Assembly (NCBI RefSeq): GCF_013294025.1
Contig: NZ_JABSNL010000001.1
Span: forward strand, 168,095 to 232,094
Source: Flavobacterium aeripolare
Lineage (GTDB): Bacteria; Bacteroidota; Bacteroidia; Flavobacteriales; Flavobacteriaceae
Reading direction: 5' to 3'
Length of the DNA: 64,000 nt
Shown: positions 1-64,000 of the stretch, one piece after another
How positions within the stretch are numbered: the first letter of the stretch is position 1
Layout: every line of letters begins with the position of its first letter
The notes under the pieces: generated by a model
What the model was told of the DNA's origin: nothing
Databases searched by the model: none
What the model saw: only the letters and a program-made list of their open reading frames with translations
Translations under genes and position numbers: made by a program

Positions 1-11
1 ATAGTTCTAGC

Positions 12-229
12 AATTTGTTTAGTCGAATTCTCTGCTAATCTAAATTTATCGTCAATTATTTAGAGCTGACTTTCATAAATCCTGATGGTTTTACTTTCGA
101 ATAAAAATATCCAATGTACAGCTTCAGTAATTTGTTTAGTCGAATTCTCTGCTAATCTAAATTTATCGTCAATTACTTAGAGCTGACTTTCATGAATGCT
201 GATGATTTTACTTTCGAATAAAAATATCC
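12..229. repeat. tandem direct repeat, 117 bp period
   Basis: Two copies of an approximately 101 bp sequence lie at 12-112 and 129-229, offset by exactly 117 bp, with only a few substitutions. Each ends in TTTCGAATAAAAATATCC. A weaker third copy of the end part is visible near 274-310. The repeat fills most of the region upstream of the porin gene. No ORF is supported here. It could be duplicated regulatory DNA or the end of a longer array that begins before the window. Confidence 0.85.
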
Positions 230-361
230 TATTTATTAACGAATGTTTAAAACAAGCTGTTGGTTTCCAGATTCAGCTGATTAAATTCCTATCGTTTTGC
301 TTTCGAAAACAATAATATCAAAAAAATAAACGCAATTAATTATCGTATCAATAATTATAAC

Positions 362-369
362 TATGTTTG
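362..369 (+). promoter_or_regulatory. Bacteroidota-type -7 box of the porin gene
   Basis: TATGTTTG fits the Bacteroidota -7 consensus TAnnTTTG and lies 45 bases before the porin ATG. No clear -33 TTG is seen at the expected distance, so the assignment rests on one box. Confidence 0.4.
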
Positions 370-414
370 CGAAAACAATCGATACTATAACAACAGCAAT
401 AACCAAGCAATTGA

Positions 415-1848
415 ATGAAAAATAACCATTTAGTAACCGCTGGAAAATCAGTGCTAGTAGCAAAAGAAGCAAGGCGAAATTTCCGTAACGGCTTACTGTG
501 TTTTAATGCATCTGTGCTGTTTATAGCACTGTCTACCGTAGGAACTGCACAAACAATTATGCAGGATGCAAATAGTAAATTTGGTGTCTCAGGATACATT
601 AGGTCAGGTATAGGAAAAAGTGAAGGTGGAAAAACGCAGGCTAATTTTCAAAGTCCTGGAGCATTGAATAAATACAGCCTAGGTAATCAAGCAGATACTT
701 ACGGAGAATTAGAATTTGATTACACCCGCTATTTAAATGAATCTAAGGATCAATCACTTGATGTTGTTTGGATGTCATCTTTTTACGAAGCCTTTGGTAG
801 TAAAAACAAAATGGAATTCAATAAAACGGCTCAACTGTACGTTCGCGCAAACAATCTACTAGGTAAAGGTGAAATTTTATGGGCTGGAAAGCGTTATTAT
901 GATCGAAAAGCTATTCACATGCTAGACAAGCAATGGATTAATCCATCACAAAATGGCTGGGGCTTAGGTGTTGAGAGACTAATTAAAAAAGGTACAAAGG
1001 AAGATTTGAAAATTGCAGCATGGACTTTCAATGAAGACAATGTTGTATCCTACCAAAATGTATTAGACACAAGCAGACTAAGATCGTACACCGCTGATGC
1101 ACGATGGGTAAACATCCCTATTACCGGAACGAGTAAATTGAACCTGGCTGTTAATTATTCGATTAGAGCAAAAAACGAAAAGTTGGCTTACGATCAAAAA
1201 GATGGTTTTGGTGCCTTTGCTTGGTTGGATTACGAAAAAAAGTACATTACAAATACCACCGCAATATTATTTAGACAAGGGGCAAATGTTCCTATAAATC
1301 ATTGGACGGGAGTTCCTGAAAAGGAGAATCCAAATAATAATAGTACGGTGCTCAACAACTTAAATACTGCTTATACGCTTGAGGTGAACAACAATTTTTT
1401 ATACGATGATTTGGATAAGTTTGCTTTCAACGGAATTTTATCTGCGGTGATTAGGGATTTTGGAACGCTACCATATAATTACAATCCTAATGCGCCCAAT
1501 AACAAAGAATATCTAGAAGGAAAAGGCCGCACCTTATACTGGTTAACTGCTGGAGCGAGAGGAATGTATTATTTAAATAATTATTTCAAATTACATTTAG
1601 AAGTAACACACGAGCACATTATCAATAAACAACTTGATTTAACGGGTAACCTGGATAAAATCACTTTTACACCTGAGGTTTCATTAAAAAAAGGGTTCTA
1701 CTCCCGCCCTGTGTTACGTCCGTTTGTGACTTATGCTTTCTGGAGTGACGCGCTAAAAGGCACTGTGGGAACGGGACCTACTGGAGCACCTTTTGGTAAC
1801 AAAACAGCTGGTTTGACTTATGGATTACAATTCGAAATTTGGTGGTAA
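415..1848 (+). CDS. LamB-type maltoporin-like outer-membrane carbohydrate porin
   Basis: The 477-residue protein carries LamB family landmarks: GYIRSGIG at about 60-67, a YSLGNQADTYGELEF segment near 87-101, and WAGKRYYDRKAIHMLD at 156-171, which parallels the WAGKRFYQRHDVHMID-like region of enterobacterial maltoporins. The C-terminus ends in WW, as expected for a beta-barrel. The signal peptide has an unusually long n-region; the hydrophobic core is around residues 27-44 and ends in TAQ, so the true start might be a few codons later. It lies 51 bp before a GH97 glycosidase gene and close to a LacI-type regulator, which suggests passive uptake of alpha-linked oligosaccharides through the outer membrane. 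A LamB porin is unusual here because Bacteroidota normally use SusCD pairs. Confidence 0.85.
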   Translation: MKNNHLVTAGKSVLVAKEARRNFRNGLLCFNASVLFIALSTVGTAQTIMQDANSKFGVSGYIRSGIGKSEGGKTQANFQSPGALNKYSLGNQADTYGELEFDYTRYLNESKDQSLDVVWMSSFYEAFGSKNKMEFNKTAQLYVRANNLLGKGEILWAGKRYYDRKAIHMLDKQWINPSQNGWGLGVERLIKKGTKEDLKIAAWTFNEDNVVSYQNVLDTSRLRSYTADARWVNIPITGTSKLNLAVNYSIRAKNEKLAYDQKDGFGAFAWLDYEKKYITNTTAILFRQGANVPINHWTGVPEKENPNNNSTVLNNLNTAYTLEVNNNFLYDDLDKFAFNGILSAVIRDFGTLPYNYNPNAPNNKEYLEGKGRTLYWLTAGARGMYYLNNYFKLHLEVTHEHIINKQLDLTGNLDKITFTPEVSLKKGFYSRPVLRPFVTYAFWSDALKGTVGTGPTGAPFGNKTAGLTYGLQFEIWW

Positions 1849-1899
1849 ACATTCCACTGACTAAAAAAATACTATTATTCAATTTTAAAAATCACTACA

Positions 1900-3921
1900 A
1901 TGAAAAACACCACATTAAAAGCAATGCTATTTTCTTTGACATTGTTTGGCTCGGTTGCTATAACCGCACAATCAAAAAAGATTAGCTTGAATTCTCCGGA
2001 TGGAAAAACAAGTACCGATATTACTGTTGGGAAAACAATACAATATTCGATCATTCAAGACGGTCAAAAAGTGCTCTCCCCTTCTACCCTTTCGATGACA
2101 TTATCAGATGGAACTATTTGGGGTTCCAATAGTATTGTGAAAAGTGTAAAAACAGACGAGGTTAATACCGTAATTGATGCGCCTTTTTACAAATCTAAAA
2201 AAGTAACCGATCATTATAAGAAAGCAGTACTTACTTTTAAAGGCGACTGGAGCTTAGAATTTAGAGTGTATGATGATGGTGTTGCTTACCGTTTTATTTC
2301 AAAAAAGAAAGGAAAATTCAATGTTGTAAACGAAGTTGCAGAGTATAAATTCACTGATGATGCCACTGCTACAGTTCCCTACGTATATTCTGTGGGTGAT
2401 CAAGAACATCAGCTATCACAGTCTTTTGAGAATACCTATACCACTTTGCCTATTTCGCAATTAGACAAAGAGCGTTTAATATTTCTCCCGTTAAGCGTCG
2501 CTACACCAGCAAAAAAACGCATTACTATTACTGAGAGTGATTTGCGAGATTATCCAGGAATGTATTTTAAAGCGGGTAATAATAAAAATACTCTAACAGC
2601 ATTCTTCGCTCCATTGCGTGACCAAATTAAAGAACATTCAGGATACAACAATCTTCAAGTAATTGTAAATAAACGTCATGATTATATCGCAAAAGTAGCT
2701 AGCGAACGTAGTTTTCCTTGGCGCGCTGCTATCGTAACGGCTAACGATGTGGACTTGGCTAACACGACCATGACTTTTAAACTGGCTGCAGAAAATGTTA
2801 TAGGTGATACTAAATGGATAAAACCAGGGAAAGTAGCATGGGACTGGTGGAATAACTGGAATCTTGAAGGAGTAGATTTTAAAGCAGGAATAAATAACGA
2901 AACCTATAAATATTATATTGACTTTGCTTCTAAAAACGGAATAGAATATATTATTCTTGATGAAGGATGGGCCGTGAATAAGGTGTATGATTTAATGCAG
3001 GTTGTTCCAGAAATCAATGTAGAAGAACTAATTGCATACGGTAAAGAACGCAATGTAGGAATCATTTTATGGGCTGGATATTACGCTTTTGACAAGGACA
3101 TGGAAAAAGTGTGTAAGCATTATAGCGAGATGGGCGTTAAAGGATTTAAAATTGACTTTATGAATGGTGATGATCAGGAAATGGTGAGTTTTAACGAACG
3201 CGCAGCTAAAATGTGTGCCAAATATAAATTGCTAACAGACCTTCACGGAACTTACAAGCCAGCAGGTTTACAACGTACTTACCCTAACATTTTAAACTTT
3301 GAAGGGGTTCACGGACTAGAGCAAATGAAATGGCAACCCATTACTACAGACCAAGTGACTTATGATGTTACGATTCCGTTTATTAGAATGATTTCGGGAC
3401 CTGTTGATTACACTCAAGGTGCGATGAACAATGCCGTAAAAGCATTAAACACCATTACTAATGTAGTAGAAACGCAGTACTACCCTAACTTTAGTAAACC
3501 AATGAGTCAAGGAACACGTTGCCATCAATTAGCAGAATATGTGATCTTTCTTTCGCCATTAAACATGCTTTGTGATACGCCTACAAACTATGAAAAAAAT
3601 CCAGTAACTACAGCGTTTATTGCTGCGATTCCAACAGTTTGGGACGAGTCAAAAACAATATCAGGTAGCATGGGAGAGTACATTGTTACGGCACGTAGAA
3701 GCGGTAACGATTGGTACATAGGTGGTTTAAATAACTGGGATGCTAGAGAAATTACCTTAGACGTACAAGAAATCACAGGTAAATCGGGGACTGTTACTGT
3801 ATTCAAAGACGGTATCAATGCTGATATGAACGGTGTCGATTTTGCTAAAGTGACTGAAAACAGTGCAGATAAATTAACGATTAGAATGGCGCCTGGAGGT
3901 GGATTTGTAGTGAAAATATAA
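1900..3921 (+). CDS. glycoside hydrolase family 97, retaining-type (alpha-glucosidase or alpha-galactosidase)
   Basis: This is a 673-residue secreted enzyme with a signal peptide ending near ITAQ (residue 24). The GH97 N-terminal beta-sandwich covers about 25-300, the catalytic barrel about 300-570 (WDWWNNWNLEGVDF at 314-327, YIILDEGW at 350-357), and a C-terminal beta domain follows. KIDFMNGDDQE places Asp419 where the retaining GH97 subgroup has its nucleophile; the inverting SusB type has no Asp there. Glu474 lies 55 residues later, the spacing I recall for the nucleophile/acid-base pair of a characterised retaining member. It sits 51 bp after the porin gene and is probably co-transcribed with it. 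The product releases alpha-linked sugars in the periplasm. Whether it acts on glucosides or galactosides cannot be read from the sequence. Confidence 0.9.
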   Translation: MKNTTLKAMLFSLTLFGSVAITAQSKKISLNSPDGKTSTDITVGKTIQYSIIQDGQKVLSPSTLSMTLSDGTIWGSNSIVKSVKTDEVNTVIDAPFYKSKKVTDHYKKAVLTFKGDWSLEFRVYDDGVAYRFISKKKGKFNVVNEVAEYKFTDDATATVPYVYSVGDQEHQLSQSFENTYTTLPISQLDKERLIFLPLSVATPAKKRITITESDLRDYPGMYFKAGNNKNTLTAFFAPLRDQIKEHSGYNNLQVIVNKRHDYIAKVASERSFPWRAAIVTANDVDLANTTMTFKLAAENVIGDTKWIKPGKVAWDWWNNWNLEGVDFKAGINNETYKYYIDFASKNGIEYIILDEGWAVNKVYDLMQVVPEINVEELIAYGKERNVGIILWAGYYAFDKDMEKVCKHYSEMGVKGFKIDFMNGDDQEMVSFNERAAKMCAKYKLLTDLHGTYKPAGLQRTYPNILNFEGVHGLEQMKWQPITTDQVTYDVTIPFIRMISGPVDYTQGAMNNAVKALNTITNVVETQYYPNFSKPMSQGTRCHQLAEYVIFLSPLNMLCDTPTNYEKNPVTTAFIAAIPTVWDESKTISGSMGEYIVTARRSGNDWYIGGLNNWDAREITLDVQEITGKSGTVTVFKDGINADMNGVDFAKVTENSADKLTIRMAPGGGFVVKI

Positions 3922-3951
3922 ACCAATCGCTTAGCTTAACCATAGTTCAAA

Positions 3952-3994
3952 CCCTCATTTTAATAGTACAGCTATTAAAATGGGGTTTTCTTTT
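3952..3994 (+). terminator. intrinsic terminator after the GH97 gene
   Basis: An 11-bp perfect stem, CATTTTAATAG with CTATTAAAATG, has further C/G pairs outside it and is followed by TTTTCTTTT. It sits 30 bases after the GH97 stop. Confidence 0.75.
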
Positions 3995-4065
3995 ATACGG
4001 TACTTTATTTTGTTCGAAAGTAACTATTCCCAAAAGTAAAATGTCAATATCCGTTTTGTACCATG

Positions 4066-4073
4066 TATATTTG
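4066..4073 (+). promoter_or_regulatory. -7 box of the LacI-family regulator gene
   Basis: TATATTTG matches TAnnTTTG exactly. A transcript initiated from it would begin near 4080, which is after an in-frame ATG at 4063. This argues that the real start is the ATG at 4093. No convincing -33 element was found. Confidence 0.5.
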
Positions 4074-4092
4074 TAAAACAGATCATAGTGCT

Positions 4093-5169
4093 ATGGAAAA
4101 GAAAATTACATTTAAAGAGGTGGCTAAACTAGCTGGTGTCTCTACTCAAACGGTTTCAAGAGTAACAAACGGCGGTTTAAATGTTGACCCTGTTACCTTA
4201 AAACGTGTTCAAGAAGCCATCAACACCCTTGGTTATATTCCTAATAAAGGGGCTCAATTATTGGTTCGAAAAAGTGCTAAAATTTTTGGTGTGTTATCGC
4301 TAGGAAGTACCTTTGAAGGAGCAGCTAGCATTGTGGACGGAATTAGATTAGAAAGTTTGGCAATAGGCTACCACATTTCGATCGCAGTAACCGAAGAAGG
4401 CGAAGAGCAAATCGAGTTAGCGATAAAAGAACTACAATCACAACAGGTCGAAGCGATCTTTATAAACCTGCCACTTACCACAGCAATAGCTGAGAAAATT
4501 GTAAATAAACATAGCAAGATTTCGTTTTTATTTATAGATGTACCTTATGAAACTGCAGTAAACCAAGTTTCATCAGATCATTATCAAGGAGCTAAACTAG
4601 TCGCTGATTTGGTTTTAAATCAAGGTCGAAAGCAAATTGCATTACTCAACGGACCATCGATTTCCTATGCCGCTAACTGCAGAACGAAAGCTTGGATGGA
4701 TGCAATCACAAATTCAGAAGCTAGCATTGTTGCGCAAGCAGAAGGCAACTGGAGTGCTGAAAGTGGCTACCTTGAAACCACTAAATTACTCTCGAAAGCA
4801 ATAGAATTTGATGCCTTGCTTGTAGGTAATGACCAAATGGCTCTAGGTGCCTTGCGTGCTTGTGCAGAGTTCAAAAAAGAAATTCCTTTACAAATCGCAG
4901 TAACCGGTTTTGATGATACCACAAACAGTGCTTATTTTAACCCACCGCTGACTACAGTGCGCCAAAATTTTCTGGAACTGGGTCGTAAAGCAGTTCAAAA
5001 AATAGCAAACCAAATTAAAAACGGTGATCACAGCATCTCAAAGAATAAAATTCCTGTAACTTTAATCGAAAGAAAAAGCACGCAAACAACCGCCAAAGAC
5101 CCAAAAGCTACTGAAAAAATTGCAAACTTGCTGCAGGAAATTAATAAGCTACTACCCCACCTATCTTAA
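4093..5169 (+). CDS. LacI/GalR-family transcriptional regulator
   Basis: The 358-residue protein begins with the LacI helix-turn-helix: FKEVAKLAGVSTQTVSRV within the first 22 residues, then the hinge helix region. A periplasmic-binding-protein-like effector domain follows, including ALLVGNDQMALGALRA and AVTGFDDT. The start at 4093 is preferred over an in-frame ATG at 4063 because the TAnnTTTG box overlaps the earlier codon and the DNA-binding domain begins right after 4093. It lies directly downstream of the porin and GH97 genes on the same strand, behind a terminator, so it is likely their local sugar-responsive regulator with its own promoter. Confidence 0.9.
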   Translation: MEKKITFKEVAKLAGVSTQTVSRVTNGGLNVDPVTLKRVQEAINTLGYIPNKGAQLLVRKSAKIFGVLSLGSTFEGAASIVDGIRLESLAIGYHISIAVTEEGEEQIELAIKELQSQQVEAIFINLPLTTAIAEKIVNKHSKISFLFIDVPYETAVNQVSSDHYQGAKLVADLVLNQGRKQIALLNGPSISYAANCRTKAWMDAITNSEASIVAQAEGNWSAESGYLETTKLLSKAIEFDALLVGNDQMALGALRACAEFKKEIPLQIAVTGFDDTTNSAYFNPPLTTVRQNFLELGRKAVQKIANQIKNGDHSISKNKIPVTLIERKSTQTTAKDPKATEKIANLLQEINKLLPHLS

Positions 5170-5374
5170 GTATTGCACTATCAATGACCTATTTCTAAGT
5201 GCATATAATTAGTAATTTTTTAAATTTACTGCCTGTTATCGCGTTTTATAATGCAAAGCTTTTATGAACCATATTTAAATGTTAAAATAGATTTGATAAA
5301 AGTAAAAACAACATAAACTTTAGGCGAGCAATTCTTTAAACAGCTACTTACAATGAATAATATGCTCAAAAAAG

Positions 5375-6442
5375 ATGAATAGAATAAGTTTGATTTTCAT
5401 TTTATTACTAGTGTTTAGCAATATAAACGCACAAGATTATGAAAAAATTGCAGAAAATATTATGCTCAAAGATAGTATTCCTGAAATGACTTTTGCAATC
5501 GTAACTAAAGACAATATTGCACTAAAAAAAGTTTTGGGCCATCATAAAATAAGTGAAGTGAACGAAAAATTAACTGCAAATAGCACTGATTATTTTCATT
5601 TGGGGTCTAATACAAAAGCAATAACTGGTTTTATAGCGGGTTATTTAGTGGATAATAAAAAAATCCAATGGGACACAAAATTCTTTGATATATTTCCAGA
5701 ACTAAAGAGGAATTCAAATAAAGATTATTACAACATTACACTAGCGGATTTATTAACACATCGTGCGAAAATCCAACCTTATACTAGCGGTGCTGAATAT
5801 GAAAAATTGCCAAATTTCAAAGGCAGTAAACAAGTTAAAAGAGCCCAATTTGCTCGTTATGTTCTAACACTTTCAGGAGTTGGCAGTCCAGACCATTATA
5901 ATTATTCAAATGCCGGTTATAGTATTGCAACCACAATGCTTGAAAAAGTATCGGGCAAGTCTTGGGAAAACTTGTGCATTGATTTATTAAAGACACGGTT
6001 GGATATTGATTTTGTTTTTGGGTGGCCAAATAGAAATTTAAAAGATCAGCCCTATGGACATTGGGTGGAAAACGGTAAATTAGTTGCTGTTAATCCAGAG
6101 GTGGAATATGATTTAAGTTTAGCAGAACCTGCCGGAGATATAAGCATGAATATAGACAATTATGCCAAATTCATTCAACTCAACATTAAAGGTTTGTGCA
6201 AAGAGGATAACTTTCTAAAATTTGAAACATATTCTTATTTACATACTGCAAAAGAGGAGTATGCTATTGGATGGGGTAATTACGATCAAATTTCTGAACA
6301 TGCTGGTTCAGATGGAACGTTCTTTTGTTATGTACAAATAGATCGTGAAACATCTGTTGGATATATAGTTATGGTCAATAGCGGAACCGAAAATGCACAA
6401 AACGGAGTTTATGAAATGATTGAAGCATTGAAGATAAAATAA
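5375..6442 (+). CDS. secreted serine hydrolase, class C beta-lactamase fold
   Basis: This 355-residue protein has a clear signal peptide (residues 1-19, then AQ). It shows the class C beta-lactamase/DD-peptidase signature: SNTK at 78-81 (SxxK nucleophile motif), YSN at 177-179 (YxN), and HAG at 309-311 in the place of KTG. These residues predict an active serine hydrolase or esterase in the periplasm. True beta-lactamase activity is less likely, because many members of this fold act on peptides or esters. It stands alone between the sugar cluster and a repeat-rich gap, and the sequence gives no hint of the substrate. Confidence 0.85.
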   Translation: MNRISLIFILLLVFSNINAQDYEKIAENIMLKDSIPEMTFAIVTKDNIALKKVLGHHKISEVNEKLTANSTDYFHLGSNTKAITGFIAGYLVDNKKIQWDTKFFDIFPELKRNSNKDYYNITLADLLTHRAKIQPYTSGAEYEKLPNFKGSKQVKRAQFARYVLTLSGVGSPDHYNYSNAGYSIATTMLEKVSGKSWENLCIDLLKTRLDIDFVFGWPNRNLKDQPYGHWVENGKLVAVNPEVEYDLSLAEPAGDISMNIDNYAKFIQLNIKGLCKEDNFLKFETYSYLHTAKEEYAIGWGNYDQISEHAGSDGTFFCYVQIDRETSVGYIVMVNSGTENAQNGVYEMIEALKIK

Positions 6443-6749
6443 GGTTAAGAATATCTCAGTTCTAAAAAATAAGGTAGAAAAATCTAAACACAATACTTTC
6501 AATTTTACAACTTTCTTAAACAGCGCCCAAAAATATTCAATAGTTATGAAGACTATTGCAATAAACATGACAATCAAGCATTCTTTCTAATTGTTTCTTC
6601 TTTTACATATTTAATTCTAATCGTATACTATAGCAATACTATATAGTTTAGTAATGGATTTATAGTTTTTAGCACTTACCCCCCACCGTCAGGATAATAG
6701 TAATGAACTGTTACGATTATTATTGAAGTATCTCAAAGCTAAGCAACAA
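6443..6749. other. non-coding gap before the first hairpin repeat
   Basis: This AT-rich stretch follows the serine hydrolase. I see no supported gene or clear terminator in it. Short ORFs on either strand have no start context or recognisable product. Confidence 0.5.
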
Positions 6750-7055
6750 TGCCCTTAGAAAAGACAAAACAAATCCATCTAGTTTGTCATTCTGAAAGAA
6801 TCTAACAAACGCATGCACAGTGAGCAACCGCAATAAAGCTCATTGCGAGGAACACGGTAATCGGGTACAGTGCGTCGCTTTTTAATGAGTTTTAAAATTA
6901 TTTTTGGACGATTATTATTGGTGCTTTTTGTTATCTAGTAACGGACTTGATCACTGTAATTGCCAATAGAAATGGGCGCAAAGTCGGAGACATTTGCGCA
7001 GCGTTCACGATCGAATTTCCGTTTGAAAATTGAATTAGGGATTATACTTGCGGAT
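6750..7055. repeat. modular hairpin repeat, copy A (with tail)
   Basis: The copy contains in order: GTCATTCTGAAAGAATC (6786), a CATTGCGAGG...GGTAATC palindrome, GTTATCTAGTAAC, GCGCAAA...TTTGCGC (about 6975-6998) and a tail ending in GATTATACTTGCG. The left edge is degraded and its exact limit is uncertain. Similar copies occur near 7.06, 20.9, 35.3, 35.5, 38.0 and 38.3 kb. Confidence 0.8.
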
Positions 7056-7059
7056 TGGA

Positions 7060-7300
7060 TTGCTTGCTTTGGGTTGGCTTTTTTAACCCGATAAGCCATT
7101 TAAGTTTTATCTTCTTTGAGACTTTTAAACTATATGAAAAATTAAAGAACATATACCTTTTGGCGCTTAAAAGCACCCAACTTTACACAAAACAAATCTA
7201 CCTAATTTGTCATTCTGGAAGAATCCCACACAGGCATACACAAAAAGCATTCGTAATCAAGGTCATTGCGGGGAACGCGGCAATCACGTATTTAAAGAGA
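7060..7300. repeat. modular hairpin repeat, copy B (tail missing)
   Basis: It starts with GGCTTTTTTAACCCGATAAGCC-like sequence, passes through GTCATTCTGGAAGAATC (7209) and ends just after GGGAACGCGGCAATCACG. The later modules are absent. It lies directly upstream of the PLD/J-domain gene promoter region. Confidence 0.75.
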
Positions 7301-7400
7301 TGCTATAACTTAAAAAAACATATATATATATCCTTACTAAAAATAGCAACAATAGCTAAGAAATATTTTATAAAACCCCTAAATAAGATTGTATTTTTAC

Positions 7401-7408
7401 TATTTTTG
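7401..7408 (+). promoter_or_regulatory. -7 box of the PLD/J-domain cluster
   Basis: TATTTTTG matches TAnnTTTG and lies 16 bases before the ATG at 7425. The surrounding sequence is very AT-rich and no well-spaced -33 TTG is present, so a chance match is possible. Confidence 0.35.
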
Positions 7409-7424
7409 ATTAAAACACCAATTT

Positions 7425-8786
7425 ATGCAAGTCGAAGCTATTTTCGCGAACATCCCTGACAGAATAATCTACGAAATAGAAATTGCGAAACAATCCATCT
7501 ACATTGCAGTTGCTTGGTTTACGAACAAATTAATATTTGAAAAATTAGTTTTCAAAGCAAAGAATGGTTGTAAAGTGTACATCATAATTTCAAATGACAA
7601 AATCAATGAAAACTCGCAAATAGATTTTGAAATATTAGAAAAATTAAATGGCAAAGTATATAAAATTGGGAATGGTGACACCAATCTTATGCATAATAAA
7701 TTTTGCATAATTGACCATACAACAGTAATAACTGGCTCCTATAATTGGAGTTATAAAGCTGAAACTAATCACGAAAACATTGTAATAAACTCAAACAATT
7801 CTGCATTAGCACAGCAATTTATCAGAGAGTTTAATTGTATTGTAGAAAAAGAATTTCCTAATCAAACAAATGAAGATTTTGATTTTCCATTAGACAAAAT
7901 AATTAAACGTTTAGAAGTTATAAAAAACCTTATTCTTCTAGAAGATATTGAAGATTTAGAAACAATCACAAAGAAGTTATTCATCTACAAATTCAACGAA
8001 GATATCAACAGCATAATATCTTTTATGCAAGGAAAAGAATACGGAAAAGCAATAAAATCTATTCAACTTTTCATCTCCAATTATCAGCAACTTTCTATAT
8101 GGAACGACCCTGAAATAGCCGGAATTAAACTAGAAATCAAAATATTAGAAAGCCAAGTAAATGCTTTTGATAATGAAAAAATTGAATTAGAGAAAGTACT
8201 GTCTGATTTTCAGCACAGACATACGATAGAATTAGGGAAATTGATTTTAGAAATACTCCAATTACGAAAAATCAAGTTTAAAAACCAATCGAGAGAAAAA
8301 GAAACTGAAGAAGATTTCAATAATTACCAAGAGCAATTTGAAATTGAAAAGCAGAAAATACAATTTGAACTTACTGATGAAGAAAAACTAGATTTAAAGA
8401 AAAAATTCAGAAAAGCGACAACTTTTTGCCATCCTGACAAAGTAAATGATGAACAAAAAGAAGAAGCCGAACGCATCTTTATCAATCTAAAAAAAGCGTA
8501 TGACGAACACGACGTTGAAATGGTAAATCAAATTTTGAAAGATTTAGAGTCAGGCAAATTATTTCAATCCAAATCAGATACCACATCTGAAAAGGAGAAG
8601 CTCAAGATAATTTTAGAAAATTTAAAAGCCAACTTGAAACGCATTGAAAAAGAAATTATTGAATTGAAAACCAATGAAACGTTTGAAATAATCAATAACA
8701 TTACAAATTGGGACAATTATTTCACCGAAACAAAAGAGCAACTGAAAGACGAATTAAACAATTTAACTTTAGAAATGGAACAATAG
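7425..8786 (+). CDS. PLD-family nuclease domain fused to a J-domain
   Basis: This 453-residue protein has an N-terminal phospholipase D-like domain (about 1-140) with one HxKx4D motif: His90, Lys92 and Asp97, followed by GSYNWS. One HKD motif per chain implies a dimer of the Nuc nuclease type. The middle (about 150-320) is charged and helical. A J-domain-like segment covers about 318-370, with the HPD tripeptide at 336-338 after a basic helix and followed by a KKAYDEHD helix. A second coiled coil makes up the C-terminus. No signal peptide is seen, so it should be cytoplasmic. The combination suggests a nuclease regulated by, or delivered to, an Hsp70 chaperone. The gene starts a close-set cluster; the next gene begins 1 base after its stop. 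Confidence 0.8.
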   Translation: MQVEAIFANIPDRIIYEIEIAKQSIYIAVAWFTNKLIFEKLVFKAKNGCKVYIIISNDKINENSQIDFEILEKLNGKVYKIGNGDTNLMHNKFCIIDHTTVITGSYNWSYKAETNHENIVINSNNSALAQQFIREFNCIVEKEFPNQTNEDFDFPLDKIIKRLEVIKNLILLEDIEDLETITKKLFIYKFNEDINSIISFMQGKEYGKAIKSIQLFISNYQQLSIWNDPEIAGIKLEIKILESQVNAFDNEKIELEKVLSDFQHRHTIELGKLILEILQLRKIKFKNQSREKETEEDFNNYQEQFEIEKQKIQFELTDEEKLDLKKKFRKATTFCHPDKVNDEQKEEAERIFINLKKAYDEHDVEMVNQILKDLESGKLFQSKSDTTSEKEKLKIILENLKANLKRIEKEIIELKTNETFEIINNITNWDNYFTETKEQLKDELNNLTLEMEQ

Positions 8787-8787
8787 A

Positions 8788-10323
8788 ATGGAAAACAATA
8801 ATAAATTAACCGTTGCATCGCAAAGTTCGCTCCTAAATAAAGTAAATTCAAGTGTAGATATTACAAATAAATTGATTACTGAAAATAATAAAAAGTTGGT
8901 TGCTGAAATTTTTGAAAGTAATCCGAAATTCTTTACTGATTTAATTTCAGAGTATTACTCATTAAATGAGCAAGTAATCGACTTGTGTACAGATATTTGG
9001 AATTGGAACTCTATTAGCAATAACCTTAATATTAATTGGACTATTTCTTTCATTACAAAATATCAAAATAGCTTAATTTTTGAAGAATATGGTATGTATT
9101 CATCATATATAGACTCAGGCTTAATTACAAACACTAGTTTAAAATGGGATTTCGATTTATTAATTACTTTTAAAACTAAATGGAACTTGGCGTATTTTAG
9201 TGCTTATATTGATTTATCTTGGACTGATGATAAAATAGATTTTCTAGAAAATATTTTAGATTGGGATGGACATGTATATGGCAGTGTTATAAATAACCAA
9301 CATATAAAATGGGATTTTAAATTAATTGAGAAATACAAAAATAAAATATGTTGGCGCGAATTAAGCTACAATGAAAGACTGCCTTGGTCAGAACAATTTA
9401 TTGACAAATATGCCGAAAAATGGTTTTGGGGTGACGAATATTACAATAATATGAGTCACAACAAAGGATTTCCTTGGTCGATAGGTTTTATTAAAAAATA
9501 TACTGATAAATGGCAATGGACTGGTATTCATTCTTTAAGTGATAATCCTTACATTCCTTTTAGTATTGAATTAATTGAAGAGTTTAAGGAAAAATGGGCT
9601 TGGGATGGTGAATATGGATTAAGCAATAATATTGGAATTAATTTTACAACAGAAATCATTGATAGATTTATTGATCGATGGGACTGGAAGTTCTTAAGCA
9701 ACAATGAAAAAGTTAATTTTACACAAGAAACTATTGATAGATATGCTAATTATATCGACTGGGACAGTCTTTCAAAAAATAGAAATATATTATGGACAAT
9801 AGACTTAATTGAACAATACGAAAGTCAGATAAATTGGAAAGATTTCAATTATTCTACATTTGAATCTTCATGGATTTTAATAGAGGAATATAGCAGTAGA
9901 TTAGATTTCAATCAACTTTCATCAAATAAAAGTAACTTTTGGAATGAAGTAGTGATTGAACAATATAAAGACAAGTTGAATTGGAAAAGATTAAGTAATA
10001 TTGAAACATTACCCTGGAATGAAAATTTCATAAAAGATTATGAAGATTTATGGAATTGGAATGATGGCCATTTTGATTTATCAAGTAATAAAAATTTACC
10101 TTGGTCATATAATTTTATAAACAGATATGCTGATAGATGGAATTGGGAGAATTTAAGCAAAAATGAAAGTATAAATTGGAACGTAAAATTACTGCATAAA
10201 CATTCTCACAAATTAATATATCCTCGATATAAATCTCCAACTGCAATATGGAACACATTAAAACCATATATTGATGACGAGCTTATAATTAAATTACTTG
10301 AAAATATTCAAAATAACAAGTAA
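8788..10323 (+). CDS. Trp-rich tandem-repeat protein, unknown function
   Basis: The 511-residue protein begins with about 70 residues of mixed helix, then about 15 imperfect repeats of 24-31 residues. The unit is roughly W-x-x-LSxNxxLPWSxxFIxKYxDKWxW. Typical units are RELSYNERLPWSEQFIDKYA and HFDLSSNKNLPWSYNFINRY. The regular aromatic spacing predicts a solenoid-like binding surface. There is no signal peptide, no membrane helix and no catalytic motif that I recognise. The gene is tightly coupled to the PLD/J-domain gene: the stop is at 8786 and this ATG is at 8788. It therefore probably works with that protein, perhaps as a sensor or scaffold; this is inference. Confidence 0.75.
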   Translation: MENNNKLTVASQSSLLNKVNSSVDITNKLITENNKKLVAEIFESNPKFFTDLISEYYSLNEQVIDLCTDIWNWNSISNNLNINWTISFITKYQNSLIFEEYGMYSSYIDSGLITNTSLKWDFDLLITFKTKWNLAYFSAYIDLSWTDDKIDFLENILDWDGHVYGSVINNQHIKWDFKLIEKYKNKICWRELSYNERLPWSEQFIDKYAEKWFWGDEYYNNMSHNKGFPWSIGFIKKYTDKWQWTGIHSLSDNPYIPFSIELIEEFKEKWAWDGEYGLSNNIGINFTTEIIDRFIDRWDWKFLSNNEKVNFTQETIDRYANYIDWDSLSKNRNILWTIDLIEQYESQINWKDFNYSTFESSWILIEEYSSRLDFNQLSSNKSNFWNEVVIEQYKDKLNWKRLSNIETLPWNENFIKDYEDLWNWNDGHFDLSSNKNLPWSYNFINRYADRWNWENLSKNESINWNVKLLHKHSHKLIYPRYKSPTAIWNTLKPYIDDELIIKLLENIQNNK

Positions 10324-10387
10324 GATGCAATCAGTAAACCAAAATTTAAAATAAAAAGTCAATTTAATAGACTTTTAAAAAAATCAT

Positions 10388-10825
10388 ATGACGAATAAAA
10401 AAGAACAACTTGAGGAATTTTACAATTATAAACATTGGAGAGACATCCAACGCAATCAGTTAAATACTAGCTCAAATATTATATTTACATTTAGCGCAAC
10501 AATTATAGGGTTCACAGTTAACTACTTGATGAAGAATAAAATTTGTAGCTGCGAAACAATTAATAGTTTATTAAGATTATCAGTTATAGCATTATTATTT
10601 TCAATTTTATTTTATTTGGTGATGAACATATCAAAATTAATAGATTTTAGAAAAACTGCCAGATCTATTAAAAGGGCAATTAAAAATGAAATTACATTTG
10701 AAGATATTGGCAAAAAAACGAAGCTCCTTGGTGATATATCATGGTGGAGTTTTTGGTTGGAACTTGCATTTGCGCTAATAGGTTTTATATTTTTAATTAT
10801 TAGTATATTTAAAACTATTTATTAG
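10388..10825 (+). CDS. small three-TM membrane protein, unknown
   Basis: This 145-residue protein has a charged N-terminus (about 1-28), hydrophobic segments at about 29-47 and 62-83, a cytoplasmic basic and acidic loop at about 87-115, and a last hydrophobic segment at about 120-143. The layout recalls small membrane effectors of defence and conflict systems such as SLATT-type proteins, but I cannot see a diagnostic motif. It lies 64 bp after the Trp-repeat gene, and the next gene starts 2 bases after its stop, so it belongs to the same transcription unit. A membrane-perturbing role is only a suggestion. Confidence 0.65.
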   Translation: MTNKKEQLEEFYNYKHWRDIQRNQLNTSSNIIFTFSATIIGFTVNYLMKNKICSCETINSLLRLSVIALLFSILFYLVMNISKLIDFRKTARSIKRAIKNEITFEDIGKKTKLLGDISWWSFWLELAFALIGFIFLIISIFKTIY

Positions 10826-10827
10826 AA

Positions 10828-11403
10828 ATGAAAATAGCAATACTCGGTTGGGGTTCACTTTTATGGCAACCCAAAGATTTACAATTTGATAAAGAAACTG
10901 GCTGGACAGCAAACGGACCTTTTTTACCCATTGAATTTGCAAGAATTTCCAAAGATGGAAGATTGACTCTTGTAATCACTAAAAACGCAACTGAAGTGCA
11001 AACGTACTTTGCAATTTCAAGTTATGAAAATCTCCCAGAAGCAGTTTTGAATTTAGCTGTTAGAGAAGGTACTGGAAAAGGGCAAATTGGTAGTTATGAA
11101 AAATCAATTGATACTTTTTCGCATGAAAATGTGTTCTTTAAGAATAATATTTTAGAATGGATTAAGTCCACCGATATTGATGCTGTAATCTGGACAAATC
11201 TTGGTGAAAAATGGGAAATCAAAAACGACGGTGGCGAAGTCATTGAAACAATTGTTTCTGAAGATAGAATTGACTATTTAAAAAAGTTAAAGGGAAACAA
11301 AAGTGCTTTAGCCGAAGAATATATTCGACGAACTCCAACACAAATTCAAACTCATTACAGGACTTTAATTGAAAAGGAACTGGATTGGAAACCTATATTA
11401 TAA
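10828..11403 (+). CDS. gamma-glutamylcyclotransferase-like fold protein
   Basis: The 191-residue protein opens with KIAILGWGSLLWQP. This resembles the glycine-rich YGSL(I/L)W loop that starts gamma-glutamylcyclotransferase and ChaC-type folds. It continues with PIEFARISKDGRLTLVI, where that family carries a strand. A single catalytic Glu could not be assigned by eye. The family acts on gamma-glutamyl amines or peptides, but many members are uncharacterised. The gene is in the PLD/J-domain cluster and overlaps the next gene by one base (TAATG), so the two are translationally coupled. Confidence 0.55.
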   Translation: MKIAILGWGSLLWQPKDLQFDKETGWTANGPFLPIEFARISKDGRLTLVITKNATEVQTYFAISSYENLPEAVLNLAVREGTGKGQIGSYEKSIDTFSHENVFFKNNILEWIKSTDIDAVIWTNLGEKWEIKNDGGEVIETIVSEDRIDYLKKLKGNKSALAEEYIRRTPTQIQTHYRTLIEKELDWKPIL

Positions 11404-11834
11404 TGGACGAATTTAAACATCCATTTATAGTTGGCAAACATAAACTCAGGCTTTCAAAATTAGAACAACTTGCAAAAGATTTAGCTTTAAAATTAAATGC
11501 AACAGTTAAAATTGAGAGTCAGGAAGGATTAATTATTACGTTTGAAAGTAAAAAATCCATTTATAATGGTCGCCTCATCCAAAGAAACTCCTCATTAACT
11601 CCTCAATTCAAATATGAATTAATTTTGGAGGAATTCAGATTGAACATTTATGAAGATTTTATAGAAGTACTTTTCCGATTTGATGTTGACTATTTTCATC
11701 TTTATGATTTGTCGATAAAAGATGAATTAAAAAAAATTGATACTTTTCATAGATGTTTTGCAATATTAAATATTTTTGGAGTCAAAGATATTTATATTGG
11801 AGATTTCAATGAATTTCGAAATGGAAAAAAATAA
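11403..11834 (+). CDS. hypothetical protein coupled to the GGCT-like gene
   Basis: I do not recognise this 143-residue protein. It appears to be a soluble mixed alpha/beta domain (MDEFKHPFIVG start, then alternating strands and helices), with no signal peptide or membrane segment. The ATG at 11403 overlaps the stop of the preceding gene in a TAATG arrangement, so I prefer it to an in-frame ATG six codons upstream. It is the last gene of the cluster; a flavobacterial repeat follows about 105 bp later. Confidence 0.6.
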   Translation: MDEFKHPFIVGKHKLRLSKLEQLAKDLALKLNATVKIESQEGLIITFESKKSIYNGRLIQRNSSLTPQFKYELILEEFRLNIYEDFIEVLFRFDVDYFHLYDLSIKDELKKIDTFHRCFAILNIFGVKDIYIGDFNEFRNGKK

Positions 11835-11938
11835 AGTATAAATGGAATAATGTGTTGAAAAAGATAATAACTCTTCATCATTTTAAGGTTTCTATATGTT
11901 ATTTCAATCAAATTTTTATTTTTCTAAATGCACAAAAC

Positions 11939-12052
11939 CCCTAACCCAGATAGCAGTGAAAATCCTTTTGGGAAATCGTTTTTCAGCCTTACAAAAAGAT
12001 TGTAACGCCTCGAACCGTCGTTACCTGGAAACAGCTCCAAAAAAGAATAAAA
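11939..12052 (+). repeat. flavobacterial structured repeat, copy 1 (degraded)
   Basis: It has the 5' block CCCAGATAGCAGTGAAAATCC and the 3' block CTGGAAACAGCTCC, with an inner stem region between CTTTTGGG and CAAAAAG that has lost several pairs. It matches copies at 42428-42525 and, inverted, 55630-55735. It may correspond to a known flavobacterial RNA motif family such as Flavo-1; this needs a covariance-model search. Confidence 0.7.
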
Positions 12053-12256
12053 TAAGTACCAATTTCAAATTGGATTTGGCTCAAAGTAACCTTAATTTTG
12101 TAGTAATTGGCAAAAGAGTCAGATGGCTGGGATCTTTCTACAACTATTTGTCGAAATTTATTCCGCGCCTATTAAAGTTGGAATGCTGTAACATAGCGCC
12201 CAATGGAGTAAGAACCAAGAAACCGCTAAAACAATTGTTTAACCAAACTAATTACT

Positions 12257-12787
12257 ATGAAAAGCTTAATCTCTATGATGACACTATTTTCTTCTATGCC
12301 TCCACAGCTACTTTTTGATTTTACAAAAAAAGCAAACATTCAAGGTTGGCGCGTTGTGGATGACGTGGTGATGGGAGGGGTTTCGGCGGGCAACTTCACA
12401 TTGGATTCGGATGGGTTTGGGCTGTTTGAAGGTGCTATTTCATTGGAGAACAATGGTGGTTTTTCATCTGTTCGCTATCGATTTCCACAGGTAAAAACAG
12501 CAGGCTACAGCAAAATAATTATCAAACTTAAAGGTGATGGCAAAAAATATCAGTTTAGGATAAAAACTAATTCTGGGGATTCACATTCGTTTATTGCTCC
12601 TTTTTCGACTTCGGGAGAGTGGGAAGAAATCAAAATTTCGCTTCAAGACATGTATCCTGCCTTTAGAGGTAGAACACTGGAACAGCATAATTTTTCGGAA
12701 GTTTATTTTGAAGAAATTGCTTTTTTGATTGGCAACAAAAAGAAGGAACAATTTAAACTCCTCATTGACCGAATAGAATTGAAGTAA
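12257..12787 (+). CDS. CIA30-family (NDUFAF1-like) protein
   Basis: The 176-residue protein has the CIA30 hallmark WRVVDDVVMGGVSAG (about residues 32-46). Beta-strand-rich sequence with SLENNGGFSSVRY and IIIKLKGDGKKYQFRIKT follows, the carbohydrate-binding-like jelly-roll of this family. In mitochondria CIA30 helps assemble complex I; the role of bacterial members is not established. It is a single gene between the accessory island and the redox island. Several Met codons lie in the first 14 residues, so the exact start is uncertain. Confidence 0.8.
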   Translation: MKSLISMMTLFSSMPPQLLFDFTKKANIQGWRVVDDVVMGGVSAGNFTLDSDGFGLFEGAISLENNGGFSSVRYRFPQVKTAGYSKIIIKLKGDGKKYQFRIKTNSGDSHSFIAPFSTSGEWEEIKISLQDMYPAFRGRTLEQHNFSEVYFEEIAFLIGNKKKEQFKLLIDRIELK

Positions 12788-12818
12788 AGGAGTTGATAAA
12801 TAACCAAATTAGATAAGC

Positions 12819-13670
12819 CTACTCTCTATTTTTAAAATTCGTCATCATTTCTAAAGCAGAAATATGGGGTCTTCCCGCTGCTTTCTCATAATCCGAAGGG
12901 ACATCGTTGGCTCCCATTCTAATTCCTTCATAGATTCCTGCGATTACTGTTCCCATAAAATCGCCTAACTCGGATTTTCTTTCTGTTGCGTAGTCCGCTA
13001 CAAAAACGGAATTGTAAACCAAATCAGTTCCAAAAACCGTATTTATGTCGGCTGCCAATTGGGCTTGGGTGATGCCGTTGCCAACCAAATTATATATTTG
13101 TCCGTTGTGTTGGTCTTCCACTAGCATTTTCGCGTAAGCGTAACCCAGCTCTTGCCTGCTTGTATAGGTGCATTTGCCGTCGCCTGCACAATTTCGAATT
13201 TCGCCGTCTTTTTTATAGGTGTCTATATATTCCAAATCAGGCTCGATGTAGATTCCGTTGCGACCAATAACCCAAGATAATCCAGATTCTTGCACGTCTC
13301 TTTCGGTTTGTCTGTTGGTTTGAACAATTGGGCTAAAAGCGTTGTTTTCTTCGGCTCCTACTATACTGGTGTACACGATTTTTTTGACTCCTGCGCTTAT
13401 TGCGGCTTCTATTACATTGCGGTGTTGCTCGATTCTTTTTTGTGGTTCGTCCATGCCCGAAACGAGTAAAACGGTATCGATCCCTTGCAATGCCGCATCA
13501 AATTCAGCGCGATTGTTGTAGTCTCCTTTTCGAACTTCTACGCCTAGATGTTTTGCTTTTTCGACGGTTCTCGCTATGGCGATGACGTTTTCTTTTCCGA
13601 TTAAGTTACTGAGGTGTTTGACGATGGAAGCACCTAAATGTCCGCTTGCTGATGTTACTGCTATTTTCAT
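12819..13670 (-). CDS. NmrA/QorB-like NAD(P)-binding oxidoreductase
   Basis: This 283-residue atypical SDR begins MKIAVTSASGHLGASIVKHL, with the Rossmann GxxGxxG motif at residues 7-12 (here SASGHLG). It continues with GDYNNRAEFDAALQGIDTVLLVSG and the HRNVIEAAISAGVKKIVYTS segment, closely paralleling E. coli QorB (YtfG). The likely reaction is NADPH-dependent quinone reduction, or redox sensing. The start at 13670 gives the canonical N-terminus; an in-frame ATG 33 bases earlier adds an unrelated leader. A 30-bp relic of a second copy of this gene's 3' end lies at 36098-36127. Confidence 0.85.
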   Translation of the reverse strand: MKIAVTSASGHLGASIVKHLSNLIGKENVIAIARTVEKAKHLGVEVRKGDYNNRAEFDAALQGIDTVLLVSGMDEPQKRIEQHRNVIEAAISAGVKKIVYTSIVGAEENNAFSPIVQTNRQTERDVQESGLSWVIGRNGIYIEPDLEYIDTYKKDGEIRNCAGDGKCTYTSRQELGYAYAKMLVEDQHNGQIYNLVGNGITQAQLAADINTVFGTDLVYNSVFVADYATERKSELGDFMGTVIAGIYEGIRMGANDVPSDYEKAAGRPHISALEMMTNFKNRE

Positions 13671-13768
13671 ACTATCTTCTTTTGATCTAATTGATACGGA
13701 CAAAGATGATTATTTTCTGCTTTGTGGTTTATATCAATCTATCACTAATAATGGTAAATCTGGGACTA

Positions 13769-14434
13769 TTATACTGTTTGTGAAACGGCTTGTTCTATTT
13801 GAAGTTGTGCCATATCTATAATACGATAGTTGTCGGTTAATTTGAAGATAGATAATTCTGTACAGGCGAGTACTACAGGGGAATTTTTGCTGTATTTGTT
13901 CAGTATCGAATGGTAGGATGCTATCAAATCTGGAGTTTCCGTTTCGGTATAGGTTTGTTTTCGAACTTCGTCTATAAACAAACGGTCTTCTTGAGATGGA
14001 AGTTGGACTTCTATTCCTTTGTCATTAAAATACGAACTGATATAATTTGATTCCATAGAATGGAGTGAACCAAATAAAACGATGGTGCTCCACTCCTGCT
14101 CTATTATTTTTTCGACCGTTAAAGCTAGCGGATGAAGTATCTTTTTCTGAATAGCTATGCGGTCAATGGTTTCGTGTAGCGTTATATTCGGAATTAAAAT
14201 AGTGGTAATGGCAAACTTTTCGAGCTCATCTAGAAACGTTTTAACGACAGTATCTAGAGCCTCTGAAGTATTTGGCAAAAGTGGATTGATTGTATCAAAA
14301 TCTACATTGAGCATCACAAAAGGAAAAGTACTGTAACCGCCTTTTTCTTGATTATACAATCGGTTTAGCTCCTTGATGTAATATAAAGTAGAGCGACTAC
14401 CCAATCCCAATAGTCCAACGGCTGCTTTGCTCAT
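13769..14434 (-). CDS. Asp/Glu/hydantoin racemase superfamily protein
   Basis: The 221-residue protein has the racemase superfamily layout: AAVGLLGLGSRSTLYY at the start, LIPNITLH near residue 79-86 and VVLACTELSIF near 189-199. The second catalytic Cys (in ACTEL) is present. The first Cys position (normally P-C-N-T) is Asn-Ile-Thr here. Members that keep only one Cys include L-Asp/Glu-type racemases with Thr in place of the first Cys. It is therefore probably a one-sided or altered-specificity racemase, or inactive. It lies between the NmrA-like and ferric-reductase-like genes on the same strand. Confidence 0.75.
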   Translation of the reverse strand: MSKAAVGLLGLGSRSTLYYIKELNRLYNQEKGGYSTFPFVMLNVDFDTINPLLPNTSEALDTVVKTFLDELEKFAITTILIPNITLHETIDRIAIQKKILHPLALTVEKIIEQEWSTIVLFGSLHSMESNYISSYFNDKGIEVQLPSQEDRLFIDEVRKQTYTETETPDLIASYHSILNKYSKNSPVVLACTELSIFKLTDNYRIIDMAQLQIEQAVSQTV

Positions 14435-14511
14435 ATTTTAGTTTATTTAAGATGTAGTACCGGTATTATACAATTAAAATAGATAAGGTATTTATCTGAT
14501 AAATTTAAAAT

Positions 14512-15129
14512 TTAATTTCTACTATTTCGAAAATTCATAATTTTATTTTTCACTAATGGCAAACGAAGAATAAATCCAATACCCACTATTATTCCGTAGA
14601 TAAGCCAAGTTTTTTCGAGAAGCACTACGTGTAGTAAACTCAAAATAATGGCTGCGTAAGAATAAGTTTGAATCTTTTTCCAGTTCTTCTTTAATTTCTT
14701 CATCGCTTTTCTATTCGAAGTAAAAAACAACGGAATCAAAATTAAGACAGCTATAAAACCTGCTATATAATTGGCTTCGGTAAAGGTTTCTGCAAATCCT
14801 TCGGCCCAAATAAAGATAATAAAATGAATAAAACTCCAAACTGCTGCTGCGATACCCATGGCTTGGCGCACAAATAAATTGTTGACACCAAACAGGATAA
14901 AAAAGGGCGTACAGCTAAGCACGGCGGTCATCCACCTAATGGCAAATTCTCCTGAGATATGGTACAGCATTTCTAGGGAAGACTTGCCTTCGCTAGCGGT
15001 TCCTGCTACCAAACTAATCGAAAAACCATTGGAGAAATTTAGGGTAACCAAGTTTAAAAGCGGGATAATTGGCAAGACACCAATTAGGGCGACTATCATC
15101 CAACCATAATTTTTTTTAATAAAACTCAT
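14512..15129 (-). CDS. ferric reductase-like transmembrane protein (MsrQ/YedZ-like)
   Basis: The 205-residue protein has about six hydrophobic segments and the MsrQ-like pattern YHISGEFAIRWM, RQAMGIAAAVWSFIHFI and KNWKKIQTYSYAAIILSLLH. Conserved His residues in SFIHF and SLLHV could bind heme b. The fold serves quinol-linked electron transfer; no MsrP partner gene is visible. The start at 15129 (MSFIKKNYG) leaves a 10-bp gap to the preceding gene. A start 30 bases earlier would overlap that gene by 20 bases and is less likely. Confidence 0.75.
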   Translation of the reverse strand: MSFIKKNYGWMIVALIGVLPIIPLLNLVTLNFSNGFSISLVAGTASEGKSSLEMLYHISGEFAIRWMTAVLSCTPFFILFGVNNLFVRQAMGIAAAVWSFIHFIIFIWAEGFAETFTEANYIAGFIAVLILIPLFFTSNRKAMKKLKKNWKKIQTYSYAAIILSLLHVVLLEKTWLIYGIIVGIGFILRLPLVKNKIMNFRNSRN

Positions 15130-15139
15130 TTGCTGCTTC

Positions 15140-15517
15140 TTAGTACATTTTGTTAGCATTCAATGCCGTTTTGGGAATTTGCTGAATGCTGTCCCAGTGC
15201 TCCACTATTTTTCCATCGTCAGAAAAACGAAAGAAATCCATTGTGACATACTCGTCCTCATCTGGCCAAACTTGATGCGTATGTAGCGCAACCAAATCAC
15301 CTTCGGCAATGGTGCGAACGAATGCAATGGTTTTTACAGGGAACTCTTTTTGCATTCTCTCAAAATAAGCTATAAATGCCTGAGGCCCATCACCCACCAT
15401 TGGATTGTGCTGAATATAATCTTCGCCTACATATAACGCGACCGCCTGAGCTGGGTTTCCTTCATATGCCATTTTGTAAAAAGCAATGGCATTTTGTTTA
15501 TTTTGATCTAAATTCAT
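15140..15517 (-). CDS. SnoaL-like / NTF2-fold protein
   Basis: This 125-residue protein is typical of the SnoaL-like branch of the NTF2 superfamily: YEGNPAQAVALYVGEDYIQHNPMVGDGPQAF followed by MDFFRFSDDGKIVEHWD. The His in YIQHNP and the Asp in EHWD line the usual pocket. Family members are isomerases, cyclases or small-molecule binding proteins; no substrate can be named. Upstream, the stop of the zinc-ribbon gene is only 4 bases away, so the two are likely co-transcribed, with the membrane protein gene following. Confidence 0.8.
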   Translation of the reverse strand: MNLDQNKQNAIAFYKMAYEGNPAQAVALYVGEDYIQHNPMVGDGPQAFIAYFERMQKEFPVKTIAFVRTIAEGDLVALHTHQVWPDEDEYVTMDFFRFSDDGKIVEHWDSIQQIPKTALNANKMY

Positions 15518-15521
15518 ACGC

Positions 15522-15719
15522 TTATTTATTTGATTTAAAGGCTTCTAGTTCTTTTTCTAAAGCTTCGGCTTTTGACTTGAATTTTTCCATCACATTTTTT
15601 AACTGACTAATTTTTTTGACCAGTTCTTCATCTTGTATCGATTGAAATACGACTTCTCCATTTACTTCTTTAATTTTTGAATTGTTGCCACAGCTAGGGC
15701 AAACTGCTACTTGACTCAT
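15522..15719 (-). CDS. small zinc-ribbon/coiled-coil protein
   Basis: The 65-residue protein starts MSQVAVCPSCGNNSKIKEV with one CPxC knuckle. A long charged helix (about residues 28-62) is predicted to form a coiled coil. Only one metal-binding pair is visible, so metal binding would need a dimer. Function is unknown. It is placed 4 bases before the SnoaL-like gene, in an apparent three-gene set. Confidence 0.65.
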   Translation of the reverse strand: MSQVAVCPSCGNNSKIKEVNGEVVFQSIQDEELVKKISQLKNVMEKFKSKAEALEKELEAFKSNK

Positions 15720-15965
15720 GTTTTGTAATTTATTTTATACAAAGGTCTCTTTATTTAATCATTTTATAAAGGTAAATCCTCGGTTGAAAATGGTAAATAT
15801 GCGCCTGAACTTGTTGTATGGTAATGCGTACTATTAATCTGCAACTAAGCTCGTACCTCTATTAATACAAGCAAATTTCACAGATGAAAACAACTGATCT
15901 GCTGAAATTAGTAAAATCTGCGTGCTAATTTTTAAGCAAATGACGCATAAAATGGTGAAATTGGG

Positions 15966-16826
15966 TTACAACAAAGCTTTAAACTCTCTAGGAGTGAGAT
16001 TGGTATGTTTTTTAAAAAATTTGGTAAAATTGGTTAGCTCGTCAAAACCAACTGCAAAGGGAATTTCTTTGAGACTATTATTAGAACTCACCATGGCTCT
16101 TTTGGTTTCGAGAATCACAAAATCGTCTATAAAATGTTTGGCGGTGTTTAAAGTAAATTCTTTGACTACTTGGTTTAAATGTTTGGTCGAAATAAACAAT
16201 TTATTAGCGTAGTCTTTTACGTTGCGAGTGCTTGTATAATGGGCTTCAACCAAGTTTTTGAACTGAATAAAAATAGCGTAATGGTTCGAATTGTTATTTT
16301 CTAAAGTATCATTGAATTCTCGCTCCAATCGCAATAAGTATAAGTTGAGTAAAGCAGCAACGATGTTTTCTTTGGCGTACTTATTTTCATTTTTTACCTC
16401 TACGATTAATTGGTCTAAAAAGATTTTGTTTCCAGCTTCATTACTAAATATAGGCGACGAAATATGGTAATTGTACAAATGCGAAATCATATTTATCGAA
16501 GATTTCGAAAAATGATTTACGACAAAATCTTCGGTAAAAATGATTAAATAGCCCTCATATTGTGCATTTTTCTGAAAAGCATGTACTTGTCCTTTGGCAA
16601 TTTTAAGCACTGTGCCTGCTTTTAAATCATGTTCTTTTAAATCTATTTGGTGGGTACCAAATCCTTTAGTTACTAATAATAAAGCAAAAAAAGATATGCG
16701 GTGTGGTTGTGTAGGATTGTGATCGACAATATCGGGCATTCTGGCAAATAAATCGGATAGATTTAGAAACTCAAAATCTTTTGATTTTTCGACACTTTGA
16801 AATGATATATTGGGAATATTTTTCAA
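15966..16826 (-). CDS. AraC-family transcriptional regulator
   Basis: The 286-residue protein has an N-terminal cupin-like sensing region (about 35-110, PHRISFFALLLVTKGFGTHQ). The C-terminal double HTH runs from about 190, with TRNVKDYANKLFISTKHLNQ and the second-helix signature IPFAVGFDELTNFTKFFKKHTNLTP. It lies upstream of the minus-strand group of zinc-ribbon, SnoaL-like and ferric-reductase-like genes and is a reasonable candidate for their regulator. Confidence 0.9.
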   Translation of the reverse strand: MKNIPNISFQSVEKSKDFEFLNLSDLFARMPDIVDHNPTQPHRISFFALLLVTKGFGTHQIDLKEHDLKAGTVLKIAKGQVHAFQKNAQYEGYLIIFTEDFVVNHFSKSSINMISHLYNYHISSPIFSNEAGNKIFLDQLIVEVKNENKYAKENIVAALLNLYLLRLEREFNDTLENNNSNHYAIFIQFKNLVEAHYTSTRNVKDYANKLFISTKHLNQVVKEFTLNTAKHFIDDFVILETKRAMVSSNNSLKEIPFAVGFDELTNFTKFFKKHTNLTPREFKALL

Positions 16827-16923
16827 TCGCTAATTTTTGTGCAAATTACTTTAAAAATGTAAAATAAAAAAAAATAGAAAGCAGTTTTACTTCTTCAATT
16901 CCAATTTTAAATATCTAAACGAA

Positions 16924-16966
16924 CGAATGCAGTCCGCTATTAATCGCTCACTGCATTCGCTCGTTT
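16924..16966. terminator. hairpin between the AraC and YhdH-like genes
   Basis: A 10-bp perfect stem, CGAATGCAGT with ACTGCATTCG, has a 16-nt loop and a TTTTTT run on the plus-strand side. It lies downstream of the minus-strand YhdH-like gene, where the minus-side tail is only weakly T-rich. Orientation is therefore uncertain. Confidence 0.5.
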
Positions 16967-17006
16967 TTTATTTGCTTAAATCGTACTAAATAGCGAAAAC
17001 AAATAA

Positions 17007-17999
17007 CTACAACTTAATGATTGTTCGTCCTTTTAACTTTCCTTCGAGCATTAGATTAATTTTAGCTTGTAAATCTTCTAGGGCAATTTCTGTGGTTGTT
17101 TCTGCTAAGGTATCTAGTTTCCATTCGGTAGCTAATTTAGACCATACTTTTTCGCGATATTCCATCGGGTAGTTCTGGGAATCAATACCTATAAGCGACA
17201 CTCCTCTCAATATAAAGGGGAAGACTGTTAGTTCTAGTTTGGGTGAAGCTACATTTCCGCAACAACTTACTGTTCCCATAGGACTCACAGACTTAATCAA
17301 ATTTTCAAGAATAGTACCTCCTACTGTATCAATTGCTCCAGCATAAAGTGGTTTTAGAAGTGGTTTTTTATCTAGGTTTTCAAAATCTTCACGCAGGATA
17401 ACTTCGTTAGCTCCTAATTTTTTTAAAAAATCAACCTCGCTATTTTTACTAGTAATAGCCACCGTTTTATAGCCCAATTTGTTAAGGATTGCAAGACTTA
17501 CAGAGCCTACGCCTCCCGTAGCTCCAGAAACGGCGATAGCACCATTATCAGGTTGCACTGTTTCGGTTAATCGTAATACTGACAATCCTGCTGTAAGACC
17601 TGCAGTACCAATCATCATTGCCTCTTTCATAGAAAGGCCTGCAGGTAATTTAACTACCCATTCAACTGGAACTTTAACATATTCTGCAAAGCCACCATCA
17701 GTATTCATACCTAAATCATAACTAGTGACAATGACTTCATCTGCTATTTTAAATTTATTCGAATGAGAAGCCACAATAACTCCTGTCGCATCAATACCTG
17801 GTGTGTGTGGAAAATTTCTAGTCACGCCTTTATTTCCTGTGGCTGACAATGCATCTTTATAATTTAGTGAACTGTAACTGACTTTTATAAGTAATTCACC
17901 TTCAGAAATTTCTAAAAAGGGCATGTCTTTTATCGCAGTAGTGAACTTGCCGTCGTTTTCCTCCACTCTAAATGCTTTGTATGTAGCTTGTGTGTTCAT
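17007..17999 (-). CDS. YhdH/AcuI-family NADPH-dependent quinone/acrylyl-CoA reductase
   Basis: The 330-residue medium-chain dehydrogenase lacks zinc ligands and aligns with the YhdH/AcuI group: SSLNYKDALSATGNKGVTRNFPHTPGID in the N-terminal domain, MIGTAGLTAGLSV, the nucleotide-binding SGATGGVGSVSLAIL and PFILRGVSLIGIDS. AcuI reduces acrylyl-CoA; several homologues act as general electrophile or quinone reductases. The start at 17999 matches the family N-terminus and excludes a 40-residue unsupported leader. The gene is divergent from an HxlR regulator, an arrangement like the qor/HxlR pairs that respond to quinones or electrophiles. Confidence 0.85.
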   Translation of the reverse strand: MNTQATYKAFRVEENDGKFTTAIKDMPFLEISEGELLIKVSYSSLNYKDALSATGNKGVTRNFPHTPGIDATGVIVASHSNKFKIADEVIVTSYDLGMNTDGGFAEYVKVPVEWVVKLPAGLSMKEAMMIGTAGLTAGLSVLRLTETVQPDNGAIAVSGATGGVGSVSLAILNKLGYKTVAITSKNSEVDFLKKLGANEVILREDFENLDKKPLLKPLYAGAIDTVGGTILENLIKSVSPMGTVSCCGNVASPKLELTVFPFILRGVSLIGIDSQNYPMEYREKVWSKLATEWKLDTLAETTTEIALEDLQAKINLMLEGKLKGRTIIKL

Positions 18000-18075
18000 A
18001 GTATATAATTTGAATGTTTTACTTAAATTTACATCAAATTTCGGTAAAAACATATTGCTATACAACAACTTACAA

Positions 18076-18101
18076 TTTGTACTGCCACGAACATTTTGTA
18101 C
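18076..18101. promoter_or_regulatory. candidate HxlR operator (TTTGTAC direct repeat)
   Basis: TTTGTAC occurs at 18076-18082 and again at 18095-18101, 19 bases apart (about two helical turns). The repeats lie between the divergent YhdH-like and HxlR genes. A binding role is inferred from position only. Confidence 0.35.
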
Positions 18102-18134
18102 CGTATTGTTCGTTTTCAATGCTTTAAAGAAAAA

Positions 18135-18470
18135 ATGAAAATGAAAAAAAGTTATTGCCCCATCGATACATTTATAAATACTATTAAAGGAAAGAGAAAA
18201 GGAACGATTATTTTACACCTTTTTAGAGGCGATAAAAGGTACGGTGAACTCGTTAAATTGATGCCTGATATTAGCGAACGAATGATGAGCAAGCAATTAA
18301 AAGAACTAGAAATCGATGGATTAATTAATAGAACCGTTTTTCCTGAAGTACCCCCTCGAGTAGAATATAGTCTGACCAATTTAGGCAAAGAAATTCATCC
18401 GGTACTTAAAGGCATGTATAAAGGTGGTTTACTCTTTGAGGATACTATAATTGACGCTACAATCTACTAA
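18135..18470 (+). CDS. HxlR-family winged-helix regulator
   Basis: The 111-residue DUF24/HxlR regulator begins with a Cys-Pro pair (SYCPIDTFINTIKGK). It continues with the recognition segment RYGELVKLMPDISERMMSKQLKELEIDGLI and the wing motif PPRVEYSLTNLG. In YodB/QorR-type relatives the N-terminal Cys senses quinones or other electrophiles. The Cys at residue 6 and the divergent YhdH-like reductase gene fit that role. The start at 18135 is chosen because the upstream in-frame ATG falls inside the putative operator region. Confidence 0.85.
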   Translation: MKMKKSYCPIDTFINTIKGKRKGTIILHLFRGDKRYGELVKLMPDISERMMSKQLKELEIDGLINRTVFPEVPPRVEYSLTNLGKEIHPVLKGMYKGGLLFEDTIIDATIY

Positions 18471-18524
18471 TTATTACTTCTATAGTCCTATAAATTTGAC
18501 ACGGACATACTCCTACCCTATTTT

Positions 18525-19598
18525 TTATAGTGGTCCTAGTTCAGTATTAAAAAAGGCCTGAATTTCTTTTACAGTTTGTCTTGCCGTTTTACCAACGCCA
18601 TATATGGTTGCCGATGCGAAACCAGTCCAGTTTCCATAACCTACAAGCCAAAGTTTAGGTTCTAATGCTGATCTAGTGCTTTCTTCAATCGTTTTTACCT
18701 GATTGTTTTCGATGACAGTAAGAGCAGTTAAATGGTCTAAATTTGCCTTAAAACCAGTACACCAGATAATTGCATCAAAGGGCTCTTTATCACCGTTATC
18801 CCAAACCACACCGTCCTTATAAAAAGATTTAAAAGGGCGTACGGCATGCAGTACTTTCCTTTCCCTAGCTTCCTTTACTGATGGTACCATGACAATACTA
18901 GAAAGTGCTATTTTTGAACTGGGCACAGTATCTGTTTTTCCAAAATAAGTGTCATTTGCCTGCGCAAATAAATGACGACCATCAATATCATCTGCTAGAA
19001 AGTTTGGCTCTTCTAGAGTTACCCATTTTGCAAACGCATCTTTAGAAACTTCTGCAAGTATTTGGGCTCCAGAATTTCCAGCTCCCACAACTAAGACTTT
19101 TTTATTTTTTAAATCATCAGTATTTCGATAATGTAGAGAGTGAATTTGCTCTCCTATAAATTGTTCCCTGTCTGGATAATTAGGAATAAATGGCTTTCTA
19201 GCAGTACCCGTTGCACTTACAAGCGCTTTTGAGTAGAAAATGCCTTTAGATGTTTCTATTTTAAAGAGATCGTTTTCTTTGATGACAGTTAATACGTCAG
19301 TGTCTCTTTGTATGGGAAAATCATATCGGTTTTCGTAGGCAGTCAAATAAGCTATAAACGCGGTTTTGCTAGGATATTCTTGCTCGGTTTTAGGCATTCC
19401 CCAACCTGATAGAGAACTATATTCTGAAGGAGAAAATAATTTCAAACTATCCCATGTTTGCAACCAAGAACCACCTGGCTTTGATTGATTATCGAGAATA
19501 AGATAATCTAAATTACTTCGTCTTAAAAAATAGGCAACTGACAAACCCGCCTGTCCTCCACCAATTATAATTAGATCGTATTGCTTCATATTTTCCAA
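18525..19598 (-). CDS. flavin-dependent monooxygenase (ArsO-like) / FAD-NAD(P) oxidoreductase
   Basis: This 357-residue protein has an FAD-binding LIIIGGGQAGLSVAYFLRR motif near the N-terminus, PGGSWLQTWDSLKLFSP, and a second dinucleotide fold VLVVGAGNSGAQILAEV around residues 163-179. These features match the ArsO-like group of NAD(P)H-dependent flavin monooxygenases. No other ars genes are nearby, so arsenic as substrate is not supported by context. Two near starts (19598 and 19589) are possible. Confidence 0.8.
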   Translation of the reverse strand: MENMKQYDLIIIGGGQAGLSVAYFLRRSNLDYLILDNQSKPGGSWLQTWDSLKLFSPSEYSSLSGWGMPKTEQEYPSKTAFIAYLTAYENRYDFPIQRDTDVLTVIKENDLFKIETSKGIFYSKALVSATGTARKPFIPNYPDREQFIGEQIHSLHYRNTDDLKNKKVLVVGAGNSGAQILAEVSKDAFAKWVTLEEPNFLADDIDGRHLFAQANDTYFGKTDTVPSSKIALSSIVMVPSVKEARERKVLHAVRPFKSFYKDGVVWDNGDKEPFDAIIWCTGFKANLDHLTALTVIENNQVKTIEESTRSALEPKLWLVGYGNWTGFASATIYGVGKTARQTVKEIQAFFNTELGPL

Positions 19599-19776
19599 AA
19601 ATTATTTTCCTAAACTATTTTTCCAAATCACTTCACAATATATACTTTTTTATGTAGATATTTATTTACCAATCAATATGATTTACAATTATTTATTTAA
19701 ATGATTAAAAACTTTACAATTCTTTGTAAAACAGTAATTTAATAGTGTTTATTTAAACTTTAGATAGAAGTAATAG

Positions 19777-20817
19777 GTCACTATTAGAGCTCTGGAAGGT
19801 CAAAAATACGACGCTGATTTTGAAAACCCATCTTTGTTAATGTCTGGTAATTTAGATTTAGGTTTTGTTATCATATATTTGTTTCCGTTGGTCTTGATTG
19901 CCTTGACTTTTAACCTGTACTCTGAGGAAAAAGAATTAGGAACATGGCGAATTTTAGCATCGCAAACAGCTAACAAGTCTGGGTTTTTATTTAAAAAATT
20001 ACTCATAAGGATTTTGTTCGTTCTTGTTCTTTTGATTACGCTGTTGGTTATTGCGATTTTAGTGTTAGAAATACCTTTAAATCAGAACTTTTGGGCTTTA
20101 TTTCTTCAAAGTATCACGTACTTATTGTTTTGGAGCGCTCTATGCTTTTGGATGGTAACACTATTAAAAAGTTCGAGTTTTAATGCTCTTGCCCTATTGT
20201 CTGTATGGGTTTTGTTAACGATTTTATTTCCAGCAATTGTAAATAATTATGTGCTGAACAGATACCAAGTTCCAGAAGCACTAGAAGCTATGGTCGAACA
20301 ACGTGATGGTTACCATGAAAAATGGGATTTAGAAAAAAATGCCACAATGGTTGGCTTCTTAGAAAAATACCCACAGTTCAAAAGCTACCCCGTTCCCGAA
20401 GATAAATTCAGTTGGATTTGGTATTATGGTATGCAATACATGGGTGATCTTGCGGCAAGAGACACTAGTGAAGAAATGACAGATAAGATTATGTCGCGAA
20501 ATACGGTTAGCGAAAAAATAGCGCTTCTCATCCCCACAATGCATGCACAATTAAGCTTTAATACCTTAGCAGGATCCGATATGATTAGTCATTTAGAATT
20601 CTTAAATGCACTAGCAGTCTTCCATGAAGATTTACGCTTGAGCCTTTATACAAAAGTCTTTGATGCACAATCGGCTGATGCAGTAGATTGGACCAAGTAC
20701 GAGGCAAAATTCTACTCCGCTAAGCCCCATTTTGACTGGATGTATTTAATGTTGCCAACCCTTATCATAACTATAGTTATTAGTGCGTTTGAGGTTTTAA
20801 ATCTCAGGAAATTATAA
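19777..20817 (+). pseudogene. 5'-truncated ABC-2 type permease (DUF3526-like)
   Basis: The open frame can be read from 19777 (after an in-frame TAG at 19774-19776) without a good start: VTIRALEGQKYDADF, then ENPSLLMSG and NLDLGFVIIYLFPLVLIALT. This is the middle of a DUF3526-type ABC permease. The remaining approximately 345 residues hold about five to six membrane segments and the long extracytoplasmic loop, ending in a normal terminus. The first hundred or so residues with the first TM helix are missing, and no ATPase gene accompanies it. An internal TTG/ATG near 19834-19840 could still give a truncated product, but function is unlikely. Confidence 0.7.
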
Positions 20818-20828
20818 ATAAAAAATGA

Positions 20829-20919
20829 GGCTTTTGGACCATGTATTCACACTGGTACCAAAAGCTCCATTTTCACATTAAATATGTATTTGATTATGCT
20901 AACATAGTTTGTATTACGT
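20829..20919 (-). pseudogene. relic of a duplicated ABM monooxygenase 3' end with terminator
   Basis: On the minus strand 20893-20919 encodes NVIQTMLA-stop, matching the NKMTMLA-stop end of the intact ABM gene at 42622. The following hairpin (GCTTTTGG with CCAAAAGC, 20829-20864) and its loop are nearly identical to that gene's terminator. The rest of the duplicate is gone. A hairpin repeat starts about 20 bases beyond it. Confidence 0.75.
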
Positions 20920-20939
20920 TCCATATTAAAACTTAAAAG

Positions 20940-21320
20940 ATTATTAGTCGCGCTATGTGGGTTGCCTTTTTTAAGCTATTTAAATTTTTACCTTTCAGAC
21001 TTTTAAACCATTTAATAAATTAAAGAACATATATGTTTTGATACTTAAATGCACCCAACAAAACGCAAAGTAAATCTACCTAGTTTGTCATTCTGCAAGA
21101 ATGGAACGCACGGATTCACTACGACATTCGTAATCAAGGTTATTGCTAGGAGCGCGGCAATCACGAACGGTGGGTTGCTTTTTATTGAGTTGCAAATTTG
21201 ATTTTAAAGAATTATTACTGGTGCTTTCTGTTATCTAATAACGGATTTAGTTTGCGGGCACAGAATACAATTCTGCGCTAACGAACCGCTGAAACTACAG
21301 TCATTCATATTCGAGCGAAG
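20940..21320. repeat. modular hairpin repeat, copy C (divergent tail)
   Basis: It runs from a GGTTGCCTTTTTTAAGC-like start through GTCATTCTGCAAGAATG, TTGCTAGGAGCGCGGCAATC and GTTATCTAATAAC. Its final module differs from the other copies: GCGGGCACAG...TTCTGCGC replaces GCGCAAA...TTTGCGC. The remaining 160 bases up to the Crp/Fnr gene hold nothing else that I recognise. Confidence 0.75.
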
Positions 21321-21481
21321 GCAAAGCTTATAAACATTAGATTTTTAGCCATTTCGAACCCATAAAATGAATTAATCGGGAGGTGGTTTGATGAATTTTC
21401 TTAAATTGTTCCTAGATTGAAAAGAGAATCAACTGTTCTGTTACATTCGATTGGGAAAAACATAAAAAAACATTATTAGTA

Positions 21482-22045
21482 ATGGAAGAATATCTACAAA
21501 AATTTAATCTATTTACCAGTCAAGAAATAACACAATTCTTAGCTCTTTGTGAATACAGAACGATAAAAAAGAATGATTTTTTCTTGCAACAAGACGAAAT
21601 TTGCGACAATCTATCTTATGTGGTGTCGGGAATTTTTCGGTCTTTTTATTATTCGAATGCTGACGACCAAATTACCTATTGTTTTACTTTTCAAAATAGT
21701 TTACTAATGGCGTACTCTTCGTTTATATCTGGAAACAAATCTCAGGAAAACTTGCAAGCTATTTCCGATTCTGAGATTATTTCGATCCCAAAAAAGAAGT
21801 TGGAAGAGTTAGCCAAATCAAATACCAAATGGTTGGAGTTTTTAAAAATTATTGCAGAAAAAGAGTATGTTGATCTTGAGAGTTGGATTTTCAACCATCA
21901 AAAAGATAAGGCACAGCAACGTTACTTAGATTTATTGAACAAGCAACCCAAATTAATTCAAGAAATACCTTTGCAACACATTGCTTCCTATTTAGGAATT
22001 ACCCAAAGGCATCTAAGCCGCATTAGGGCCAATATTACTTATTAG
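21482..22045 (+). CDS. Crp/Fnr-family transcriptional regulator
   Basis: The 187-residue protein has a cyclic-nucleotide-binding-like N-terminal domain (YVVSGIFRSFYY, then an FTFQNSLLMAYSSFI region) and a short C-terminal HTH with IPLQHIASYLGITQRHLSRIRA. No Cys cluster for an Fe-S centre is present, and the cAMP-pocket Arg is not obvious. It precedes an SDR gene on the same strand by 67 bp; that gene has its own -7 box. Confidence 0.85.
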   Translation: MEEYLQKFNLFTSQEITQFLALCEYRTIKKNDFFLQQDEICDNLSYVVSGIFRSFYYSNADDQITYCFTFQNSLLMAYSSFISGNKSQENLQAISDSEIISIPKKKLEELAKSNTKWLEFLKIIAEKEYVDLESWIFNHQKDKAQQRYLDLLNKQPKLIQEIPLQHIASYLGITQRHLSRIRANITY

Positions 22046-22079
22046 ACAAATGTCCTAGTCCTACTCTTTACGTCCTTCA

Positions 22080-22087
22080 TAAATTTG
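22080..22087 (+). promoter_or_regulatory. -7 box of the SDR gene
   Basis: TAAATTTG matches TAnnTTTG and lies 25 bases before the ATG at 22113. No -33 TTG at the proper spacing was seen. Confidence 0.4.
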
Positions 22088-22112
22088 CATATAATTTTAA
22101 AACAAAAAATAT

Positions 22113-22724
22113 ATGAAAACGATAATCTTAATTGGAGCAAACGGAAAAATGGGTCAAGCAGCATTAAGCGGCTTAGGAAAACATAAAGTAATCACTGCAG
22201 GACGTTCGGCTGCTGACTACGATTTTCAAGTAGACATCACAAGTGAGGAATCATTAAGAAAGTTATACAAAGATGTAGGCCATTTTGACGCCGTAGTAAA
22301 TACTGTTGGAGTTTGTGAATATGCTAATTTCACTGAAATGACCGAAGAACAATGGATGACTACCATTTTGAGCAAAATGATGGGGCAAATTAATCTTGTG
22401 CGTATAGGTCAAGAATACATTGCTGATAAAGGTTCTTTCACGCTAATTACAGGAATTTTAAATACAAAACCAATTCCGTTTGCAATTGCCGATGCAACTA
22501 CAAGTGGCGCAATAGATACGTTTGTTAAATGTATTGCTTTTGAAATGCCTCGTGGTATTCGTATCAACTCTATAAATCCAACGGTTTTAGAAGAAGCTTG
22601 GGATGTTTATGGTGAAATGATGCCTGGATTTGAACCTGTTCCTGGTAGATTAGTAGGGAAAGCTTTTGAGCGTTCAGTTGATGGTTTCATCACTGGTCAA
22701 GTACTTTTTGTTGATGCTTATTAA
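22113..22724 (+). CDS. short-chain dehydrogenase family protein lacking the usual catalytic Tyr
   Basis: The 203-residue protein has the N-terminal ILIGANGKMGQAAL nucleotide-binding loop, a D-x-x-V-N-T-x-G segment (DAVVNTVGV) and a C-terminal IRINSINPTVLEEAW loop, all SDR features. In the catalytic region (FTLITGILNTKPIPFAIADATTSGAIDTFVK) the YxxxK Tyr is replaced. It is a short divergent SDR and may bind NAD(P) without classical ketoreductase chemistry. A strong terminator follows. Confidence 0.8.
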   Translation: MKTIILIGANGKMGQAALSGLGKHKVITAGRSAADYDFQVDITSEESLRKLYKDVGHFDAVVNTVGVCEYANFTEMTEEQWMTTILSKMMGQINLVRIGQEYIADKGSFTLITGILNTKPIPFAIADATTSGAIDTFVKCIAFEMPRGIRINSINPTVLEEAWDVYGEMMPGFEPVPGRLVGKAFERSVDGFITGQVLFVDAY

Positions 22725-22740
22725 TCAATATTGAAAATAG

Positions 22741-22779
22741 AAAAAGGCGTTTGATATTTTAATCAAACGCCTTTTTTTT
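22741..22779 (+). terminator. intrinsic terminator after the SDR gene
   Basis: The stem GGCGTTTGAT with ATCAAACGCC has a short AT loop and is followed by eight T residues. An A-run on the left makes it potentially bidirectional, serving also the convergent AraC gene. Confidence 0.85.
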
Positions 22780-22799
22780 GTTTATTTTAAATTTTAGGA

Positions 22800-23735
22800 T
22801 CAATTCAACTGCTTGCGATACGCCACAGGAGTTTGTCCTGTTTTGCTTTTGAATAATCGGCTAAAGTATTGCGGATATTCGAAACCTAAATTAAATGCTA
22901 TCTCCGAAACGGAATTATTCGTATTAATCAATAAATTTTTAGCCTTTTCGATCATATAAAAATGAATATGGTCTTGGGTATTTTTACCAGTTTCCTTTTT
23001 CAATAAATCACTCAAATAACTGTCCGAAAGATGCAATTTTTTAGCAAAATAATGCACCTTAGGCAAGCCATTCAAACGAATGTCTTCCGACTCAAAATAG
23101 CTCTTTAGTAAACCATTGAACTGACTAAGAACCGTTGTGTTTTGGGACTTTCGAGTCAAAAACTGCCTGTTGTAAAAACGTTTTATATAATTGAATAACA
23201 GTTCGATATTCGAAACCAAAACATCTTGACTAAACTCATCTAGGTTTGCGCTATACTCTTCTTGGATTTTTAGAACAATACCATTTAGCGTTTGCTTTTC
23301 TTTATCCGAAATATGAAGCGCTTCGTTGGTGTCATAGCCAAAAAAACCATAGTCTGTCAATTTTTCCATTAATCCAGAACCACGTATTATATCCGGATGA
23401 AAATAAAGTGACCAGCCTTCCAGTTCGCCTTTCTCGGATATATAATCGATCTCAATTACTTGATCTGGTCCTACTCCTAATAGTGCTCCTTCGGTAAAGT
23501 CAAAATAGTCTCGACCGTACTTAAATGCGTTCGAAGTTTTGGTTTTTAAAGTAATATTATAAAAAGGGACACTCACTTTTTTATGCACCACTTCATCAGT
23601 AAAAGCAACTTTGGACAAATCTAAAACAGTAATTAAAGGATGACATGGTTTTTCATATTCTAAAACATCATGCAATTGACTAATCGTTTTAATCTTAAAA
23701 AATGTGCTTTTACTTTCTTCCTTTTTGTTTTCCAT
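22800..23735 (-). CDS. AraC-family transcriptional regulator
   Basis: The 311-residue protein has a divergent N-terminal sensing region. The C-terminal HTH pair begins about 205: VHYFAKKLHLSDSYLSDLLK, then NNSVSEIAFNLGFEYPQYFSRLFKSKTGQTPVAYR. The gene sits upstream (in the transcription direction) of nothing, but it is next to the long minus-strand oxidoreductase block that ends at 23939, so it may control it. It is convergent with the SDR gene. Confidence 0.9.
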   Translation of the reverse strand: MENKKEESKSTFFKIKTISQLHDVLEYEKPCHPLITVLDLSKVAFTDEVVHKKVSVPFYNITLKTKTSNAFKYGRDYFDFTEGALLGVGPDQVIEIDYISEKGELEGWSLYFHPDIIRGSGLMEKLTDYGFFGYDTNEALHISDKEKQTLNGIVLKIQEEYSANLDEFSQDVLVSNIELLFNYIKRFYNRQFLTRKSQNTTVLSQFNGLLKSYFESEDIRLNGLPKVHYFAKKLHLSDSYLSDLLKKETGKNTQDHIHFYMIEKAKNLLINTNNSVSEIAFNLGFEYPQYFSRLFKSKTGQTPVAYRKQLN

Positions 23736-23938
23736 TTTTACATTGTATAAAGTTAAAGCCTTTGGGGCTATAAGGTATTTGCGTTAACAGCAATTAATGA
23801 TTCTCGGTTTATAAACAAATATAGAAGAAAAGAACAAAATTGTAAAACTTGCTCTAAACTGCTATTTTCATATGTAGTTGTAACCTGTTATTTTCAATTA
23901 TAACAGAAAAGCTTAAACTAAAATCTAGATTTATCTTT

Positions 23939-24841
23939 TTATTTATTTAGTGTTTTTTTATACCAATCTACAATACCTTCTCCAATTTCGTGTGGATGCG
24001 ATTCTTGTAGATAATGCTTTCCTTCACCTAAATCTACTGCAGTAATATTTTTCCAAGTTGCAGCTATATGCTCACCTAATTCTCGATTAATTATGAGACC
24101 TGGTTCTGCATAGAATAACAACTTAGGAACGTCAGAATTTTTGTGGTATTCATTGTATGAATTAACAATGTCTGTAGTGAATTTTGGAACACCATCAAAC
24201 GAAATTTGACTAGGCCACATAAACAGTGGTTTACGGCTCTTTTCTTCCAAATAAGGCGCTCGGTAATGGTCCATTTCTTCTTGAGTTAATTCTCTGCCCG
24301 CCATCATGGGTAGCATAGCTTCAATAAAGAAGTTGTTTTTAACGATCATATTATGTCCTTCTACAGGGTCACGAAATTTTTCGAATAGTGCTTCGGTCTC
24401 TTTAGTCGTATTTTTCCAATAAGAAACTTGAACCATAGCTTCAAAAAACACAATTCCTTTTACATTTTCTCTATGCTGATTGGCATAATTGAAACCTAAA
24501 CCAGAACCCCAATCTTGTATTACTAGAATGACGTTTTTTAGCCCTAACTTTTCAACAAATGCATCTAAATAAGCAATATGATCTTTTAATGTGTAGTCTA
24601 TATCTGGCTTGTCAGATTTACCCATTCCAATAAGATCTGGAACAACTACACGACCTAAGGCACTTACATACGGAATAATATTACGCCATAAATAACTTGA
24701 TGTAGGATTACCGTGTATTAGTAAAAAAGTATGTTCTGAATTTTTATCTCCTTCATCTACATAATGCATTTTAGAATCTAATACTTCTTGGAATTTAGAT
24801 TCAAAAGGAAACGCTGCTGATATTTGTTTTTTGTTGGTCAT
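23939..24841 (-). CDS. haloalkane dehalogenase (HLD-II, DhaA-like)
   Basis: The 300-residue alpha/beta hydrolase aligns along its length with DhaA/LinB-type dehalogenases: HGNPTSSYLWRNIIPYV (oxyanion and halide Asn45), PDLIGMGKSDKPDIDY, VIQDWGSGLGF with nucleophile Asp110 and halide-binding Trp111, FFEAM with catalytic Glu134, and GEGKHYLQESHP with His276. All catalytic and halide-stabilising residues are present, so hydrolytic dehalogenation of haloalkanes is predicted. The usual His before the nucleophile is Gln. It is the last gene of the minus-strand block and lies 5 bases after an AlkD-like gene. Confidence 0.9.
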   Translation of the reverse strand: MTNKKQISAAFPFESKFQEVLDSKMHYVDEGDKNSEHTFLLIHGNPTSSYLWRNIIPYVSALGRVVVPDLIGMGKSDKPDIDYTLKDHIAYLDAFVEKLGLKNVILVIQDWGSGLGFNYANQHRENVKGIVFFEAMVQVSYWKNTTKETEALFEKFRDPVEGHNMIVKNNFFIEAMLPMMAGRELTQEEMDHYRAPYLEEKSRKPLFMWPSQISFDGVPKFTTDIVNSYNEYHKNSDVPKLLFYAEPGLIINRELGEHIAATWKNITAVDLGEGKHYLQESHPHEIGEGIVDWYKKTLNK

Positions 24842-24846
24842 ATTTT

Positions 24847-25560
24847 TTATTTATTAAATTTTGAAATTGAACTTTTGCGGTTTAAAACTCTTCCCACTTT
24901 TCTAATTTCCTTCAGTTTTTCTCGTTTTGTTTTATCCCATTTTTCCGTACCTGCACTATATCCATAAGCACAAATTTTAGTTGCATTTTCAAATAGAAAT
25001 TCTTCCTGCTCTTTAGGGTATATATTTCCTATTTCTCTAAGAGTCCAACCCACGCCTTTCTCCACATAATAAGCGTTGTCAGAAATTAAAGGTGCTACCA
25101 AATCTATAAGTACATGAAAAGGTAAATAGTGCTTTCTATGTGCGCTATAATAAAGTAAACCTACTATACTTTGCCTTCTATGCCATGGGTTTTTAGAAGT
25201 ATTCCATTTTTTATACGTTGGCAAAATTAGTGCTGCATCATATTCTACTAATTGCGCATATATTTTTGAAATACTATCACTTGTTTCCCAACGATTAATT
25301 TTGTCTTGCCATACTTTAATCGTTGACCAAGAAGCACCCATTTCTTCTTGGTTTGTAATATGCTCCTCCAAGAAATACAAACAAAACATTTCTGCTCTAT
25401 ACACTTTTGTATTCGTCCAGATATAATTCCAAATCTCTAGTTGTTCACTAAAAGTTAAAAGGCTAAAACTAAAGCCGGCATTAAAAGCTTTCCTTTGTAA
25501 AGGAACGGTTTCACCTGCTTTAGAAGTGATTGTTTCTATTTCTTGAAGATAGTTTTGCAT
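24847..25560 (-). CDS. AlkD-like DNA alkylation repair HEAT-repeat protein
   Basis: The 237-residue all-helical protein carries the AlkD-family block NPWHRRQSIVGLLYY and YYVEKGVGWTLREIG. These helices line the DNA-binding groove in AlkD glycosylases that excise cationic alkylated bases. Proximity to a haloalkane dehalogenase (5-bp gap) and many NAD(P)H oxidoreductases suggests a response to alkylating or electrophilic compounds; this is inference. Confidence 0.8.
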   Translation of the reverse strand: MQNYLQEIETITSKAGETVPLQRKAFNAGFSFSLLTFSEQLEIWNYIWTNTKVYRAEMFCLYFLEEHITNQEEMGASWSTIKVWQDKINRWETSDSISKIYAQLVEYDAALILPTYKKWNTSKNPWHRRQSIVGLLYYSAHRKHYLPFHVLIDLVAPLISDNAYYVEKGVGWTLREIGNIYPKEQEEFLFENATKICAYGYSAGTEKWDKTKREKLKEIRKVGRVLNRKSSISKFNK

Positions 25561-25635
25561 ATTATTATAAAATTCTTGTAGGAATGGCTTCTTTCGCTAA
25601 TGTAGATTTACCGAAATCACCAACCGTTTGTGTTT

Positions 25636-26610
25636 TTATATTTTAAATTCACCAACAGCTTTTTCACAACCATTCCAATTGATAGCTACATTAGATTCAT
25701 CAAAAAGTAGTTCTTCTGGTTCTAACAAATTAGGAAAACCACTTATCCCTTCAGTAGGCCCATAAAAATCACCAGATTTTGCCTCTTTATCCATAGCCGC
25801 TCTAATAATTCCAGCCGCACCATCTTCTGCAGACTGTGCTTGGCTCATAACTCCTCCGTTAACATCCATTCCACCGGTTTTAGATGAAGTTGATTGAAGG
25901 TTGGTTATTGCTACTCCAGGATGCGCTAATAATGAAATAATATTTTTAACGTTAGCTTCTGAAAGTTTCTTTTTTAAACCATAAGTAAAAGTTGCATTTG
26001 CCAATTTAGTTTGGTGATAACGCTCCCATCTGGCGCCTTGAAAATTTGCGGTTTCTTCAGCTGTTCCATTACCACCTAAATTACCTCCATTTTTCTCAAA
26101 ATAGGCAGATTCTAATGGTCCACCTAATCTAGATAACGACGTTTGGTTTATGACTCTAGCTTCACTACTGTTTTTAAGCAAAGGGTATAATTCTTTGGTT
26201 AAAAGAAAGTGTGATATAGCATTTGTTTGCATCTGAACATCATACCCATCTTTAGTCGCTTCATCTTTTACAGCCATAATTCCAGCATTATTGACTAAAA
26301 CATCCAGAACATTATACTCCGATTTAATTTTTTCTGCTGCTTGTTTTACACTTTCTAAATCTTGCAAATCGCAAGCTATAGCTTCAAATTTACCGTTTGG
26401 AACCGCTTCGGTTAACTGCTTATACGCATTTTCTGATCTTGCACTTGTACGATTAAGCAATAGGACTGTAGCCCCTTTTTTAGCAACTTCTCTTGCGAAT
26501 ACAAATCCGGTACCACTTGTTGTGCCTGTAATGGCAACCACCTTATTTGTCATATCTTGAGCATGTTCTTCAAGTACTTTATCAAGGTGGATTGTTTTAT
26601 TTTGAGTCAT
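25636..26610 (-). CDS. SDR-family oxidoreductase (extended, retinol-dehydrogenase-like)
   Basis: This 324-residue SDR has the AITGTTSGTGFVFAREVAKK cofactor loop, NNAGIM, NQTSLSRL with the catalytic Ser, and YHQTKLAN with the catalytic Tyr and Lys. The overall pattern is close to protochlorophyllide-reductase/retinol-dehydrogenase-like SDRs. Substrate is unknown. It starts with a 20-residue extension before the Rossmann fold. Just upstream lies a relic of another SDR 3' end (26620-26703). Confidence 0.85.
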   Translation of the reverse strand: MTQNKTIHLDKVLEEHAQDMTNKVVAITGTTSGTGFVFAREVAKKGATVLLLNRTSARSENAYKQLTEAVPNGKFEAIACDLQDLESVKQAAEKIKSEYNVLDVLVNNAGIMAVKDEATKDGYDVQMQTNAISHFLLTKELYPLLKNSSEARVINQTSLSRLGGPLESAYFEKNGGNLGGNGTAEETANFQGARWERYHQTKLANATFTYGLKKKLSEANVKNIISLLAHPGVAITNLQSTSSKTGGMDVNGGVMSQAQSAEDGAAGIIRAAMDKEAKSGDFYGPTEGISGFPNLLEPEELLFDESNVAINWNGCEKAVGEFKI

Positions 26611-26619
26611 AATTTTTTA

Positions 26620-26703
26620 TTATTTGTAATTGTTGGTTTTAATTTTTTGTACTATTGGACCAATAACCAATTCATTTATCTCTATTTCATCTAGTTGCTC
26701 TAA
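26620..26703 (-). pseudogene. relic of an SDR gene 3' end
   Basis: The minus strand encodes EQLDEIEINELVIGPIVQ, closely matching EQPDDVDINELVIRPTVQ at the C-terminus of the intact SDR at 27934. The DNA similarity covers about 26648-26700. Upstream of it the frame is broken by a stop and no SDR sequence remains. Confidence 0.75.
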
Positions 26704-26769
26704 CTTCTTTTCCTTCTATTGTTTTACTATAATTCTATGTGCCCAAGGTCACTATTTTAATTCCTATTA

Positions 26770-27213
26770 TTAAGCTCCAAGTACATTAGCCATGTTAAGT
26801 CTTAAACTTTTAATACGCCAACCACTTTTTGTTCTAACATAATCATTATCATAACTAGCAAGCATACAAATCACTTTTTCGCCATCAATAGCTGGAGAAA
26901 AAAGTATCCATTTTGCAGTAGCTTTATCTTCATTAATTTCAATAATGGGGTTCGTAAAACTATGAATGAAGAATTTATTTTCTGCATCAAAAGAGGTAAA
27001 GGATTCCATTATTTCTTTGTGCCCATTAGCTAATACTCCAGCTCCTGGGGCTTCCCATAAAGCATCTTCGGTAAATATGTCAGTAAGCTTCTCAATATAC
27101 ATTTCCTTTCCATTCCAACCTTTATCTACATAATGACCGTAGGTAGCCTGTAGTGTTCTTATAGCTTCTAAATCTTCTAATTTTTGAATTCTTTGTTCTA
27201 ATGTATTTTCCAT
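26770..27213 (-). CDS. SnoaL-like / NTF2-fold protein
   Basis: The 147-residue protein begins with a helical LEQRIQKLEDLEAIRTLQATYGHYVDKG, typical of SnoaL_4-type proteins. LTDIFTEDALWEAPGAG and ATAKWILFSPAIDGEKVICML follow. The early Tyr/His/Asp positions suit a small-molecule pocket. Function is unassigned. A 22-bp palindrome (27241-27262) lies just upstream of the start. Confidence 0.8.
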   Translation of the reverse strand: MENTLEQRIQKLEDLEAIRTLQATYGHYVDKGWNGKEMYIEKLTDIFTEDALWEAPGAGVLANGHKEIMESFTSFDAENKFFIHSFTNPIIEINEDKATAKWILFSPAIDGEKVICMLASYDNDYVRTKSGWRIKSLRLNMANVLGA

Positions 27214-27240
27214 TATTGTATTTTTTCATGAATTCCACAG

Positions 27241-27262
27241 GTACTAAACTCTTGTTTTGTAC
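27241..27262. promoter_or_regulatory. 22-bp palindrome, candidate operator
   Basis: GTACTAAAC, TCTT, GTTTTGTAC: the half-sites are inverted repeats with one mismatch. It lies 28 bases upstream of the SnoaL-like gene start. HxlR-type regulators bind GTAC-flanked palindromes in other bacteria, so it is a candidate site. Confidence 0.45.
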
Positions 27263-27281
27263 CGAAGGAAATACTAGTTCA

Positions 27282-27917
27282 TTAACTTAGAGATTCTCTA
27301 ATAGATTCTTTTCCGCTAAATAACTCAACTGTTTTGCCTTTTGTAGCGTTATTTTCTAGACAATACGCAATTACATTAGCGACATCTTCTCTAGGAATGA
27401 CTAGCTCTTTAAAATTTTCAGATCTTGTAGTTCTAATTAAACCCGTTGCTTTTTCATTGATTAAACTACCAGGTTGTAAAATCGTATACGCTAAACCACT
27501 TTCTAATAAATAATAATCGGCAAAATACTTCGCTACTAAATATGGTTTTAAGTCAGATACAAACTCGTTAGGATCACCAGCACCCAGACCACTTACCATA
27601 ATAAAATGCTGTATATCATTTTTTATAGCATAATCAACAGCCTTTTTGGCTGCCCATAGATCTATTAAAAGTGTTTTATCGTAACCTGTATTACCTCCAG
27701 AACCAGCACTAAATACTACTTTATCGCAATCTTTAAAAGCGTGTTCAAAATCGTTTTCAAGGTCTCCAACTACAATTTCTGCACCTAGTTTTTTAAGTTC
27801 TTGCCCTTTCTGTTCATTACGAACCAAGGCAACTACAGAATTTTCTTCTTGGAGCAATTTTTCAACAAGTATTTTTCCTATTTGCCCACTTGCTCCTATA
27901 ACTAAGGTTTTTTTCAT
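27282..27917 (-). CDS. NAD(P)H-binding atypical SDR (SDR_a5-like)
   Basis: The 211-residue protein starts KKTLVIGASGQIGKILVEKLL (GxxGxxG) and continues with VVGDLENDFEHAFKDCDKVVFSAG. A YLVAKYFADYYLLESGLAYTILQPGSL segment follows, typical of atypical SDRs related to NmrA/YwnB. It probably binds NADPH and reduces or senses small molecules. It ends 17 bp after the next SDR gene in the transcription direction and is likely in one operon with it. Confidence 0.85.
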   Translation of the reverse strand: MKKTLVIGASGQIGKILVEKLLQEENSVVALVRNEQKGQELKKLGAEIVVGDLENDFEHAFKDCDKVVFSAGSGGNTGYDKTLLIDLWAAKKAVDYAIKNDIQHFIMVSGLGAGDPNEFVSDLKPYLVAKYFADYYLLESGLAYTILQPGSLINEKATGLIRTTRSENFKELVIPREDVANVIAYCLENNATKGKTVELFSGKESIRESLS

Positions 27918-27933
27918 ACTAGATTTTATATCA

Positions 27934-28674
27934 TTAAAATTCCTGTACCGTAGGACGAATTACTAATTCATTAATATCCACATCATCTGGTTGCTCAATA
28001 GCATAAGCCACTGCTTTAGCAATAGAAATTGCAGGAATAGCATCTTTATATACTTGTTGAACAAACTGAGATGTAGCCTCGTCTGAGCTTCCTAGTTGCA
28101 ATTCAGAATCAATTAAACCTGGCGAAAGTATGGTGGTTCTAATGTCCTTGCCTACTTCTTGTCTTAATCCTTCACTAATCGCTCTTACAGCAAATTTAGT
28201 TCCGCTATATACGGCTCCACCTGGACTCACTTTTAATCCGGCTACGGATGCAAGATTTATAAAATGTCCTGATTTTTGTTTCTGGAATTCTGGTAATGCT
28301 GCAGCAATTCCGTATAACACTCCTTTGATATTTACGTCAATCATGCTGTCCCATTCGTCTACTTTAAGTGCAGCTAATGGTGCTAATGGCATAATGCCTG
28401 CATTATTTATCATTACATCTATTTTACCAAAACTGTCAATTGCCTTTTTAACTAATGCCTTTACATCATTAGCTTTGGTAACGTCTGTTTTTAGTACTTC
28501 AATTGCTCCTCCGCTTTTTCTTATTTCATCAGCAATTACCTCTAATTTATCTAGTCTACGAGCACCTAAAACTATTTTGGCTCCTTTTTCTGCTAAAAAA
28601 CGTGCTGTAGCTTCTCCTAATCCACTACTACCTCCTGTAATTACTACTACTTTACCTTCTATATTATTTTTCAT
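27934..28674 (-). CDS. classical SDR-family NADP-dependent oxidoreductase
   Basis: The 246-residue classical SDR has VITGGSSGLGEATARFLAEKG with a following GARR (NADP preference), NNAGIM, LASVAG with the catalytic Ser, and YSGTKFAV with the catalytic Tyr and Lys. It resembles the serine/clavaldehyde dehydrogenase-like branch. A relic of a second gene with the same C-terminus occurs at 26620-26703. Confidence 0.9.
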   Translation of the reverse strand: MKNNIEGKVVVITGGSSGLGEATARFLAEKGAKIVLGARRLDKLEVIADEIRKSGGAIEVLKTDVTKANDVKALVKKAIDSFGKIDVMINNAGIMPLAPLAALKVDEWDSMIDVNIKGVLYGIAAALPEFQKQKSGHFINLASVAGLKVSPGGAVYSGTKFAVRAISEGLRQEVGKDIRTTILSPGLIDSELQLGSSDEATSQFVQQVYKDAIPAISIAKAVAYAIEQPDDVDINELVIRPTVQEF

Positions 28675-28697
28675 TGTATTTGATTTTTAAAATTTTA

Positions 28698-29087
28698 TTA
28701 ATTAGTTCTTCCTACTATTAATTTTGAAAATGGTATTCCAGTAACTTTTACACTTCCAATTATGAAGACAATTGCTAATACTAAATCCATTCCCGTAGTG
28801 TATATCATTTCTTGTGGCACATCCCCAACCGTTGTGGCATAGGATACTAGAAATACGTTAAATAAGCGCACAAAACCATTCCAAAGGATTATGGGTGCTC
28901 TTGTGTTTACTTCTTGTATCGCCCAAATTAGTGATGCTCCCGCGAAGATTATAAAAGCACCTGCTACCGAATTGGTTATTAAGGCTTCGCCCGTTTTACT
29001 AGAGATTGCTTGTACAATCATCATAATACCTATTGGGAAGTTTAAGATACCAGCTATTAGAACTATTGTTTTAAATATTTTATTCAT
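28698..29087 (-). CDS. four-TM membrane protein, unknown
   Basis: This 129-residue protein has four hydrophobic helices (about 7-27, 40-60, 68-87 and 98-117) and no recognised motif. Its start codon overlaps the stop of the preceding NAD-dependent epimerase-like gene (29084-29087), so they are translationally coupled. Confidence 0.65.
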   Translation of the reverse strand: MNKIFKTIVLIAGILNFPIGIMMIVQAISSKTGEALITNSVAGAFIIFAGASLIWAIQEVNTRAPIILWNGFVRLFNVFLVSYATTVGDVPQEMIYTTGMDLVLAIVFIIGSVKVTGIPFSKLIVGRTN

Positions 29088-29761
29088 TTTGATTGGTTTA
29101 ATTTTTTGGCTAATTTATTAACCTGTTCATTTTCTAAAAGTTTGTTGTCGGTTCCAAAAAGAACGCTATTAATCATAGCGAGACCAACGTTGACACTTGT
29201 GGTGTTATTTTTCTTTTTTTCTAAAAGTCCAAAAAACGGACGAGCGATAAAATAGAATGCATTTACCCAAGATGTTTTTGATTTTATGCCTTTCAAAGGA
29301 ATAATTAATTGAAGTCGAAACATATAAGCATCTTTAAAGCCCATATTCAAAATCATATTCTCGGTTTTACCTTTTACACGGGCCCACATCAATTTTCCTT
29401 TTTCGGTACTATCGGTTCCTTCACCAGAAACATAATTGAATACCATTTGTGGATTACTAGCATAAAGCGTTTTAGCCAAAGCTTCGGTAATTCCGTAAGT
29501 AAATCGATAATAATCTTCTTCTTTCATTCCAATTGATGAAACTCCCATGCAATGAAAAGAAGCATCATACCCTTGCAATTGATCCTTAATAGCACTAAAA
29601 TCGAAGAAATTTTTATGAATTATTTCTTTCAATTTTGGATGCTGCATTTGCAAAGAGCTTCGGTTTATGACCAATACTTCTTGAACATTTGGAGATTCTA
29701 AACATTCTATTAAAACGCCTCGTCCCACCATACCCGTGGTTCCTGTTATAATTACTTTCAT
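29084..29761 (-). CDS. NAD-dependent epimerase/dehydratase-like atypical SDR
   Basis: The 225-residue protein begins KVIITGTTGMVGRGVLIECL, an NAD(P)-binding loop. It continues with YDASFHCMGVSSIGMKEEDY and FNYVSGEGTDSTEKGKLMWARVKGKTE. It belongs to the NAD(P)-binding epimerase-like group with a degenerate active site. It overlaps both neighbours by 4 bases (ATGA type), forming a tight trio with the TfoX-like and membrane protein genes. Confidence 0.85.
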   Translation of the reverse strand: MKVIITGTTGMVGRGVLIECLESPNVQEVLVINRSSLQMQHPKLKEIIHKNFFDFSAIKDQLQGYDASFHCMGVSSIGMKEEDYYRFTYGITEALAKTLYASNPQMVFNYVSGEGTDSTEKGKLMWARVKGKTENMILNMGFKDAYMFRLQLIIPLKGIKSKTSWVNAFYFIARPFFGLLEKKKNNTTSVNVGLAMINSVLFGTDNKLLENEQVNKLAKKLNQSK

Positions 29762-30090
29762 TTATTATTTTTATTTTTTTGAATTTCTAAAGAGACTTTA
29801 GCCCAAGCAATAACTTGGTTAGCATCTTCCAGAATTTCGATAGGAACTTCATAAAAAGAAGCGACCACACTGTTACTTTTAAAAAGTTTTAAAGCTTCAG
29901 AACCAGCTGCTAGATAGTCCGCTTTATTGCTTTCATCTACTTTGAAATAGAGTACTTCTTTTGAAACAATTCCAAACATCAAATCGTCTGTATACAGACC
30001 TACACAACCGAACATTCGTTTGGAATGAATCGTTTTCCAATTGGACAATTGATCCAAAATAAAGTCTAAATAATCAGTTGAAGCAGCCAT
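29758..30090 (-). CDS. TfoX/Sxy N-terminal domain protein
   Basis: The 110-residue protein matches the TfoX N-terminal domain: KRMFGCVGLYTDDLMFGIVSKEVLYFKVDESNKADYLA, then a C-terminal helix. Despite the name, stand-alone short members are not shown to control competence. It overlaps the next gene by 4 bases and lies 6 bases after a dehalogenase-like hydrolase gene. Confidence 0.85.
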   Translation of the reverse strand: MAASTDYLDFILDQLSNWKTIHSKRMFGCVGLYTDDLMFGIVSKEVLYFKVDESNKADYLAAGSEALKLFKSNSVVASFYEVPIEILEDANQVIAWAKVSLEIQKNKNNK

Positions 30091-30096
30091 TTATAT

Positions 30097-31041
30097 TTAT
30101 TTTGATTCTAAATTTTTCAGCATTCTTCGTAAAGATAACACAAAACTCTTGGGACTATCTTCTTGTGTAAAATGTCCTGCTTCAGGAAGCAATTGTACTG
30201 GTGCTGTAGGATAAATAGAACGCCATTTATCTTGAATCTCTTTAGAAGCAACAACGTCATCTTTTATTCCGAAAATAAGTTCAACTGGTTTATCTTGTAG
30301 TGTGCTTAATTTTGCTTCTAATTCTTCTAGCCAATCAGCTGCCAAGGTAATTTCTGCCGGAAAAACAGCGGTTCCTTTTCTAGACTCTTTGGTTGGGAAA
30401 GCCATTGAATATGCATCTGTAATGGCTTTGTTACTGCTTGATTTGAAATTAATCGAGCCTTGCATTAATGTAGTTGCAAAAAAGTTTTCGTCTATAATTT
30501 TTGCTTGCATTTCTGGCGTTCTCATGTACATAGAGAATTCGACCATTTTACCTTCCGCTTTCCAAGCCCAAGTATTGCTTATCACAACTCCCAACACTTT
30601 ATCAGGATTACTAGTAGCAACAGATAAACCTGTTGGACCTCCCCAATCTTGAACAACAATAATAAACTTATCTAGTTTTAAATGTTCAAAAAGAAGAGCA
30701 CTAATCCATTGTGCATGCTCTTGTGGCGTAAAACCATAATTTGCTGGTGTGTCCGAAAAACCAAAACCAGGTAAATCATAAGCGATTACTCTAGCTTCAC
30801 CAGAAAGTTCTTTAATAATATTTCGATTCAAAAAAGACCAATCTGGGTTTCCGTGTGTTAATACAATCGGAATTCCTTCGCCTTCATCAATATAATGCAT
30901 AGAAACTCCGTCTTTATCGAACCAATTACTTTGAAAAGGATATTCCGTTTTATCCACTATAAAAGGTCGCTGCTTTTTGTTGTTTCTATCTCTATTGAAA
31001 ATTAAGGGATCAGGTATTTGTGTGTTTATTTTGTTTTCCAT
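30097..31041 (-). CDS. haloalkane dehalogenase-like alpha/beta hydrolase
   Basis: The 314-residue hydrolase has HGNPDWSFLNRNI (Asn65 and Trp68), DLPGFGFSDTP, VVQDWGGPTGLS with nucleophile Asp132 and Trp133, an acid Asp near 261-262 (GIKDDV) and GHFTQED with His290. An Asp nucleophile followed by Trp is the dehalogenase signature rather than the Ser of esterases; an epoxide hydrolase is the main alternative. It is the first gene of a run of closely spaced minus-strand genes down to 28698, and the second such enzyme in this island. Confidence 0.8.
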   Translation of the reverse strand: MENKINTQIPDPLIFNRDRNNKKQRPFIVDKTEYPFQSNWFDKDGVSMHYIDEGEGIPIVLTHGNPDWSFLNRNIIKELSGEARVIAYDLPGFGFSDTPANYGFTPQEHAQWISALLFEHLKLDKFIIVVQDWGGPTGLSVATSNPDKVLGVVISNTWAWKAEGKMVEFSMYMRTPEMQAKIIDENFFATTLMQGSINFKSSSNKAITDAYSMAFPTKESRKGTAVFPAEITLAADWLEELEAKLSTLQDKPVELIFGIKDDVVASKEIQDKWRSIYPTAPVQLLPEAGHFTQEDSPKSFVLSLRRMLKNLESK

Positions 31042-31385
31042 GGTGTTTTTATTTAATGTAAATGGATATTTCTTTGCTGATTTTATAATTTAAATCTATA
31101 AACAAACGCTAACAATTTGTCTAGCACAAAGATAAGCAACACTATAGACTCAAAATTTATACTAATTCTTGAATGTTGTATACTTTTTAAGGTACGCAGT
31201 TGCAACGCTGCAATCTAGATCGTATTTAATTCACTACGAGTTAGTTACTGTATAGTAGTAATTCGTCATTTACCGATAATAAAAAAGCTGAGACTATTTT
31301 TGTAATAATCTTAGTGCTCACGATGTAATTGAATTTTGAAAATCGAATTCGGAATTATACTTTAGGGATTGGGCTATTAAGTTGA
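31042..31385. other. non-coding gap with a repeat tail
   Basis: This gap between the dehalogenase-like gene and the MBL-like gene is AT-rich. Its last part (about 31315-31372) has the tail of the modular hairpin repeat: a CACGATGTAATTGA-like stretch followed by GAATTATACTTTAGGG, ending about 14 bases before the next stop codon. I see nothing else in it. Confidence 0.55.
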
Positions 31386-32288
31386 TTATTTTTTTTGATA
31401 TAACATTTTTGCACTTCCTAACAGGTAATTTCTCCATCCAAAATTAGGATAGGCTTTATCCATTTTCTGAATGAATTCTTCTTCATTCTTAGCCGCAGAA
31501 AGTAGTGCTTTCATTTCTTTAAGATAGTTGATTTTAATGGTCACGTCTCCCGAAGTTTCCGGTGCACTGTGTGAAGAAAAATAGGTGGTATAGCCTTTTT
31601 CTTGAAAAGCAGTAAGCTCTTTAATTACCGTATCTATAAATTCAGTATTGAAAATCATAGTATGGTTGTCGTGCCCAACCATATGTAAGTGAACCGCCTT
31701 TATTGCTGGCATTTCTACATCAAAACCAAAACCGGTAGGCGTAATAATAAAAGGAATCCCTGAAATCTCTTGAGCTCCCGCCTTTAATAAATCGGTTGGT
31801 ACAATTGTAGTTTCGTCAAGATCTTGTCCTGAGACTTTTTTCAAGACAGATAGCGATTCATTTCCGGAATTCTTCATATAATCCAAAGATTCTTGATTAG
31901 AATAGATATGATTGAATTTTAGCTTGTCAGTATCAAAAAAGTGCTTTCCAATTAAATGATACGAAACCATTACATCAATATCTTTGTAACCCAAACCAAC
32001 AATATAATCCACTAGTTCCTTGTAATTATCTTTCATTGGAGGAGTCTCTATTAATACCCCTTTTCCCTTCTTTTCGATAAAAAAAGCGTGAGTATTAAAA
32101 AAGCCTTTCGTTTCATAAACGTGAACTTTCGTTTCTCCGTAATCAAAAATTTGCATAGTACCCTTTTTCAATTGCACTGCTTTTATATTTTCATTAAAAG
32201 TTCGCATACTTGGTTCTTGAGCTGAAACATTCTGAATTCCAAATGATACTATAAATCCGTAAACTATTGCTGTAATTATATTTTTCAT
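31386..32288 (-). CDS. secreted MBL-fold-like protein without the metal motif
   Basis: The 300-residue protein has a signal peptide (ends VSAQ near residue 24). The body resembles the N-terminal part of metallo-beta-lactamase-fold proteins (HAFFIEKKGKGVLIETPP, then VDYIVGLGYKDIDVMVSYHLIGKHFF). Where HxHxDH is expected there is only SYHLIGKH, so dinuclear metal binding is doubtful. It is periplasmic and its function is unknown. It is followed by a repeat tail. Confidence 0.65.
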   Translation of the reverse strand: MKNIITAIVYGFIVSFGIQNVSAQEPSMRTFNENIKAVQLKKGTMQIFDYGETKVHVYETKGFFNTHAFFIEKKGKGVLIETPPMKDNYKELVDYIVGLGYKDIDVMVSYHLIGKHFFDTDKLKFNHIYSNQESLDYMKNSGNESLSVLKKVSGQDLDETTIVPTDLLKAGAQEISGIPFIITPTGFGFDVEMPAIKAVHLHMVGHDNHTMIFNTEFIDTVIKELTAFQEKGYTTYFSSHSAPETSGDVTIKINYLKEMKALLSAAKNEEEFIQKMDKAYPNFGWRNYLLGSAKMLYQKK

Positions 32289-32299
32289 CTTTAACTAAA

Positions 32300-32923
32300 T
32301 TATATTTCTGTTACGAAATTCATATATTGTTTTAAATCTCCATCTACCGCTTCTTCCAACAATTTTCTTGTTTTCATGGCGTATGGTTGATTAAAATGAA
32401 TGTCCCAAACATCAGATTATTTTCTCCAATGTTCATAAACAGCCAAGGTATCTTCTTGCCCGTCAACAGTGTATAAATCAACAAGGATGTTTCCTTCTTC
32501 CTCTTTTCGAGTGTTGGTAATATGATCTTCAAATTGGGCTAGAATTTGATTTCTATAAGTTGGATCGAACTTAAAGATGAAGAAAATGATGAACAGTTCG
32601 TCATCTGCATTTGCAGATTTAGAACGATCTGGTAACGGATTAGTATCACCTAAAAAGTAGAAATCGGGTGCGGTTGCCAAGGCTGTTTGGCCTATTTGCA
32701 TTAACTTTTGGGTATGAGGCTCTTTGTCATGAGATTCGATGGCTGCTTTGTCTGCCCAACGTTCGTACACAAAAAACACATTGGCATCTGCTTTCGATAT
32801 AAAAACTTTAATTTCGTGATTTCCCGCTTACTTTTGTGTTGCCGCTTGCGCTTCTTTTAAAGTTGCTGCAAAACTAGTTGCGTGTTCTGGTTTTGCGGTG
32901 AATTTTACTATGGTGCTTTTCAT
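32300..32923 (-). pseudogene. two-domain ABM (antibiotic biosynthesis monooxygenase) gene with two in-frame stops
   Basis: Reading from the ATG at 32921-32923 gives MKSTIVKFTAKPEHATSFAA and onward. There is a TAA at 32828-32830 (codon 32), a second TAA at 32417-32419 and the natural stop at 32300-32302; the frame is otherwise intact for 207 codons. The middle contains NVFFVYERWADKAAIESHDK and a second VYEHWRK, the paired ABM domains. Each stop follows a Lys and could be a GAA-to-TAA change. A truncated 120-residue product from a GTG near 32779 is possible, but I regard the gene as decayed. Confidence 0.8.
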
Positions 32924-32935
32924 TTTATAATTTTG

Positions 32936-33859
32936 TTATAATTTTATAAATTCTTTAATGTCTTTAGCGACTTCCTCTGGCACTTCTAATTGTGGTGAAT
33001 GCGATGCGTTTTCAATAACAACCAACTTCGCATTCGGAATGTGATCTTTGTAATATTCAGCCACATTAAAACGAACCACTTCATCGTGTTTCCCTTGTAA
33101 TACTAATGTTGGTGCTTTGATATACTGAACATCTTCTTTAAGGTTGAAATACTTTCCGTTTTTAATCGCAGGAATTAAAGTGCCATCTACAAAATCTTTA
33201 CTGTTGTTAACCGTTTCTATCAAATAATCAGCAATAGGCCCAGGAAGATCAGGTACTTTGTAAAAAACACGTTGAAGCACTTTGTTTAGCTCCGCTCTGT
33301 TTTCAATTTTTTTCCCAAAACCACTATATACCACATGGTCATCTACGGTAATTCCGGCTGCATCTAACAATATTAAATTTGTAACATCAGCAGGATATTT
33401 TACGGCATAGGCAGCAGCTGTGTGTCCGCCCATTGAATTACCAATTAGGTTGAACTGTTTTACATCAATTTGAGCTAAAAACGATTTTAGAAAAGTGGCT
33501 TGTCCGTCAATAGAATAGTCTAAACCCTGTTTTCTTTCATTCTCACCATGTCCTGCTAAATCAGGTAAAATTAAATGGTAATCTGAGGACAAATATTTAG
33601 CCATTTGCAAAAAGCTGTTCTTATCATCTCCCATACCGTGTACTAATACAAAATTTGGTTTATCATTATTTGCTTCGCTTTCGTAAAAATGCACGGTGTA
33701 CCCATTTACAACTACCGTTTTCTTTTCTAAATTTGCTGCATTGGCATAACTAGCATTCGTTTGATCTACAAGTACCTTTGGAAAAAAGAAAAATACAATG
33801 GCTCCAATTAATAGTAAGCCAACGATGATTCCGCCAACTATTTTTAAGAATTTTTTCAT
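32936..33859 (-). CDS. membrane-anchored alpha/beta hydrolase
   Basis: The 307-residue protein has an N-terminal membrane anchor (residues 5-30) and then a serine hydrolase: VLVHGMGDDKNSF oxyanion loop, LIGNSMGGH with Ser142 nucleophile, GKHDEV with an acid Asp and NASHSPQ with the His. The canonical Ser rules out a dehalogenase. The substrate is unknown. It lies 22 bp after the nitroreductase gene and is probably co-transcribed with it from the nfsB promoter. Confidence 0.85.
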   Translation of the reverse strand: MKKFLKIVGGIIVGLLLIGAIVFFFFPKVLVDQTNASYANAANLEKKTVVVNGYTVHFYESEANNDKPNFVLVHGMGDDKNSFLQMAKYLSSDYHLILPDLAGHGENERKQGLDYSIDGQATFLKSFLAQIDVKQFNLIGNSMGGHTAAAYAVKYPADVTNLILLDAAGITVDDHVVYSGFGKKIENRAELNKVLQRVFYKVPDLPGPIADYLIETVNNSKDFVDGTLIPAIKNGKYFNLKEDVQYIKAPTLVLQGKHDEVVRFNVAEYYKDHIPNAKLVVIENASHSPQLEVPEEVAKDIKEFIKL

Positions 33860-33881
33860 AATTTATATTGTTTTAAATGGA

Positions 33882-34535
33882 TTATAATTTTGTAATAATG
33901 GTCTCTTCTGGAAATCTCGATTTTGGCAATTTCGCATTAAAATCAGTATCTTTTCTATACCCTAAAGACACCACTGCAAGCGCTGTGTAGCCTTTTTCGC
34001 GTAAGCCAAACTCAATATCTAATGCTTTTAAATCAACACCTTCCATTGGGCAAGCATCAATACCTAAAGCAGCAACTCCTAATAAAAATGATCCCATATT
34101 TAGATACACTTGCTTTTCCATCCAATGTTGTAAATCTTTAAGATCGTATTTATGAAGGTCTACAAACAACTTACGTCCACCTTGTACTTGATCTTTGAAT
34201 TCTTGTGCCGCAAAACGACCATCTTCATCTTCTTGTTCTAAAATACTAGTCAAATAGGCTTCGTCTGCATTGGTACGCGCAGCAAAGACAATTACATGAG
34301 AGGCATCGTAAACTTTAGGTGTGTTAAAATGAAAAAATCCTTCTGTTCCTTTTGCAATACGTTGTTTACCTTCTGTAGTATCTGCAATAAGAAAATGCCA
34401 AGGTTGTAAGTTGATACTTGACGGACTTAAACGCAATAAATCTTTTACTTGTTCAAAATCTGTCTCTGAGATCTTCTTAGTAGCATCAAATTCTTTTACT
34501 GAATAACGGTTGTTTAATATTTCACTTAAAATCAT
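33882..34535 (-). CDS. nfsB: NfsB-type NAD(P)H-dependent nitroreductase
   Basis: The 217-residue FMN nitroreductase-family protein has RYSVKEFD at the start, LRLSPSSINLQPWHFLIA (FMN contact region), a KQVYLNMGSFLLGVAALGIDACPMEG segment, and the C-terminal YTALAVVSLGYR. The layout matches E. coli NfsB and dihydropteridine reductase-like enzymes, which reduce quinones and nitroaromatics. It is divergent from an HxlR gene with shared ACTAT-N7-ATAGT sites, so electrophile-induced derepression is likely. Confidence 0.85.
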   Translation of the reverse strand: MILSEILNNRYSVKEFDATKKISETDFEQVKDLLRLSPSSINLQPWHFLIADTTEGKQRIAKGTEGFFHFNTPKVYDASHVIVFAARTNADEAYLTSILEQEDEDGRFAAQEFKDQVQGGRKLFVDLHKYDLKDLQHWMEKQVYLNMGSFLLGVAALGIDACPMEGVDLKALDIEFGLREKGYTALAVVSLGYRKDTDFNAKLPKSRFPEETIITKL

Positions 34536-34561
34536 AATCTTATATTTAGTTGATTATTTAT

Positions 34562-34578
34562 ACTATCATTTTTATAGT
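34562..34578. promoter_or_regulatory. candidate HxlR operator at nfsB
   Basis: ACTAT, seven bases, ATAGT. It lies just downstream of the nfsB -7 box, where a bound repressor would block transcription. The same site in nearly the same place occurs at 44556-44572. Confidence 0.6.
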
Positions 34579-34580
34579 GG

Positions 34581-34611
34581 CAAAAGTATGTATAGTTTAT
34601 AATGTATACAA
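34581..34611 (-). promoter_or_regulatory. nfsB promoter
   Basis: On the minus strand TTG (34609-34611), a 20-base spacer, then TACTTTTG (34581-34588). This fits the Bacteroidota -33/-7 arrangement. Confidence 0.65.
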
Positions 34612-34683
34612 TAACGGTCACGAAGTATAGTATAAAATAAATTTTCAACTAGCTATATTTCAATAGTTTAAAAAATTAAAATT

Positions 34684-34731
34684 AACTATAAAAAATATAG
34701 TTGCACACTAATAATTAGTGCTATATCTTTG
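34684..34731 (+). promoter_or_regulatory. hxlR promoter overlapped by a perfect palindrome
   Basis: TTG (34701-34703), a 20-base spacer and TATCTTTG (34724-34731) form the promoter, 30 bases before the ATG. The perfect palindrome AACTATA-N5-TATAGTT (34684-34702) covers the -33 element, which predicts autorepression by the HxlR protein. Confidence 0.7.
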
Positions 34732-34760
34732 CACTTTATAATGTATATAAAAATGATGCT

Positions 34761-35144
34761 ATGGACAGAAAAGAACTTTTCGAAAAAAAACCAAAAATAA
34801 AGATCAACGACAAAATATCCTGGTGCCCCACAAGTGCTGCCATGGAATTGATAGGCGGAAAATGGAAGAGTGTGATCCTGACCCACTTGATTAGTGGTAC
34901 GAAGCGCTACAACGAATTACGCAAAGAAATTCCGGGAATCACGGAGCGCACCTTGAGTTTGCAACTCAAACAACTGGAAGAAGACGGTTTTGTAGTTAGA
35001 AAAGTATTCACCAAAAAACCACCTTTACGAGTAGAATATACCTTAACCGAATTTGGTTTAACATTATCGCCTATCTTAAATTCAATTGTGGAATGGGGAC
35101 TTATGGCTGCAGAAACCAAAGGCGAATTTATTTTTGAAGAATAA
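34761..35144 (+). CDS. HxlR-family winged-helix regulator
   Basis: The 127-residue protein has the HxlR Cys motif ISWCPTSAAMELIGGKWKSV, the recognition region RYNELRKEIPGITERTLSLQLKQLEEDGFV and the wing PPLRVEYTLTEFG. The single conserved Cys at about residue 22 may sense electrophiles, as in the YodB group. It is divergent from the nfsB/hydrolase pair and shares operator-like palindromes with it. The copy of this promoter at 44.6 kb has no HxlR gene beside it, so this protein may control both. Confidence 0.9.
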   Translation: MDRKELFEKKPKIKINDKISWCPTSAAMELIGGKWKSVILTHLISGTKRYNELRKEIPGITERTLSLQLKQLEEDGFVVRKVFTKKPPLRVEYTLTEFGLTLSPILNSIVEWGLMAAETKGEFIFEE

Positions 35145-35280
35145 AGATCTAGGAAGCGTTTAAATAAGCGCTTGCCTAACTATTCTAATCAAAAAACAAT
35201 ATATTTAGGGTTGCGCACCATCTCGTGCCACCTAAAAAGATTTGTTGCTAACTATGAAAAATGACCTAATCCAACATCTG
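35145..35280. other. non-coding gap after hxlR
   Basis: About 135 bases between the HxlR stop and the first recognisable repeat module. I see no gene. A weak AAGCG...CGCTT pairing near 35153-35175 could be a terminator remnant. Confidence 0.4.
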
Positions 35281-35565
35281 AGCACATCCACCTAGTTTGT
35301 CATTCTGCAAGAATGGCACACACGCATACACAACGAGCATCCGCAATCAGGGCCATTGCGAGGAACGCGGCAATCACGTGCAGTGCGTCACTATTTATTG
35401 AGGTGTAGATTTGATTTTAAAGGATTATTATTGGTGCTTACTCTGCATTGGCTTTTTTAACCATATAAGCCATTTAAGTTTTTATCTTCTTTGAGACTTT
35501 TAAACCATTTAAGAAATATAAGAACATATACCTTTTGGCGCTTAAAAGCACCCAACGAAACGCAA
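35281..35565. repeat. modular hairpin repeat, copy D
   Basis: The copy has GTCATTCTGCAAGAATG (35299), CATTGCGAGGAACGCGGCAATC and TTATTATTGGTGCTT, then passes directly into the next unit. GTCATTC in copy E follows at exactly 285 bases. Confidence 0.85.
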
Positions 35566-35850
35566 AGCAAATCTACCTAGTTTGTCATTCTGAAAGAATC
35601 TCATGCACGCATACACAACGAGCATCCGCAATCTGGGTCATTCCGAGGAACGCGACAATCACGTACAGTGAGTCGCTTTTTATTGAGGTGTAGATTTGAT
35701 TTTAACCGATTATTATTGGTGCTTTTGTTATTTAATAATGGATTTAGCTACGGTAATTGTCAATAGGAATGAGCGCAAAGTCGAAGACATTTACGCAGCC
35801 TTCACGATGGAATCACCGTTTAAAAATAAAATTGGGCATTATACTTTGCG
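35566..35850. repeat. modular hairpin repeat, copy E (with tail)
   Basis: The tandem partner of copy D, with GTCATTCTGAAAGAATC at 35584. It carries the tail: GTTATTTAATAA, GCGCAAA...TTTACGC and ATTATACTTTGCGGAGCG. The tail abuts the SDR relic at 35859. Confidence 0.85.
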
Positions 35851-35858
35851 GAGCGAGG

Positions 35859-35957
35859 GAACCAGAAGATATTGCGAAGATAGTGTTGCTTTTGCGTAGC
35901 GATGAAGCAAAATGGATGACCGGACAGAATATTGGTGCCAACGGCGGTACTGCATAA
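35859..35957 (+). pseudogene. relic of an SDR gene 3' end
   Basis: The frame encodes EPEDIAKIVLLLRSDEAKWM, then TGQNIGANGGTA and a stop, a standard classical-SDR C-terminus. Everything upstream is replaced by the repeat tail. A hairpin terminator follows at 35986. It does not match the C-termini of the intact SDRs in this window, so it comes from another gene. Confidence 0.8.
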
Positions 35958-35985
35958 AGGCAATTACTTTTTTTAGTTAATAAAA

Positions 35986-36012
35986 TAAGTCCGCTCCACA
36001 TGGAACGGACTT
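35986..36012 (+). terminator. hairpin after the SDR relic
   Basis: AAGTCCGCTCC pairs with GGAACGGACTT (one mismatch) around a short loop. The following sequence is AT-rich but lacks a long T run. Confidence 0.55.
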
Positions 36013-36097
36013 ATATCTAAACCTCTTCTATCTTTTTGAACATGTGCCAGTCCTAAACTTTTATACTCTTATTCGAAAGATTGTAAATTAGCCAGGC

Positions 36098-36127
36098 TTA
36101 CTCTTTATTTTTAAAATTTGTCATCAT
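36098..36127 (-). pseudogene. relic of an NmrA-like gene 3' end
   Basis: The minus strand encodes MMTNFKNKE-stop, matching the MMTNFKNRE-stop end of the NmrA-like gene at 12819. DNA similarity extends over about 37 bases (36092-36130). No more of the gene remains. Confidence 0.7.
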
Positions 36128-36303
36128 TTTGTACACTTTAGATAAATTATTAATCCTTTAAACATCTAAAAATGGTATTTGGTATAATAAATTAAAAAAT
36201 TTAATATCAATGCTAAATTGCATTTAACTGAAGTATATTGCTCAAATACAAAATTTATAATGGAAATTACCGTTATATAATCACACACAAAATAACTACA
36301 ATA

Positions 36304-37281
36304 TTGGATTTTACAAACCCGTTAGTCTATGGAGTTCCTTGTTTTTTGGGCTTTATCGCAATAGAACTTACTTACAGCAAAACTCATGACGACAAAGAAT
36401 TATACAAATGGAAAGATTTTTTTTCCAGCTTATCACTTGGAATAGGATCTGCAGTAATTGGTGCTCTGGTAAAAACAGTAGCCGTAATTTTAGTCTTTAA
36501 TTTTGCTTATGAGCTATTTAATCCTATTGTGGATGGTGTTAGAACCAATATTATGGGTTGGCAATCTTTTGGATATGCTTGGTATGTTTGGATAATCTGC
36601 ATGCTATTAGACGATTATTCTTATTATTGGTTTCATAGACAAAACCATATGGTCCGTTTTTTATGGGCTGCACATATTGTACATCACTCTTCAGACAATT
36701 TTAATTTAGGAACAGCGGTACGAAATGGTTGGTTTACTATTTTTTACAAGCCTTTTTTTTATGTTTGGATTGTAATTATAGGTTTTCCACCAGAAATGTT
36801 AGTTGTTTGTATGGGGATTGAAGCTTTATGGCAATTTCAACTTCATACGCAGTATGTAAAAAACTTAGGATTTTTAGAAATCTTTTTAAATACACATACC
36901 ATGCACCAAGTGCACCACGCTCAGAATATTGAATACATGGACAAAAATCACGGTGGAATCCTAAATGTATTTGATCGCGTTTTTGGGACTTGGAAAAAAA
37001 TTGACCAATCTATTGATATAAAATATGGTGTTTCTGTCCCTCCAGAATCTTATAACTTGTTTATAATTTTAACACACGAGTATAAAAACATTTGGGATGA
37101 TATGAAAAAATCAAGTAATTGGTATCACAAATTTAAATACGCCTTTGCTGCTCCTGGTTGGAGTCATGACGGAAGCACACAAACGATTAAGCAAATTAGA
37201 AAAGAAATGGCAGAAGATGCTAATAACAATTTAGAAGTATCAAATCCTAAACCTATTTTGATAAAGAGTGATGTAAAATAA
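36304..37281 (+). CDS. sterol desaturase / fatty acid hydroxylase family membrane protein
   Basis: The protein has the three His clusters of the family: YYWFHRQNH (HxxxH), AHIVHH (HxxHH) and MHQVHH (HxxHH), plus a NHGGILNVFDRVFGTW block and several TM segments. It is a di-iron membrane hydroxylase or desaturase acting on lipids. No ATG precedes the conserved sequence in frame. I choose TTG at 36304, which gives LDFTNPLVYGVPCF at the usual family start (325 residues). A TTG at 36238 would add 22 residues without family similarity. Loss of the original start by the nearby rearrangement is possible. Confidence 0.8.
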   Translation: MDFTNPLVYGVPCFLGFIAIELTYSKTHDDKELYKWKDFFSSLSLGIGSAVIGALVKTVAVILVFNFAYELFNPIVDGVRTNIMGWQSFGYAWYVWIICMLLDDYSYYWFHRQNHMVRFLWAAHIVHHSSDNFNLGTAVRNGWFTIFYKPFFYVWIVIIGFPPEMLVVCMGIEALWQFQLHTQYVKNLGFLEIFLNTHTMHQVHHAQNIEYMDKNHGGILNVFDRVFGTWKKIDQSIDIKYGVSVPPESYNLFIILTHEYKNIWDDMKKSSNWYHKFKYAFAAPGWSHDGSTQTIKQIRKEMAEDANNNLEVSNPKPILIKSDVK

Positions 37282-37307
37282 AGACACCTTTTTAGTGTTA
37301 AAAAACA

Positions 37308-37344
37308 AATGCTCCCATTAGTCACGTGATTAATGGGAGCATTT
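37308..37344 (+). terminator. intrinsic terminator after the sterol desaturase gene
   Basis: The 13-bp stem AATGCTCCCATTA with TAATGGGAGCATT has a short loop and is followed by TTTAG. It lies 27 bases after the stop. Confidence 0.75.
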
Positions 37345-37409
37345 TAGTATAACCTATTTTCTATTGAAAGAAAATCTCATACTTTATAAGTATATTTTCT
37401 TAATCCTTT

Positions 37410-38285
<876 letters not shown>

Positions 38286-38710
38286 GTACTTACTCTAGAT
38301 TGGCTTTTTTAAACCATATAAGCTAGTTAAGTTTTTATCTTCTTTATGACTTATAACCATTAAAGAAATTAAAGAATATATAAGTTATGCCGCTTAAATG
38401 CACCCAACGAAGCGTAAAGCAAATCCACCTAGATTGTCATTCTGAAAGAATCTCGCACATGCATACACAACGAGCATCCGCAATCATGGTGATTGCGAGG
38501 AACGCGGTAATCGCGTACAGTGAGTTACTTTTTATTGAGGTGTAGATTTAATTTTAAAGGATTATTATTGGTGATTTCTATTATCTAATAACGGATTTAA
38601 CTACCGTAATTGTCAATAGGAATGAGCGCAAAGTAGAAGGCATTTGCGCAGCGTTCGCGATGGAATTGTCGTTTGAAAATTGAATTAGGGAATATACTTC
38701 GCACAGCTGG
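38286..38710. repeat. modular hairpin repeat, copy G (with tail)
   Basis: The tandem partner of copy F, with GTCATTCTGAAAGAATC at 38436, GATTGCGAGGAACGCGGTAATC, a TTATCTAATAA module, GCGCAAA...TTTGCGC and the tail ending AATATACTTCGC. It ends about 20 bases before the stop codon of the FRG gene. Confidence 0.85.
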
Positions 38711-38726
38711 GATATTATTTCCATAA

Positions 38727-39563
38727 TTACTCTCCTAAGTTTTTTACATTAATTGCTTTTAATTCTTCATCTACATTATCGTCTTTACGATAGTACTGCC
38801 AATCTATGGTTGCGCCATGAGCTTCGAGTTCAGCTTTGATAGATTTTTTTGCATCACCCTCAATAATTAACTCTAAAAGTAAGTCTTTATATTCTGGTTG
38901 CTCTTTTAAATCTATTGCTCCTTTTCTTACTGACTGTAGCCAAAAACGCCCAGCTTGTCTTGAAATTCTTTTTTCACCCACATAATCAAATTTATCATTT
39001 AACAGGTAGATTGGAGTATTAATCATCATATCTTTTTCTAATTCAAAAGGGTCAAGTTGTGAAGAGGCTTTAGAAATTTTATCTGAATTAAACAACTGGT
39101 CTCTGGGAACCAAAAAAACATTAAAGGTTCCATCTTGTCCAAAATGTTTTTCATTCTCTACAGCAAACATTAATGCAGTTTCCCAACCGATTGACCAATC
39201 CATGAATCTTGTTTTTAATCCTAAATGTTGTGCTTGATAAAGTGCATACCATTTATTTTTTAATTCTGGATTATTATCATTTTCGCCAAATGGAAGTCTA
39301 ATATAATCATCTTGATTTGCAACAAAATTCATAAAATCATTATATAATTTTTTTTCAATTTCAATAAATTCTTCAGGAGATAATTTATTTCTGGCTAAGC
39401 CACAATTTAGCTCATATTTGACTAAACCGTGACCTCTATAATTTTCCATTATATCATAATAAATCCGTAACTCTTGTATTTGGCTTATTATAGGTTTTAA
39501 TTCAGCTATTGATTTTATTCTAGTTCCTTGATATTTGGCAATAAGTTGTTCGATTGTCTGCAT
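38727..39563 (-). CDS. FRG-domain protein
   Basis: The 278-residue protein has the FRG signature: NYRGHG (41-46) and AQHLGLKTRFMDWSIGWETALMFAVEN (111-137), where Gln-His, Thr-Arg and Asp-Trp are the conserved pairs. FRG proteins are scattered in bacteria and phages and are often found in defence loci; their biochemical activity is not established. No membrane segment is visible. It lies on the same strand, downstream of the HD/GHKL ATPase gene, with a 178-bp spacer that holds a repeat tail. A joint function is inferred from this pairing. Confidence 0.85.
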   Translation of the reverse strand: MQTIEQLIAKYQGTRIKSIAELKPIISQIQELRIYYDIMENYRGHGLVKYELNCGLARNKLSPEEFIEIEKKLYNDFMNFVANQDDYIRLPFGENDNNPELKNKWYALYQAQHLGLKTRFMDWSIGWETALMFAVENEKHFGQDGTFNVFLVPRDQLFNSDKISKASSQLDPFELEKDMMINTPIYLLNDKFDYVGEKRISRQAGRFWLQSVRKGAIDLKEQPEYKDLLLELIIEGDAKKSIKAELEAHGATIDWQYYRKDDNVDEELKAINVKNLGE

Positions 39564-39635
39564 TTATATATATAAGATTTATCGTTTAAAATTAAATAAA
39601 ACCACATATTTATCTGAATTTAGTCAAGTTCTTTT

Positions 39636-39735
39636 AATTGTCAATAGGAATGGGGTCAAAGTCGGAGACATTTGCGCAGCGTTCATGATATAATTGAGCT
39701 TTGAAAATTGAATTAAGAATTATACTTTGCGTAGC
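39636..39735. repeat. modular hairpin repeat, tail-only copy H
   Basis: Only the tail is present: TTGTCAATAGGAATGGGG, then AAAGTCGGAGACATTTGCGC and finally GAATTATACTTTGCGTAGCG. It separates the FRG and HD/GHKL genes and ends 6 bases before the HD/GHKL stop codon. Confidence 0.8.
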
Positions 39736-39741
39736 GGGTTA

Positions 39742-42255
39742 TTATTTTTCAAATTCTGTTTTTCTTTCGAAAAAATTATTTACGAAGTTCTTTAAAGTTA
39801 CTTTTTCATCTTTATCTAAATTCATTAAATCCATAGCACCTAAATGAATAGCTTTTCCTACTATATAATTAACAGTATCTATGGCTTTTGAATCTATATT
39901 GTTTCGAGAAATATCTGGTATAAATTTACGTGAATTTATATTTATAACGATAGTATTAATTTCAAAAACGGAAGCTGAAATACGAATATTAAAGCGGAAG
40001 TCTTTTATTAAAACACTTCTCATAAATAGTTCTTTTCTTTTTTCGGGAGTGCGCCAAGAATACATTGAACTATCTTTGTCTTGGGTATCAAAAGGTAAAT
40101 ACAAATTATTTTTTCTGCCTTCAAATAAAGTAATTTCTTTTACATATGCTTTTGTAATACAAGAATCAGAATGTCCAATTTTCTGAAGTTCTTCTATACC
40201 AAGTTTTTCAAAAATAGAACTGCCAGATTTAATAATTTCATCATAGAGTGATTCTTGATAATCTTTGGGGAAAATTACCGAAATCCATGTTAATTCACGA
40301 TCCATTTTGTCAATTACTTCATCTACATCTTCATTTGTAAATTTCATGCCACTGCTAAAATCATCTTCAAAATTATCTTCAACGAGTGGTATTGAAAGAT
40401 ATTTAATTTCTTCAGCAACGATGTAATCGTCGATATTTAAAGTTGAAAAATCAGTAACTTCTTCTAAACCTTCATCATCATTGTATTTATATAAAGTTCC
40501 AGGGAAGTTTATTTCATCAAACTTTTTTATAAACTCACTTTTTGGTTTAATTAAAGCGTATCCTTCTATGTCTTTTATATAATCTTTAAGGTCAATTTTG
40601 ATAAAACCCTTTTCAAGTGGAGTTGAAAGTTTTATGGGATTTTCAATTTTTGTAATTTCTTTTAATGATTTATCTACCACTTCAAAATTAATACCATCAG
40701 TGAGGAAATATTTATTTAAAAATACTTTTACATTTTGGGGTTTATTTTCAAATACTTTTATGAAGTTAATATAATTAAGAATGACTTCAGTTCCATCAAA
40801 TGATACATCTTCAGATTCCGTTAAAGAAGTCCATTCATTTCCTTTTTCAAGCTCAATTAAATATTTGTTTTTTGCTTTGTAATGTCTCGTTAATACTTTA
40901 ACTTCATCAGATAGCATAAAGCAAGAGAGAAACCCAATTCCAAAATTACCTATTGGTTTATATTCAAAATCTTTAAGTAAAAAGTCTGTTGAATTATAAT
41001 AAGAAACACCAATGTTTAAGAAATGTTTTTTTATTATATCCATAGACATTCCTGAACCATTGTCCTTAATGATAGCTTGGTTTTTATCTATATCTAAAAT
41101 AATTTTAATTTTAGGTTGATAAGTATCTTGACCAAATTCATGTTTCATCTCTTCGGTTTCTTGTCTTATTCTGCAAGAATCAATTGAATTTTGTATTAAT
41201 TCTCGAAGTCCCAAAGATTTACTACCATAAATTTTTTCTCCCATTAATAATGAACTAATGGCTTTGAATTCTAATGTCATTTTATAGTCAGAAAATGTAT
41301 AGCCCTCTGTCTGTATATTAATTTCAGGATTTGTATCATATACTAAACTATATTGAGTTGGCATAGAATTAACTAATGCGGTAGCATTAGTTAATTCATA
41401 TTTAACCCAGCTTATATAAACTAGTATTTTTCTATGGATACTTGCATTTGTTGCTTTCCCGTGAAAAACTACTTTTTTTTGTTGTGTTTTTTCGTTTATT
41501 ATAATTTTATCATTGTTAGATATTATGAAATGTTGTTTCCATTCTTCATCACTTATTCCTTTTGGAGAAATTATTTTATATAAATTATATGGTGTTCTAT
41601 TACCATCAATATCTAGAATATCAGCAAGACGTAAAACAGAGGCAATATATTGTGAATTAAATGAATAATCTCCTCTAACTTCATTTGTTCTTAAGTTCGA
41701 TTTAATCCAATCATAATCTTCAGTATGTGCTTGGCATATCAATGCAAGTTCTTTTGCAAAATCAAGATTTGTTAATTTAGGAATTATTAAATTATCCTTG
41801 AGATTTTCAATAATGTATCTCCCAGAAAGCGAAGCGTGTATTCTTCTAACATATTCTTGTAATGCTAAATCTTCGTTTCCATTCATTATTTTTTTCATAG
41901 CAGAAAACTTTACATCACAAAATGGAAATGAGTCAGTTTTAATTAAGTTTACATCTTCTTCACTAACTGCCATTCCAATATCATGTAATAATGCTGAATA
42001 TATCAGTAACGTTATTTCAAGTTCATTTAATTTAGAAACATCACTAACTATCTTGCTCATATATTCCATTATTCGAAATGAATGACCAGTATTGTGTAAA
42101 GTGTAATGTGGAAAAACATATTGTATTCTACTATTTAAAATATCTTTAACAAATTCAAAAACCTCTCCAATTTTAGGAAGAAATGGACTTTCAATACTTT
42201 TAAGATGCTTTATAAACGTTAAGTCATCCAATTTGAAATCTGTGTCAATATTCAT
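39742..42255 (-). CDS. HD-domain plus GHKL (Hsp90-like) ATPase protein
   Basis: The 837-residue protein has an N-terminal HD-type phosphohydrolase-like domain: HNTGHSFRIMEYM with His58, SALLHDIGM with His91-Asp92, later QAHTEDYDWI and LRLADILDID (208-217). A GHKL ATPase follows: N-box RELIQNSIDS (351-360, Glu352/Asn356), DNGSGM (399-404) and GNFGIGFLSCFM (436-447). A long C-terminal region resembles the middle part of HtpG-like proteins. The fusion suggests an ATP-driven conformational switch with nucleotide hydrolysis or binding. It is followed on the same strand by the FRG gene, and both are enclosed by modular repeats. I regard the pair as a candidate defence or stress module. Confidence 0.8.
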   Translation of the reverse strand: MNIDTDFKLDDLTFIKHLKSIESPFLPKIGEVFEFVKDILNSRIQYVFPHYTLHNTGHSFRIMEYMSKIVSDVSKLNELEITLLIYSALLHDIGMAVSEEDVNLIKTDSFPFCDVKFSAMKKIMNGNEDLALQEYVRRIHASLSGRYIIENLKDNLIIPKLTNLDFAKELALICQAHTEDYDWIKSNLRTNEVRGDYSFNSQYIASVLRLADILDIDGNRTPYNLYKIISPKGISDEEWKQHFIISNNDKIIINEKTQQKKVVFHGKATNASIHRKILVYISWVKYELTNATALVNSMPTQYSLVYDTNPEINIQTEGYTFSDYKMTLEFKAISSLLMGEKIYGSKSLGLRELIQNSIDSCRIRQETEEMKHEFGQDTYQPKIKIILDIDKNQAIIKDNGSGMSMDIIKKHFLNIGVSYYNSTDFLLKDFEYKPIGNFGIGFLSCFMLSDEVKVLTRHYKAKNKYLIELEKGNEWTSLTESEDVSFDGTEVILNYINFIKVFENKPQNVKVFLNKYFLTDGINFEVVDKSLKEITKIENPIKLSTPLEKGFIKIDLKDYIKDIEGYALIKPKSEFIKKFDEINFPGTLYKYNDDEGLEEVTDFSTLNIDDYIVAEEIKYLSIPLVEDNFEDDFSSGMKFTNEDVDEVIDKMDRELTWISVIFPKDYQESLYDEIIKSGSSIFEKLGIEELQKIGHSDSCITKAYVKEITLFEGRKNNLYLPFDTQDKDSSMYSWRTPEKRKELFMRSVLIKDFRFNIRISASVFEINTIVININSRKFIPDISRNNIDSKAIDTVNYIVGKAIHLGAMDLMNLDKDEKVTLKNFVNNFFERKTEFEK

Positions 42256-42427
42256 ATTCTTTTACTGATTTTGTTGTTTTAATTCTGGACTTTTTTAAAA
42301 TTGCTGGCAACTAGTATGTGATAATTACAAACTTTATTCTTTACGCTAATGTAAGATAAAACAATGAAAACATATACATATGCTAGCAAAACAAAGTTAT
42401 GTTAAAATAATATTTCTTTCATCCCCA
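42256..42427. other. non-coding region upstream of the HD/GHKL gene
   Basis: An AT-rich stretch of about 170 bases that should contain the HD/GHKL promoter. I see no exact TAnnTTTG box with proper spacing and no gene. Confidence 0.4.
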
Positions 42428-42525
42428 AAATCCCTAGCCCAGATAGAAGTGAAAATCCTTTTGGGAAGGCGTTTTTCAGCCTTACCAAAAGATTGTAACG
42501 GATAGCTGGAAATAGCTCCAAAAAC
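42428..42525 (+). repeat. flavobacterial structured repeat, copy 2 (best preserved)
   Basis: The 5' block is CCTAGCCCAGATAGAAGTG. The central stem CTTTTGG-G-AAGGC pairs with GCCTT-A-CCAAAAG, and the 3' block is ACGGATAGCTGGAAATAGCTCC. The same outer blocks with a different but still paired centre occur at 55630-55735, which supports an RNA structure. Confidence 0.8.
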
Positions 42526-42550
42526 AATTACTATCTTCAAACTATAACAA

Positions 42551-42595
42551 AAAAAAAGCTTTTGGACCATGTATTCACATTGGTCGCAAAAGCTC
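42551..42595 (-). terminator. terminator of the ABM monooxygenase gene
   Basis: On the minus strand the stem AGCTTTTG with CAAAAGCT is followed by a run of T residues. A close copy, without the T run, remains at 20829-20864 beside the ABM relic. Confidence 0.75.
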
Positions 42596-42621
42596 CTATT
42601 TCAAATTAAATGGTTTATTAG

Positions 42622-42912
42622 TTATGCAAGCATAGTCATTTTGTTCACTGCAAATTCGGCAATAGCATCTTTGGCCGCAGTTTGGAACGCTACGTAATGA
42701 GGCGTTGCAGCGTGTAAAGTAAGTGCCTCAGCATCTTTCCAGTTCTCATACATTGTAAATGTATTGGCGTCGTCATTGTCTTGAAGGCAGTTGTAGTTGA
42801 TACAACCCGCTTCTTGAACACTACTGGCAACTAATTTTAGTAATTCGGTTTTAACCAATTCTCTATTTTCTTCTTTGGCTACAATTTTAGCCACAACCGT
42901 TATTATACTCAT
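42622..42912 (-). CDS. ABM-family (quinol/antibiotic biosynthesis) monooxygenase
   Basis: The 96-residue ferredoxin-like protein has the ABM pattern: IITVVAKIVAKEENRELVKTELLKLV, EAGCINYNCLQD, FTMYENWKDAEALTLH and a C-terminal PHYVAFQ. It is close to YgiN-like quinol monooxygenases that act without cofactor as dimers. A relic of a second copy of its 3' end and terminator lies at 20829-20919. Confidence 0.85.
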   Translation of the reverse strand: MSIITVVAKIVAKEENRELVKTELLKLVASSVQEAGCINYNCLQDNDDANTFTMYENWKDAEALTLHAATPHYVAFQTAAKDAIAEFAVNKMTMLA

Positions 42913-43033
42913 GATTTGTCTATTTTTATGGTAACAAAATTACAGCTTTCAGATGGCTTTACTGCCTAATTTAACGTTCTCTTCTCAGTTAAATTTGGAT
43001 AGTAAAGCCAACCAATCTGCTGCATTTTTATCG

Positions 43034-43516
43034 CTATTTGTTAGATTTTGCTTTGTTCAAGTAATCTGGAACTTCTTTTGAAAGCCAATCTTCGCGCACG
43101 GGTACATGCACATCTAGATCCACGGTTTGCTCCAAAGCCCAGAATTCATGCGGTACATTTTCGGGGAAAACAATTACTTCACCAGCACCAACTTCTACAA
43201 ATTGTTCTTTGCCATCGATGATCGTTTTAATTTTGACCTTACCCGACATGATGTAGGTAATTTGCTCGTTTGGGTGTTTGTGCCACGCAATATGAGCTCC
43301 TTTTTCGAGGTTAAAAAGCGTCATTTGTCCCTTTTCTCCATGAAACCACTTGCGCTGAATTCCGTCACCAATAGTTTCTGACTTCATTTTGTCGAAATTG
43401 AAGTGCTGCACTTTTGAAGTTGCAACAGAATCTATGGTGTTTACTTGTGCCGCTGTGTTTTGAACGCTACATGCGCTTATCAAAATAGCAGTTGCGATTG
43501 CTATTTTTAATTTCAT
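43034..43516 (-). CDS. cupin-domain lipoprotein
   Basis: The 160-residue protein has a signal sequence with a possible lipobox (LISAC, Cys16). It carries both cupin motifs: HIAWHKHPNEQITYIMSGKVK, with His, His and Glu metal ligands, and GEVIVFPENVPHEF with the last His. A metal-dependent periplasmic cupin, perhaps a sensor or small dioxygenase, is likely. It starts 9 bases after the quinone-oxidoreductase-like gene and so probably shares its HxlR-type promoter. Confidence 0.85.
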   Translation of the reverse strand: MKLKIAIATAILISACSVQNTAAQVNTIDSVATSKVQHFNFDKMKSETIGDGIQRKWFHGEKGQMTLFNLEKGAHIAWHKHPNEQITYIMSGKVKIKTIIDGKEQFVEVGAGEVIVFPENVPHEFWALEQTVDLDVHVPVREDWLSKEVPDYLNKAKSNK

Positions 43517-43525
43517 TATTTTGTA

Positions 43526-44539
43526 TTAGTTGTTAAAACCTTCTAGAACAATTTTACCTTTTGCTTTTCCTGTTTCCAAGAAGGCATGGGCTTTACGCAA
43601 ATTTTCGGCGTTGATGCTTCCGAAATTTTCGCCTAAGGTTGTTTTTATCGTTCCGTTGTCAATCAAAGTGGCTACTTCGTTCAAGATATTGTGTTGACGA
43701 ATCATGTCTTCGGTTTGAAACATCGAACGCGTAAACATAAATTCCCAGTGCGTAGAAACCGATTTCGCTTTGAAAGGCATGATGTTGAACGATTTTGGAT
43801 CATCAATAAAACCAAATTTTCCTTGTGGTTTGATCACTTTTACAATTTCTTCAGCATGTTGTTCGGTAGCATTTAAGCTTACAATATAATCTGGAGCAGC
43901 AAGCTTGTATTTTTCGAATTCTTCGCTCAATTTATTTCGGTGGTTGATTACGGTGTCTGCACCCAATTCTTTCAGCCAATCTGTTGTTTCTTCGCGTGAA
44001 GCGGTTCCGACAATTTTAAGTTTTGTCAATTTTTTAGCTAATTGAACCAAAATAGATCCCACACCACCTGCAGCACCAATAACCAAAATTGATTTGTTAG
44101 CGTCATCCTTAGCCACTTCTAATCGGTCAAACAACATTTCGTAAGCGGTAAGAGAAGTCAATGGCAAAGCAGCAGCTTCGGCATACGATAAACTTGTTGG
44201 TTTTTTACCCACTATGCGCTCGTCTACCACTTGATATTCGGCATAACTTCCTTGGCGTGTAATATCACCTGCGTACATTACTTCGTCTCCAACTTTAAAC
44301 AAAGTCACGTTTTCACCCACTTCTTTCACGATTCCGGTAGCATCCCAACCAATAATTTTCCAGTTGTCACCATCGGCAGGCATATTGGCACGTACTTTAT
44401 AATCAGCAGGGTTTACGGAGATGGCTTTGATTTCGACAAGAATATCTCTTCCAGTTGCTTTAGGCGTTTCTACGGTTACATCTTGTAGTGATTTTACATT
44501 ATCTACAGGTAAATTTTCTTTATATCCAATTGCTTTCAT
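43526..44539 (-). CDS. quinone oxidoreductase-like MDR protein
   Basis: The 337-residue medium-chain dehydrogenase has no zinc ligands. It has ISVNPADYKVRANMPAD, the NADP-binding VIGAAGGVGSILVQLAK (about 150-166), an INHRNKLSEEF segment and a C-terminal KGKIVLEGF. It matches the zinc-type alcohol dehydrogenase-like/quinone oxidoreductase group. Its upstream region is a copy of the nfsB/hxlR region, including the -33/-7 boxes and the ACTAT-N7-ATAG(T/C) palindromes. It is thus likely induced with nfsB under control of the HxlR protein encoded at 34761. Confidence 0.85.
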   Translation of the reverse strand: MKAIGYKENLPVDNVKSLQDVTVETPKATGRDILVEIKAISVNPADYKVRANMPADGDNWKIIGWDATGIVKEVGENVTLFKVGDEVMYAGDITRQGSYAEYQVVDERIVGKKPTSLSYAEAAALPLTSLTAYEMLFDRLEVAKDDANKSILVIGAAGGVGSILVQLAKKLTKLKIVGTASREETTDWLKELGADTVINHRNKLSEEFEKYKLAAPDYIVSLNATEQHAEEIVKVIKPQGKFGFIDDPKSFNIMPFKAKSVSTHWEFMFTRSMFQTEDMIRQHNILNEVATLIDNGTIKTTLGENFGSINAENLRKAHAFLETGKAKGKIVLEGFNN

Positions 44540-44555
44540 AATTTTATTTTTTTAA

Positions 44556-44605
44556 ACTATCATTTTTATAGCGACAAAAGTAAGTATAGTAATTAAAACT
44601 CACAA
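44556..44605 (-). promoter_or_regulatory. promoter and operator copied from nfsB
   Basis: On the minus strand TTG (44603-44605), 20 bases, TACTTTTG (44575-44582). The operator-like ACTAT-N7-ATAGC lies at 44556-44572, in the same relative place as at nfsB. Confidence 0.65.
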
Positions 44606-44680
44606 GAACGGTCATAAAGTATAGTAGTGAATTTTTTATTTAAATAGCTGTATTTTAATTAATTAACAATTTAATTTTTT

Positions 44681-44697
44681 ACTATAAAAAGTATAGC
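44681..44697. promoter_or_regulatory. second HxlR-like palindrome
   Basis: ACTAT, seven bases, ATAGC corresponds to the perfect palindrome at 34684-34702 with one change. At 34.7 kb this site precedes an HxlR gene; here no regulator gene follows. Confidence 0.5.
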
Positions 44698-44908
44698 TGT
44701 CTAACTATTAATAGTGTACAAATAGCTTAATTAGTGATGTAGCAAAGTTATGGAGGAAGTAGCTATTGTATTCAGTACGAGTAAAGGGTATTGTTGTACT
44801 TTTAAAGGTTTTCTTTTTATTCGAAAATGATTAAATCAATATTATAGCTTGCTACTATTAAATATGGAGGATAGGACTATAATGGCTAGTCAGGACCGTG
44901 GTAAGCGC
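44698..44908. other. non-coding gap where the HxlR gene would be expected
   Basis: About 210 bases with no supported ORF. The first part still resembles the hxlR promoter region (ACTATTAATAGTG), then the similarity ends. Confidence 0.45.
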
Positions 44909-45133
44909 TTATTTGAATTCTTTTCTACCTCTTATAATATCTTCATAGGTGCAGCATTTTACAAATTCTTGTTCGCCATCAATTGTCATGGGTAAAAAAA
45001 TAGTATCTACCTCTGATAAATCTTCTTTCAAGTAAAATGCGATATCATCAAAATTATAGAACCATTCTTGATCAAATTGTACCTTATTTATAGTGGCATC
45101 TTTTAAAATATTTTTTTCGAGTAGCGGCTTCAT
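44909..45133 (-). CDS. small acidic protein, unknown
   Basis: This 74-residue protein from the ATG at 45133 reads KPLLEKNILKDATINKVQFD, then EWFYNFDDIAFYLKEDLSEV. The WFYNFDDIA...L pattern vaguely recalls the N-terminal BRO/antirepressor fold, but too little is present to name it. A longer frame reaches 45295 but adds a basic and hydrophobic leader that looks non-coding. Confidence 0.5.
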   Translation of the reverse strand: MKPLLEKNILKDATINKVQFDQEWFYNFDDIAFYLKEDLSEVDTIFLPMTIDGEQEFVKCCTYEDIIRGRKEFK

Positions 45134-45443
45134 GAAAATTTGAATAGTTAATAGGCTAGTAAGTAACAAAGGTACATTTAAATCATTTTTTAGCAAATAC
45201 ACAATTATTAAAAATCTATTAAAGTAATTCGTTCCTGATTTTGACTTGGCTACACGCCAAAAAGGCCTATGCAAACGGTTTTTAATTTTCAACATACTGT
45301 GTTTTAGACTGATTTCATGCTAAATACCCCCTATTCTATCACAATTAGCATCAATATTTATAAGATTTTGCTATAAATGACCAACAATCTAATTAATGGC
45401 TACTTTTATAAAAAATAAACAAATACTAACCAATATTATTACC

Positions 45444-45560
45444 ATGAACGGATTCTTCAAAACAATACTCGCAGGCTGGGGTGCAAAAAAATTAGGTGGT
45501 GGCTGCTTTGGTACCATCATCCTCTTTGTTATTATCTACTGGATATTAGGATACTTTTAA
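45444..45560 (+). CDS. 38-residue single-TM membrane protein
   Basis: This short ORF encodes MNGFFKTILAGWGAKKLGGG, then CFGTIILFVIIYWILGYF and a stop. It has a basic amphipathic start, a Gly-rich GWGAKKLGGGCFG block and one C-terminal TM helix. Similar tiny proteins recur in flavobacteria as far as I recall. A clear terminator six bases after the stop supports it as a real, monocistronic gene. Confidence 0.65.
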   Translation: MNGFFKTILAGWGAKKLGGGCFGTIILFVIIYWILGYF

Positions 45561-45565
45561 TATAA

Positions 45566-45604
45566 CAAAAGACCCAACTAGCATTTGCCAATTGGGTCTT
45601 TTCA
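45566..45604 (+). terminator. terminator after the 38-residue protein gene
   Basis: The stem AAAAGACCCAA with TTGGGTCTTTT has a 13-base loop and is followed by TTTT. It could also serve the convergent DUF885 gene. Confidence 0.8.
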
Positions 45605-45621
45605 TTTTATGTCTAGAAATT

Positions 45622-47373
45622 TTATTTCTTTTTAACTTCTTGTAGCATCAGTCCTTTTATGTATTTCACTGGAGCACTACCGTAGCTTAAAAACTTTTCA
45701 TGAAATTGCTTAAGATTAAATTGTGCTCCTTGCTCCTTTTTAAGTTGCTCTCTAAAATCGTAAATTTCAGTGTAACCTGTAAAATACGAACTAAGTTGGA
45801 CTTGTGATAAAGTAACACGCTTCCACTTACCTTCTGCCTCTGCTAGTTGCTGAAAAGCTTCATCTATTAATAAGTGCATAGCAGCTTCTTTTGTCATTTC
45901 CTTAGTGTGCACACTGTAATCTAAAATCATATTGCAAGTAGTACGCAAATTCCACTTATAATACATTAACCACATCTCGTCAGAATTTTTATAGCCACTT
46001 TCTAGCATCATCAACTCAGTGTATACTGCCCACCCCTCAATCATAGCGCCATTACCTAGAATAGATTTGATAATACTAGGGGATTGATTGCTATAAACTA
46101 ACTGTGTGTAATGTCCAGGAATTGCTTCATGAATATTTAGTATTTGTAAAATGTAATCGTTGTATTCTCTTAAGTAACTTTCAGATGTTGCTTTGTCCCA
46201 ACCTGCCATACTCCCTACATTATAGTAGGTATTGGCATTTTTATCATATGGTCCAGGAGCCGAAATCGAAGCACCAGCTACACCTGCCATATAACTAGGC
46301 TCTTTTCTAACTACTAATGGCTTAGAAGGATCAATATACAGTAGGTCTTTTTCTTTTACATAAGCAACCAACTCTGGAATTTGTTTCTCAATCTCTGACT
46401 GGAAATTAGCTGGAGTGGTGTGCTGTAAAGAGATTTTATCGATAACAGAGCGAATCAATACCAAGCTATCTGCGGGTTTTACCACTTTCTTGTTGTATTT
46501 TTCCCAAAGTCGATCAGCAATAACAAACATTTTTTGATGCAATTCTCTCTTGTGTGTCATTGCAATGCTATAAATTGAATCTACCTCTAAGCTTGACTGT
46601 ATGTCTAAGTCAAACTTTTTTGCATATAAATCTGCACCCAATCTAAACGAACGGGGCGTACTATTGTCTAGTTCCTGCAACCATTTAGCATAATCCTTAA
46701 CTGCAGTTATTGCTAATTTTGCGCGCTCTTTGATTTGGTTTTTCTCAGCTGTTTTTAATTTGCTTTTGCTTAAAGCATTATTTAAATCTTTTTCGAAAAC
46801 AGAAATCCCACCTAAATTTTGAGCAATCGCTAAATCAGTGTGTTCTACTGTTGGGTTCTTAATATTCTTTTTTGCGGCTTCATAATAGGCAGGTACATTT
46901 TTAAGTTTGCTATTAAAATTATGCAAACGTGCCTCTAATGAATCGTAATTGCCATTCAAAATCTCAGCAAAAGAGCCGCAAACATTATACTGCGATGGGT
47001 TCCACTCTGCTGATTTTAAATTATCAATGTTAAAAATCGTACTTTGTAATTGATTTTGTATAAGGTGTAAGTCGGTTTTATTATTATTCGAAAGTTTTTC
47101 TAACGGGTAAGAACGAAGCGAATCCAACTGTACGTGTGCAAAATCCAGCTGCATTTTTGTATACGCAGAATCAGCCACAATTAAAATGCTATCGCCTTTG
47201 TGGTACCCTTGACTAGAAGCCCAGTCAGGATAAACTTCCCATAAATTACTGATAAAATGTTCTTTATATTTTTCGAATTTAGAGTCTACCGTTTCCGTTT
47301 TTTTTATGTCTTCCTTCTTTTTACAAGAAGCTAGTGCACCCAAAATAAAAAGTGATACTACGAGTTTTTTCAT
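45622..47373 (-). CDS. DUF885-family lipoprotein (putative metallopeptidase)
   Basis: The 583-residue protein starts KKLVVSLFILGALASCKKKE, a lipoprotein signal peptide with Cys16. The DUF885 catalytic-looking motif HEAIPGHYTQLVY (HExxPGH) lies in the C-terminal third, with SYMAGVAGASISAPGPYDKN before and EGWAVYTELMMLESGY after it, consistent with a gluzincin-like peptidase on the cell surface or in the periplasm. The start at 47373 is chosen because it gives the signal peptide; an earlier in-frame ATG does not. Confidence 0.9.
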   Translation of the reverse strand: MKKLVVSLFILGALASCKKKEDIKKTETVDSKFEKYKEHFISNLWEVYPDWASSQGYHKGDSILIVADSAYTKMQLDFAHVQLDSLRSYPLEKLSNNNKTDLHLIQNQLQSTIFNIDNLKSAEWNPSQYNVCGSFAEILNGNYDSLEARLHNFNSKLKNVPAYYEAAKKNIKNPTVEHTDLAIAQNLGGISVFEKDLNNALSKSKLKTAEKNQIKERAKLAITAVKDYAKWLQELDNSTPRSFRLGADLYAKKFDLDIQSSLEVDSIYSIAMTHKRELHQKMFVIADRLWEKYNKKVVKPADSLVLIRSVIDKISLQHTTPANFQSEIEKQIPELVAYVKEKDLLYIDPSKPLVVRKEPSYMAGVAGASISAPGPYDKNANTYYNVGSMAGWDKATSESYLREYNDYILQILNIHEAIPGHYTQLVYSNQSPSIIKSILGNGAMIEGWAVYTELMMLESGYKNSDEMWLMYYKWNLRTTCNMILDYSVHTKEMTKEAAMHLLIDEAFQQLAEAEGKWKRVTLSQVQLSSYFTGYTEIYDFREQLKKEQGAQFNLKQFHEKFLSYGSAPVKYIKGLMLQEVKKK

Positions 47374-47452
47374 GTTTGTACGATTTAAAGAAATAAAGAT
47401 AAAAAAAATTGGCGGCTGCGCGCTATAAAATCCCAAACCTTTGTTAAAGCAA

Positions 47453-47486
47453 ACATCCTTTAATGATGCTACTCATAAAAGGATGT
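47453..47486 (-). terminator. terminator of the E1 gene
   Basis: A 9-bp stem, ACATCCTTT with AAAGGATGT, around a 16-base loop. On the minus strand it is followed by TTGCTTT. It lies about 20 bases after the E1 stop. Confidence 0.6.
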
Positions 47487-47505
47487 CTCTAGTATTGTTG
47501 TATCT

Positions 47506-49482
47506 TTAATAGGCTAATAATGCCAATAGTTCTTTTTCAAAGCGGCCTTTTGGCAAATACTGATCTTCTAAAGCCTTAGTAAACGGGATGGGAGAATCAA
47601 GACTCCCCACACGTTTTACAGGGGCATCTAGATATTTAAAGCACTCCTCCATAATCAAAGCTGAAATATCACTCGCAATTCCGCCAAAAAGGGAATCCTC
47701 TTGGTAGATAATTACGCGTCCGGTTTTCTTTACAGATTTAAAAATAGCTTCCGTATCTAAAGGTTGTAGCGTGCGCAAATCTAATAAATCAGCAGCTATC
47801 TCAGGATTTTGATTTAAGGTTTCTAAAGCCCAATGAACAGCAGCCCCAAAAGCAATAATGGTAACCTCCTCGCCTTCTTTTAATAATGCCGCTTTACCCA
47901 ATGGCAACGTGTAATAATTTGTAGGTACTGCTTGATAAACAGAACGATACAATTGCTTGTGTTCAAAAAACAACACGGGATTAGGATCATTTATAGCCTC
48001 ATTTAGTAAACCCTTAGCATCATAAGGAAAAGCAGGATAAACCACTTTTAAACCAGGAGTTTTAGTAAACCATGCTTCATTTGTTTGTGAATGAAACGGT
48101 CCCGCTTGTGTACCACCACCGCAAGGCATTCGTACCACCACATCTGCTTTTTCTAGCCAGCGATAGTGAGACTTTGCTAATAAATTTACGATTGGATTGA
48201 AACCTGTGGAAACAAAATCTGCAAATTGCATTTCTACAATTGCTTTGTGTCCATTGATCGACAATCCCATTCCAGCTGAAACTACAGCACTCTCACAAAT
48301 AGGGGTATTGATTACTCGCTGTTTACCAAATTTAGCCACAAATCCATCGGTGATTTTAAATGCTCCACCATATTCAGCAATGTCCTGACCCATGATTACT
48401 AAATTCTCATGACGTTCCATTGACTCTCTCAAACTAGTTGAAATAGCATCAATAAAACGGATTTTTTCTTTTTCTTGGGAAGGAGCAACTTCCTTATAGT
48501 CAAATGCTTTGTAAACATCGTTTAACTCTTCACTCAAAGAAGCTTCAATCTCAGGTTCAGCATTAGCGATAGATAAACTATCGTCAATTTCTTTTTTGAT
48601 TGTTGCGCGTAAGTTCTCATCAAACTCGTTTATTAGAATTTTATTATCCTTTAAATATTGTCTGTAATTTTCAACCGGATCTTTTACTGCCCATTCATCC
48701 ATAAGGTCTTGAGGAACATATTTAGTGCCACTCGCCTCCTCATGACCACGCATTCTAAAAGTTTTGAATTCGAGTAAAATAGGTCTCGGATTTATTTTCA
48801 TCGAAGCTTTTAATTCTGTAATTAAATTATAGACCTCTAGAATATTATTTCCATCTACAATATGGCTTTCCATTCCGTAACCAATGCCTTTATCTGCTAA
48901 ATTTTCACAACGATATTGTTCATTTGTAGGAGTTGAAAGTCCGTACCCATTATTTTCGATAACAAATAAAACGGGCAATTCCCACACAGAAGCAATATTC
49001 AATGCTTCATGAAAATCCCCTTCAGAGGTAGCTCCTTCACCAGTAAATACGGCAGTTACTTTTCCATTATTTTTGAGCTTATTTGCTAATGCGATTCCGT
49101 CTGCAACTCCTAGCTGCGGACCCAGATGCGAAATCATACCTATAATTTTGTACTGTTGTGTACCAAAGTGAAAACTTCGATCACGACCTTTGGTAAAACC
49201 ACTTGCCTTACCTTGCCATTGTGAAAAAAGGCGATGTAATGGAATCTCCCTGGTTGTAAAAACCCCTAGGTTGCGGTGCATGGGTAATACATACTCATCT
49301 GAGTCTAGGGCAGCGGTGACCCCTACAGCGATTGCTTCCTGACCAATACCAGAAAACCATTTTGAAACTTTCCCTTGTCTTATCAAGATGAGCATTTTCT
49401 CCTCTATTAATCTTGGCTTGAGTATTTTTTTGTACAGATCTAGTAGTACATCATCAGTTAAATTGGCTCTTTCAAATTTCAT
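47506..49482 (-). CDS. branched-chain 2-oxoacid dehydrogenase E1, alpha-beta fusion
   Basis: The 658-residue protein joins E1-alpha (about 1-310) and E1-beta (about 340-658). Alpha carries the TPP motif GEGATSEGDFHEALNIA...ENN and a phosphorylation-loop-like FRMRGHEEASGTKYVP. Beta has EYGGAFKITDGF, FADFVSTGFNPIVN and MPCGGGTQAGPFHSQ. Fused E1 proteins of this type are common in Bacteroidota and decarboxylate branched 2-oxoacids for lipoamide transfer in fatty acid or amino acid metabolism. No E2/E3 gene is adjacent. A TATATTTG -7 box lies on the minus strand at 49505-49512. Confidence 0.9.
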   Translation of the reverse strand: MKFERANLTDDVLLDLYKKILKPRLIEEKMLILIRQGKVSKWFSGIGQEAIAVGVTAALDSDEYVLPMHRNLGVFTTREIPLHRLFSQWQGKASGFTKGRDRSFHFGTQQYKIIGMISHLGPQLGVADGIALANKLKNNGKVTAVFTGEGATSEGDFHEALNIASVWELPVLFVIENNGYGLSTPTNEQYRCENLADKGIGYGMESHIVDGNNILEVYNLITELKASMKINPRPILLEFKTFRMRGHEEASGTKYVPQDLMDEWAVKDPVENYRQYLKDNKILINEFDENLRATIKKEIDDSLSIANAEPEIEASLSEELNDVYKAFDYKEVAPSQEKEKIRFIDAISTSLRESMERHENLVIMGQDIAEYGGAFKITDGFVAKFGKQRVINTPICESAVVSAGMGLSINGHKAIVEMQFADFVSTGFNPIVNLLAKSHYRWLEKADVVVRMPCGGGTQAGPFHSQTNEAWFTKTPGLKVVYPAFPYDAKGLLNEAINDPNPVLFFEHKQLYRSVYQAVPTNYYTLPLGKAALLKEGEEVTIIAFGAAVHWALETLNQNPEIAADLLDLRTLQPLDTEAIFKSVKKTGRVIIYQEDSLFGGIASDISALIMEECFKYLDAPVKRVGSLDSPIPFTKALEDQYLPKGRFEKELLALLAY

Positions 49483-49644
49483 TGTTAGCTATTTTTGCAT
49501 CTATCAAATATACAGAAATATAACATTTGCAACGCAAAATGTTATATTTTTATTTATATCAGTATTACAGCATTATAAATAACTGATTACTAAGTACCAG
49601 TCAATTTTATCATAAATTTAAGTAGTAATTTGATGTTAAAGTTT

Positions 49645-49652
49645 TATTTTTG
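49645..49652 (+). promoter_or_regulatory. -7 box of the phytochrome cassette
   Basis: TATTTTTG fits TAnnTTTG. It overlaps an early in-frame ATG (49650), so translation more likely begins at 49704. Confidence 0.45.
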
Positions 49653-49703
49653 CCCACGGTTCATAAAATAATGTTAATCGCATCAAATAACTCTTGGGAT
49701 ATT

Positions 49704-50144
49704 ATGGGACATATTAAAATATTTTATGCAGACGACGACGAGGATGATTTGATGTTCTTCAATGAGGCTGTCGAACAAATATCTGAGGCTATTCACTCCC
49801 CTATTAGCTTAGATATTTTTAAAGACGGTGAAAATTTAATTGAAGGAATCAAAAATAATGAGGAGCATAATTCCGTGCTATTTTTAGATATCAACATGCC
49901 TTTAAAATCGGGTTTTCAGTTCTTAGAAGAGATTAGAAATGATCCTAAATTAGAAGATTTTCCTGTGGTAATGTATTCAACGAGTTCTGATCATTTGATT
50001 ATTGAAAGATGCAAAAAACTAGGTGCGAGCTATTATGCTATAAAACCCTACGACTTTAACGACTTGATAAAACTGATTACTTCATTTGCTGATATTAATT
50101 GGGAAAACCACATAATTGATTGTAAGAACTTCTTGTACAAATAA
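49704..50144 (+). CDS. Rcp1-like response regulator of the phytochrome kinase
   Basis: The 146-residue single-domain receiver has the acidic pocket FYADDDEDD, the phosphoacceptor Asp62 in VLFLDINMPLKSG, a conserved Ser/Thr (YSTSS) and Lys in AIKPYD. It belongs to the Rcp1 type that partners phytochromes: long loop, no output domain. It is 41 bp before the bacteriophytochrome gene on the same strand. The start at 49704 gives the canonical domain start. Confidence 0.9.
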   Translation: MGHIKIFYADDDEDDLMFFNEAVEQISEAIHSPISLDIFKDGENLIEGIKNNEEHNSVLFLDINMPLKSGFQFLEEIRNDPKLEDFPVVMYSTSSDHLIIERCKKLGASYYAIKPYDFNDLIKLITSFADINWENHIIDCKNFLYK

Positions 50145-50185
50145 TTAAACTTAAAAACCTACTTTACTTAAGATACTTTATACTA

Positions 50186-52438
50186 ATGAGTTTTAGAAAT
50201 ATTCTTAATGATAGTCTCGTTAATTTAGACAATTGCGGCGACGAACCAATACACATTCCCGGATCAATTCAACCTCATGGTTTTCTACTAGCAATTGATT
50301 CTAGCACATCAATAATAACGGTTTGTAGCGCAAATTGCCAGGAATTCATTGGAATTACACATGAGCAGGCGCTAGGTAAAAGCTTATCGCAATTATTTGA
50401 TACAGCAATTTTAGATTTTATCGAATCATTTAAAGTTGAAGATACTAAGCAGGTTAGAACGATAAACTACACGCTCAAGGAGACTGATTATATTATTAGT
50501 ATCCATCGAAGTGTAGCTGAGATTATCATCGAATTTGAGCCTTTACACGCACAGTTTGACGAAAAGAACTCCCTTTACAATTCCTCAAAAAAGTTACTTT
50601 CTTACATTGAAAATACCAATAGTCTACTAGACCTTGCAGCTGTAGTGGCATTAGGCATTAAGGAAATAACCAAGTATGATCGTGTACTTGTTTATCGCTT
50701 TGATAAGGATTATAACGGAGAAGTAATTGCCGAAAGCAAAGAAGCGCACTTAGATTCTTATTTAGGATTGCATTATCCTCACACAGATATTCCAGCTCAA
50801 GCTAGAGATCTATATTTACGCAATCACTTGCGAATTATTGGTGATGTTGATTACGTTCCTGTTCCGCTTTTTAAATTAGAGACTAAGGAAAGTACTAGAT
50901 TAGATTTAAGTCTGTCTGTGCTTCGTAGTGTTTCACCCATACATATTGAGTACCTTAAAAATATGGAAGTAGCAAGCACGCTAACGATTTCATTGCTTCA
51001 TAAAAACAAACTTTGGGGGTTGATCACTTGTCATCATTCTGAACCTAAATATTTAAGTGAAGAGATAAAATCGGCAGTAAAATTACACGGGCATTTTATT
51101 ACTTCTCAAATTGATGTAAGGTTACTGAATGAAGAATTTGAAATTGCAGGAAAAGCTACCGCTGCCTTAGATGACCTAATATCAAAAAGATTTGAATTAG
51201 AGCGAACGGATATTCAACATTTAATCGAAAATGAGTCGGTACTAAAATTATGTAACAGTGCAGGTTTTACAGCCATTATAGCTGATAAAGTATATGGCGT
51301 AGGTAAAACACCTTCAGAGGAAAATACTAAAAGACTGGCATTATTTCTATCAGAATATGTCAAGGGAGATCATTTTCAAACAGACTCTTTGCTTTCGATT
51401 AGTAACGATCTTTCCTTTATTTCGTCGTATTTTCCTGGAATAAATTATTACTCCTTAAATAACGAGACAGATTGTATTATTTGGTACCGTGAAGAATATA
51501 TCAAAGACATCTTCTGGGGTGGTGATCCTAAAATTAGTGACGACAGTATCGAGCGTTTGACACCACGAAAATCATTTGCTAAATATGCCGATTCAATAAA
51601 AAACCACAGTCGTGTTTGGTTAAAATCAGAGCTAAGTACTACTACTAATTTCCATAATTTCCTCCAAATTCAGTTGCGAACTATTTTGCTATTAGAAGAA
51701 AAGGAAAACCAAAAGCGTTTGCATACCATCTTAAAGGATACTAATGCAGAGCTAGAAAACATCAACTGGATTAGCACGCATGATTTACAAGAGCCGCTGC
51801 GTAAAATTAGGATGATGGCATCGGTCCTTGTGGGAGGAAATGAGTTAAAAGCTTTACCAGAGGATGTACAAAGTAAGATTTTGAAAATGCAAAGTTCAGC
51901 TGAGCGCATGCAAAACTTAATCACCGATATTCTAAAATATACTAAAACGGGTGCTCAAAATTCTAATTTTGAATCTATTGACTTGAATATTCTTTTTGCT
52001 GAGCTTAATAAGGAGGAGTTAATCGATAGTTTTACCACTAATGAGGCTACGTTGCTTGTGGGTAAATTGCCTAATATAAACGGAGTTCCCTTTTTACTTA
52101 AGCAGTTGTTTTCGAATGTAATTAACAATTCTATAAAATTCAAAAGTCCGCTTCGTAATTTAGAAGTCAGCATAAGTGATCAAACGGAGGCTTTCAATAA
52201 CGACGGACCTCGCTACCACATTATCGAAATAGCAGATAACGGAATAGGTTTTGACAACGAATACAAAGAGAAAATTTTTAAAATATTCTCTCGACTTAAT
52301 AATAAAGAAGAGTACGACGGCTCAGGAATAGGTCTCGCTTTATGTAAAAAAATAATGACCAAGCACGATGGCTTTGTCACTGCAGATGGTACAGTAGGAC
52401 AAGGAGTAAAAATACACCTCTATTTCCCTATTGCTTAG
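50186..52438 (+). CDS. bphP: bacteriophytochrome histidine kinase
   Basis: The 750-residue protein shows PAS-GAF-PHY-HisKA-HATPase order. Cys17 in LVNLDNCGDEPIHIPGSIQ is the biliverdin-attachment Cys of BphP proteins. The GAF domain has YRFDKDYNGEVIAES and HTDIPAQARDLY, and the PHY tongue region follows. The H-box is STHDLQEPLRKI with His532; ATP-binding motifs are NVINNSIKF, DNGIGF and GSGIGLALCKK. It is a cytosolic red/far-red photoreceptor kinase that would phosphorylate the adjacent receiver. The 3' end overlaps the convergent heme oxygenase gene by 11 bases. Confidence 0.95.
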   Translation: MSFRNILNDSLVNLDNCGDEPIHIPGSIQPHGFLLAIDSSTSIITVCSANCQEFIGITHEQALGKSLSQLFDTAILDFIESFKVEDTKQVRTINYTLKETDYIISIHRSVAEIIIEFEPLHAQFDEKNSLYNSSKKLLSYIENTNSLLDLAAVVALGIKEITKYDRVLVYRFDKDYNGEVIAESKEAHLDSYLGLHYPHTDIPAQARDLYLRNHLRIIGDVDYVPVPLFKLETKESTRLDLSLSVLRSVSPIHIEYLKNMEVASTLTISLLHKNKLWGLITCHHSEPKYLSEEIKSAVKLHGHFITSQIDVRLLNEEFEIAGKATAALDDLISKRFELERTDIQHLIENESVLKLCNSAGFTAIIADKVYGVGKTPSEENTKRLALFLSEYVKGDHFQTDSLLSISNDLSFISSYFPGINYYSLNNETDCIIWYREEYIKDIFWGGDPKISDDSIERLTPRKSFAKYADSIKNHSRVWLKSELSTTTNFHNFLQIQLRTILLLEEKENQKRLHTILKDTNAELENINWISTHDLQEPLRKIRMMASVLVGGNELKALPEDVQSKILKMQSSAERMQNLITDILKYTKTGAQNSNFESIDLNILFAELNKEELIDSFTTNEATLLVGKLPNINGVPFLLKQLFSNVINNSIKFKSPLRNLEVSISDQTEAFNNDGPRYHIIEIADNGIGFDNEYKEKIFKIFSRLNNKEEYDGSGIGLALCKKIMTKHDGFVTADGTVGQGVKIHLYFPIA

Positions 52439-52988
52439 TTTGCAGCCAAATTTCAAGTGCTTTAAATGTGTTTTGTGCCGCATTTAAAGCACTTTCTTCA
52501 TCTAAGACTACCGTTGTGTTTTCTATCGAAATTTTAAATTGCTTCCACATTTTCATGGTGTTTTCGCCATAGGATAGAAAATAGTTTATTTGGGAGTCAG
52601 TCAATGTTGGCAATTGCTTTTTTAACATTCCTGCGATAAATTGTCCACCTAAAGTAGAGCCTTCGATAACATACAAAACCCCAATCGCTTCAGAAATAGA
52701 GCTAATCGTATCAGGATAATTGTTGACAGTAGTAATGGCCGCGCTGTGATTTAAGTTTATTAAATCAGTATGTAAATTAGCTACATGAACACGTTTACTC
52801 ATATCAGGAAGTAGGGTATTATCTATAATGCTGTGTACCTTTTTCTCTAATTCAAAATAGAATCCGTATAGCTGAAAAAGTAAATTAGCATATTCCTCCT
52901 GTGAAGAGAGGTTTTTCAGTTTTTGAACTAATACCTTCTCAACGCTACTATGGTTTGTTTTTGTGGCAATTTTTAAATGATCTAACAA
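52428..52988 (-). CDS. biliverdin-producing heme oxygenase
   Basis: The 186-residue helical protein has the proximal His13 (ATKTNHSSVEK), the distal helix segment LYVIEGSTLGGQFIAGML with the Gly-rich kink, and FLSYGENTMKMWKQF. This is the BphO-like branch that provides biliverdin for bacteriophytochromes. It is convergent with bphP and overlaps it by 11 bases, so the two are read from opposite strands while serving the same photoreceptor. Confidence 0.9.
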   Translation of the reverse strand: MLDHLKIATKTNHSSVEKVLVQKLKNLSSQEEYANLLFQLYGFYFELEKKVHSIIDNTLLPDMSKRVHVANLHTDLINLNHSAAITTVNNYPDTISSISEAIGVLYVIEGSTLGGQFIAGMLKKQLPTLTDSQINYFLSYGENTMKMWKQFKISIENTTVVLDEESALNAAQNTFKALEIWLQTKQ

Positions 52989-53168
52989 GGCATTTTCTTT
53001 AAGTTAATAGAATTCAAAAGTAGTATAATATACGCTATATCTAGTATTGCTAGCTGTTAATGAATACTAAAAATTGTTATTGGATAAAAAAAGTAATACA
53101 AATTAAATTATTACATTTACGGCAATGAAATTAATATAGCTATTATATTAATAAATAAATTTATAAGT

Positions 53169-54119
53169 ATGCAACAAATTCCTAGTGTTGACTTACGTGA
53201 TTTCCTGTCGGATGATCCGGCACGTAAACAAAAATTTGTAAATGAAATCGGAAGTGCTTTTGAAGAAATTGGCTTCGTAGCACTTAAAGGTCATTTTTTA
53301 AATGATCAATTAGTGGAGGAACTGTATGGCGAAATTAGAAATTTTTTCTCTTTACCATTAGAAACAAAACGCAGTTATGAGATTCCAGGAATTGGAGGAC
53401 AACGCGGTTATGTATCTTTTGGGACAGAACATGCAAAAGGAAGAAAAGAAGGTGATTTGAAAGAATTTTGGCATTTCGGTCAGTATGTGAGCGAAAATTC
53501 AAAATATGCTTCAGAATATCCTGAAAATGTGCAGGTAAAAGAACTGCCTAAATTCAATGCTGTAGGTAAGGAAGCGTATCAAATGCTTGAGAAAACAGGA
53601 GTTTATGTTTTAAGAGCACTAGCTTTACGTTTAGGACTAGACGAATTCTACTTTGACAATTATGCTAAAGATGGAAATTCAATTCTAAGACCTATTCACT
53701 ACCCTCCTATTACATCTGAACCTGCAAATGCAATTCGTGCTGCAGCGCATGGTGATATCAATTTGATCACTTTGTTAATGGGAGCGCAAGGAAAAGGATT
53801 ACAAGTTCAAAACCATGAAGGTGAATGGATCGATGCCATTGCTGAACCGGACGAACTAGTTATTAATGTGGGAGATATGTTATCGCGCCATACTAATAAT
53901 AAATTGAAATCTACAATTCACCAAGTGGTTAATCCGCCAAGAGAATTATGGGGTACTTCAAGATATTCCGTTCCATTTTTTATGCATCCTGTTAGTGATA
54001 TGCCGTTAAACTGTTTAGAAAACTGTATCGATGCAGAAAATCCTAAGCAATTTGAAGACATTACTTCAGGTGAATATTTGTATGAACGTTTAGTAGATTT
54101 AGGTTTAATAAAAAAATAA
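53169..54119 (+). CDS. isopenicillin N synthase-like 2OG-Fe(II) dioxygenase
   Basis: The 316-residue protein has the N-terminal DIOX_N region (SVDLRDFL, GSAFEEIGFVALKGH). The double-stranded beta-helix carries the iron ligands His194, Asp196 (AAHGDINL) and His251 (STIHQVV), and the 2-oxoglutarate-binding RYS at 265-267. The fold supports oxidation of a small molecule; the substrate is unknown. It stands alone with a terminator after it. Confidence 0.9.
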   Translation: MQQIPSVDLRDFLSDDPARKQKFVNEIGSAFEEIGFVALKGHFLNDQLVEELYGEIRNFFSLPLETKRSYEIPGIGGQRGYVSFGTEHAKGRKEGDLKEFWHFGQYVSENSKYASEYPENVQVKELPKFNAVGKEAYQMLEKTGVYVLRALALRLGLDEFYFDNYAKDGNSILRPIHYPPITSEPANAIRAAAHGDINLITLLMGAQGKGLQVQNHEGEWIDAIAEPDELVINVGDMLSRHTNNKLKSTIHQVVNPPRELWGTSRYSVPFFMHPVSDMPLNCLENCIDAENPKQFEDITSGEYLYERLVDLGLIKK

Positions 54120-54142
54120 TTCCTAATTTTACTACTAGTAAT

Positions 54143-54180
54143 AAAAGACATTGAGTTTACTTGATGTCTTTTTTCTTTTT
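54143..54180 (+). terminator. terminator after the dioxygenase gene
   Basis: AAAAGACAT pairs with ATGTCTTTT around a 12-base loop, followed by TTTTCTTTTT. Confidence 0.8.
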
Positions 54181-54327
54181 GAATATTAATCGAATTATAA
54201 TTCGCTGACATTTAAAAGAAAAAACAAATAAAAAAAAATCCGTGACAATCTGTTTAATCCGCGTTCCATTTAACGGATAATAGGCACTGACACATAAGCA
54301 TCAGCAAAAAAAATATAAATATAAGTT

Positions 54328-54657
54328 ATGGACTTAGCAGACCAAGTAAAAAACCTTTTCCCAGATCACGAACCACTTCCCGAAGAGAAAGCAGCGGAAG
54401 TACCTCATGAATTATACGTTCAAAAAGAACCTATGATTTGTAAGTTCGAAAAAAGGAAAGGCAAAGCAACCACTATTATCGAAGGCTATGAAGGATCTGA
54501 TGAAGATTTTAAAATCCTAGCCAAAGAAATCAAAACCAAATTAAGTGTTGGTGGTACCTTCAAAGATGATTCTATTATCATACAAGGCGATTACCGCGAT
54601 AAAATAATGGAAATATTGAAACTAAAAGGTTTCAAAGTTAAACGTGTGGGTGGATAG
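54328..54657 (+). CDS. SUI1/eIF1-like translation initiation factor (YciH type)
   Basis: The 109-residue protein has a basic SUI1 fold: CKFEKRKGKATTIIEGYEGSDEDFKILAKEIKTKLSVGGTFKDDSIIIQGDYRDKI, with the conserved GGT/K-D and QGD-R segments, and a C-terminal GFKVKRVGG. Bacterial YciH-like proteins may affect start-site fidelity under stress. The stop codon forms the edge of a GC-rich inverted repeat (54655-54747). Confidence 0.9.
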   Translation: MDLADQVKNLFPDHEPLPEEKAAEVPHELYVQKEPMICKFEKRKGKATTIIEGYEGSDEDFKILAKEIKTKLSVGGTFKDDSIIIQGDYRDKIMEILKLKGFKVKRVGG

Positions 54658-54747
54658 CCCCTAACCCCCGAAGGGGGAACAAAAGAGAAATTTATAACTA
54701 AACCTATTGACCTCTAATAGGAATTCCCCCTTCGGGGGATAGGGGCT
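54655..54747. repeat. GC-rich inverted repeat, two CCCCCGAAGGGGG-type hairpins
   Basis: The left arm (54655-54679) and right arm (54724-54747) are near-perfect inverted copies: AGCCCCTAACCCCCGAAGGG and its complement. Each arm also folds by itself as CCCCC-GAA-GGGGG or its mirror. The 44 bases between are AT-rich. It lies between the SUI1-like and nucleoside phosphorylase genes, probably as a transcription barrier or a dispersed flavobacterial repeat. Confidence 0.85.
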
Positions 54748-54753
54748 CAAATT

Positions 54754-55623
54754 ATGATACAATCATCAGAATTAATATTAAACCCAGACGGAAGTGTTTA
54801 TCACTTAAACCTTAAACCAGAAAATATTGCACACGACATCATCTTTGTGGGTGACCAAAATCGTGTGGAGAAAATCACACAGTTTTTTGACAGTGTAGAG
54901 TTTTCGACTCAAAAAAGAGAGTTTAAAACTCAAACCGGTATGTTCAAAGGGAAACGTTTCACTGTGATGTCAACAGGAATAGGTCCTGATAATATCGATA
55001 TTGTGGTCAACGAACTAGACGCATTAGTGAATATCGATTTAGAAACGCGCCAACCAAAAAAAGAATTAACTAGTCTAAACATCATTCGTATAGGAACTTC
55101 GGGTTCGCTTCACGCAGATATTCCTGTGGATAGTTTTGTGATGTCAAAATTTGGTCTAGGACTAGATAACATGCTACGTTCTTATTTGATTGACGAAGTA
55201 TCAAACGAGAAAATAGAAGATGCTTTTGTAAGCCATACTAATTGGGATTTACGCAAAGGGAAACCATATGTTATTGCGTGTTCAGAGAAATTAGAAAAAG
55301 TTATTGAAAGCGATAAAATGCACAAAGGAATCACAGCTACAGCTGGAGGTTTTTACGGACCACAAGGGCGTGTATTACGTCTTAATATTCAGGATGAAAG
55401 TTTAAATTCTAAAATGGACAACTTTACATTTGAAAATAATCGCATTACGAATCTCGAAATGGAAACGGCAGCAATATATGGTCTTTCGGCGCTTTTAGGA
55501 CACCATGCACTATCACTAAACGCAATTATTGCTAATCGTGCTAATGGGACTTTTAGTGCTGATCCGTACAAAGCAGTCGACGCCTTAATTGCTTATACAT
55601 TAGACAAATTAGCTACTAATTAA
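54754..55623 (+). CDS. nucleoside phosphorylase (uridine/purine phosphorylase family)
   Basis: The 289-residue protein has the PNP/UDP family features: DIIFVGDQNRVEKI (phosphate loop region), VMSTGIGPDNIDIVVNEL, IIRIGTSGSLH and NLEMETAAIYGLSALLG, with the Met/Glu residues that bind ribose. It catalyses phosphorolysis of a nucleoside, possibly uridine; specificity cannot be decided. A GC-rich inverted repeat lies just upstream. Confidence 0.9.
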   Translation: MIQSSELILNPDGSVYHLNLKPENIAHDIIFVGDQNRVEKITQFFDSVEFSTQKREFKTQTGMFKGKRFTVMSTGIGPDNIDIVVNELDALVNIDLETRQPKKELTSLNIIRIGTSGSLHADIPVDSFVMSKFGLGLDNMLRSYLIDEVSNEKIEDAFVSHTNWDLRKGKPYVIACSEKLEKVIESDKMHKGITATAGGFYGPQGRVLRLNIQDESLNSKMDNFTFENNRITNLEMETAAIYGLSALLGHHALSLNAIIANRANGTFSADPYKAVDALIAYTLDKLATN

Positions 55624-55629
55624 TTTATT

Positions 55630-55735
55630 TAGGAGCTGTTTCCTGCTATCCGCTGTATTCCCGATAAATAAAAACTACGGCTTAAAAAAGCCTTGTTTTT
55701 CTATATCGGGAGATGCCGCTCCTATCAGGGCTAAA
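55630..55735 (-). repeat. flavobacterial structured repeat, copy 3 (inverted)
   Basis: On the minus strand: TAGCCCTGATAGGAGCGG, a long stem whose core pairs TCCCGATA with TATCGGGA via AAGGCTT/AAGCC, and CAGCGGATAGCAGGAAACAG followed by CTCC. The outer blocks match the copies at 11.9 and 42.4 kb while the stem sequence is entirely different, so pairing is retained. Confidence 0.8.
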
Positions 55736-55746
55736 AATGAATAACC

Positions 55747-56274
55747 ATGAGTATCATCCTCCAAACCGAAAGACTGCTTTTAAGAGAAATTCTCGATACT
55801 GATCTCGAAGGAATGTTTGCATTAGACAATAATCCAAATGTGCACAGGTATTTGGGTAAAAACCCGATACTGACTATTGATAAAAGTCAAGAGTATATCA
55901 ACAACATCCGGGAACAGTATGTAGCGCACGGTATTGGCAGATATGCCGTTATTCTTAAAGAAACCAATCAATTTATAGGTTGGTGTGGTATAAAATACAT
56001 AACAGAACCTGAGAATGGACATGTCAATTTTCACGAAATAGGCTATCGTTTTATCGAAGACTATTGGGGGAAAGGCTACGGTTATGAATCGGCTAAAGCC
56101 TGGCTCGATTACGGTTTTAATACCATGAATATAAAAACCATCTATGCTTCGGCACATATTGATAATAAAGGTTCGCGCCACATTCTGGGAAAATTAGGGA
56201 TGCAAACAAAAAACGAGTTTGAGTGGAATAAAATTCCGTGTATTTGGTTCGAATTAGAAAATAAAACGATTTAA
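55747..56274 (+). CDS. GNAT-family N-acetyltransferase (RimJ/RimL-like)
   Basis: The 175-residue protein starts with the RimJ/RimL-type TERLLLREILDTDLEGMFALDNNPNVHRYLG. The acetyl-CoA motif is EIGYRFIEDYWGKGYGYESAKAW (Q/RxxGxG/A equivalent), then TIYASAHIDNKGSRHILGKLGM. It acetylates an amine on a protein or small molecule. It is nearly contiguous (1 base) with the next gene, suggesting one transcription unit. Confidence 0.9.
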   Translation: MSIILQTERLLLREILDTDLEGMFALDNNPNVHRYLGKNPILTIDKSQEYINNIREQYVAHGIGRYAVILKETNQFIGWCGIKYITEPENGHVNFHEIGYRFIEDYWGKGYGYESAKAWLDYGFNTMNIKTIYASAHIDNKGSRHILGKLGMQTKNEFEWNKIPCIWFELENKTI

Positions 56275-56275
56275 T

Positions 56276-57127
56276 ATGACTACAATTAAAATAGCAGGAG
56301 TACCAGAACACTTTAATCTGCCTTGGCATTTAGCCATAGATAATAACGAATTTCAGGCAAAAAACATAGATCTACAATGGACAGATGTGCCAGAAGGAAC
56401 AGGTAAAATGTGCCAAATGTTACGTTCAGGAGAAACAGATATTGCTGTGATTTTAACTGAAGGTGTTGTTAAGGATATTGTTGCAGGTAGCCCTACAAAG
56501 ATTGTTCAAGTGTATGTTGATTCTCCTTTAATATGGGGAATTCACGTAGCTACAAAGTCGCCTTATAAAACAATAGCCGACTTAGAAAACACTAAATGTG
56601 CTATTTCAAGAGTAGGTTCTGGCTCGCAATTGATGGCTTATGCCAATGCGGGAAATCAAAATTGGAATACTAACGATCTGCAATTTGAAATCATCAATAC
56701 TATCGATGGCGCTGTAGAAGCTTTAACTGCGGGAACCGCAGATTATTTCATGTGGGAACGTTTCATGACAAAACCACTGGTTGACAAAGGTACGTTTAGA
56801 CGTGTGGGTGACTGCCCTACTCCATGGCCTTGCTTTGTGATTGCTGTGCGTGAAGAACTTTTAGAACAGCAACCTGAAGTCATTAAGACGATTCTCGAAA
56901 TCATCAATCATAAAACCGAAGGATTTAAGGACATTACCAACATAGATCAAATTCTAGCCCACAAATACCATCAAAAAACAGCTGACATTCAGGAGTGGCT
57001 CTCATTAACAACATGGTCACAAAAACCATTGGCTAAAAATTTGTTAAACAATGTCCAAAATCAGTTATTTGATCTCAAAATCATTGATAAAAAAGTTACT
57101 TTTGATGAAATTGTAAAAACGTTTTGA
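56276..57127 (+). CDS. cytosolic PBP2-like substrate-binding protein (Ca3427/NMT1-like)
   Basis: The 283-residue protein has a two-lobed type 2 periplasmic-binding fold: IKIAGVPEHFNLPWHLAIDN, GTGKMCQMLRSGETDIAVILTEG, CAISRVGSGSQLMAYA and TADYFMWERFMTKPL. It has no signal peptide or lipobox, and no ABC permease or ATPase gene is close. It therefore resembles cytoplasmic NMT1/THI5-like or Ca3427-like proteins, which may act as enzymes or sensors. The linked GNAT gene (1-base gap) may be its partner. Confidence 0.8.
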   Translation: MTTIKIAGVPEHFNLPWHLAIDNNEFQAKNIDLQWTDVPEGTGKMCQMLRSGETDIAVILTEGVVKDIVAGSPTKIVQVYVDSPLIWGIHVATKSPYKTIADLENTKCAISRVGSGSQLMAYANAGNQNWNTNDLQFEIINTIDGAVEALTAGTADYFMWERFMTKPLVDKGTFRRVGDCPTPWPCFVIAVREELLEQQPEVIKTILEIINHKTEGFKDITNIDQILAHKYHQKTADIQEWLSLTTWSQKPLAKNLLNNVQNQLFDLKIIDKKVTFDEIVKTF

Positions 57128-57151
57128 TTTTTACATTTTCGAAAATACAAA

Positions 57152-58081
57152 ATGGATATTAAAAACTTTTCTTTTCAAGATATTAAGCAGAAACTCAGGG
57201 TTCAAAAGCCGTGGGATGATGTGATAATCTTTGTTTTGAATATTTTGATAGCTGTTCCGGTTTTCATCATTGCGCATCAAAATTTAATAGAGCTAAACTG
57301 GGAATTCAATTTAGATCGAATTTTATTGTTTATCCTTTTAATAATTGTAATCCAACTTGTTTTAAGGCTACTAAGAACCATTATAATCATTTGTATGATT
57401 GTATATATCTTGGTGCTTTTCTACGGAACTGTTTTTGGGAACTACGGTTTTAATAGCGTTTATGAAGATTACGATTCTATGATTTACACCATGTCTGATA
57501 ATCCCTACCCTCAGGATATTATCATTTCTAAATTATTACCGTTCCCTAATAAGTCTAAGATTCTTTCTTCTATAGAGTATAAAAACCCTAAGGTTAGAAA
57601 CTTTGCGATCATGGCAACTAGTAAAAACTTTAAAGAAGTACGAGGATATTCTGACTATAGGACTATCATTCAATGCTTTGCTGTCTTTAAAGAAATCAAC
57701 AATCGCTGGAACTATGTAAACGACCCTAAGGATGGCGATTATATTGCTACGGCAAGTGAGTCACTAGATTATTTCTCAGGTGATTGCGATGATCATTCTA
57801 TACTGATGGCTGCCGCAGTACGCGCTATAGGTGGAACACCCAGATTAATACATACTAAAGGGCATATTTATCCCGAAATATTAATAGGTACAATGAACGA
57901 TTTAGAAACCGTGAATTATTTAATTAAAAACGTACTATTTGTAAAAGAAAGTGCTGGTAAACAATTGCACTACCACATTGACGAGCGCGACCAAGTATGG
58001 CTTAATCTTGATTATACTGCCCATTATCCTGGAGGTCCCTTTTTATCCGAGGAAATTCTAGGAGCCTTGACCTTAAATTAG
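57152..58081 (+). CDS. membrane-bound transglutaminase-like protein
   Basis: The 309-residue protein has two N-terminal TM segments (about 23-42 and 57-95). The C-terminal transglutaminase core has SGDCDDHSILMAAAVRAIGG with Cys212 and TKGHIYPEILIG with His238; an Asp follows in the VWLNLDYTAHYPGGP region. The catalytic triad looks intact, implying peptidase or cross-linking activity on the outer side of the inner membrane. It is convergent with and overlaps the bestrophin gene by 4 bases. Confidence 0.85.
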   Translation: MDIKNFSFQDIKQKLRVQKPWDDVIIFVLNILIAVPVFIIAHQNLIELNWEFNLDRILLFILLIIVIQLVLRLLRTIIIICMIVYILVLFYGTVFGNYGFNSVYEDYDSMIYTMSDNPYPQDIIISKLLPFPNKSKILSSIEYKNPKVRNFAIMATSKNFKEVRGYSDYRTIIQCFAVFKEINNRWNYVNDPKDGDYIATASESLDYFSGDCDDHSILMAAAVRAIGGTPRLIHTKGHIYPEILIGTMNDLETVNYLIKNVLFVKESAGKQLHYHIDERDQVWLNLDYTAHYPGGPFLSEEILGALTLN

Positions 58082-58995
58082 GTTAAAAAATAAGCTGTTG
58101 ATTTTTCTGGAGTGGTAATTTTTTGATTATCTATTTCAGCTAACGTATTTTCAATATTATTTGCCATTGTTTGAAGTGCTAAATCATTAGGCTCTACGCC
58201 AAAAGGATCTTCTAATTCATCTGCAATAGCTTCAAGCGCTACAAAAGTGTAGGCGATAAACACGATAATTACTGGGCCAAGCCACACCATTGAATTAATA
58301 AAACCAAATGGCAGTAGAAAACAATAGATGTAAACAGTGCGGTGCAATAAGATACTATAAGTATACGGAATTGGCGTACTTGCAATACGTTCGCAACCTC
58401 CTATAATATCTGAAATTTTATTGAGATTAGTATCAAAGTTGGCTTGGGTGATGGCATCAATCCTACCTGATTTTTTAGCGGTATTGACCCATATCCCTAA
58501 CTCTTTTAAAAGCATTATAGGTTTGAATACCGTGTTCTCATATTTTATTTTGTCACCGTTATCTAAGAGCCGATCAAAATCATATCTTGAATCTGTATGT
58601 CTTAATTGATGCTTTAAAGCGTGGACTAAAGCAGTCATTAATTTAATAAAACGCGTTTGTTCTACAGCGTATCCCTCTCCTTCAACTAGAGTATGTGCTT
58701 GTCTAGCAAGTGATCTTGTATCATTTAACAATGCTCCCCACAATTTTCTAGCTTCCCAAAAACGATCGTAACTTACATTATTTCTAAATCCCAAAAAGAT
58801 AGCAAGAGCAATTCCAAATAAAGTAAACGTCGCTGGATTTAAGCTTAAGCCGTATGCCAAAAATGTATCTCTATAATACACGATGGCCACAGAATAAATG
58901 AATAATAACAGTAACCTGGGTAACAATTGAGGCAAAACAGAACCGTTCCACTCAAACAACATTAAGAACCAATGGGTTTTCTTTTTTATAATCAT
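58078..58995 (-). CDS. bestrophin-family chloride channel
   Basis: The 305-residue membrane protein matches bacterial bestrophins: an N-terminal TM pair, LFGIALAIFLGFRNNVSYDRFWEARKLWGALLNDTRSLARQ (the conserved neck and cytoplasmic helices), PIPYTYSILLHRTVYIYCFLLP and ELEDPFG (Ca-clasp-like). It should form a pentameric anion or cation channel. It is a single gene, convergent with the transglutaminase gene. Confidence 0.9.
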   Translation of the reverse strand: MIIKKKTHWFLMLFEWNGSVLPQLLPRLLLLFIYSVAIVYYRDTFLAYGLSLNPATFTLFGIALAIFLGFRNNVSYDRFWEARKLWGALLNDTRSLARQAHTLVEGEGYAVEQTRFIKLMTALVHALKHQLRHTDSRYDFDRLLDNGDKIKYENTVFKPIMLLKELGIWVNTAKKSGRIDAITQANFDTNLNKISDIIGGCERIASTPIPYTYSILLHRTVYIYCFLLPFGFINSMVWLGPVIIVFIAYTFVALEAIADELEDPFGVEPNDLALQTMANNIENTLAEIDNQKITTPEKSTAYFLT

Positions 58996-59064
58996 GGTGA
59001 TTGTGTAATGTTAACTATTTATTTTATTCATTATCATTTTAAACGGAAATAAGCAGAATAAAAT

Positions 59065-59634
59065 CTAAATTTTAGACTTTATTCTGCTTAAAGTTTCTTG
59101 CGAAATATTAATGTACGAAGCGACAATTTTATTAGGTAGTCGCTTAACAATGTCAGGATTAACCTGAAATAATTGACTATATCTCTCCGTGGCATCTAGG
59201 GTGCTAAATGATAACATTCTTTTTGAGTTGTTTACATAAGCTTTCTCTAAGTACAGGTTGTAAAAATCTTTCCAAGCCGGTACTGATACCATTAATTTTC
59301 TAAAATCGTCGTGAGAAATCGCTAATAACTCTGAGTCTTCAACTGCCTGAATTGTCTCTTGAGCAGGCTCTTTAGTTATAAAACTAACAAGTGCGGTGAC
59401 AAATTGATTTTCAAATGCAATGTACCTCGTGCGATCTTTTCCTTCATTATTAATGTAGAAAATCCTAAGACATCCTTTTTTCACAAAATAATTGTATTGG
59501 CTTACCTTTCCTTCTTCAAGTAGAATTTCGTTTTTTCTAACGGAAACACTTTGGAAACAAGAAAGCACTTTTTCTAAATCTTGCGCTGTAATCTTTATAT
59601 TTTTATGTAGGTAGAGAGTGAGCTCTTGGTGCAT
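59065..59634 (-). CDS. Crp/Fnr-family transcriptional regulator
   Basis: The 189-residue protein has a CNB-like domain (YNYFVKKGCLRIFYINNEGKDRTRYIAFENQFVTALVSFI) and a C-terminal HTH (LPNKIVASYINISQETLSRIKS). It lacks an Fe-S cluster motif. It begins 6 bases after ribB on the same strand and is probably co-transcribed, so it may respond to riboflavin-linked redox state; this is speculation from position. Confidence 0.85.
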   Translation of the reverse strand: MHQELTLYLHKNIKITAQDLEKVLSCFQSVSVRKNEILLEEGKVSQYNYFVKKGCLRIFYINNEGKDRTRYIAFENQFVTALVSFITKEPAQETIQAVEDSELLAISHDDFRKLMVSVPAWKDFYNLYLEKAYVNNSKRMLSFSTLDATERYSQLFQVNPDIVKRLPNKIVASYINISQETLSRIKSKI

Positions 59635-59640
59635 GTTAGT

Positions 59641-60303
59641 TTAGTTATAATCTCTGACAAATTTACGATATTCAATAATATCTTCAATTGATAAAACTGT
59701 AAAATCATGCTGTCCCGCAAAGGCAATAATTTGCGTAGTTGTTGCCATTGTTCCATCTGGATTCATCAACTCACATAAAACTGCTTCCGGTTGCAAATTA
59801 GCTAATCTCATTAAATCAACGCTTCCCTCTGTATGTCCTTTTCTTTCAAGAACACCATTGTCTCTAGAACGCAGTGGGAAAATATGTCCTGGTTTAGATA
59901 AATCAGCGGTGCTTGCGTTTGCATGAATTGCTGCTTGAATAGTACGCAGGCGATCAGCTGCAGATACACCGGTTGTTACTCCAGTTTTAGCTTCGATTGT
60001 AATTGTAAAAGGAGTTTGAAAACTACTTGTATTTTCTTTAACCATATACGGTAATTCAAGTTGGTCTGCTTTGTCATTACTTAAACAAAGACAAACGATA
60101 CCACTACATTCTCTAATCATCAAGGCCATACTTTCTACAGACATATTGTGTGCTGAGAAAATTAAATCACCTTCATTTTCTCTGTTTTTATCATCAATTA
60201 AAAGAATTCCTTTGCCTTGTTGTAAGTCACTTAATGCCTTATTAACGCGTTCTTCACTAGTGTATCCAAATTTTACTAATGGATGTGTTTCTGTAGCTAT
60301 CAT
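59641..60303 (-). CDS. ribB: 3,4-dihydroxy-2-butanone 4-phosphate synthase
   Basis: The 220-residue stand-alone RibB has the substrate and metal loop [15 protein letters not shown] (about 37-51), [16 protein letters not shown], the His-containing [27 protein letters not shown] and MNPDGTMA. It converts ribulose 5-phosphate to the riboflavin precursor. Length matches the E. coli enzyme; no GTP cyclohydrolase II domain is attached. No FMN-riboswitch core is visible in the 266 bases upstream. Confidence 0.95.
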
Positions 60304-60569
60304 TATATTTTGTGTTGTTTAATTTTCGAATACAAATTTAGAACTGTTAATCACCAATTTCTTTGACCTATGTCAAATAATGACTGATGTACGTTTATTC
60401 GATAATAAATAAAATAATTAGTTGTTTAGAGCGAATAGTATCACAGTATTTGAGAATAGTATTGAAATAGATGATTTTATATTAGTAGCAATAAAGTTTT
60501 CAATAATTCCGATTCATTTAATTAAAGTATAACAGCGTTTTTAATCAAAATCTCCGTTACTTTTGCCAG

Positions 60570-61268
60570 ATGTTAGAAATTCTATATCAAGACGATTACA
60601 TTATAGCAATCAATAAGCCTAGCGGTTTATTAGTTCATAAATCATTTTATGCCCGTGATGCAAAAGTATATGCTATTCAAGAGCTGCGCAATCAAATAGG
60701 AGGACAACATGTTTATCCTGTTCATCGTTTAGACCGAAAAACTTCTGGAGTACTGTTATTTGCATTAGATAAAGAATCTTTAAAAATTATGAATGAGCGT
60801 TTTGCTTCTCGAGAAGTCGAAAAGAAATATTTGGCCATTCTGCGCGGTTGGACAGTGGATGAGTTAACTATTGAATACGATTTAGTAAATGACGATAACG
60901 TTACCCAAAATGCTATCACTTATTTTCATCGTTTGCAAAGTGTTGCCATTGATTTAGAATTCAATAATAAACCTACTTCCAGATATTGTTTAGTTGAGGC
61001 CATACCTGAAACAGGACGCATGCATCAGCTCAGGAAGCATTTTAAGCACATCTTTCATCCTATTCTAGGCAGCCGACCGCATGGTTGCAACAAGCAAAAC
61101 AAATTGTGGCTAGAGAACTATGGCGTTACAGGAATGATGCTTCATGCACACCAACTGGTTTTTAATCACCCCGTAACTAATGAACGGCTAACTGTAAATG
61201 CAAAGGTAAACGAAGAGTTTAGCAAAGTGGGATCTATTTTGAACTTGGATTTAAAAAAGTATCAGTAG
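60570..61268 (+). CDS. truC: RluA-family tRNA pseudouridine synthase (TruC-like)
   Basis: The 232-residue protein has the RluA-family catalytic motif HRLDRKTSGVLLFALD (Asp in HRLD), an N-terminal INKPSGLLVH, and the C-terminal MHQLRKHFKHIFHPILG with HGCN, which are typical of TruC (tRNA U65). A TACTTTTG box ends 4 bases before the ATG; if it is the -7 element, the mRNA would be nearly leaderless or start later, so the box may be accidental. Confidence 0.85.
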   Translation: MLEILYQDDYIIAINKPSGLLVHKSFYARDAKVYAIQELRNQIGGQHVYPVHRLDRKTSGVLLFALDKESLKIMNERFASREVEKKYLAILRGWTVDELTIEYDLVNDDNVTQNAITYFHRLQSVAIDLEFNNKPTSRYCLVEAIPETGRMHQLRKHFKHIFHPILGSRPHGCNKQNKLWLENYGVTGMMLHAHQLVFNHPVTNERLTVNAKVNEEFSKVGSILNLDLKKYQ

Positions 61269-61448
61269 CATTCTCAGTTATTTAAAAATTCGCTGTGTTT
61301 TTTAAAATAGTTGTTGTACCAATCTATCTCCTAGCTGTTTTAATTTAATCGAATAAAAAAATTGCTAATCATACTAATTTCAGCACTATAATAACAATGC
61401 AATAGCGTCAAGTTTTAGAAGCGGTTACCATGCTAGTAAAAATTTGGG
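61269..61448. other. non-coding gap before the tRNA pair
   Basis: About 180 AT-rich bases with no ORF or terminator that I can support. Confidence 0.4.
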
Positions 61449-61449
61449 C

Positions 61450-61482
61450 AAAAAAAAACTCCAACATTTCTGTTGAAGTTTT
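61450..61482 (-). terminator. terminator of tRNA-Val copy 1
   Basis: On the minus strand AACTTCAAC pairs with GTTGGAGTT, then a run of at least seven T residues. It directly follows the tRNA. Confidence 0.85.
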
Positions 61483-61483
61483 G

Positions 61484-61558
61484 TGGGCGATGAGGGGTTC
61501 GAACCCCCGACCCCCTCGGTGTAAACGAGGTGCTCTGAACCAGCTGAGCTAATCGCCC
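61484..61558 (-). tRNA. tRNA-Val (TAC)
   Basis: A full cloverleaf on the minus strand: acceptor GGGCGAT with ATCGCCC plus discriminator A, D-arm GCTC-AGCTGGTTCA-GAGC, anticodon stem CCTCG with CGAGG around TTTACAC (anticodon TAC), and T-arm with GGTTCGAACCC. CCA is not encoded. A terminator follows. Confidence 0.97.
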
Positions 61559-61688
61559 TATTCTTTAGCTTTTCACGAAACATGTTGTTTGTTATTACTG
61601 GTGCAAAGATACACCTAGAATTGATATATACAAGGGTTTTTGAAAAATATTACTATGGGATCTACTACATTTTTACAAAAAATTGAAC

Positions 61689-61721
61689 AAAAAAAAACTC
61701 CAACATTTCTGTTGAAGTTTT
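61689..61721 (-). terminator. terminator of tRNA-Val copy 2
   Basis: The same AACTTCAAC/GTTGGAGTT hairpin and T run as behind copy 1, so the two tRNAs are probably separate transcripts. Confidence 0.8.
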
Positions 61722-61722
61722 G

Positions 61723-61797
61723 TGGGCGATGAGGGGTTCGAACCCCCGACCCCCTCGGTGTAAACGAGGTGCTCTGAACCAGCTGAGCTAATCGCCC
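61723..61797 (-). tRNA. tRNA-Val (TAC), second copy
   Basis: Identical in sequence to the tRNA-Val at 61484-61558, with the same anticodon TAC. It lies upstream of the first copy in the transcription direction and has its own terminator (61689-61721). Confidence 0.97.
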
Positions 61798-61966
61798 TAT
61801 TCTTTAGCTTTTCACGAAGCATGTTGTTCGTTATTGCTGGTGCAAAGATACATCTAGAATTGGTATTTACAAGCGTTTTTGAAAAATATTTTGATAAAAA
61901 TCGCGCTCTTTTTTCTTCCATCCTCACACACAAATACTTAGTAAAAAAGATAGTGAATATTATTTT

Positions 61967-61997
61967 TTTGTAATGATTCGGTATAGTGGTACATTTG
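61967..61997 (+). promoter_or_regulatory. Bacteroidota promoter of the ABC exporter gene
   Basis: TTTG (61967-61970), a 19-base spacer and TACATTTG (61990-61997) form a near-ideal -33/-7 pair. Transcription would start near 62003. This rules out the in-frame GTG at 61986 as start and supports the ATG at 62016. Confidence 0.8.
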
Positions 61998-62015
61998 CAT
62001 CATAAACAAATTATA

Positions 62016-63806
62016 ATGGCAAGGTACAAGGAAAATGATTTACCGAAAGCGAAATTAAATTCGAATTCACTACAAAAAGCGCTACGCATTTTTAAATATG
62101 CTAAAAACCACAAATGGAAATTTTTCGTTGGTTTGGTTTTCTTACTACTAACGAGTGCCACTGCCCTAGCCTTTCCTAAATTGATGGGAATGTTAGTTGA
62201 CTGTGTAACTAATAAAGATCTTGATAAAGCTAATAATGTTGCCCTGGGTTTAATGGGAATTCTGGTGCTTCAAGCTATTTTTTCATTCTTTAGAATTTCG
62301 CTATTTGTGAACTTCACTGAGAATGCATTATCTAATATTCGATTTGCACTTTACGAGAATTTGATAAAATTACCCATGAACTTCTTTTCTCAAAAACGTG
62401 TGGGAGAATTAAACAGTAGAATTAGCGCAGATATTTCGCAATTACAAGATACTTTTACAACAACTATAGCCGAATTTTTACGTCAGTTTATATTGATTGT
62501 AGGTGGATTTATAATCTTAGCAAGTATTTCACCCAAACTTACCTTAATGATGCTTTGCATCGTTCCTGTTGTTGCAGTGGGTGCTGTTCTATTTGGTCGT
62601 TTTATTCGAAAATACGGAAAGAAAACACAGGACAAAGTAGCCGAAAGCCAAGTTATTGTAGAGGAAACTTTGCAGGGAATTACTAATGTGAAGGCTTTTG
62701 CTAATGAATGGTATGAACTACAACGCTACAAAAACAAGATTAATGAGATTGTAAAAATAGCTATTAAAGGAGGACAATATCGAGGTTACTTTGCTTCATT
62801 TATTATACTGTGTCTTTTTGGCTGCGTTGTTGCCGTAGTATGGTACGGAATCACCTTAACCATAAAAGGCGAAGTTGAAGGTGTGGGAGATTTAATTTCG
62901 TTCATACTATATACAACATTTATTGGTGCTTCTTTTGGAGGTATTGCCGAGATGTATGCGCAGATTCAAAAAGCAGTGGGTGCAACAGAACGCGTATTTG
63001 AATTATTAGACGAAACGCCGGAACCAATCGCAACAACAGAGCCTTCTCATACTATTGAAAAACTAAACGGAACCGTTCGCTTTGAAAACGTAGCGTTTAA
63101 CTACCCTACACGTAAGGAAATTTCAGTATTAAAAGATGTAAATTTTGACGTGGCTTTTGGCCAAAAAATAGCGATTGTAGGTCCTAGTGGTGCTGGTAAA
63201 TCTACCATTGCTTCGTTATTACTGCGTTTCTATGATATTGAAAAAGGAGCCATTACAATTGATGGTAAAAACATTTATGATTACGACTTAGAAACATTAA
63301 GAGGAAACATGAGTATTGTGCCGCAAGATGTAATCCTTTTTGGAGGTACAATTAGAGAGAATATTGCATACGGTAAACCAACGGCTAGTGAGGACGAAAT
63401 TTTTGCGGCAGCGAAACAAGCCAATGCACTTGATTTTATACAAAGTTTTCCAGAAGCTTTTGAAACTGTCGTAGGAGAGCGAGGAATTAAATTATCAGGT
63501 GGACAGCGCCAGCGTATTGCTATCGCTAGAGCTTTATTAAAAAACCCAAGTATATTGATCTTAGATGAAGCTACTTCGTCATTAGACAGTGAAAGTGAAA
63601 AATTAGTTCAAGAAGCACTAGAGATATTAATGAAAGGTCGTACAAGTATTATTATTGCACACCGCCTTTCGACCATTAGAAGTGCAGATCAAATCTTAGT
63701 ATTAGACAACGGAATCGTAGCCGAAAAAGGAACACACCAAGAATTAATCACATTAGAAAACGGAAAATATAAAAATCTAAGCAACTTACAATTTACAGAA
63801 TACTAA
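62016..63806 (+). CDS. MsbA-like ABC exporter (fused TMD-NBD)
   Basis: The 596-residue half-transporter has six TM helices (about 30-300) and a C-terminal ATPase with Walker A GPSGAGKST, Q-loop IVPQDV, signature LSGGQRQR, Walker B ILILDEATS and the H-loop IIAHRLS. Its length and motif order fit MsbA/LmrA-type homodimeric exporters for lipids or drugs. It has a clear promoter. A secreted protein gene starts 1 base after its stop, so they are likely co-transcribed. Confidence 0.93.
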   Translation: MARYKENDLPKAKLNSNSLQKALRIFKYAKNHKWKFFVGLVFLLLTSATALAFPKLMGMLVDCVTNKDLDKANNVALGLMGILVLQAIFSFFRISLFVNFTENALSNIRFALYENLIKLPMNFFSQKRVGELNSRISADISQLQDTFTTTIAEFLRQFILIVGGFIILASISPKLTLMMLCIVPVVAVGAVLFGRFIRKYGKKTQDKVAESQVIVEETLQGITNVKAFANEWYELQRYKNKINEIVKIAIKGGQYRGYFASFIILCLFGCVVAVVWYGITLTIKGEVEGVGDLISFILYTTFIGASFGGIAEMYAQIQKAVGATERVFELLDETPEPIATTEPSHTIEKLNGTVRFENVAFNYPTRKEISVLKDVNFDVAFGQKIAIVGPSGAGKSTIASLLLRFYDIEKGAITIDGKNIYDYDLETLRGNMSIVPQDVILFGGTIRENIAYGKPTASEDEIFAAAKQANALDFIQSFPEAFETVVGERGIKLSGGQRQRIAIARALLKNPSILILDEATSSLDSESEKLVQEALEILMKGRTSIIIAHRLSTIRSADQILVLDNGIVAEKGTHQELITLENGKYKNLSNLQFTEY

Positions 63807-63807
63807 G

Positions 63808-64000
63808 ATGACAAAAACAAAATCAAGGTTAAATAAAGTTGCGGGTTGTTTTTTACTTCTAGCATTGCAAGGTATCAGTTCACAAGCCCAGGAAAAGAAA
63901 AGTCCGCTTACTGTAAATTTATCTGAAGATGGTTCCAAATACATCAAATTTGGTGCTAATCTCCAGTTGTGGGCTCGTTATACTGATTTAAATCCTCAAA
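63808..64000 (+). CDS. secreted porin-like protein, partial at window end
   Basis: The first 64 codons are visible: a signal peptide (KTKSRLNKVAGCFLLLALQG, cleavage near SSQAQ), then SPLTVNLSEDGSKYIKFGAN and LQLWARYTDLNPQ. This looks like the first strands of an outer-membrane beta-barrel. The rest lies outside the window, so no family is assigned. It starts 1 base after the ABC exporter gene. Confidence 0.7.
   Translation, partial: MTKTKSRLNKVAGCFLLLALQGISSQAQEKKSPLTVNLSEDGSKYIKFGANLQLWARYTDLNPQ

What the first reader, a model, noticed from the sequence alone, without database searches (positions are those of the whole stretch)
38727..42255. HD/GHKL-ATPase plus FRG-domain pair enclosed in repeats
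Two same-strand genes encode an Hsp90-like ATPase fused to an HD domain, and an FRG protein. FRG proteins are often found in phage-related and defence loci. Repeats lie on the downstream side and between the genes, and the neighbours are gene remnants, so the locus looks acquired.
Basis: partly seen in the sequence, partly recalled or inferred. Interest (0 to 1): 0.72.

Follow-up and report, generated by a model that had tools for sequence, protein, structure and literature searches.

The report
Mobile HD-Hsp90 defence gene candidate
Two intact neighbouring bacterial genes, an enzyme fused to an Hsp90-like ATP clamp and an FRG enzyme, look like separately acquired candidate anti-virus defence genes rather than a conserved two-part system.

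Summary
Both ORFs are real and intact: 39742-42255(-), a Pfam HD-CE domain fused to an HtpG/Hsp90-type ATP-binding domain (837 aa), and 38727-39563(-), an FRG protein (278 aa). Their family-invariant residues are all kept. HD-Hsp90 instead looks like a horizontally moving gene without a fixed partner. It is 74-80% identical in four Bacteroidota whose HtpG is only 53-62% identical to ours, but 57% in a same-genus genome whose HtpG is 88% identical. In 6 of 6 close relatives with usable flanks a known or candidate defence gene lies within about 3.2 kb. Against this, several distant members sit in ordinary-looking chromosome. Repeats lie between the genes and on the FRG side, not around the locus. 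Mechanism (inferred): the ATP clamp gates an HD phosphohydrolase that shuts down infected cells; FRG acts separately, perhaps on NAD+. Both structure predictions failed. New member of known kinds; moderate interest.

The parts
39742..42255 (-). HD-Hsp90 protein, 837 aa: HD-CE domain (residues 48-289), Hsp90-type ATP-binding domain (about 337-516), C-terminal region 517-837 of unknown fold
38727..39563 (-). FRG-domain protein, 278 aa; matches PADLOC candidate family PDC-S15
39604..39735 (.). 132-nt repeat copy between the two genes
38002..38707 (.). Composite repeat (68-nt and 223-nt units plus a 132-nt copy) behind the FRG gene; partner composite at 35218-35854
37410..37961 (-). Two separate fragments of an aspartate 4-decarboxylase C-terminus (gene remnant)

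Best explanation
Two separately acquired candidate defence genes lie next to each other by chance. HD-Hsp90 works as a one-protein switch and effector: its Hsp90-type ATP-binding domain acts as a dimerising clamp that, when the C-terminal region meets an infection cue, releases the HD phosphohydrolase/phosphodiesterase site, which destroys a nucleotide or nucleic acid and stops the infected cell. FRG is a separate ART-like enzyme that may consume NAD+. Shown here: domains, invariant catalytic residues, discordant identity (horizontal transfer) of HD-Hsp90, defence genes near close relatives, no recurrent partner. Inferred: trigger, substrate, clamp motion, outcome for the cell, and any activity of FRG.
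For: HD residues H54, H58, H91, D92, H140, H177, D212 and ATPase residues R351, E352, N356, D398, G400, G402, M403, F438, G439, G441 identical in 21 of 21 proteins. A known or candidate defence gene near HD-Hsp90 in 6 of 6 close relatives with usable flanks (L021 PDC-S06, L022 Old, L023 Avs2, L024 GmrSD_N and HEPN, L026 PDC-S06 and type I restriction genes, L121 LmuA/LmuB). HD-Hsp90 identity against HtpG identity: 80/57, 79/53-62, 75/56, 74/57 in four Bacteroidota, but 57/88 in same-genus G779. No neighbour family recurs in more than 3 of 32 HD-Hsp90 loci, FRG in none but this one. FRG invariant residues kept; FRG has no link to HD-Hsp90 in the genomes searched.
Against: No activity or protection was tested. 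The window itself has no recognised defence gene beside the two. Several more distant members (by eye L122, L134, L135, L138, L140) sit among ordinary chromosomal genes; neighbours of 16 of 31 other loci were neither scanned nor read from an annotation. Three distant or mid-distance loci have HD-Hsp90 beside a Lamassu-like set (L121, L123, L131), which argues for an accessory role in some cases. PADLOC has no system model for HD-Hsp90 (only REase_II at E 9e-4). Both structure models were unusable.
Confidence: 0.5

Rival explanations
1. The two genes form a working two-gene unit in this strain: HD-Hsp90 senses infection and FRG kills, for instance by consuming NAD+.
For: Same strand, HD-Hsp90 first, 178 nt apart; no Bacteroidota-type promoter motif found between them.
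Against: FRG beside HD-Hsp90 in 0 of 30 other genomes or records; 3 of 30 hold any FRG against 43 of 295; a 132-nt repeat sits in the gap; G+C differs (26.8% and 30.3%). Promoter motifs are weak evidence either way.
Confidence: 0.15
2. HD-Hsp90 is an accessory or regulator of ATPase-driven defence systems (Lamassu/ABC-3C, OLD, AAA_13) and is stranded here without its partner.
For: Lamassu-like ATPase near it in 3 loci in two gene orders (L121, L123, L131), AAA_13 ATPase in 2 (L021, L026); OLD- or AriA-like ATPases in L022, L133, L142.
Against: No ATPase partner in this window; the partner ATPases are of different families and no family recurs in more than 3 of 32 loci.
Confidence: 0.2
3. HD-Hsp90 is a housekeeping-type or stress-related enzyme or chaperone rather than a defence protein.
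For: The ATP-binding domain is clearly HtpG-like; several distant members lie in ordinary-looking chromosome.
Against: Well below the HtpG equivalog cut-off (82 against 371 bits); residues 495-837 do not match HtpG middle or C-terminal domains; patchy, transferred distribution (11 of 395 genomes).
Confidence: 0.12
4. The genes are cassettes of an integron-like element whose recombination sites are the 132-nt repeats.
For: One repeat copy lies directly behind each of the two genes.
Against: The repeats do not fold better than shuffles (z from -1.6 to +1.2 over six folds of four copies); no match over the cut-off for the integron integrase model in this genome.
Confidence: 0.03

Closest known systems
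Pfam HD-CE family (PF24391) followed by a GHKL ATP-binding domain
   Same: Full-length HD-CE match and the same two-domain order in relatives at 22-83% identity
   Different: No function found in the papers searched; the meaning of the name is not given by any search
HtpG/Hsp90 chaperone
   Same: N-terminal ATP-binding domain, including the invariant E, N, DxGxGM and FGxG residues
   Different: HD domain in front; no detectable HtpG middle or C-terminal domain; far below the HtpG cut-off
VcSduA, a Shedu protein with an N-terminal GHKL ATPase (PMC12137116, passages seen)
   Same: GHKL ATPase fused to a hydrolytic domain; in VcSduA both activities are needed for protection
   Different: Effector there is a PD-(D/E)xK nuclease behind the ATPase, here an HD domain in front of it
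FRG domain (PF08867) and PADLOC candidate PDC-S15
   Same: Profile matches over the Pfam cut-off and the residues invariant in 22 proteins
   Different: Divergent member: one relative at E 1e-8 in 394 other phylum genomes
Lamassu / ABC-3C systems
   Same: HD-Hsp90 genes lie beside such sets in L121, L123 and L131
   Different: No such set in this window

Membership tests
Pfam HD-CE (PF24391) | Score over the curated cut-off across the whole model | tested here: met
   186.4 bits against 27, model positions 1-262 of 263
Pfam HD-CE (PF24391) | HD metal-site residues kept | tested here: met
   H54, H58, H91, D92, H140, H177, D212 identical in 21 of 21; their metal roles are inferred from known HD enzymes (recalled)
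HD phosphohydrolase activity | Hydrolysis of a phospho-substrate | not testable with these tools
   needs enzyme assay
HtpG/Hsp90 chaperone | Equivalog score and middle/C-terminal domains | tested here: not met
   82 against 371 bits; residues 495-837 no match to 16 HtpG proteins by hhalign
FRG domain (PF08867) | Score over the curated cut-off and family-invariant residues | tested here: met
   48.6 against 25 bits; R43, R58, H113, D122, R199, Q203 in 22 of 22
FRG as ART-like NAD-consuming enzyme | ART fold | tested here: inconclusive
   single-sequence model unusable, pLDDT 37
Conserved HD-Hsp90 + FRG two-gene system | Adjacency or co-occurrence in other genomes | tested here: not met
   0 of 30 adjacent, 3 of 30 with any FRG against 43 of 295
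Defence system listed in PADLOC-DB 2.0.0 | Match of HD-Hsp90 to a system model | tested here: not met
   only REase_II, E 9.3e-4; the FRG protein matches PDC-S15, a candidate
Integron cassettes | Foldable attC-like sites and an integron integrase | tested here: not met

The most novel reading that the evidence does not exclude
HD-Hsp90 is an undescribed immune protein in which an Hsp90-type ATP clamp directly gates a phosphodiesterase-like HD site (HNxxH...HD...H...H...D), used alone and also plugged into Lamassu-like/ABC-3C operons in either gene order: a portable sensor-effector module that makes Hsp90 chemistry part of bacterial immunity.
Probability: 0.3. Interest if true: 0.65.

Novelty: new member of a known kind. 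Interest (0 to 1): 0.42.

Why it matters
If HD-Hsp90 proteins are defence enzymes, an Hsp90-type ATPase acts in bacterial immunity as a switch rather than a chaperone, parallel to the GHKL-Shedu fusion; the gene is intact, single and easy to test. The negative result matters as well: the tempting HD-Hsp90 + FRG 'system' is, in every sample searched here, a neighbourhood peculiar to this genome and should not be named as a system.

Tried and rejected
Conserved pair: rejected by co-occurrence and adjacency. One caveat: in G487 the HD-Hsp90 gene runs off its contig end, so its downstream side is unseen, though its two FRG domains lie 7.9 kb or more inside other contigs.

Integron cassettes: rejected. 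Repeats as borders of a mobile element: not supported; the full composite was found only in this genome, and 61 of 120 other genomes of the genus have only short partial matches (which scored 4 candidates a genome, so that count is a lower bound).

Empty-site comparison: no close enough relative. G845 keeps the monooxygenase, oxidoreductase and cupin at 46%, 51% and 76% protein identity but in another order; of 12 flank proteins compared with its 16-kb stretch only these three matched.

Phages, plasmids, viral contigs: the 24 phage records match the ATPase part only; nine listed plasmid records match HD plus ATPase at 23-39% identity and the other listed ones look HtpG-type (40 of 266 records listed); the FRG protein has no plasmid match; no relative confirmed in viral contigs, with patterns that reach close relatives only.

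Structure prediction: both models unusable (mean pLDDT 37.0 and 35.5), so no fold search was run. Promoter motifs: one -7-like motif upstream of HD-Hsp90, none between the genes; uninformative.

Literature: ten searches gave no paper on HD-Hsp90 as a defence system; preprints and most subscription papers are not held. Four papers were seen as passages only: PMC9503650, PMC12137116, PMC3710099, PMC13092281. The last lists a 'HATPase' domain among newly predicted defence systems in a figure that is not held, so overlap with HD-Hsp90 cannot be excluded.

Full report
What is there. The window lies at C1:168095-232094 of a 3.75-Mb genome in 36 contigs. No name is given; a Flavobacterium-like organism is inferred from HtpG, 87-88% identical to Flavobacterium fluvii and to a same-genus genome. 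Two intact ORFs run on the minus strand, 39742-42255 (837 aa) and 38727-39563 (278 aa), with 178 nt between them. The first holds an HD-CE domain (PF24391, 186.4 bits, cut-off 27) and an ATP-binding domain of the Hsp90 type (HATPase_c_3 34.2 bits, cut-off 25; HtpG model over residues 337-516, 82 bits; the 60 PDB matches shown, of 134, are Hsp90/HtpG chains). Residues 495-837 have no detectable similarity to 16 HtpG proteins by profile comparison. The second is an FRG protein (48.6 bits, cut-off 25) that also matches the PADLOC candidate PDC-S15 (1.7e-23).

Are they intact enzymes? In 21 aligned HD-Hsp90 proteins, the most distant 22% identical in a local alignment, seven HD residues (H54, H58, H91, D92, H140, H177, D212) and the ATPase residues R351, E352, N356, D398, G400, G402, M403, F438, G439 and G441 are identical in all. 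From memory, HNxxH...HD...H...H...D resembles two-metal phosphodiesterases; Pfam's PDEase_I model matches only weakly (E 0.016, below its cut-off). In 22 aligned FRG proteins R43, R58, H113, D122, R199 and Q203 are identical in all.

Is it a pair? In 395 genomes drawn across the phylum (this one included), HD-Hsp90 at E up to 1e-25 is in 11 and this FRG protein at E up to 1e-8 in 2; only this genome is in both lists. With the general FRG model, 3 of 30 other genomes or records bearing HD-Hsp90 have an FRG domain, each on a contig other than the HD-Hsp90 contig, against 43 of 295 other phylum genomes. Among 305 ORFs within 6 kb of HD-Hsp90 in 32 loci, no family recurs in more than 3 loci, and FRG appears beside HD-Hsp90 in this genome alone. 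Several of these loci end close to HD-Hsp90 (L023, L024, L025, L127), so adjacency there rests on the genome-wide result.

Company of HD-Hsp90. Eight relatives at 56-83% identity were found (L021-L026, L121, L130). L025 and L130 lie on contigs of 3.5 and 5.8 kb and their neighbours were not scanned. All six others have a known or candidate defence gene near: an AAA_13/PDC-S06 ATPase 21 nt away (L021) and 176 nt away behind type I restriction genes (L026); an OLD protein about 196 nt away (L022); Avs2 about 3.2 kb away (L023); a HEPN protein about 156 nt away with a GmrSD_N protein before it (L024); LmuA- and LmuB-like genes starting about 135 nt away (L121). L021 and L024 also have phage-type integrases upstream. 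Among distant members, L131 has an ABC-3C/Lamassu-like set (CTD1, MComp1, LmuB) with HD-Hsp90 43 nt behind it and L123 the same genes by BLAST; L133 has an AriA/OLD-like ATPase, L142 an OLD-like one 3.2 kb away; TIR matches in L133 and L126 and an nSTAND match in L125 are below their cut-offs. Plasmid loci L144-L146 carry annotated Shedu, AbiEii/AbiGii and TIR genes within about 5 kb. These distant loci were chosen by eye. Neighbours of 16 of 31 other loci were neither scanned nor read from an annotation, and several (L122, L134, L135, L138, L140) look like ordinary chromosome. No random-gene control was run.

Horizontal transfer. HD-Hsp90 is 80% identical in HGW-Bacteroidetes-16, 79% in Chitinophaga eiseniae, 75% in a Paludibacter MAG and 74% in Plebeiobacterium, while HtpG of this genome is 57%, 53-62% (two pieces), 56% and 57% identical to theirs. 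In same-genus G779 the order is reversed: HD-Hsp90 57%, HtpG 88%. Flavobacterium fluvii (83% over 448 residues against 87%) decides nothing. Of the nine genomes asked, G834 and G633 gave no HtpG match at the limit and G729 only a distant one (35%), so these three were left out. With the low G+C (26.8%; FRG 30.3%; window 33.9%) transfer of HD-Hsp90 is likely; for FRG only the G+C and rarity speak for it.

The repeats. A 132-nt unit (copies at about 6926, 35723, 38576 and 39604) and ~223-nt units form composites at 35218-35854 and 38002-38707, with parts at 6766-7290 and 20972-21229. All copies of 100 nt or more found in the genome lie in this window. None lies upstream of HD-Hsp90. Six single-strand folds of four copies are no better than shuffles and no integron integrase passes its cut-off. 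In 120 other genus genomes 61 have short partial matches, best E 1.5e-12. The copy near 6926 lies beside another low-G+C stretch, 7425-11834. The remnants are real and lie on the FRG side.

Mechanism. Most likely HD-Hsp90 is switch and effector in one: the ATP clamp closes as in other GHKL proteins, the C-terminal region senses an infection cue, and the HD site is released to hydrolyse a nucleotide or nucleic acid. The nearest studied logic is VcSduA, a GHKL ATPase fused to a nuclease, in which both activities are needed against phage (PMC12137116, passages). FRG would act on its own; PMC9503650 places it in the ART superfamily and says it might be a NADase (passages). Domains and residues are shown; trigger, substrate and outcome are inferred. 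Both AlphaFold models were unusable.

Novelty. HD-CE, GHKL and FRG are catalogued domains and FRG is a listed candidate. Ten searches found no held paper on HD-Hsp90 as a defence system, but a 2026 machine-learning survey (PMC13092281, one passage) lists HATPase-containing predictions whose figure could not be seen. I file both genes as new members of known kinds; the most interesting remainder is the HD-Hsp90 family itself, alone or beside Lamassu-like operons.

Noticed in passing
window 7425-11834: A second low-G+C stretch (27-29%) beside a copy of the same repeat: a PLD-family nuclease (NucT/DrmC-like) with a weak J-domain match, then four ORFs without Pfam matches. Possibly another acquired defence or mobile gene set.
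   Followed up: partly
window 42432-42516 (+): A Flavo-1 RNA (RF01705, 74.4 bits, cut-off 42) lies just upstream of the HD-Hsp90 gene, on the opposite strand.
   Followed up: no
L121, L123, L131: HD-Hsp90 genes lie beside Lamassu-like/ABC-3C sets in two gene orders: before the set in L121, behind it in L123 and L131. L131 also has an unrecognised 575-aa gene right after HD-Hsp90.
   Followed up: partly
L168 (G000:C4:203763-204035): The same genome holds a second FRG-domain ORF, 205-aa open frame, 87.7 bits, on another contig.
   Followed up: partly
L141 8220-9107 (-): The one relative found of this FRG protein lies close to type I restriction R, S and M genes.
   Followed up: partly
L122 5767-6993 and window 36238-37281: A fatty-acid-hydroxylase family gene lies near HD-Hsp90 in both loci (61 nt and about 2.5 kb away); probably chance.
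   Followed up: no
L128, L143, L144: HD-Hsp90 relatives that are split over two or more ORFs, so decaying or frame-broken copies occur.
   Followed up: no
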